Part shown: piece by piece, positions 1 to 23,283 of the stretch
Numbering within the stretch: position 1 is the first letter of the stretch
Layout of the letters: the number at the start of each line of letters is the position of its first letter
DNA from: a virus
Direction: 5' to 3' (one strand)
Length of the DNA stretch: 23,283 nt
Virus record (IMG/VR): IMGVR_UViG_3300048009_000033
Coordinates: 1 to 23,283 of that record
The notes under the pieces: model-generated
Databases searched by the model: none
Told to the model about the DNA's origin: nothing
The model's input: the letters and a program-made list of their open reading frames with translations, nothing else
Program-made: the position numbers and the translations under genes

Positions 1-92
1 TGATGGCTGCTACAATGCAGAATATGTCAAAATCACCTGTAATATCATTAAATTTTGATATTAATTTTCATTTATCTGAAGAAAACATTTGA
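1..92 (+). CDS. 3' end of an upstream phage gene (partial)
   Basis: A reading frame enters from the left edge and stops at TGA 90-92, leaving about 29 visible residues that end in FHLSEENI. The gene itself is not recognisable from this tail. It lies on the same strand as everything else, and its stop codon overlaps the -35 box of the next promoter, as expected at a transcription-unit border. It could be a chance open frame because so little is visible. Confidence 0.5.
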   Translation, partial: MAATMQNMSKSPVISLNFDINFHLSEENI

Positions 93-116
93 CATTTCTC
101 CAAAAACCTGTATAAT
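89..116 (+). promoter_or_regulatory. Consensus sigma70-type (early) promoter
   Basis: TTGACA at 89-94 and TATAAT at 111-116 are separated by 16 bases, so both hexamers match the bacterial consensus. It lies at the end of the upstream gene and would start RNA near 123, ahead of the gene at 205. Host-polymerase promoters of this type drive early genes in T4-like phages. Confidence 0.7.
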
Positions 117-131
117 AGAGTATCCTAGAGT

Positions 132-139
132 TATAAATA
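132..139 (+). promoter_or_regulatory. T4-type late promoter box
   Basis: TATAAATA is the T4 late promoter consensus read by the gp55 sigma factor. The predicted start is near 145, giving a leader of about 60 nt before the gene at 205. Together with the sigma70 promoter just upstream, this gene appears able to be made both early and late. Confidence 0.65.
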
Positions 140-204
140 TTACTGTTCGGAGTGAGGTTTATATCAATGGATAGAATATTTGTATATGGAATAATTGGAG
201 AGAT

Positions 205-1422
205 ATGTTCACATTTAAGGGTTATGTTACCAAGGCAAAGAATAAGCACTTAGAACATCTAGAGGACCAGATTATAGATGAAGGTTCTAAGGGTGGTCAA
301 AATGCTGTAAACTTCTTAGTTGCAATTCGCAACATGCTAGCCGGTTCATCTAAAAAGAAAGTCAATATGACTGTCAAGTGGGACGGTGCTCCCGCTGTTA
401 TATGTGGTATCAATCCAGAAAACGGCAAATTCTTTGTCGGCACAAAATCAGTATTCAATAGAACACCTAAAATCAATTACACACCAGCAGATATAAACAG
501 AAATCATGGTGGTGTATTAGCAGATAAACTACAAATCTGTTTAAAATATTTAAGAAGAATTGTTACAAACGGAGTATATCAAGGTGATTTACTCTACACA
601 GTAGGCGACCTAAAAGGTGCAAACATAGATGGTGAATCTATGATTACATTTACACCAAACACAATCACATATGCAGTACCATCTAATTCAAGTATAGGTA
701 ACAGAATTAGAAAAGCAAAATTGGGTATCGTATTTCATACAAAGTATTCAGGTAAAACTATGCAAGATTTAAGAGCAGGTTTTGGTACAGTTACAGGTGG
801 TGGAGGTTCAAATGTATTTCTTGCTTCAGCAGGATATAAAGACACATCAGGTGTTTCAAAGTTTACCACAACAGAATTAAATAGCTTTAACGCTTTAATT
901 AGAATGGCACAAGGTTCATTAGGTAAAGGTAAAGTATTTTTAGATATGTTATCTGAAAGGTCATCAGACCCAATATCTGTTGCATATAGATTAAAAACAT
1001 TTTTTAACTCAGTCATAAGAAATAGTACAGGTGATATGGGTCAAGTTAAAACTTTACAAAAACAATTTAGAGATTACTATTCTAATATATTAGACACAGA
1101 GATTAGTGCAAGAAAAACACAAGCCGGCAAACAAAAATTTATAAATGCAAAAACAGAAGGTCTAAGATTTATTGATAGAAATTCATCATCCTTATATTTT
1201 GCAATTGCAAGTCATATTAGTTTAGGTAGAGCAAAGAATTTTTTAGTAAGTAAACTATCACAAATACAAAGCATAGGACATTTTCTAAAAACACCAAACG
1301 GTTATAGAGTAACAGCACCTGAAGGTTTTGTTGCTGTAGATAAAGTTGCTGGCGCAGTTAAACTCGTAGACAGATTAGAATTTAGTCGTGCAAACTTTCA
1401 GATGGATAAAAATTGGGGATAA
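205..1422 (+). CDS. DUF6267-type phage protein with ligase-like motifs
   Basis: The 405-residue protein belongs to a family I recognise from T4-like cyanophages (DUF6267). Its function is not established. The sequence carries marks of the covalent nucleotidyltransferase (ligase/capping) superfamily: K58-W-D-G as motif I, G127-D-L-L-Y as a motif III-like strand, L173-G-I-V-F-H-T-K, and near the C-terminus E373-G-F-V-A-V followed 13 residues later by K386-L as motifs IV and V. The N-terminus MFTFKGYVTKA resembles the MKTFKxY tag seen on other proteins here, although the usual Glu at position 10 is Lys. An I-D-E/G site follows at residues 24-27. GGAG just upstream supports this start. It heads a run of close-packed genes. 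A ligase-like nucleic-acid or nucleotide role is inference. Confidence 0.8.
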   Translation: MFTFKGYVTKAKNKHLEHLEDQIIDEGSKGGQNAVNFLVAIRNMLAGSSKKKVNMTVKWDGAPAVICGINPENGKFFVGTKSVFNRTPKINYTPADINRNHGGVLADKLQICLKYLRRIVTNGVYQGDLLYTVGDLKGANIDGESMITFTPNTITYAVPSNSSIGNRIRKAKLGIVFHTKYSGKTMQDLRAGFGTVTGGGGSNVFLASAGYKDTSGVSKFTTTELNSFNALIRMAQGSLGKGKVFLDMLSERSSDPISVAYRLKTFFNSVIRNSTGDMGQVKTLQKQFRDYYSNILDTEISARKTQAGKQKFINAKTEGLRFIDRNSSSLYFAIASHISLGRAKNFLVSKLSQIQSIGHFLKTPNGYRVTAPEGFVAVDKVAGAVKLVDRLEFSRANFQMDKNWG

Positions 1423-1425
1423 TAA

Positions 1426-2235
1426 ATGGCAAACTGGAGAAAAGATTTACAAGCATACGGACCTTTTGGACACGATAAAACGGTCTTTGAAGTACAAATG
1501 CTTGCCGATAAAGACGGCAATATTATTAACACATTTGGTGCAGCTTCAAATGTACCTATTGCAGCTGGTCTAGTTGACGGATATTCAGGTGTTCACAAAT
1601 ACGGTGCAGTTTTTGGTACTGCTGTTGGTACAATGTCAACTGTATGGACAAGAGCAGATACAACAGCAAATGCTTTGTATGATTGGACATATTCAGCAGG
1701 TACAATTACGGTAGAATCCTCATCAGGTTCAGATACAACAGATGTAACCATTTCAGGTTTAGATGATAACTATGCTGAAGTTTCTGAAACATTAACATTA
1801 ACAGGTTCGACACCAGTTGCAGGCACTCAAACTTTCTCCAGAGTTAATCGTGCTTTTATGGCAGGTACAGAAACCAATGTTGGTGATATTCATGTAAAAA
1901 GAGGTTCAACAATCGTAACAGAAATTGCAGCTGATTATGGACAAACACTACAATGTTTATATACAATACCAGCAGGTAAAACAGGTTATTTGATGAACAT
2001 AAATGCTAGTGCATCTAAAAACCAAGTTGTTGATTTATTCTTATTCCAAAGACCATTTAATGGTGCATTTAGAGTTTTATCAACTATATCATTAAACCAA
2101 GGTAATCAATCAATTGATTTTCCTGTACCATTAAAACTAACAGAAAAAACTGATATTGATTTAAGAGTAAAAGGTTCTTCTAATGCAACAATATCGGCAG
2201 ATTTTACAATCGTATTAGTGGATAATCCTAGTTAA
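1426..2235 (+). CDS. Putative virion structural protein
   Basis: The 269-residue protein starts MANWRKDLQAYGPFG and is rich in Thr, Ser, Ala and Gly with alternating hydrophobic residues, the usual look of all-beta phage structural proteins. A Ser/Asp-rich stretch near residues 95-115 precedes a second beta-rich half that contains the segment IPAGKTGYLMNI. I associate this family with structural proteins of marine T4-like phages but cannot give its position in the particle. There is no signal peptide or membrane segment. The start follows the stop of the upstream gene by three bases, with a GGGGAT stretch as a possible ribosome site. It probably shares the transcript of the genes on both sides. 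Confidence 0.7.
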   Translation: MANWRKDLQAYGPFGHDKTVFEVQMLADKDGNIINTFGAASNVPIAAGLVDGYSGVHKYGAVFGTAVGTMSTVWTRADTTANALYDWTYSAGTITVESSSGSDTTDVTISGLDDNYAEVSETLTLTGSTPVAGTQTFSRVNRAFMAGTETNVGDIHVKRGSTIVTEIAADYGQTLQCLYTIPAGKTGYLMNINASASKNQVVDLFLFQRPFNGAFRVLSTISLNQGNQSIDFPVPLKLTEKTDIDLRVKGSSNATISADFTIVLVDNPS

Positions 2236-2237
2236 TA

Positions 2238-2837
2238 ATGAAAACATTTAAACAATATATTTTTGCAAAACTAAAAGAGGCAACAATGCCTATGAGAATT
2301 ATTATGTTAGGTGGACCTGGTTCTGGTAAATCTACTTACTCTAAATTCTTAACAAAAGAATATCAAATACCTCATGTGTATACAGGTGATATGATGAGAG
2401 ATTTAGCAAAACAAGATACACCAACAGGCCGTAAAGTAAGAAGTGCATTAGAAAAAGGTGATTATGTAGATACAAAAATTGTATTAGATACACTACAGGC
2501 CAGATTACAAAGAAAAGATACAGAAAAAGGATATGTATTAGATGGTTTTCCTAGAAGTATGGAACAAGTTAAAGAAATGGAAAAAAGAAATATCGGTTAT
2601 GACCATGTTGTATATCTAGATGTTGCAGAAGAAGAAGTCATTAGAAGATTGATGTCTAGAGGTCGTGCAGATGATAAACCAGACATTATAAAAAATAGAA
2701 TTAAAGTTTATAAAAAACAAACACAACCTGTCGTAGATTATTATAAAGACAAACTTATAACTATCAAAGCAAAAGGTGGTGAAGTTATAGAAGACATAGC
2801 CGCAGAAATAATAAGTAAGATAAATGAAAGACTATAA
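2238..2837 (+). CDS. adk: Adenylate kinase with an N-terminal capsid-tag-like extension
   Basis: This is a 199-residue nucleoside monophosphate kinase of the adenylate kinase type, which interconverts ATP+AMP and 2 ADP. The P-loop GGPGSGKST covers residues 25-33, followed by the NMP-binding TGDMMR, the DGFPRS motif, and a short LID with RGRADDKPD and a downstream Arg. The first 16 residues are extra compared with normal adenylate kinases. They begin MKTFKQYI, like the T4 internal-protein tag, and end L-K-E/A, a fit to the gp21 cleavage site, just before the enzyme core. An alternative ATG at 2286 has a better ribosome site (AGAGG, 5-base spacing) and would give an untagged enzyme. The far start has no clear ribosome site. 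The stop overlaps the next gene by 14 bases. Confidence 0.9.
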   Translation: MKTFKQYIFAKLKEATMPMRIIMLGGPGSGKSTYSKFLTKEYQIPHVYTGDMMRDLAKQDTPTGRKVRSALEKGDYVDTKIVLDTLQARLQRKDTEKGYVLDGFPRSMEQVKEMEKRNIGYDHVVYLDVAEEEVIRRLMSRGRADDKPDIIKNRIKVYKKQTQPVVDYYKDKLITIKAKGGEVIEDIAAEIISKINERL

Positions 2838-3507
2838 AACATTTTTAATAACAGAAGGAGTTTATGACCCTGGTATATTTAAGGCATACTTTCTTGCAGG
2901 TGGACCAGGTTCTGGTAAAACATTTGTTACAGCAAATGCATTTGCAGGTACAGGATTAAAATTAGTTAATTCTGATGCCGTATTTGAAAGATATTTAAAA
3001 CAAGCTGGATTGTCTATGAAAATGCCAGAATCAGAAGCTGAAATTAGAGATGAAATAAGAACTAGAGCAAAAGCAAAAACATCTGGTAAATTAGATTTAT
3101 ATATTAAGGGCAGATTAGGTTTAGTTGTTGATGGTACAGGTAGAGATTTTGAATTGATATCTAGACAACAAAGACTATTAAAATTTATAGGGTATGATAC
3201 TCAAATGATATTTGTAAATACCAGTTTAGATGTTGCATTAGAAAGAAATAAAAAAAGAGAAAGAACGGTACCTGAATATATTGCTACAAAGAATTGGAAT
3301 ACAGTACAATCTAATATGGGTAAGTTTCATAAATTATTTGGATATCAAAACATGCATATAATAGATAACAATAGAAGTGAAAAAGAATTAGTAACAGTAA
3401 CACTAAATAAAGCTGCTAAGGTAGTTAGAAGTACAATGAGCAGACCTTTGGGTTATATAGCTAAACAATGGGTCAACAAAGAACTACAACTAAAGAAAAG
3501 AACATGA
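2824..3507 (+). CDS. P-loop kinase (zeta-toxin/AAA-type)
   Basis: The 227-residue protein has a Walker A motif GGPGSGKT at residues 26-33, NSDAVFE shortly after, and a Walker B-like strand LVVDGTGRD. This order is typical of small-molecule or polynucleotide kinases of the zeta-toxin/PNK type. The substrate cannot be told from sequence. The N-terminus MKDYKTFLITEG resembles the T4 internal-protein tag and contains I-T-E/G at residues 9-12, a near-ideal prohead-protease site that would release the kinase core. It overlaps the adenylate kinase gene by 14 bases and the following gene by an ATGA, so translation is probably coupled. Confidence 0.8.
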   Translation: MKDYKTFLITEGVYDPGIFKAYFLAGGPGSGKTFVTANAFAGTGLKLVNSDAVFERYLKQAGLSMKMPESEAEIRDEIRTRAKAKTSGKLDLYIKGRLGLVVDGTGRDFELISRQQRLLKFIGYDTQMIFVNTSLDVALERNKKRERTVPEYIATKNWNTVQSNMGKFHKLFGYQNMHIIDNNRSEKELVTVTLNKAAKVVRSTMSRPLGYIAKQWVNKELQLKKRT

Positions 3508-6137
3508 TAGACTTTCTTAAAAAATTTAAAGACTTTATATCTACAGGTAAAGAAGTGGAGATTAAAGAATCAATTATTGATATACCAAGGCGTATCTATG
3601 CACCAGGTGTATTTGATGACGCTGATACTGAAAATCCAAAACTTAAACAGGAAGTCTTAGATATTATTAATACACAATTAAAAGAGTTTGAAAAACTTGC
3701 ACCTGTCGTAAGATACTCTTTAATAGGTTCTATACTTACAAAAAGATATCGTAATGACGCTGATTTAGATATCAATGTATTGTTTGATGTGCCAAAAGAT
3801 GAACAAGAAGCAAAAAGATTAGAGTGGTCTAAAAAATTAAAAGACATAAATGGTAAAAATATACCAGGCACAGAACATCCTGTAAACTATTATGTAATGA
3901 CTGACCCTGAAGTAGAAAGAAAAAATAATGAAATGGCAGATGGTGTATTTGATATAGAAAATAATACATGGGAAAGAAAACCAGAGCCTGATACATTTGA
4001 ACCAGAAAAATATGAAGCAGATTTTCAAAAGAAAGTCAGAGAGTTGGATGTAATTAAAGGTGAACTAAAAAGAGATTTAATAGATTACGATGAACTTAGC
4101 AATCTAACAAACAATGATGTTCTTAATCTACAAGATAGAGTAAATAAAAAACTAGAAGAAATAGAAGATAGTATTAGAAGATTTAAAGAGATAGGTGATA
4201 CACTAACTACAGATAGAAGGGATGCTTTTGCTACTGATATGACACCTGATGAAATCAGAGAATATGGTAAGAAGAATAAATTGCCTAAAAATGTTATCTA
4301 TAAAATGTTAGAAAAATACCATTATCTAAAATTCTATAAAAAATTAAAAGAGATTTTAGAAGATGATAAAATAGATGATAAAGAAATTGCAGATTTACAA
4401 AAGCATGAAGAACTCGAATTAAAAGAAGCAGTAAATAAAACTTTAGTATTAACATTTGGTAGATTTAATCCACCTACAATAGGTCATGAAAAATTAATTA
4501 AGAAAGTGGCAAGTACACCTGGAGATATAAGACATATCTATTTAAGTAAATCACAAGATGTACAAAAGAACCCATTAACAGTAACACAAAAGATTAAATT
4601 CATGAGAGACATGTTTCCACAATATAAAAACATGTTTAGAATACCATCATCAAATATGGTCTTAGATATTATGGTACAAGAGTATAAAAAAGGATTTGAA
4701 AATATAACTATGGTTGTAGGTTCTGATAGAGTAAGAGAATTTGAAACACTTATTAAAAGATATAATGGTGTAAAAATGAGAAGTGGGTTTTACGATTTTA
4801 AAAATATCAAAGTTATTAGTGCTGGTGAAAGAGACCCAGACGCTGAAGGCGCTTCAGGTATGAGTGCAAGTAAAATGAGAGCTGCTGTTAAGAATGATGA
4901 CTTTGAAACATTCGCAAAAGGATTACCACCATCATATAAAGGGGCTCAAGAATTATTTAAAGCAGTTGCAACAGGTATGAGAGTATCTTATAATAGAAAG
5001 AAATTAGCTGCTTCAGTAAATCATCATATGGGTTATAACTTTAAACCTATTGCTAGTTTAGAAGAATTTGAACAAAATCAAATAAGAGATATGTATATCA
5101 GAGAAATGATATTTAACCTAAACGATAAAGTTAATTATGTTAAAGAAGATGTACAAGGTGTAGTTAAAAGAAGAGGTACAAATTATATAGTAATTGAAGA
5201 CAACAATAACAATTTACATAAATGTTGGATTTGGGATTGTGTACCTGTATCATCAAACAGGGAAATAGAAATGAGAGAATATGACCTAAATGTAGATTAT
5301 GGTTTTGAGGCAGTTAATGAAAAGACTGATGATGGCCATACAAAAAACATAGAACAGGACAGAGATGTCAAGAAGAAAAAAGGAACACAACCTAAAAAAT
5401 ATTATAAAGGTTTAAGTAAAGATGTCAAAGATAAAAGGGCAGACCATTTCAAATCACAAGATACTACAAAACCTGGATATAAACCAGCGCCTGGTGATGA
5501 TAAAGCAAAAACTAAACCATCCAAACATACACAAAAATATAAAAAGATGTTTGGTGAATTTAAGAAAGATTTAAAAGACGCTTGTTGGTCAGGCTATAAA
5601 CAAGTAGGTATGAAAACTAAAAATGGTAAACAAGTACCTAACTGTGTGCCTGAATCATATGAGATAGGCCAAGACTATGCTAATCATACAAAAGAAGTAA
5701 CACCAGGAGAAACACCAACAGAGAAACCTGTTGATTCTAAATTAAGAACTCCTGAGAATACTATAAATAAGGATAGTAGAAAGGATAAATATAAGATGAA
5801 AACATTCAAAGAGTATGCAGAAGATGATATATATGCACATCTGGACGAAGAACTAGAGATTACAGAGGCAGAATATCAAGGAAAGAAAGTAAAACTCAAC
5901 GACCCAATAAGAGGTGGTAGTAAGAAGTTTTATGTATATGTTAAGAATGATAAAGGTAATGTGGTCAAAGTATCTTTTGGTGATACAACAGGATTGAGTA
6001 TCAAGAGAGATGACCCAGAGAGAAGAAAAAGTTTCAGAGCAAGACACAAGTGTGATACTGCTAAAGATAAAACAACAGCAAGATACTGGTCATGCAGAAT
6101 GTGGACTGCTAAAACTAAAGTATCTGATTTAGACTAG
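3504..6137 (+). CDS. Multidomain nucleotidyltransferase fusion with DUF5872-type C-terminus
   Basis: The start chosen is ATG 3504, in an ATGA overlap with the upstream stop; a further ATG at 3468 would add 12 residues. The 877-residue product is a mosaic. Residues about 23-150 are a minimal Pol-beta-like nucleotidyltransferase (IGS followed by a DADLD acidic motif). A helical linker follows. Residues 309-480 are an HxGH-type nucleotidyltransferase (T325-I-G-H328 and S454-A-S-K-M-R459). A small beta module contains RGTNYIVIED. A Lys-rich region with PAPGDD and TKPSKHTQKYKKMFGE leads to DACWSGY (692-698) and CVPE. The end is a DUF5872-type module with RHKC and YWSCRMW. Modules are preceded by I-K-E/S (20-23), L-K-E/A (306-309) and I-T-E/A (786-789). 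Substrates are unknown. The last module also seems to have its own promoter and start at 5796. Confidence 0.85.
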   Translation: MIDFLKKFKDFISTGKEVEIKESIIDIPRRIYAPGVFDDADTENPKLKQEVLDIINTQLKEFEKLAPVVRYSLIGSILTKRYRNDADLDINVLFDVPKDEQEAKRLEWSKKLKDINGKNIPGTEHPVNYYVMTDPEVERKNNEMADGVFDIENNTWERKPEPDTFEPEKYEADFQKKVRELDVIKGELKRDLIDYDELSNLTNNDVLNLQDRVNKKLEEIEDSIRRFKEIGDTLTTDRRDAFATDMTPDEIREYGKKNKLPKNVIYKMLEKYHYLKFYKKLKEILEDDKIDDKEIADLQKHEELELKEAVNKTLVLTFGRFNPPTIGHEKLIKKVASTPGDIRHIYLSKSQDVQKNPLTVTQKIKFMRDMFPQYKNMFRIPSSNMVLDIMVQEYKKGFENITMVVGSDRVREFETLIKRYNGVKMRSGFYDFKNIKVISAGERDPDAEGASGMSASKMRAAVKNDDFETFAKGLPPSYKGAQELFKAVATGMRVSYNRKKLAASVNHHMGYNFKPIASLEEFEQNQIRDMYIREMIFNLNDKVNYVKEDVQGVVKRRGTNYIVIEDNNNNLHKCWIWDCVPVSSNREIEMREYDLNVDYGFEAVNEKTDDGHTKNIEQDRDVKKKKGTQPKKYYKGLSKDVKDKRADHFKSQDTTKPGYKPAPGDDKAKTKPSKHTQKYKKMFGEFKKDLKDACWSGYKQVGMKTKNGKQVPNCVPESYEIGQDYANHTKEVTPGETPTEKPVDSKLRTPENTINKDSRKDKYKMKTFKEYAEDDIYAHLDEELEITEAEYQGKKVKLNDPIRGGSKKFYVYVKNDKGNVVKVSFGDTTGLSIKRDDPERRKSFRARHKCDTAKDKTTARYWSCRMWTAKTKVSDLD
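5762..5769 (+). promoter_or_regulatory. Late promoter box inside the nucleotidyltransferase gene
   Basis: A perfect TATAAATA lies within coding sequence, 26 bases before an in-frame ATG (5796) that begins a typical MKTFKEY tag. The predicted RNA start near 5775 gives a leader of about 21 nt that carries AAGGA at 5781-5785. This arrangement suggests independent late expression of the C-terminal module. Confidence 0.55.
5796..6137 (+). CDS. Internal-start product: tagged DUF5872-type protein
   Basis: This in-frame internal start would give 113 residues, the C-terminal part of the 877-residue fusion. It starts with MKTFKEYAEDD, the same kind of tag that opens separate genes in this window, and has I-T-E/A at residues 22-25 right before the DUF5872-type module (GKKVKLNDP, RHKC, YWSCRMW). 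AAGGA lies 10 bases before the ATG and a late promoter box lies 26 bases before it. The most likely history is fusion of a once separate tagged gene to the end of its neighbour, with its own expression signals kept. Whether both forms are made cannot be told here. Confidence 0.5.
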   Translation: MKTFKEYAEDDIYAHLDEELEITEAEYQGKKVKLNDPIRGGSKKFYVYVKNDKGNVVKVSFGDTTGLSIKRDDPERRKSFRARHKCDTAKDKTTARYWSCRMWTAKTKVSDLD

Positions 6138-6145
6138 AGGAAACA

Positions 6146-8260
6146 ATGAGTAGATATAGAAAGACAACAGGTGAACTTTTAGAACAAGTAAGAATGTTTG
6201 AAGGTAAGATGAAAGATATCTATACTATGGCCTTTGCTGGTGATAGTGCAGAAAAAATTGCTAAAGAACTTAATCTAGATGTTAAAACAGTTAAACAAGT
6301 GCTAGGCGAAGAAATTGCAATGGAAAAAGTCGAAAGAGTTCCTACTGGTCAATACATTGTTTCTTATAAAACACAAGATGGTACAAGAAAAGCTAGAGTA
6401 TTTGATTACAGGCAACATGCACATGACTTTGAAAAGAAACTAAAAAGTTATGGTCTTAAATCTGAAGAAGAATTAAAAGAGTATAATCCTGATTTTGGTA
6501 AAGACGCTTCTGCTGGTAGAAAAGATACAGCTGGAGAAAAAGATAAAATTATCAAAGATGATAAAGATAAAGATAAAGAAATTCAGTCATTAAAAAATGA
6601 CATAGCAATGCTCAAAACAAAACTTGAAAATGAAAAAAATAAGGCAATTAAACCTGAACCAAATCCACAAACAGGTGAAGTACCTTTAACAGTAGGTGTT
6701 GCATATAAACATTTCAAAGACAAAGAAGAAAAGGTTAAAACAGAAGAAATAGAATTAGATGAAATGACCTTTAACAAAGCTATGGTTGATAAACTTAAAA
6801 AGGCATATGAACCTTTAAGAGGCAAAAGAATAACCCCTGAACCTTTAATGAAAATATTTGATAAGATTGATAGTAACAAGGATGCTTTGATTACACTATA
6901 CAAGGCAGACATACCTTTTGTTAGTACACTAGCAGGAAGTAGACTTTCTCAAAAACATAATTTAAGTCCTATGGATATTAAAAGAATTATATCTAAAGAA
7001 GAAGTACAAGAATCAGTTAAATTTAAATATGCTCTTGTAGATACCTCTAAAGATAACGAAGTCCTTTCTTTGTCTTCTGATGAAAAAGATTTAAAAATGA
7101 GTGTACATCATAGAAATAGAGGTTTTTTAAAAATTGTTAAATTAAAAAAACCTACCACTAACGATTCAATGATAGGATATTCACTTAAAGAAGAAACAGA
7201 ACTTACAGAATACTTTGCAACAGTACATTCAGACAAGAAACAAATTGCAGACTTCATTAAGAAAAACAAATCAGGTATTGATTATGTAGATGATGACGCT
7301 GGTGGCAACATAGAGTTTGAAGGTAAAAATGCTCATGAACTTGCAGATAAAGTAAAGGCAAAGTTTGGTGTAAGAGTTACAAAAGAAAGTTTTGAACCAA
7401 TAGAAGATAAATCATTAGATGAGATGTCTTTACCTAGTATGAATAAACCAATGACTGTTAAATATACTTACACAAGAAATCCAGATTTATTTGATAAGAC
7501 ACTTGCTGGTACAAAGACAGGCAAGAAAATGAAAAATGTAGGACCTAAATTGAAAGGTGTATATGTACTGAAAGGTACAGGCAATGACCATTTAGACTTC
7601 TTGAAAAAATTAAATAGTGTAGGTATCATGCCTACAAATAAAATTTTAGGTGAAGAACTAGAAGAAGACACTAACAAATATATTACAGAGAAAATAAAAG
7701 GATTAGAAACAAAGGCAAAGAAAACAGGCATGCCATATGGTATCTTAAAGAAAGTATACGATAGAGGTATGGCCGCATGGAAAGGTGGACATAGACCTGG
7801 TGCAAGTCAACAACAATGGGCATTTGCAAGAGTAAATTCATTTGTAACTAAATCATCTGGCACATGGGGTGGTGCTGATTCTGATTTAGCAAAAAAAGTT
7901 AGAGCTTCAGAAGAAGTAGAAGAATCAAGACAACTAAAAGACCCTAACAAAGAAATGATGGTTGTTAAAAATAACAAAGTAATAGTTATAGATAAATCTG
8001 ATTGGGACAAATATAAAGCAAAAGGTTATGATATGGCTGAATCAGTACAAGAGGCAGACTTGACAGACAAACAAGTAGACATGGTCAAGAAAGTTGCAGA
8101 CAAACTACCTATGAAAGATTTCAAAAAACGATATGGTAAAGACGCTGAAAATGTTAAATTCGGTACTGCTACTAATATTGTTAAGAAAAAACTAAACATT
8201 GATGAATACGAGGGTGCAAGAAACCTTGTAAATAAATTATTAAACAAGGAGAAAGACTAA
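6146..8260 (+). CDS. Modular phage protein (DUF5824 and other small modules), probable processed polyprotein
   Basis: The 704-residue protein has no signal peptide or membrane segment. Residues 1-110 include a helix-turn-helix-like stretch (KIAKELNLDVKTVKQVL), followed by a Lys/Asp-rich linker and a coiled coil around 140-165. A series of short modules follows, of kinds I recall turning up separately or in other orders in marine phages. The clearest is a DUF5824-type module around 516-590 with GMPYGILKKVY and KSSGTWGGAD. The last, around 637-690, contains LPMKDFKKRYGK. Borders carry protease-like sites: LDE/M (204-207), VQE/S (287-290), LTE/Y (353-356), LDE/M (424-427), ITE/K (513-516), VEE/S (591-594) and VQE/A (634-637). 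AGAGGA precedes the start. Individual functions are unknown; packaging and head processing are inferred. Confidence 0.8.
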   Translation: MSRYRKTTGELLEQVRMFEGKMKDIYTMAFAGDSAEKIAKELNLDVKTVKQVLGEEIAMEKVERVPTGQYIVSYKTQDGTRKARVFDYRQHAHDFEKKLKSYGLKSEEELKEYNPDFGKDASAGRKDTAGEKDKIIKDDKDKDKEIQSLKNDIAMLKTKLENEKNKAIKPEPNPQTGEVPLTVGVAYKHFKDKEEKVKTEEIELDEMTFNKAMVDKLKKAYEPLRGKRITPEPLMKIFDKIDSNKDALITLYKADIPFVSTLAGSRLSQKHNLSPMDIKRIISKEEVQESVKFKYALVDTSKDNEVLSLSSDEKDLKMSVHHRNRGFLKIVKLKKPTTNDSMIGYSLKEETELTEYFATVHSDKKQIADFIKKNKSGIDYVDDDAGGNIEFEGKNAHELADKVKAKFGVRVTKESFEPIEDKSLDEMSLPSMNKPMTVKYTYTRNPDLFDKTLAGTKTGKKMKNVGPKLKGVYVLKGTGNDHLDFLKKLNSVGIMPTNKILGEELEEDTNKYITEKIKGLETKAKKTGMPYGILKKVYDRGMAAWKGGHRPGASQQQWAFARVNSFVTKSSGTWGGADSDLAKKVRASEEVEESRQLKDPNKEMMVVKNNKVIVIDKSDWDKYKAKGYDMAESVQEADLTDKQVDMVKKVADKLPMKDFKKRYGKDAENVKFGTATNIVKKKLNIDEYEGARNLVNKLLNKEKD

Positions 8261-9021
8261 TGTCAAAATATTTAAAGACAAGAGAAGGTAGTCTAGAAGA
8301 CTTAGTAGCAGGCGTAACTGAAGGCAAACAGTCAGAAGATTATAAACAATTATTTAAGAAAGAACTTGAAAAAGCTGGTAAAGGTATTGGTGCAATGTCT
8401 GACCAGGAGAAAAAAGCTTTCTTTAATAAAATAGATAAAATGCATACAGCAAAAAATGAAGAACCTAAAGCAGACAAAATGAATAAACAACAAAGGTCTG
8501 TTAAGGGTGAATCAGTAGAACTAGAAGAAGGTGGTGTTAAAGACTTCTTAATGGATGTTGAAGATGACGCTGGTTCTATGAGTTTAAATGACTTAATCAA
8601 AAAGTATTATGGTCAAATGGGGTTAACTGCTCAAGAAATCAAAAAGATTTATTACAGAGTAAATGAATCAGTAAATGAAGAAGAAAAAGAAATCGAAGAA
8701 GTTAAATCTTTAAGAGACACAGTACATGACATTTGGAATCAAGCTGCTTCAGAAGAAGAAAAAAGAGAAGATGACGCTAAGTGGTTAAAGACTGAAGAAA
8801 AAAAAAGCCTGAGTGAAGTCGATTCAAAAATAAAATGTCCTGCATGTGGACATATGAATAAGATGGATGCTGAGAAATGTGTAAATTGTGGTGCAAGTCT
8901 AACACAAAAATCTAGACCAGCAAATAACAGGCGTGAAGAAAAAAAAGATAAAGAAAAGACTATGGTGGGTACTCCTGCTAGTAAAGTAGACCCTAATCCA
9001 GAAGTAGAGTTTGATAAGTGA
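8260..9021 (+). CDS. Modular phage protein with C-terminal zinc ribbon
   Basis: This 253-residue, highly charged protein continues the style of its upstream neighbour. A V-T-E/G site (19-22) precedes a helical module (SEDYKQLFKKELEKAGK) and an L-E-E/G site (88-91) precedes a second module (GGVKDFLMDVEDDAG). Near the end, C193-P-A-C196 and C207-V-N-C210 form a zinc-ribbon CxxC pair. The C-terminus is disordered-looking and Lys/Glu-rich. The start is in a TAATG overlap and has AAGGAG upstream. The stop overlaps the next gene's GTG start. The function is unknown; a metal-binding, possibly packaged protein is the limit of what can be said. Confidence 0.75.
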   Translation: MSKYLKTREGSLEDLVAGVTEGKQSEDYKQLFKKELEKAGKGIGAMSDQEKKAFFNKIDKMHTAKNEEPKADKMNKQQRSVKGESVELEEGGVKDFLMDVEDDAGSMSLNDLIKKYYGQMGLTAQEIKKIYYRVNESVNEEEKEIEEVKSLRDTVHDIWNQAASEEEKREDDAKWLKTEEKKSLSEVDSKIKCPACGHMNKMDAEKCVNCGASLTQKSRPANNRREEKKDKEKTMVGTPASKVDPNPEVEFDK

Positions 9022-9500
9022 TAATATATGTGGACATGGACGGAGTGCTTTGCGACTTTGTAAGGCAAGTTGAAAAGGTTCACGGATTTAAAATAAACAA
9101 TTGGTCTCGTATGCAACCAGCTGACCGTTGGGTAAAGATAAGAGAATACGGGAAGTTTTGGTCAGATATGCCTTGGTATCCTGGTTCAAAACAGATGTGG
9201 TCATATATACAAAAGCATGATGTAAAGATATTATCAGCATTTGTAAGAGAAACTCATGACCCCAATTGTAAGAAAGGTAAATTAGCCTGGATTCAAAAGA
9301 ATCTAGGTTTACCTTCAAGTAAGATACATCTAGTTAAAAGACATCAAAAACAAGATTACGCTAGAAAGGGTAGTAAACAAAATGTTTTAATTGATGATTT
9401 CCCAAAAAATATTAAACAATTCAACGATAGAGGTGGTATAGGCATACGCTTTAAATCACCACAACAAGTCATATCCGACCTCAAAAAACTAGGTTTATAA
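9018..9500 (+). CDS. 5'(3')-deoxyribonucleotidase-like HAD phosphatase
   Basis: The 160-residue protein is of the HAD superfamily, of the small 5'(3')-deoxyribonucleotidase type that removes phosphate from nucleoside monophosphates. Motif I is D6-M-D8-G-V near the N-terminus, with D6 the expected nucleophile. ILSAF supplies the Ser of motif II, a Lys-rich segment follows, and LIDDFPKN gives the acidic motif IV. The length fits the family. The start is GTG at 9018, overlapping the upstream TGA, because motif I lies too close to any later Met. It could adjust nucleotide pools alongside adenylate kinase and ribonucleotide reductase. That pathway link is inference. Confidence 0.85.
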   Translation: MIIYVDMDGVLCDFVRQVEKVHGFKINNWSRMQPADRWVKIREYGKFWSDMPWYPGSKQMWSYIQKHDVKILSAFVRETHDPNCKKGKLAWIQKNLGLPSSKIHLVKRHQKQDYARKGSKQNVLIDDFPKNIKQFNDRGGIGIRFKSPQQVISDLKKLGL

Positions 9501-9510
9501 TACCTAATCT

Positions 9511-9518
9511 TATAAATA
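9511..9518 (+). promoter_or_regulatory. T4-type late promoter box
   Basis: TATAAATA lies in the only gap between the nucleotidase and the next structural gene. The predicted RNA start near 9524 leaves a leader of about 56 nt with a strong AAAGGAG ribosome site before ATG 9580. It probably drives the following structural genes. Confidence 0.75.
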
Positions 9519-9579
9519 GTGTTATACATTAAAAAGGTGATTAATTGCAATTAATTTATTTAGTAAAAGGAGAGAAATT

Positions 9580-10146
9580 ATGAGTTTATGGGGAGCATCC
9601 GATGCTGATGAATCTAAACCTAAGAACTTAACTACAGCAGAGAAGAAAGAAGTCTTTGCTACAACTAGTGGTTGGGTGAGAGAAGCAGGTTCAAAATTAA
9701 CAGGTAACGGAAACACAAGTGCGACACCAGAAGTTTTGGTTGCAATCGGTGGATTGACAACTCTTTTAGGTGCGGCTGATATTACAAGTATTGATTTTAA
9801 CATTACAGCATTTGATAAATCAGATGGTGGTACTTTATCAGTAACAGCAAGATTTAACGAGGCTGTAACAGTTACAGGTACACCACAATTAACAGTAGTA
9901 AATGATACCAATGCAAATCATACATTATCGTATGCTAGTGGTTCAGGTACTAATGAATTGATATTTACATTAGTAATTGCAGCTGGTAACGCAGCTACAG
10001 ACGCTGGTGATGAACTATCAATTGGTGCTAACGCTATGTCGCTTAATGGTGGAACAATCAAAGATACTGGTACTACAACCAATGCAACTATTACAAATAG
10101 TGCAGGTATAGGTACAGCAGCTGGTACAATAACAGTAACAGCATAA
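9580..10146 (+). CDS. Virion structural protein with Ig-like C-terminal domain
   Basis: The 188-residue protein has two parts. Residues 1-70 (MSLWGASDADESKPKNLT... and WVREAGSKLTGNGN) match a conserved N-terminus I recognise in structural proteins of marine T4-like phages. Residues about 72-188 form a Thr/Gly-rich beta domain with the pattern FNEAVTVTGTPQLTV and SYASGSGTNELIF, as in bacterial Ig-like repeats of surface and virion proteins. This suggests a decoration or fibre-associated protein. The ribosome site AAAGGAG is strong and there is a dedicated late promoter, so high late expression is likely. Its exact place in the particle is unknown. Confidence 0.75.
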   Translation: MSLWGASDADESKPKNLTTAEKKEVFATTSGWVREAGSKLTGNGNTSATPEVLVAIGGLTTLLGAADITSIDFNITAFDKSDGGTLSVTARFNEAVTVTGTPQLTVVNDTNANHTLSYASGSGTNELIFTLVIAAGNAATDAGDELSIGANAMSLNGGTIKDTGTTTNATITNSAGIGTAAGTITVTA

Positions 10147-10180
10147 ATAATTTATAAGGGTGCCTTAGGGTGCCCTTATA
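10142..10180 (+). promoter_or_regulatory. Late-promoter-like box followed by a strong hairpin
   Basis: CATAAATA (10142-10149), a one-base variant of the late box, overlaps the stop of the upstream gene. It is followed by a 12-bp stem (10153-10164 with 10169-10180, two G-T wobbles, TTAG loop). No T-run follows, which argues against a simple intrinsic terminator. The predicted +1 (about 10155) falls at the foot of the stem, so it could instead be a protective 5'-terminal hairpin for the gene at 10249. Transcript ends would decide. Confidence 0.45.
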
Positions 10181-10248
10181 CATATAATGAGAAAGTGGTC
10201 TATGTGTATGCATAGAGTAGCATTCCCGAAAGGGTTTAGGAGAAAAAA

Positions 10249-10707
10249 ATGGCAGACAAAAAAATAACGGCATTGACCGATTTAGGTGATAACCTAGCAG
10301 CTGCAGATTTATTTCATGTTGTGGATGACCCAAGTGGTACACCTGTCAACAAGAAAATAACAGCAGCCGATGTATTTAATAACATACCTTCATGGTTGGG
10401 ATTATCAGACACCTCACAATCAGTTACAGCAAGTGGTTCATCTACAGCAGTAACATTAACTCAATCAGTTACAGAAGTAAGCGCTAACTCAGCTGCTGAA
10501 ACACTAACTGTAGCAGACGGTTCTGATGGTCAAATCAAAATAATTCTAAACACTTCAACTTCAGGTACACAAGTAGTAACTATAACACCTACAAATTTAA
10601 GGGGTTATACTTCAGTACTTTTAAATGCGCCTGGCGAAAGTGTAACTTTGATGTTTAAAAACTCAAATTGGAATATTATAGGTGGCAACGGCTACGCAAC
10701 AGCTTAA
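10249..10707 (+). CDS. Small virion structural protein
   Basis: This 152-residue protein starts [30 protein letters not shown], here split as [14 protein letters not shown] followed by [18 protein letters not shown], an N-terminus I recognise from structural proteins of marine T4-like phages. The remainder is beta-rich ([34 protein letters not shown]) and resembles short tail-fibre or decoration modules. A TAGGAG ribosome site precedes the ATG. The leader of about 70-100 nt is structured, with the 12-bp hairpin at 10153, a short CTATGT/GCATAG stem near 10200 and CCC-GAAA-GGG near 10225, so translation may be influenced by folding. No enzyme motif is visible. Confidence 0.75.
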
Positions 10708-10727
10708 TTAAATTATAGGAGTATATT

Positions 10728-10958
10728 ATGGCAAACGGTGCAATTACATGGCAGGAATTAGAGGAAGAAAAGAAAAGACTAGAAGAAGATTTTGCTAAGA
10801 CACAAGATGGTATTAAACAACTTGAAATGGAATTAGGAAAACAAAAATCTAACTTAAATGCATTATTTGGTGCAGCTCAAGAGGTAGATAATCTTATAGT
10901 CAAAGCTAAAGAGGGATTAAAGTCAGAAGCTAGAAAAGTAGCAGATGGCAAAAAATAG
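10728..10958 (+). CDS. Small coiled-coil protein
   Basis: The 76-residue protein is almost entirely a predicted amphipathic helix (ELEEEKKRLEEDFAKTQ, then IKQLEMELGKQKSNL), so a coiled coil is likely. It has no Cys, signal or membrane segment. The ribosome site AGGAG lies 8 bases before the ATG. It follows two structural genes in the same orientation and is probably a minor virion or scaffold-associated protein. I do not recognise a named family. Confidence 0.65.
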   Translation: MANGAITWQELEEEKKRLEEDFAKTQDGIKQLEMELGKQKSNLNALFGAAQEVDNLIVKAKEGLKSEARKVADGKK

Positions 10959-10960
10959 AA

Positions 10961-11080
10961 ATGAAAAAATTTAAAGACATGGTCGATGAATTAGAATTAT
11001 CAGATTTTGAACAAGAAGTCTTGTATCAGGATAATTCTGAAGAAGAACAATCTTTAAATGATAGTGAAGAACAAAAATAG
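10961..11080 (+). CDS. 39-aa acidic peptide with capsid-tag-like N-terminus
   Basis: A short gene sits between two clear ones, two bases after the previous stop and eight bases before the next start. It begins MKKFKDMVDELE, which aligns without gaps to the T4 internal-protein tag MKTYQEFIAE, keeping the Phe/Tyr at 4, the hydrophobic residue at 8 and the Glu at 10. The rest is very acidic (SEEEQS, NDSEEQK). No ribosome site is obvious, so coupling to the upstream gene is likely. Function is unknown; it could be a small head-core peptide. Confidence 0.5.
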   Translation: MKKFKDMVDELELSDFEQEVLYQDNSEEEQSLNDSEEQK

Positions 11081-11088
11081 AGGTAAAG

Positions 11089-11538
11089 ATGAAAACATTT
11101 AAACAACATATGAATGAAATGGTTGTCGGTTCAGGTGCTAAAACAGCTGCTTCTGTAGGTACTACAGTAGATGGACAATCAGTTGAGGATAGTGTTATCG
11201 GTGCTCATAACATTCATGATGAAGAAGTGCTAAAGGTAGTAAATGGTTTTGTTGGTGCAATTGCAGGTAGAGAATATCTTAACCCACAACATGCAGTAAA
11301 CGAACTAAAAGAAAAACTATCTAGAGTAGGTCTTTCATTTGAGTGTGAATTAGAAGGTGAAAAAGGTACAACAACATGTGAAGTTTCACAATTTGGTGGC
11401 CGCTTTGGTAAAGATACTGATGGTACAGACCTTAATGATGATGGCATATCTCATAGAAAAGAAGGTGGATTAAAATTAGAAGTTAAACACGAAAAATTAT
11501 CCACAGGCTCTTCTAAAGTATATGCAAAATTAGTATAA
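11089..11538 (+). CDS. Tagged hypothetical protein with Asp-rich loop
   Basis: The 149-residue protein starts MKTFKQHMNEM, matching the T4 internal-protein tag with Glu at position 10. After a low-complexity Ala/Gly/Val segment comes a globular region (HAVNELKEKLSRVGLSFECE). Next is an Asp-rich loop DTDGTDLNDDGIS that resembles a calcium-binding (dockerin or EF-hand-like) loop, followed by a final beta-strand region (GGLKLEVKHEKL, SSKVYAKLV). AGAGG precedes the ATG. I cannot name a family. Packaging in the head is inferred from the tag, and calcium binding is only suggested by the loop. Confidence 0.65.
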   Translation: MKTFKQHMNEMVVGSGAKTAASVGTTVDGQSVEDSVIGAHNIHDEEVLKVVNGFVGAIAGREYLNPQHAVNELKEKLSRVGLSFECELEGEKGTTTCEVSQFGGRFGKDTDGTDLNDDGISHRKEGGLKLEVKHEKLSTGSSKVYAKLV

Positions 11539-11557
11539 TTTAAAAACTGACTACATT

Positions 11558-11920
11558 ATGTTTAAAGAGATTACGGAAGAAAACTGGTTACTATTTGCTC
11601 AGCATTATTATGAAAATCCTACATTGCAAAAGCAAGAGGAGTTTTATGATGATATTAAGAGATTTAAATATTTAAAAAGATTATTTCGTAAGTATGAGGC
11701 AACAGGTCAAATTAAAATCAGACTAGTTGTTAATCATATTATAGTCTTACATAACATATTTGGTGTAGAAGCTGCAGTTACTTTACTACTTTTTAAAGTA
11801 GAAAAAAAACATTGGCCCATACTAAAGTCAGTTTTAAATTATCTAGAATATTTATATCCTTTAGAGTTGGGAGAGATTCAAGAGGATGAACATGTAAATA
11901 AATTATTACAGGAATTATAA
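11558..11920 (+). CDS. Conserved T4-like marine phage hypothetical protein
   Basis: The 120-residue, mainly helical protein begins MFKEITEENWLLFAQHYYENP and contains RFKYLKRLFRKYEATGQIK and LVVNHIIVLHNIFGVEAA. I recall this pattern from a conserved family in marine T4-like phages without known function. There is no signal peptide. No clear ribosome site precedes the ATG. Its stop overlaps the next gene's start as TAATG, so the two are coupled and probably act together. Confidence 0.65.
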   Translation: MFKEITEENWLLFAQHYYENPTLQKQEEFYDDIKRFKYLKRLFRKYEATGQIKIRLVVNHIIVLHNIFGVEAAVTLLLFKVEKKHWPILKSVLNYLEYLYPLELGEIQEDEHVNKLLQEL

Positions 11921-12411
11921 TGGCAAATAGAGCAATAGATTTATTAATAACCTATAGACTTATAAAACTGTTGGTAACTAAGTTTGAAAACCAAGAGGCT
12001 TTCAAATTTGGCATTATTGACAAGAATGGTAAAGTTTTAAGAAAATATAGAACTTTAACTAAGACAGCAGAAAAAAAGTCATACACGATACTACATAGAT
12101 TTGTTTTTAATCTAAAAAGAATACTACAGAAAGTGGGTCTTGGTGGCAGATTAGGTTCATTTGCAGTAGCTCTTGCTATGTTAATTAAAGAAGATAAAGA
12201 AATGGAAAAACATAAACTTGTTTTAGAAAGTGCTGTAATAAAATATTTAAAAGATACAAATCAATATGAATCAATTTTACAAGAACAAGGAGATGTTTTT
12301 AAAATTGATGAAGAACCATTTATGACATGCTTTGGTATAGATGTATACGAAGTAAATGGTGAATTAATATCAGAAGAAAATTATGCCAAACAAAAAAACA
12401 TTATTGTATAA
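11920..12411 (+). CDS. Conserved T4-like marine phage hypothetical protein
   Basis: The 163-residue protein contains RAIDLLITYRLIKLLVTKFE, EAFKFGIIDKNGKVLRKYR and an Ala/Leu-rich helix GSFAVALAMLIKED. The N-terminal pattern resembles a conserved family of marine T4-like phages that I know only as hypothetical. The hydrophobic stretches are too short or polar for confident membrane segments. It is translationally coupled to the gene before it (TAATG) and overlaps the gene after it by 29 bases. Confidence 0.65.
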   Translation: MANRAIDLLITYRLIKLLVTKFENQEAFKFGIIDKNGKVLRKYRTLTKTAEKKSYTILHRFVFNLKRILQKVGLGGRLGSFAVALAMLIKEDKEMEKHKLVLESAVIKYLKDTNQYESILQEQGDVFKIDEEPFMTCFGIDVYEVNGELISEENYAKQKNIIV

Positions 12412-13156
12412 AGAATTTTTAAGAAAACACACAACAGAGGACATTGTAAATAAAATGTCTGAAGATAAACATGTATGCCCACCAGCTGCAGGTAGTGTAG
12501 ATTTAAATACTAAAAATAGAAATGCAACAATAAGTAAACACAAATATGGTCCTCTTAATGTAGATGAACCAGGTGATTATTGGGAAAAGATTGCTAAACA
12601 ATGGGACACATCTGTTGAGGCTGCAAAAAAATCTTTATGTGGTAATTGTGTAGCATTTGATATTTCTCCTAGAATGGATGAATGTATGCCTGGAGTTACA
12701 AGTGATGATGACGGCAGATTAGGTTATTGTTGGATGCACCACTTTAAATGTCATAGTGCTAGAACATGTGATACATGGGCAAAGGGTGGGCCAATAAAAA
12801 CAGATAAAATATCTTTTGAGTGGCATGATAGGTCAGATTTAGAAGAAGACGCTCCAGCAAATTCAGTTGCAGGTGGTGGCGTAGATATGGCACCTAATGC
12901 TAGACACCCATTATCAAAATCATATCTTAAATATAAGAAAGACAACGAGAAGACTTCTAGAAAATTAGGTCTAATGGTAAAAGAAGACAATGACAATAAT
13001 AATGTCATACTAAAAAGTATTGTAGATACAATGCAAAAATTAGATGAAGCAGTTGATAAAGTTTCAGGTGTAAAATCAGAAATACAATTTGAAGAAGAAA
13101 AAGAATATCAAACATTTAGTCAAAAATTTAAGGTGGGAAAAGATGAAGACATTTAA
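12383..13156 (+). CDS. Cys-rich protein, possible iron-sulfur or metal binder
   Basis: The 257-residue protein has a Cys cluster in its first half: C86-G-N-C89, C101, C116 in GYCWMHHFKC with C123, and C129 in TCDTW, with nearby His residues. The CxxC, spaced Cys and GYCWMH arrangement recalls the high-potential iron-sulfur fold and similar small metal-binding phage proteins, but the cofactor is unproven. A low-complexity segment (EEDAPANSVAGGG) separates it from a helical, charged C-terminal half. The start overlaps the upstream gene by 29 bases and has only a weak ribosome site. ATG 12455 is an alternative that would keep all the clustered Cys. Confidence 0.65.
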   Translation: MPNKKTLLYKEFLRKHTTEDIVNKMSEDKHVCPPAAGSVDLNTKNRNATISKHKYGPLNVDEPGDYWEKIAKQWDTSVEAAKKSLCGNCVAFDISPRMDECMPGVTSDDDGRLGYCWMHHFKCHSARTCDTWAKGGPIKTDKISFEWHDRSDLEEDAPANSVAGGGVDMAPNARHPLSKSYLKYKKDNEKTSRKLGLMVKEDNDNNNVILKSIVDTMQKLDEAVDKVSGVKSEIQFEEEKEYQTFSQKFKVGKDEDI

Positions 13157-13898
13157 AGAATATCTAGGTGGTTTTAGACTAGGTTCTTTTCCTACATTAA
13201 AACCTATGTCAAGTTTAGGTGATAAGGCACCTCAAAGACCTGCTGGACAACAAAGTCTAGGTGTAGGTATCAATGCAGCTTATTCATCACAAGCGCCAGG
13301 TACTATGAGACCTTTTTTAAAGGCACAGAATAATAAAGTACTTAATAAAATTAAAAACAAATATAACTTAACAAAAGACCAACTTGCAGATTTAACAAGA
13401 TTACCAATGGGTACATTAACAAGTATCCTAAATTCTGCTGGTGCTCTTGCACAGTATTTGCCTATGGGTGAAGGATGGTCTCAAAAATATAAAGACAGTA
13501 TTGACTGTAACAACCCAAAAGGGTTTTCACAAAAGGCACATTGTCAAGGTAAAAAGAAAAAAGAAGAAACAAAGAGAGTACCTAGACAATATAAAAGTCA
13601 AGACCCTGATAAACATTCAGATTTATATACTGATGAAAATCCTAAGGGTACTATAAAAGGTTTAGGTTTTGTTGATGGTGCAAAAGCAAGAGAGAGTATT
13701 AAGAAGATAGATAATTCGGGTAAAACACATGCACACAAAATGCAAGCTGCAATGGCAATGCACCAAAGAGCTAGAGTTGCAGCCGATAGGGCAAAGAATA
13801 CAGACACTAAAAAGAATTTATCGGATGCTGAGGGTGTATATAAAAACTATATAGAAAAGATGAAAAAAATAACTATTAAAAGGAGAAAAAGCAAATGA
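13143..13898 (+). CDS. Tagged modular phage protein
   Basis: The start at 13143 is chosen because AAGGTGGG lies just upstream and the product then opens with the MKTFKEY tag; an ATG 54 bases upstream would bury it. The 251-residue protein has a possible helix-turn-helix (LTKDQLADLTRLPMGTLTSI). A known phage motif follows at residues 112-136 (W112-SQKYKDSIDC122 and KGFSQKAHC134). A C-terminal module contains TIKGLGFVDGAKARESI and HAHKMQAAMAMHQRA. It ends in a very basic tail. No protease-like site follows the tag directly. Function is unknown; the style matches the module proteins at 3504-9021, suggesting a related role. Confidence 0.7.
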   Translation: MKTFKEYLGGFRLGSFPTLKPMSSLGDKAPQRPAGQQSLGVGINAAYSSQAPGTMRPFLKAQNNKVLNKIKNKYNLTKDQLADLTRLPMGTLTSILNSAGALAQYLPMGEGWSQKYKDSIDCNNPKGFSQKAHCQGKKKKEETKRVPRQYKSQDPDKHSDLYTDENPKGTIKGLGFVDGAKARESIKKIDNSGKTHAHKMQAAMAMHQRARVAADRAKNTDTKKNLSDAEGVYKNYIEKMKKITIKRRKSK

Positions 13899-14014
13899 TA
13901 GAAAAACTAAAATCATTACTAGAAAGTTTATTAGTAAAAGTTGGTCTTAAAAAACCTGCTAAAAAAACTAGAGCTAAAAAAGTAAGAAGAAAAGTTGCAG
14001 CTAAGAAAAAGTGA
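13895..14014 (+). CDS. 39-aa Lys/Arg-rich peptide
   Basis: A short gene starts in an ATGA overlap with the previous stop and has AGGAG at 13880-13884. Its stop overlaps the GTG start of the next gene. About 16 N-terminal residues form an amphipathic helix (MIEKLKSLLESLLVKVG). The rest is a run rich in Lys, Arg, Pro and Ala (KKPAKKTRAKKVRRK), like histone-H1 tails or bacterial nucleoid-condensing tails. DNA or RNA binding is a reasonable inference, but no fold supports it. Confidence 0.6.
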   Translation: MIEKLKSLLESLLVKVGLKKPAKKTRAKKVRRKVAAKKK

Positions 14015-14292
14015 ATAGTTTTTTAAAAATATTAGTTGAGTTTGGTTTACCTGTTGCAGCTGCAATTGTAATGGGAATATTTATCTATGCACTTATAAAA
14101 TATATTTTAGGTGGAGTTGTAGGTAAAGTTAAAACTATGCAAGGCATTATAATGGCATTAGACAACAGAGTAAAGTCTATGAATAATGATATGATAAAAT
14201 TAGATATACTTATATCACACGCTTTGGGATTAAAACCTGATGAAGACAGAATTGCAAGAGCAGATGGTAAAAAGGATGCGAGGCGTGATTAG
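14011..14292 (+). CDS. One-helix membrane protein, first of a paralogous pair
   Basis: The 93-residue protein starts with GTG, overlapping the previous stop (GTGA). Residues about 10-35 form one membrane helix (GLPVAAAIVMGIFIYALIKYI). A predicted helical segment with ALDNRVKSMNNDMIKLDI follows, then a polar tail ending in IARADGKKDARRD, a tail I recall from marine phage hypotheticals. It is clearly related to the next gene. Size and topology would allow a holin-like or membrane-anchor role, but no function is established. Confidence 0.65.
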   Translation: MNSFLKILVEFGLPVAAAIVMGIFIYALIKYILGGVVGKVKTMQGIIMALDNRVKSMNNDMIKLDILISHALGLKPDEDRIARADGKKDARRD

Positions 14293-14555
14293 TGGAAACT
14301 TTAAAACTAATAGACTTATTAAATAAATATGGATTTGCAACCATAGCCGCTATCGGCATGGGATGGTTTATTCACTTTATATACAAATATGTAACTACTG
14401 AAATACAGAAAAAATTAAGTGAAATGAATACAGTCTTAATTGCTCTTATAGACAGAGTAAGAATGCTAGATAATGACCTGATTAGACTGAAAAGTAAGCT
14501 CGAAACAGTACTAGAAATCAAAGAAAATACCAAGAAAACCCCTACCAAGAAGTAA
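14292..14555 (+). CDS. One-helix membrane protein, second of a paralogous pair
   Basis: The 87-residue protein begins with GTG at 14292 in a TAGTG overlap with its neighbour. It has the same plan: a membrane helix (GFATIAAIGMGWFIHFIYKYV), then IALIDRVRMLDNDLIRLKSKL, which aligns with ALDNRVKSMNNDMIKLDI of the first copy, and a basic tail. The two probably arose by duplication and may form a mixed complex. The gene ends just before the late promoter of the curli operon. Confidence 0.65.
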   Translation: METLKLIDLLNKYGFATIAAIGMGWFIHFIYKYVTTEIQKKLSEMNTVLIALIDRVRMLDNDLIRLKSKLETVLEIKENTKKTPTKK

Positions 14556-14573
14556 TTTCTACAAGTCAATTCT

Positions 14574-14581
14574 TATAAATA
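14574..14581 (+). promoter_or_regulatory. Late promoter of the curli operon, leaderless geometry
   Basis: A perfect TATAAATA ends at 14581. In T4 late promoters the box spans about -13 to -6, so +1 falls exactly on the A of ATG 14587. No ribosome site exists upstream of that ATG and no other in-frame start lies between it and the previous stop. The operon message is therefore predicted to be leaderless and late. Confidence 0.65.
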
Positions 14582-14586
14582 CTAGT

Positions 14587-15069
14587 ATGACAACACTAGA
14601 TTTAAACAAAATAGTGTTAGTATCCTCTATAGTATGCCTTTCCTCGATTAATACTAGCACAGCAAGTGAATTAGTTCACAAGTTTGGTAACCCTGCTTTT
14701 AGTAAAGAGGGTTATTCCCAGCATGCCTTATCAATAGAGCAGCTACAATACACTAGAGAAAATGACAGAATTAAAGATGAGAAGTCTGCTTTATCTCAAG
14801 CAGAAAGAGATGAAAAAAACAAAACAATCAATAAATTTATTGCCAATGTAGAAAGTCGTATCTATGCTAACTTATCAAAACAATTAGTTGATAATATGTT
14901 TGGAACGAGTTGTACAGAAAATTGTGCAACAAGTGGAACGGCAGAAGTAGAAGGTTCTCAAATTTATTGGGTGAAAGATACTTCAACAGATATAATAACA
15001 TTGACAATAACTGACCCAACAGGAACAGTATCATCATTGACTGTACCGGTTGGAGATTTTATTTTTTAG
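14587..15069 (+). CDS. csgF: CsgF-like curli assembly protein
   Basis: The 160-residue protein starts with a Sec-type signal sequence (residues 1 to about 26, ending TSTAS before ELVHKF). The mature start LVHKFGNPAFS matches the CsgF signature FxNPxF, and the C-terminal end LTITDPTGTVSSLTVP matches the family's final beta strands. In E. coli, CsgF sits at the mouth of the CsgG pore, its N-terminal segment lining the channel, and couples secretion to fibre nucleation. This copy is slightly longer than E. coli CsgF and has two extra Cys (TSCTENC). It directly precedes csgG, nine bases apart, and its ATG lies at the predicted +1 of the late promoter. Confidence 0.8.
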   Translation: MTTLDLNKIVLVSSIVCLSSINTSTASELVHKFGNPAFSKEGYSQHALSIEQLQYTRENDRIKDEKSALSQAERDEKNKTINKFIANVESRIYANLSKQLVDNMFGTSCTENCATSGTAEVEGSQIYWVKDTSTDIITLTITDPTGTVSSLTVPVGDFIF

Positions 15070-15077
15070 GATAAACT

Positions 15078-15893
15078 ATGAGCTGGACTTATGTATTAAT
15101 ATTTTTAATGGGCATGTGCCTGTCAGGTTGTTCGACAACAATGGGCAATTATGTTGAGATGTCTCAAAAACCATTTATACAAAATCCTGCTACATCAGAT
15201 TTATTAAGAGGTATACCAGATTTAGACCAAGAAAAAATAACTATTGCAATTTATGATTTTCCTGATAGAACAGGACAGAGAAAACCTAGTGATAAGTTTT
15301 CTCAATTAAGTACGGCAGTTACACAAGGACCTGAAGTATACTTAATACAAGCACTTAAACTGGTAAGTGATGGTGATTGGTTTACAGTAGTAGAAAGAAA
15401 AGGATTAGGCAACCTAGTCAAAGAAAGACAATTGGTTAGGTCTACAAGAGAATTATATGATGGTGAAAAAAATGCAGGTACAGTATTAAAACCACTAATA
15501 TTTGCAGGTCTTATTATAGAGGGGGGTGTTGTCAGTTACGATTCAAATACCGTAAGTGGTGGCGAAGGTGCAAGAGTATTCGGTATTGGAGCTTCCAAAC
15601 AATATCGAACAGACCAAGTAACTGTTGCTTTAAGAGTAATAGCAGTACAGACAGGAGAAGTATTGATGACAATATCAGCAAGTAAAACTATTGCAAGTTA
15701 TCAAACTGGTGCTGATGTATTTAGATTCTTTGATTTAAGGACTAAAGCATTAGAGATAGAAACAGGTGCAGCTATTAATGAACCAACAGATTATGCTATT
15801 CGTTCTGCCATAGAATATGGCGTTTTAAAAATGGTTGAAAAGGGCGAACAGTTAGACTATTGGAAGTTTAAAAAATGGAGAGTAAAAGAATGA
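15078..15893 (+). CDS. csgG: CsgG outer-membrane secretion channel lipoprotein
   Basis: The 271-residue protein has a lipoprotein signal with lipobox L15-S-G-C18. The body matches CsgG throughout: IAIYDFPDRTGQRKP, LSTAVTQGPEVYLIQAL, WFTVVERKGLGNLVKER, LIIEGGVVSYDSN, GGEGARVFGIGASKQYRTD and ADVFRFFD. CsgG forms a nonameric pore through which unfolded curli subunits leave the periplasm. The length equals that of cellular CsgG. The stretch that forms the pore constriction in E. coli (Tyr51, Asn55, Phe56) reads SDKFSQL here, so the pore-lining residues differ. AGGA precedes the ATG. The stop overlaps the next gene (ATGA). Neither CsgE nor CsgC is visible in the window. Confidence 0.92.
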   Translation: MSWTYVLIFLMGMCLSGCSTTMGNYVEMSQKPFIQNPATSDLLRGIPDLDQEKITIAIYDFPDRTGQRKPSDKFSQLSTAVTQGPEVYLIQALKLVSDGDWFTVVERKGLGNLVKERQLVRSTRELYDGEKNAGTVLKPLIFAGLIIEGGVVSYDSNTVSGGEGARVFGIGASKQYRTDQVTVALRVIAVQTGEVLMTISASKTIASYQTGADVFRFFDLRTKALEIETGAAINEPTDYAIRSAIEYGVLKMVEKGEQLDYWKFKKWRVKE

Positions 15894-16573
15894 AAAAAAT
15901 AATCACTATATTATCTGTGATTTTTATTTCGTTATCAGTACATGCAAATGACATTTATATAAACCAATCTGGTGCTACATTAGATTTAGATGTAACACAA
16001 GATGGTCAGAATAACACAGTAGGTAATGCGACTACAGCCTCTAGTGTTATTGGTGCAACAACAAATTTGGCAATTACACAAATAGGTGATAGTAATGTTA
16101 TGACCTTTGATGTCAATGGTGCAACCTATACAGGCACATTTTCTGTAACAGGTGATAGTAACAATATAGACTTTAATTGTGATAGTGCAGGAAATAATAG
16201 TTCTTGTGGTACAGCAACAGCTTCTATTGTTTGGGTAGGTTCATCTAACGATATTGACATAGACATTGGGGAAACATCATCTGCTACTTCAGCAACAGTT
16301 GGAATTACTGGTGCAAGTGGTAGTGATAGTAACACAATCTTAGGTACAATAGATGGTAACTCAGCAATACTAACATTATCAGTTAATGGAGATACAAATA
16401 ACTTCTTAGTTGATATAGATGGTAATGGTGATAATGTTGGACATACTTACATTCATACACACACAGGTTCTATCGCAGATGTAGATATAACTCAAAGTGG
16501 TATCTATGATAACATGATTACACTAACAACATCTGGAGATAATCACGATATAGATATAATACAACGAGATTAA
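15890..16573 (+). CDS. Secreted curlin-repeat protein (CsgA/CsgB-like)
   Basis: The start is ATG 15890 in an ATGA overlap with csgG, with GGAG nine bases upstream. The 227-residue product has a clean signal peptide (MKKIITILSVIFISLSVHA, cut after residue 19). The mature part is rich in Asn, Asp, Thr, Ser and Gly and carries curlin-type units such as IYINQSGATLDLDVTQDG, LAITQIGDSNVMTF, VTGDSNNIDF and VDITQSGIYDNMI. Curlin units form an amyloid beta-solenoid after export through CsgG. The repeats are more degenerate than in E. coli CsgA and two Cys (CDSAGNNSSC) are present. It is the likely fibre subunit or nucleator of this system. Confidence 0.8.
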   Translation: MKKIITILSVIFISLSVHANDIYINQSGATLDLDVTQDGQNNTVGNATTASSVIGATTNLAITQIGDSNVMTFDVNGATYTGTFSVTGDSNNIDFNCDSAGNNSSCGTATASIVWVGSSNDIDIDIGETSSATSATVGITGASGSDSNTILGTIDGNSAILTLSVNGDTNNFLVDIDGNGDNVGHTYIHTHTGSIADVDITQSGIYDNMITLTTSGDNHDIDIIQRD

Positions 16574-16574
16574 A

Positions 16575-17672
16575 ATGAAAAAGTTTTTTATTATGATGTT
16601 GTTGTTTAGCACTAACACTTTTGGTGCAAGTATCGGAGATGTCATTTTACAAGAAGGTAATGGTGTCGTTGAAAGAAAAGAAGGAGATGAGTTTAAGTCT
16701 GAAAAAGATTTAGATATTTTTTCTTACGACACCGTTAGAACCGGAAAAGGTAAAACTGCCATTGAGTTTATTGATGATACTAGAGTAGATGTAACAGAAC
16801 ATTCTAAACTAATAATAGATGAATTTGTTTATGACCCAAATTCAAAAACAGGTGCCTTATCATTAAAGGCATCCTTAGGTACTGTTAGGTATGCTTCAGG
16901 TCAAATTGCAAAAAACTCAAAACAAAATGTAAAGATAAAAACACCAACAGCAACAATCGGTGTTCGTGGAACAGACTTTACAATGACAATAGATGAAGTC
17001 GGAAGTTCTACAATTATATTATTACCTTCATGTGATACAAATGGTAATTGTTATGTAGGAGAAATAGATGTAACATCGGATGCTGGTCAAGTAATTTTAA
17101 ATCAGGCATTTCAAGCCACAGTTGTAGAAACAGTTGCAAGTAATCCTATGAAACCAGTCATTCTAGATATAGATGAAAACTTAATAGGTAACTTATTAAT
17201 CATATCAAAACCAAGAGAGATAGAAGAGCAACAAAGTAAAGAGGATTTTATAAAAGTTGCCAATGCACTAGATATTGATTTTTTAGAATTTGATGATTTG
17301 GAAGTGGATTATCTAGAAGAAGAAACTGAAAATTGGGCAACAGGATTAGACATAGATTTCTTAGAACAAAATTTCTTAGTAAACATATTAGACCAAATTA
17401 ATGCTGAATTAGCAAAGTCAATGAGAAATGAATTTGACAAAGGTCGAGATGGTATAAGATTAGGTAAAGACCCTGAAACAGGTATCACTTTATTAGATGA
17501 AGACCCAAATTGGTTATGGAGTAGAGAAGACGCCTCTGGAAATTATATTGAATTAAGATTAGATAAAGAATATAATTATGTTTTAAATGTTGTACAAGGT
17601 GATTATGAAATAATAGATTACGAAATAGGGGGAGTAGAAAATGCGATTACAATTATTCAGTCTGGTCAGTAG
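16575..17672 (+). CDS. Secreted FecR-domain protein
   Basis: The 365-residue protein has a signal peptide (MKKFFIMMLLFSTNTFGA) and a FecR domain from about 25 to 160. That domain includes YDTVRTGKGKTAIEFIDDTRV, here noted as TVRTGKGKTAIEF plus VDVTEHSKLIIDEF, and T123-PTATIGVRGTDF135, the most conserved stretch of the family. A long acidic region follows (LEFDDLEVDYLEEETE). The last residues, NAITIIQSGQ, look like half of a curlin unit. FecR domains of this secreted type often stand beside CHASE2 proteins in bacteria, and a CHASE2 cyclase is encoded two genes downstream, so a shared sensing role is plausible. Its final 32 bases overlap the next gene in another frame. Confidence 0.85.
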   Translation: MKKFFIMMLLFSTNTFGASIGDVILQEGNGVVERKEGDEFKSEKDLDIFSYDTVRTGKGKTAIEFIDDTRVDVTEHSKLIIDEFVYDPNSKTGALSLKASLGTVRYASGQIAKNSKQNVKIKTPTATIGVRGTDFTMTIDEVGSSTIILLPSCDTNGNCYVGEIDVTSDAGQVILNQAFQATVVETVASNPMKPVILDIDENLIGNLLIISKPREIEEQQSKEDFIKVANALDIDFLEFDDLEVDYLEEETENWATGLDIDFLEQNFLVNILDQINAELAKSMRNEFDKGRDGIRLGKDPETGITLLDEDPNWLWSREDASGNYIELRLDKEYNYVLNVVQGDYEIIDYEIGGVENAITIIQSGQ

Positions 17673-19038
17673 TCTGCTATTTTTTAGTACCTCTGTATTG
17701 GCTGATACTGCCTTTATATATTATAAAAATAGTGGAGATTATAATACTAGTTCTCAATACACAAATTTAAAATCTGAATTAGAAGATTTAGGTTATACTG
17801 TATCTAGTAGTACAAGTGGTACAGTTAGTTCTACTGATGTATCAGGCAAAGATTTAGTCATTGATATCACAGGTTCTTCAAACTGTGGTAGTAACTGTAA
17901 GACAGTTTATGACAATTATGTATCTGGTGGCGGTGAATTGCTTATAGTAGGTAGTAATGGTGCAACCAACAGAAATAGTAACATAGAACAATTAATTGAA
18001 AGTAAGATGAGTGTGGGTAGTTTTACACAAGCTGGTGGTTGTAATGCTTGTTATTATTCAGTAAGAAAAGGTGATTATGCAAGTAGCACTACTAGTGAAA
18101 ATACTTTACCAGGTTCAGACAAATATATGTATAATGTAACTAACGGTACAACTGTAGCCGCTAACTCATCTTCTAATAATAATATTCCTATTATGCACAA
18201 ATGGGATTACGGTTCAAATGGTGGCTCAGTTTATGTAACATTTGGTTATGGACAGTTTCTTTCAACTCACACATACGCAGCTAACATGGATGCTTTGTTG
18301 ATGTCAATAATGATAGAAGAAGGATTATACACATCAACAGTACAATCTGGTATAACTTCAAATCAAACAACAGAATTTAATGCAGCTAGAAATAAATCTA
18401 TAAGTGGTAATCAGTTATACATTACACAAACAGGAAATAATAACACACTAAATATATTACAAGATGGTGATGATAATTTAATTATAGGTTCAGATTTAAC
18501 TTCAACAGCTGTAATAACTGGCGATAATAATGCTTTAGATTTAGACCAAATAGGTAACGATAATATTTTAGGACTAGATATAATAGGTTCATCAAACAAT
18601 GTTGCAGTTACACAAAATCAAGACCAGAGAGCAATATTAGATATATTGGGTTCAACAAATAATGTAGACTTAGACCAATCAGCAATTAATTATGTAGGTG
18701 AACACTATATGAATGTTAAGATAGTTGGTAGTAATAATAATGTTGATGTAGACCAGACAGAAACAGGAGATAAAAAATTGTGGTTAGACATAGATAGTTC
18801 TAATAATGTTGCCGTAGACCAAAAAGGTACAGGTAATCACTTTTTAGATATCACACTAACTGATAGTCATAGTGTAGATGTAACACAAGACGGAAGTGGT
18901 AATCACAATGCAACAATAAATTTAAGTGGTAATAGTTCTAGTGTTACTTTGACACAGGATAGTTCAACAGACCAAAATTATTACCTTGAACAAAATTGTA
19001 ATAGTGCAAGTTGTTCAGCAACAGTAACACAAAACTAA
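17641..19038 (+). CDS. Amidotransferase-like domain fused to curlin repeats, secreted
   Basis: The 465-residue protein starts with a signal peptide (MRLQLFSLVSSLLFFSTSVLA). Residues about 22-245 look like a Rossmann-type class I amidotransferase-like domain: an N-terminal strand FIYYKN, a helix ending LEDLGYTV, DLVIDITGSS, YVSGGGELLIVGSNG and GGSVYVTFGYGQF. No obvious catalytic Cys-His pair can be placed, so it may be a binding rather than an enzymatic domain. Residues about 253-465 are curlin-like repeats with N-N-V-x-V-D-Q units. GGGGGAG gives a very strong ribosome site within the end of the FecR gene. A surface-exposed fibre, cap or adhesin exported through CsgG is the best guess. Confidence 0.75.
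   Translation: MRLQLFSLVSSLLFFSTSVLADTAFIYYKNSGDYNTSSQYTNLKSELEDLGYTVSSSTSGTVSSTDVSGKDLVIDITGSSNCGSNCKTVYDNYVSGGGELLIVGSNGATNRNSNIEQLIESKMSVGSFTQAGGCNACYYSVRKGDYASSTTSENTLPGSDKYMYNVTNGTTVAANSSSNNNIPIMHKWDYGSNGGSVYVTFGYGQFLSTHTYAANMDALLMSIMIEEGLYTSTVQSGITSNQTTEFNAARNKSISGNQLYITQTGNNNTLNILQDGDDNLIIGSDLTSTAVITGDNNALDLDQIGNDNILGLDIIGSSNNVAVTQNQDQRAILDILGSTNNVDLDQSAINYVGEHYMNVKIVGSNNNVDVDQTETGDKKLWLDIDSSNNVAVDQKGTGNHFLDITLTDSHSVDVTQDGSGNHNATINLSGNSSSVTLTQDSSTDQNYYLEQNCNSASCSATVTQN
18400..19035 (+). repeat. Curlin-like repeat array (protein level)
   Basis: About nine to ten units of 19-26 residues, each with a core such as GSSNNVAVTQ, GSTNNVDLDQ, GSNNNVDVDQ, DSSNNVAVDQ and DSHSVDVTQ. Spacing varies and the DNA itself is diverged, so this is an old protein repeat, not a recent tandem duplication. 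The regular N-N-V-x-V-x-Q spacing predicts a stacked beta-solenoid. Confidence 0.8.
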
Positions 19039-20882
19039 TGAAGAAATTTATAACACATTGGACATTCGCATTTGTAACTTTAGTTGCATTAACATTCTAT
19101 GGTTTACAAGAACCATTTGTCAAAGAAATATTAAAGTTAAAATCTTTCGATATGTTAATACAACAAGAAGAACAAAGTTTATCAAAAGACATTGGTATAG
19201 TTACAATAGATGAAAAGTCTATAGAAAAGTATGGACAATGGCCGTGGTCAAGAGATAAAATGGCAGAGATAGTTCTTAAACTAAGACAAGCTGGTGCTGG
19301 TGTAATTGTTTTACCTATATTATTTTCAGAAGAAGATAGATTTGGTACAGATGAATTTTTTGCAAGAGTATTGACTAATAATGGTGTAGTCATTGCACAA
19401 ACAGGTACATCACAAACAAATAAAAATGCCGTGCCAAGAGGGGTTGCAAAAATAGGCAACCCATTACCTTATCTATTTGAATGGGAAGGTATGTTAGGAC
19501 CAATACCTGAGTTAGGAAGTAGTGCTGATGGTGTAGGTGTTATAAACACAGCACCAGAAATAGATGGTGTCGTAAGAAGAATTCCATTGATAATGAGAAT
19601 AGGTGAGGCAACATATCCAACAATTGGTTTAGAAGTTATCAGAGTTGCAACAGGCAATCCTAGTTATCAAGTTAAGGCAGGAGATGGTGGTGTTCAAGCA
19701 GTAAGAGTTCCAGGTTTTCCAATTATAGAAACAGACCCTAATGCTAGAATATGGTTGAGATGGAATAAAACATTTGAAACAATATCAGCTTCAGAAGATG
19801 ACTTTTCAAAATTTAATGGTCGTACTGTAATTGTAGGAACAACAGCAGAAGGATTAAACAGTATCATTGCAACACCTGTTGGTGAAAAATATGATTACAT
19901 GTTATCTGCTTCTACACTACAAACTATGATAGATGGCAAACAAATAAACAGATATGATATTAGTTCATTTTTAGAATTAGTTTTATCTGTTATATTAGGA
20001 CTTACTGTTATACTAATATGCAGATTTACACCTTACTGGTTTATAGGGTTTAGTTTAATAATTTTATATAGTGCTAGTATTTTTGGCTCAAAATTCTTAT
20101 TTGATAAATACTTAATATTATCAGATGTTAGTTGGATAATTATTGTAATTACCATAGTAGGTATGCACAGTATATTCAATAGATTTATATTAGAGTTTAG
20201 ACTAAAACAACAAATACGAAAACAATTTGAAACATATCTAGACCCAAGACAAGTTGCAGAATTACAAAAAGACCCTAGTAAATTAAAATTAGGTGGTGAA
20301 AGGAGAGAAATGAGTTTTCTTTTTATGGACATAGTAGGATTTACTCCGATATCAGAACACTACAAAAACAATGATGACCCTGAAGGACTTGTTGAAGTTA
20401 TCAACGACTATCTTAATCGCATGACAAAAATTGTACTCAATAATGGAGGTACGGTTGACAAATATATGGGAGACTGTATAATGGCTTTTTGGAATGCACC
20501 ACTTGATTGTGAAGACCACGCCGAGATGGCAGTTAAGACTGCTCAGGAATGTGCAGAAGAAACAAAAAGATTAAAACAAGATTTCAAAGAAAGAGGACTA
20601 CCCGATATCAATATAGGTTCTGGTGTTAATACAGGAACATGTATCGTAGGTAATATGGGTAGTGATACAAGATTTGATTATTCAGTAATTGGGGATGCTG
20701 TTAATCTAGCCGCAAGACTAGAGGCAGCTACAAGAAATTATAAAGATGAAAATGGTGATGTACTTTCTACTCTATATTCTTCATACACAATGGAGAAACT
20801 AAAGAATATAGAATCAGTAGAAATAGATAAAATTAAAGTTAAAGGAAAGGAGGAACTAATAACAATATATACGCCGAAATAG
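19038..20882 (+). CDS. CHASE2-domain class III adenylate/guanylate cyclase
   Basis: The ATG at 19038 overlaps the preceding stop (TAATG); the product has 614 residues. One membrane helix (about 8-22) leads into a periplasmic CHASE2 domain (about 35-310; GIVTIDEKSIEKYGQWPWSR, VLPILFSEEDRFG, DGVVRRIPLIMR). Three membrane helices (about 312-385), a short helical link (KQFETYLDPRQVAELQ) and a cytoplasmic class III cyclase (about 420-614) follow. Both metal-binding Asp (D431 in FMDIVGF, D479 in DKYMGD), Lys475, and the transition-state residues N556 and R560 in VNLAAR are present, so the enzyme looks active. Lys475 with Ser549 in DYSVIGD favours ATP as substrate, though GTP is not excluded. It closes the curli operon and probably converts an envelope signal into cyclic nucleotide. 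Confidence 0.92.
   Translation: MKKFITHWTFAFVTLVALTFYGLQEPFVKEILKLKSFDMLIQQEEQSLSKDIGIVTIDEKSIEKYGQWPWSRDKMAEIVLKLRQAGAGVIVLPILFSEEDRFGTDEFFARVLTNNGVVIAQTGTSQTNKNAVPRGVAKIGNPLPYLFEWEGMLGPIPELGSSADGVGVINTAPEIDGVVRRIPLIMRIGEATYPTIGLEVIRVATGNPSYQVKAGDGGVQAVRVPGFPIIETDPNARIWLRWNKTFETISASEDDFSKFNGRTVIVGTTAEGLNSIIATPVGEKYDYMLSASTLQTMIDGKQINRYDISSFLELVLSVILGLTVILICRFTPYWFIGFSLIILYSASIFGSKFLFDKYLILSDVSWIIIVITIVGMHSIFNRFILEFRLKQQIRKQFETYLDPRQVAELQKDPSKLKLGGERREMSFLFMDIVGFTPISEHYKNNDDPEGLVEVINDYLNRMTKIVLNNGGTVDKYMGDCIMAFWNAPLDCEDHAEMAVKTAQECAEETKRLKQDFKERGLPDINIGSGVNTGTCIVGNMGSDTRFDYSVIGDAVNLAARLEAATRNYKDENGDVLSTLYSSYTMEKLKNIESVEIDKIKVKGKEELITIYTPK
20455..20482 (+). promoter_or_regulatory. Consensus sigma70 promoter inside the cyclase gene
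   Basis: TTGACA (20455-20460) and TATAAT (20477-20482) are 16 bases apart, a full consensus match. It lies in the codons for the conserved DKYMGD region, so coincidence is possible. If active it would start RNA near 20489 and feed the hairpin leader and small gene at 20900-21189 early in infection. Confidence 0.35.
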
Positions 20883-20899
20883 TGAAAGTTAAATTTGAA

Positions 20900-20946
20900 A
20901 TCTGGTCATTGAAGAGGAGGTGGTCCAGATGTTTCCAATAACCAGA
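20900..20946 (+). promoter_or_regulatory. Hairpin displaying an extended Shine-Dalgarno sequence
   Basis: Bases 20901-20911 can pair with 20936-20946 (10 of 11 pairs). A rival stem pairs 20900-20905 with 20925-20930. The loop holds AGAGGAGGTGGTCC (20913-20926), which matches the complement of the bacterial 16S rRNA 3' end (AAAGGAGGTGATCC) at 12 of 14 positions; both mismatches are G for A and keep G-U pairing. An ATG at 20929 opens only a 13-codon frame (MFPITRKICYGRL). It may be a leader-peptide switch or a ribosome-binding RNA element. Confidence 0.5.
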
Positions 20947-21000
20947 AAAATTTGTTATGGTAGATTATAAGGAACATGATTAACTATAAAGGAGAAAAAT

Positions 21001-21189
21001 TTGACACTTGAACAAAAAACTAAATTAAAGAAAACTATTAAAAAGGTAATACCAATAAACTTACAAAAGAGATACTTAGAAAACCTAGAATGGATGAAGA
21101 CACGCTTACAAAAAGAACATAGACACAGGCGTGCAATAAAAAAACTAAGTATGCTCAAAAGAAGATACGAGAGAGAAAGCTTAAGATAA
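21001..21189 (+). CDS. Small basic protein
   Basis: The start is TTG 21001, supported by AAAGGAG at 20988-20994 with six-base spacing. The 62-residue product is helical and strongly basic (KTKLKKTIKKVIPINLQKRY, HRHRRAIKKLSMLKRRYERE), with no Cys, signal or membrane segment. Nucleic-acid binding is possible from charge alone. No family is recognised. It stands alone between the curli operon and the region of hairpins and promoters, and may be expressed from the intragenic sigma70 match at 20455. Confidence 0.6.
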   Translation: MTLEQKTKLKKTIKKVIPINLQKRYLENLEWMKTRLQKEHRHRRAIKKLSMLKRRYERESLR

Positions 21190-21198
21190 TTGGTAACT

Positions 21199-21233
21199 TA
21201 GGACTGTACATAATCCCCCTTTGTGCAGTCCTA
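21199..21233 (+). terminator. Strong hairpin with C-rich loop
   Basis: TAGGACTGTACA (21199-21210) pairs with TGTGCAGTCCTA (21222-21233), 12 pairs with one G-T wobble, around the loop TAATCCCCCTT. It follows the small basic gene closely, as a terminator would, but no T-run follows. It could be a processed or protein-bound terminator or an RNA stability element. Confidence 0.5.
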
Positions 21234-21247
21234 GACATCTCATAAGA

Positions 21248-21255
21248 TATAAATA
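21248..21255 (+). promoter_or_regulatory. T4-type late promoter box (distal)
   Basis: A perfect TATAAATA sits just after the hairpin at 21199-21233. The predicted RNA start near 21261 gives a 71-nt leader before ATG 21332. It is the first of two late boxes ahead of the same gene. Confidence 0.6.
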
Positions 21256-21281
21256 TAACTAATAGCAACACATATAAAATG

Positions 21282-21294
21282 ACACATAATGTGT
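21282..21294. repeat. Short perfect palindrome
   Basis: ACACAT-A-ATGTGT is a perfect inverted repeat of six bases around a single centre base, between the two late promoter boxes. It could be an operator or a chance AT-rich palindrome. Confidence 0.3.
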
Positions 21295-21318
21295 ATCGAG
21301 ATAATAAATTAATTGCTA

Positions 21319-21326
21319 TATAAATA
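21319..21326 (+). promoter_or_regulatory. T4-type late promoter box, leaderless geometry
   Basis: A perfect TATAAATA ends at 21326, so the predicted +1 (six bases on) is the A of ATG 21332. No ribosome site precedes that ATG. The spacing is identical to that of the curli operon promoter at 14574. Confidence 0.65.
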
Positions 21327-21331
21327 AAAGT

Positions 21332-21775
21332 ATGATGATACCAACAAATCAAGATAGTGTGCAGAAAATAGCTGTAGATGTAGAAGTCTTAAAGAAAGAT
21401 ATTGCAAATGTAAACAATATTCAAGGTAAACTAGACAACGCTATAGAAAAGTTAACAGATGTATCTACAAGCATAAAGTCGATGTTGGCCGTTCATGAAC
21501 AAAAGATTACCCAATCAGAAAAAACTGAAGAAATCTTATTTGATAAAGTAAGGGAAAGGGGTGAAGAATTAGATATTGTATATCGTGATTTGCAGAGAGA
21601 CATATCACAAACTGAAAAAAGATTATTACTAGAAATTAAGTCATTAAAATCCGACATCAACGAAAGAGTAAATGTCTTGGAAAGATGGAGATGGTTAATT
21701 CTCGGTGGTGCTATAGTTGTTGGTTACATATTAGCAAAGAATATGCCAGCATTTTTATCTACAGTCATAAGCTAA
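21332..21775 (+). CDS. Coiled-coil protein with C-terminal membrane anchor
   Basis: The 147-residue protein has a long heptad-like region (residues about 10-118; VDVEVLKKDIANVNNIQGKL, KLTDVSTSIKSMLAVHEQKI, EKRLLLEIKSLKSDI). A single C-terminal membrane helix follows (WLILGGAIVVGYILA) with a short outside tail. I recall similar proteins, with LTDVSTSIKSMLAVHE-type segments, as conserved hypotheticals in T4-like marine phages. The topology is that of a tail-anchored protein and would suit a lysis or membrane-organising role, but this is inference. ATG 21335 is an alternative start one codon later. Confidence 0.7.
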   Translation: MMIPTNQDSVQKIAVDVEVLKKDIANVNNIQGKLDNAIEKLTDVSTSIKSMLAVHEQKITQSEKTEEILFDKVRERGEELDIVYRDLQRDISQTEKRLLLEIKSLKSDINERVNVLERWRWLILGGAIVVGYILAKNMPAFLSTVIS

Positions 21776-21782
21776 ACCACAC

Positions 21783-21811
21783 TTGACATTCTAGTCTGAT
21801 TGCTATATAAT
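21783..21811 (+). promoter_or_regulatory. Consensus sigma70 (early) promoter for primase
   Basis: TTGACA (21783-21788) and TATAAT (21806-21811) are separated by exactly 17 bases, the ideal arrangement. RNA would start near 21818, only about six bases before the primase ATG at 21824, so this message has almost no leader. Confidence 0.8.
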
Positions 21812-21823
21812 GATACTCGTGTT

Positions 21824-22825
21824 ATGTCAGATTATATTAATTTAAAATATATAAATTTACTATCCTCAAGGTTAGGTCAATTTAAACAGAAAACCAATAC
21901 CCTGTTCAATTTCAGGTGTCCGTATTGTGGTGATTCTAAAAAGGACAAGACTAAGGCTAGAGGTTATATATATAGAGTGAAGAATGATATGTTCTTCAAA
22001 TGCCACAATTGTGGAGAGGGTGCTAATTTCGTTAACTTCTTAAAGTATGTTGACGGCAGACTACATTCAGATTATCTTTTAGAAAAATATAAGAAACCAG
22101 TAAAACAAGAATTAAATCTTGAAAAGATGGACTTCAAACCAGCTTTTAAAGAGATTGGTCTCTTAGATAATTATAAGAAGATATCTGATTTAGAAGAATC
22201 ACACCCTGCTAGAAAATATGTTGAAGATAGAAAAATACCAAAAGAACATTTTGATAAACTTTATCTTGTCAACAAATTTTATGATTTAGCAAACAAAATA
22301 AAAAACAATACATTTAATGTAAAGTATGAACATCCTAGATTAGTAATACCATTCTATGATATTGAGGGTAAATTGTTTGCATTACAAGGTCGTGCTTTTG
22401 GTAAAGAAGAACCAAAATACATAACCTTAAAATTAGATGAAAGTAAACAGAAGATTTATGGCCTTGAACGAATTAATTTTGCAAAACAGATTCGTATAGT
22501 AGAAGGTCCAATTGATAGTTTATTTTTAGATAATTGTTTGGCGGCTGCTGGTGCAGATTTGTTTATGAAAAGAAAAATTGCACCTGACAATATAACATAT
22601 ATATTTGATAATGAACCTCGAAATAAAGAGATAGTTAAAAGAATGTATGATGTAATTGAAAAAGATTATAACATTGTAATTTGGCCTGATGACATAAAAG
22701 AAAAAGATATTAATGATATGATTCTCAGGGGGTTGACAAAATCCAAAATAGAGGATATAATATCTGAAAATACTTATTCAAAACTGAGTGCTATAACAAA
22801 AATAAATTATTGGAAGAGAGTGTAA
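21824..22825 (+). CDS. 61: DNA primase, T4 gp61-type
   Basis: The 333-residue protein is close in length to T4 gp61. It lays RNA primers for lagging-strand DNA synthesis with the gp41-type helicase. The N-terminal zinc-binding domain has C32-P-Y-C35 and C60-H-N-C63. A TOPRIM catalytic core follows, with the conserved Glu in V-E227-G-P-I-D-S-L-F and a second acidic motif at F-D262-N-E. The start at ATG 21824 is chosen because an upstream TTG would lie inside the promoter's -10 region. No ribosome site precedes it. The stop overlaps the nrdA start (TAATG), and its 3' end contains a promoter for nrdA. Confidence 0.92.
   Translation: MSDYINLKYINLLSSRLGQFKQKTNTLFNFRCPYCGDSKKDKTKARGYIYRVKNDMFFKCHNCGEGANFVNFLKYVDGRLHSDYLLEKYKKPVKQELNLEKMDFKPAFKEIGLLDNYKKISDLEESHPARKYVEDRKIPKEHFDKLYLVNKFYDLANKIKNNTFNVKYEHPRLVIPFYDIEGKLFALQGRAFGKEEPKYITLKLDESKQKIYGLERINFAKQIRIVEGPIDSLFLDNCLAAAGADLFMKRKIAPDNITYIFDNEPRNKEIVKRMYDVIEKDYNIVIWPDDIKEKDINDMILRGLTKSKIEDIISENTYSKLSAITKINYWKRV
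22733..22761 (+). promoter_or_regulatory. Consensus sigma70 promoter for nrdA inside the primase gene
   Basis: TTGACA (22733-22738) and TATAAT (22756-22761) are separated by 17 bases. The predicted RNA start near 22768 leaves a leader of about 57 nt before the nrdA ATG at 22825. It would let ribonucleotide reductase be transcribed separately from primase. Confidence 0.7.
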
Positions 22826-23283
22826 TGAGCGAGAAACAAATTCAAGTTGTTAAAAGAAATGGAAGAGGAAAAGAAACTTTAGACATTCAAAAAATTCATG
22901 ATATGGTAGAACATGCTTGTGAAGATATCACAGGAGTATCACCATCAGAAGTTGAAATGAATAGTGGTCTACAATTCTATGACAACATATCAACAGAAGA
23001 AATACAACAAATACTAATTAAGTCAGCTGCTGATTTAATATCATTAGAAAAACCAAACTATCAATATGTGGCTGCAAGACTATTATTATTCAGTTTAAGA
23101 AAGTCATTAAACAGAAAACTTTGGGACCATCCTCATATATTTGAACACACAACAAAATGTGTTGAAATGGGTTTATATGATAAAGAATTATTAAACTGGT
23201 ATACAGAAAGAGATTTTGATAGAATGGAACAATGGATTGTCCATGAAAGAGATTATAGTTTTACATATGCTGGTCTAAGACAA
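22825..23283 (+). CDS. nrdA: Ribonucleotide reductase class I, alpha subunit (5' part)
   Basis: The gene runs off the right edge; 153 codons are visible. The first ~95 residues contain an ATP-cone-type regulatory segment (QVVKRNGRGKETLDIQKI and NISTEEIQQILIKSAADLI). The start of the NrdA large-subunit fold follows (QYVAARLLLFSLRKSLNR, YSFTYAGLRQ). The enzyme makes dNDPs for phage DNA synthesis and needs an NrdB partner, expected downstream. The catalytic Cys residues lie outside the window. The ATG overlaps the primase stop (TAATG), with GGAAGAGAG upstream as a partial ribosome site. Confidence 0.93.
   Translation, partial: MSEKQIQVVKRNGRGKETLDIQKIHDMVEHACEDITGVSPSEVEMNSGLQFYDNISTEEIQQILIKSAADLISLEKPNYQYVAARLLLFSLRKSLNRKLWDHPHIFEHTTKCVEMGLYDKELLNWYTERDFDRMEQWIVHERDYSFTYAGLRQ

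What the first reader, a model, noticed from the sequence alone, without database searches (positions are those of the whole stretch)
205..1422. Ligase-like motif set in a DUF6267-type protein
KWDG (58-61), GDLLY (127-131), EGFV (373-376) and K386, with 13 residues from the motif IV Glu to the motif V Lys as I recall for T4 RNA ligase 1, suggest a divergent covalent nucleotidyltransferase. Beside it lie an adenylate kinase, a PNK/zeta-like kinase and two nucleotidyltransferase domains, so this could be an RNA-repair or nucleotide-salvage set, possibly injected with the DNA.
Basis: partly seen in the sequence, partly recalled or inferred. Interest (0 to 1): 0.5.

Follow-up and report, generated by a model that had tools for sequence, protein, structure and literature searches.

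The report
Hidden ligase-like enzyme in marine phages
A phage protein family of unknown function has the conserved active-site residues and predicted shape of enzymes that join broken RNA or DNA strands, and most of the cyanobacterial and SAR11 phages checked that carry it have no recognisable DNA ligase of their own.

Summary
The finding holds up. Window 205-1422 encodes a 405-aa DUF6267 protein (Pfam E 8.5e-120). K58 (154/154), E373 and K386 (151/151) are invariant in a non-redundant set. All 20 phage records found without using the motifs carry KxDG and EGxV...K (S-PM2's in two pieces). K81, D128 and H178 fill the other ligase motifs.

AlphaFold models (long form pLDDT 86.5, short form 93.0) resemble polynucleotide ligases: 47 and 50 of the 50 VIA-align rows shown, up to Z 7.8 and 9.0. 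No Foldseek match is significant, but its first 21 short-form rows are ligases.

DUF6267 is thus a divergent covalent nucleotidyltransferase with a mostly helical insertion between motifs IIIa and IV, most likely a polynucleotide ligase. RNA is favoured because no OB domain is seen and kinase and nucleotidyltransferase genes lie beside it. A replication ligase is the main rival: 17 of 20 DUF6267 records lack a PF01068 ligase over cut-off, and a 2010 review left open an unrecognised ligase in cyanomyoviruses. Injection is not supported for this protein. Catalysis is untested.

The parts
205..1422 (+). DUF6267 protein, 405 aa: predicted covalent nucleotidyltransferase (ligase-like)
   Evidence: model m46dbe239e062, fold comparison
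247..267 (+). N-terminal HLEHLED (residues 15-21), highly conserved; role unknown
   Evidence: H15 151/152, H18 152/152, E20 153/153, D21 146/153
376..387 (+). motif I, KWDG 58-61; K58 is the predicted AMP-accepting lysine
   Evidence: K58, D60, G61 154/154; 67/67 in short forms; follows strand 54-57 in the model
445..447 (+). motif Ia candidate, K81
   Evidence: 154/154; K119 is invariant in the Rnl1 alignment A7, its role as motif Ia is recalled
583..597 (+). motif III candidate, GDLLY 127-131 (D128 in place of Glu), in strand 124-132
   Evidence: D128 153/154
658..672 (+). NTITY 152-156, invariant N152 and Y156; role unknown
   Evidence: 154/154 each
736..741 (+). motif IIIa candidate, H178-T179, in strand 173-182
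   Evidence: 154/154; His195 is motif IIIa in Yasminevirus RLIG1 (PMC11494293, passages)
772..1260 (+). insertion (about residues 190-352, helices from 222 on) between motifs IIIa and IV; shorter in the roughly 290-320-aa forms
   Evidence: secondary structure
1321..1332 (+). motif IV, EGFV 373-376
   Evidence: E373, G374, V376 151/151
1360..1374 (+). motif V, KLVDR 386-390 (K386; R390)
   Evidence: K386 151/151, R390 148/151
2238..2837 (+). adenylate kinase with an MKTFKQY...LKEA N-terminus
   Evidence: PF00406 E 6e-43; sequence
2824..3507 (+). P-loop kinase, zeta/PNK-like, possible 5'-end kinase partner
   Evidence: 58% identical to the HTVC008M protein two genes after its DUF6267
3669..3860 (+). 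Pol-beta-type nucleotidyltransferase domain (residues 68-131 of the 889-aa protein)
   Evidence: PF01909 E 1.2e-5
4440..4847 (+). HIGH-type, NMN-adenylyltransferase-like domain (GRFNPPTIGH; about residues 325-460 of the 889-aa protein)
   Evidence: PF01467 3.6e-4; TIGR01526 2.8e-6, far below its cut-off

Best explanation
DUF6267 is a divergent family of the covalent nucleotidyltransferase superfamily (polynucleotide ligases and capping enzymes). Shown by computation: the conserved motif set, the predicted fold, and an inserted, mostly helical subdomain between motifs IIIa and IV with no C-terminal OB domain. Inferred: K58 attacks ATP to form lysyl-AMP; D60, K81, D128, H178, E373 and K386 hold the nucleotide and metal; AMP passes to a 5'-phosphate end; and a 3'-OH attack seals the strand. 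The most likely substrate is broken or nicked RNA, in the manner of Rnl1, Rnl2 and RLIG1. In this window the P-loop kinase would supply 5'-phosphate ends and the Pol-beta-type domain would refill lost nucleotides. Sub-confidences: superfamily fold and active site 0.92; ligase activity on either substrate 0.72 (the figure below); if it is a ligase, RNA rather than DNA 0.55.
For: Motif residues are invariant in 154 non-redundant members, and motif I Lys, IV Glu and V Lys in 67 short forms (67/67, 65/65, 65/65). All 20 records found by tblastn or profile rather than motif have KxDG and EGxV...K.V.R. In the long-form model the strands sit where ligase motifs require: K58 after strand 54-57, D128 in 124-132, H178 in 173-182, E373 just before 375-379, K386 in 383-387. 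VIA-align: of the 50 rows shown, 47 are ligases for the long form (best Z 7.8) and 50 for the short form (N. gruberi RNA ligase Z 9.0, 181 residues, 3.6 A; T4 Rnl1 Z 8.0, 155 residues, 3.5 A) (NHEJ complexes are counted as their ligase IV chain, inferred from the residue range). Foldseek's first 21 short-form rows are all ligases. hhalign against Rnl1 finds one match, motif IV-V in register (E 0.014); Rnl1 against Rnl2, known relatives, gives only 0.0024. Yasminevirus RLIG1, a proven RNA ligase, has a His as motif IIIa and 13 residues from its motif IV Glu to its motif V Lys (passages). SAR11 phage HTVC008M keeps DUF6267, kinase and HIGH protein close together, with one unexamined ORF between DUF6267 and the kinase.
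Against: No Foldseek match reaches E 0.001; the long form's best ligase ranks only 36th, and the short form's first two rows are archaeal DNA ligases, not RNA ligases. The VIA tool warns that Z under 8 can be unspecific. hhalign probabilities are about 3% or less, and A5 against Rnl2 aligns out of register. Motif III is Asp, not Glu, and the second motif V lysine (KIK in Rnl1) is absent (V388). The HTVC008M HIGH protein lacks the Pol-beta part, so that partner is not constant. The tools return no coordinates, so I could not check that the conserved residues meet in one pocket. I found no activity data for any member.
Confidence: 0.72

Rival explanations
1. It is the missing replication DNA ligase of marine T4-like phages, sealing Okazaki fragments in place of gp30.
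For: Of 20 DUF6267 records (19 named phages and one IMG/VR contig) 17 lack a PF01068 match over the cut-off; T4, KVP40 and Aeh1, which lack DUF6267, all have one; Fisher p 0.011, confounded by shared ancestry. The gene lies within a few kb of gp41/primase-helicase and MazG in 10 of 13 annotated cyanophage loci and after gp41 in HTVC008M. The first two short-form Foldseek rows are archaeal DNA ligases. A 2010 review reports no g30 homologue in cyanomyoviruses; it names unidentified distant homologues as one possibility and absence as the more probable (PMC2984593, passages). A 2021 survey says most jumbo phages of its subgroup 2.1 (P-SSM2 is its prototype) lack any known DNA ligase but carry a lone ligase DNA-binding domain (PMC7824862, passages).
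Against: EniLVp02, S-CRM01 and DLP6 carry both DUF6267 and a PF01068 ligase. No OB domain is seen. RNA ligases have the highest VIA-align Z. In S-CREM1, ACG-2014f and S-T4 the gene lies among small, mostly unknown genes. Host LigA could serve instead.
Confidence: 0.25
2. It is a covalent nucleotidyltransferase that does not ligate: it caps RNA ends or transfers NMP to a protein or small molecule.
For: Capping enzymes share the fold and appear in the short-form Foldseek list (ranks 38, 41, 48). The conserved HLEHLED and the insertion suggest an unusual acceptor.
Against: Capping enzymes need an OB domain with motif VI (recalled), not seen here. RNA ligases score highest.
Confidence: 0.15
3. The lysine motifs are a chance or vestigial resemblance and the protein has no nucleotidyl transfer activity.
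For: No sequence profile other than DUF6267 matches strongly, and Foldseek is not significant.
Against: Strict conservation of the catalytic set over members 25-88% identical to P0001 and consistent fold matches.
Confidence: 0.06

Closest known systems
T4 RNA ligase 1 (Rnl1, PF09511)
   Same: KxDG motif I, Lys in the motif Ia position, EG[YF]V then Lys 13 residues on, fold match Z 8.0 for the short form
   Different: Rnl1 has Glu in motif III, KxK in motif V and a C-terminal helical domain (the last recalled); DUF6267 has Asp, KxV, an insertion between IIIa and IV and no C-terminal domain. No Pfam PF09511 match
Naegleria gruberi RNA ligase (nick-sealing; PDB 5cot, 6vt3)
   Same: top structural match for both models, Z 7.8 and 9.0
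   Different: 8-12% identity over about 180 aligned residues; its N-terminal part is mostly unmatched (aligned range 143-339 in most rows)
RLIG1 / C12orf29 family (human and Yasminevirus RNA ligases)
   Same: KxDG, His as motif IIIa, 13 residues from the motif IV Glu to the motif V Lys, no separate RNA-binding domain (PMC11494293, passages)
   Different: Arg in motif Ia and Glu in motif III; no direct sequence or structure comparison was made here
T4 DNA ligase gp30 (PF01068) and other ATP-dependent DNA ligases
   Same: nucleotidyltransferase core; T4 gp30 (6dt1) Z 5.7 for the long form; archaeal DNA ligases lead the short-form Foldseek list without significance
   Different: DNA ligases have an OB domain and a DNA-binding domain (recalled), not seen in DUF6267; no PF01068 match
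Pfam PF19782 DUF6267 / PHROG 455
   Same: this protein is a member
   Different: both are listed as unknown function; PHROG 455's 764-position profile also matches residues 287-624 of window protein 3468-6137

Membership tests
PF19782 DUF6267 | profile match over the gathering score | tested here: met
   401 bits against cut-off 27, profile 1-376 of 376
covalent nucleotidyltransferase superfamily | motif I KxDG with the nucleophilic lysine, conserved | tested here: met
   154/154; 20 of 20 records found without the motif
covalent nucleotidyltransferase superfamily | motif IV EG.V and motif V Lys, conserved | tested here: met
   151/151 each, 3 of 154 rows gapped there
covalent nucleotidyltransferase superfamily | motif III Glu | tested here: not met
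   Asp in 153/154, Glu in 1; another acid at the same place, so read as a variant
covalent nucleotidyltransferase superfamily | ligase nucleotidyltransferase fold | tested here: met
   VIA-align 47/50 and 50/50 rows shown are ligases, Z up to 7.8 and 9.0, on predicted models. Caution: Foldseek has no E <= 0.001 and Z under 8 is common for unmatched models
covalent nucleotidyltransferase superfamily | covalent lysyl-NMP intermediate | not testable with these tools
   needs a bench assay
T4 Rnl1 family (PF09511) | PF09511 profile match | tested here: not met
   no PF09511 among families with E <= 1; weak in-register hhalign match, E 0.014
T4 Rnl1 family (PF09511) | motif V KxK (K240, K242) | tested here: not met
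   K386-L-V388; K240 and K242 invariant in A7
T4 Rnl2 family (PF09414) | PF09414 profile match | tested here: not met
   none at E <= 1; hhalign E 0.11 (motif IV in register) and 0.37 (out of register)
ATP-dependent DNA ligase (PF01068) | PF01068 profile match | tested here: not met
   none at E <= 1
ATP-dependent DNA ligase (PF01068) | C-terminal OB domain with motif VI | tested here: not met
   only 19 residues follow K386, most of them in helix 390-399
RNA repair set (ligase, 5' kinase/3' phosphatase, Pol-beta NTase) | partner genes beside the ligase | tested here: inconclusive
   kinase relatives in 80 of 345 loci, relatives of the Pol-beta-bearing first third of the 889-aa protein in 70 of 345, flanks unequal; absent from the HTVC008M HIGH protein; no RlaP family among Pfam matches at E <= 1

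The most novel reading that the evidence does not exclude
DUF6267 is the unrecognised ligase of marine T4-like phages, and takes its adenylate from NAD+. Its frequent partner, a HIGH-type NMN-adenylyltransferase-like domain (motif found fused in 6 of 345 loci and in a separate ORF downstream in 174 of 345), would remake NAD+ from the released NMN, giving a self-recycling ligase unlike any I know of. The conserved N-terminal HLEHLED segment would then hold the NMN half.
Probability: 0.06. Interest if true: 0.88.

Novelty: new variant of a known kind. Interest (0 to 1): 0.62.

Why it matters
It would give a function to a Pfam family labelled unknown that is found in at least 471 of 50,697 phage records, mostly cyanophages. 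It makes an open question testable: a 2010 review asked whether cyanomyoviruses, which lack recognisable gp30, have an unidentified distant homologue, and thought it the less likely case (PMC2984593, passages). If the substrate is RNA, it would instead point to RNA repair, and so to RNA-cutting defence, in Synechococcus, Prochlorococcus and SAR11 hosts. Either way a 298-aa form with a confident predicted fold is a convenient target for biochemistry and perhaps a new ligase reagent.

Tried and rejected
Sequence searches against solved structures gave nothing useful: P0001 alone best E 0.64; profile A4 best E 0.0046 to ribosomal eS8 over profile positions 257-343, in the insertion, rejected as a helix/composition match. 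Foldseek on the long form put unrelated proteins first; a short form with a smaller insertion was folded to get round that and gave ligases first. BFVD gave 14 matches at E <= 0.001, all phage proteins or without a name, some named after a cytidyltransferase or NrdB domain, presumably DUF6267 relatives (not checked); an RNA ligase 2 and an NAD ligase of Marseilleviruses came only at E 0.36. hhalign with Rnl2 gave motif IV in register at E 0.11 for A6 and an out-of-register match for A5.

NAD-dependent ligase (PF01653) was absent from the 15 records searched. PF04675, the ligase DNA-binding domain (my choice of family for the domain reported as standalone in cyanophages), gave no match over cut-off in 23 records, T4 included, although T4 has gp30, so that search cannot decide. 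I considered a conserved partner gene just upstream and dropped it: its size differs between phages and the five examined fall in four PHROGs.

Rows dropped: 267 family ORFs reduced to 262 of at least 240 aa, then 154 at under 80% identity; 135 sequences, short forms included, went into A4 and 120 into A5; short forms 67 of 80, requiring an N.H..H anchor and no X, which inflates conservation of those N-terminal residues. The patterns of scans 34, 35, 36 and 68 include motif I or Ia, and one of six patterns of scan 8 ends in K58-W59, so K58 and K81 counts there are partly selected; E373, K386, D128 and H178 are not. The 849 ORFs left after the 31 ligases may still hold a few ligases that the pattern misses. 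In one search the HT regex hit a wrong place in S-CREM1 and S-T4; for these two the motif IIIa His is taken from the alignment. The 20 records are the 15 of L082-L096 plus 5; the 20 of the ligase census are 14 of these 15 (without L093, a 35-kb fragment) plus the contig behind L207, plus the same 5. Not all are independent (P-SSM4 and P-RSM3 are one species) or complete (S-P4 is a partial genome). Neighbour counts are limited by flank length: 254 of 345 loci have at least 1.5 kb downstream. Novelty: no paper in the library holds DUF6267, PF19782, phrog_455 or T4-GC 71; most subscription papers are not in it.

Full report
What is there. The window is an entire 23,283-base virus record. Bases 205-1422 encode a 405-aa protein that matches Pfam DUF6267 over the whole profile (E 8.5e-120) and PHROG 455. 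tblastn finds relatives in 471 of 50,697 phage records, 371 named Synechococcus, 61 Cyanophage and 24 Prochlorococcus. The profile search found none in 14 control genomes. A scan of genome contigs gave 14 loci, 12 of them from MAGs; I did not check whether they are phage contigs.

The motifs. KWDG58-61 and EGFV373-376 each occur once. In an alignment of 262 members reduced to 154 at under 80% identity, K58, D60, G61, P63, G68, K81, N152, Y156, H178 and T179 are 154/154, and E373, G374, V376 and K386 are 151/151, with three rows gapped. D128 is 153/154. In 67 short-form members the Lys, Asp and Gly of motif I are 67/67 and the motif IV Glu and motif V Lys 65/65. The scan patterns contained motif I or Ia, so I checked 20 phage records found by tblastn or profile: all carry KxDG and EGxV...K.V.R, in S-PM2 split over two pieces. 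Chance gives the loose pattern in 56 of 20,000 shuffles; it is in 35 of 880 non-DUF6267 ORFs, of which 31 are ligases I had fetched.

The fold. With 120 sequences AlphaFold2 gave pLDDT 86.5, pTM 0.79. VIA-align's best rows are Naegleria gruberi RNA ligase (Z 7.8, 179 residues, 3.9 A), fungal Trl1 (6.7), T4 Rnl2 (6.7) and T4 Rnl1 (6.6); 47 of the 50 rows shown are ligases, the others SipB and two DnaK entries. Foldseek alone did not see it (best ligase rank 36, E 1.8), perhaps because of the insertion. I therefore folded a 298-aa short form from 64 sequences (pLDDT 93.0, pTM 0.86). Foldseek then put ligases in ranks 1 to 21, two archaeal DNA ligases first (best E 0.021, none at or below 0.001), and VIA-align gave ligases in all 50 rows shown, up to Z 9.0 (181 residues, 3.6 A), with T4 Rnl1 at Z 8.0. 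The tool warns that Z under 8 can be unspecific; the case rests on the uniform identity of the rows together with the motif positions. hhalign against 26 Rnl1 sequences finds one match, motif IV-V in register (E 0.014, probability 3%). The same test between Rnl1 and Rnl2, whose relation is accepted, gives E 0.0024, probability 12%, so weak sequence signal is expected at this distance.

Differences from known ligases. Motif III carries Asp. The second motif V lysine is absent. Motif IIIa is His, as in Yasminevirus RLIG1 (PMC11494293, passages). A mostly helical block sits between IIIa and IV (195 residues from H178 to E373, 131 in the short form). Only 19 residues follow K386, so there is no OB domain. 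An HLEHLED segment at the N-terminus is nearly as conserved as the motifs.

Neighbours. Downstream lie a protein of unknown function, an adenylate kinase, a zeta/PNK-like kinase and an 889-aa protein with a Pol-beta-type and a HIGH-type domain. The HIGH domain's best NCBIfam matches are NMN adenylyltransferases, all below cut-off. Over 345 loci a GRFNPPTxGH-type motif is in another ORF downstream in 174, starting within -400 to +200 bases of the DUF6267 end in 89, and fused in 6; L134, whose fused domain Pfam also sees, is not among those 6. The SAR11 phage HTVC008M has DUF6267 (50% identity), kinase (58%) and HIGH protein (38% over 287 residues) close together after gp41, with one unexamined ORF (gp128) between DUF6267 and the kinase; its HIGH protein lacks the Pol-beta part. 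Jumbo phages are reported to pair RNA ligases with polynucleotide kinases and a Pol-beta NTase (PMC7824862, passages), which fits RNA repair. In 10 of 13 annotated cyanophage loci the gene lies close to gp41/primase-helicase and MazG (not in 16, 22, 24), which fits DNA.

Ligase content. Of 20 DUF6267 records (15, 5; 19 named phages and one IMG/VR contig), 3 have PF01068 over cut-off: EniLVp02, S-CRM01 and DLP6; S-CREM1 has a sub-threshold match. PF09414 is over cut-off in 2 of 20 (EniLVp02, S-CREM1), PF09511 in 1 of 15 and PF01653 in 0 of 15. The DUF6267-negative T4, KVP40 and Aeh1 have PF01068 and PF09414. Fisher p 0.011 ignores shared ancestry. A 2010 review states that g30 homologues are not found in cyanomyoviruses and that distant homologues may have been missed, though it thought absence more probable (PMC2984593, passages). 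EniLVp02 has DUF6267 besides DNA ligase, Rnl1-type and Rnl2-type matches, which argues for a separate job there.

Judgement. Superfamily membership 0.92; ligase 0.72; if a ligase, RNA rather than DNA 0.55. It is a new variant of a known kind, not a new kind. Everything biochemical is inference.

Noticed in passing
window 14587-19038: A curli/type VIII secretion cluster: CsgF (E 7.4e-15), CsgG (1.9e-49), FecR (6.6e-10) and a curlin-repeat protein (8.1e-8). A published survey reports such operons, and adk, in pelagimyophages (PMC7029224, passages), so the window is probably from a SAR11 phage relative.
   Followed up: partly
window 2238-2290 and 2824-2860; kinase and ADK relatives in L002-L072: Kinase relatives carry a short N-terminus with an [LIM]xE[AGS] site in 60 of 63 distinct cases; ADK relatives start M[KR]x[FYL] in 17 of 26 but have the site in only 3. 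This resembles the T4 capsid-targeting peptide cut by gp21 (recalled), so the kinase may be packaged and injected.
   Followed up: partly
window 19011-20882: A CHASE2 plus adenylate/guanylate cyclase protein (E 4e-44 and 1e-17) in a phage: a possible cyclic nucleotide signalling gene.
   Followed up: no
L218, L223, L231, L111, L117, L134: DUF6267 with a C-terminal extension of about 190-314 aa in one ORF of 590-709 aa; in L218 and L134 Pfam sees a cytidylyltransferase-like (HIGH) domain there, and the GRFNPPTxGH-type motif is in L111, L117, L218, L223 and L231.
   Followed up: partly
L082:8013-9792 (S-PM2, NC_006820): The DUF6267 region lies in two frames in this record, while BFVD holds a 591-aa S-PM2 protein (A0A0M6VVW4) that matches nearly the whole model.
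   Followed up: no
L259 (Nonlabens xiamenensis contig, 188 kb): A DUF6267 gene in a bacterial isolate assembly; could be a prophage or a co-sequenced phage.
   Followed up: no
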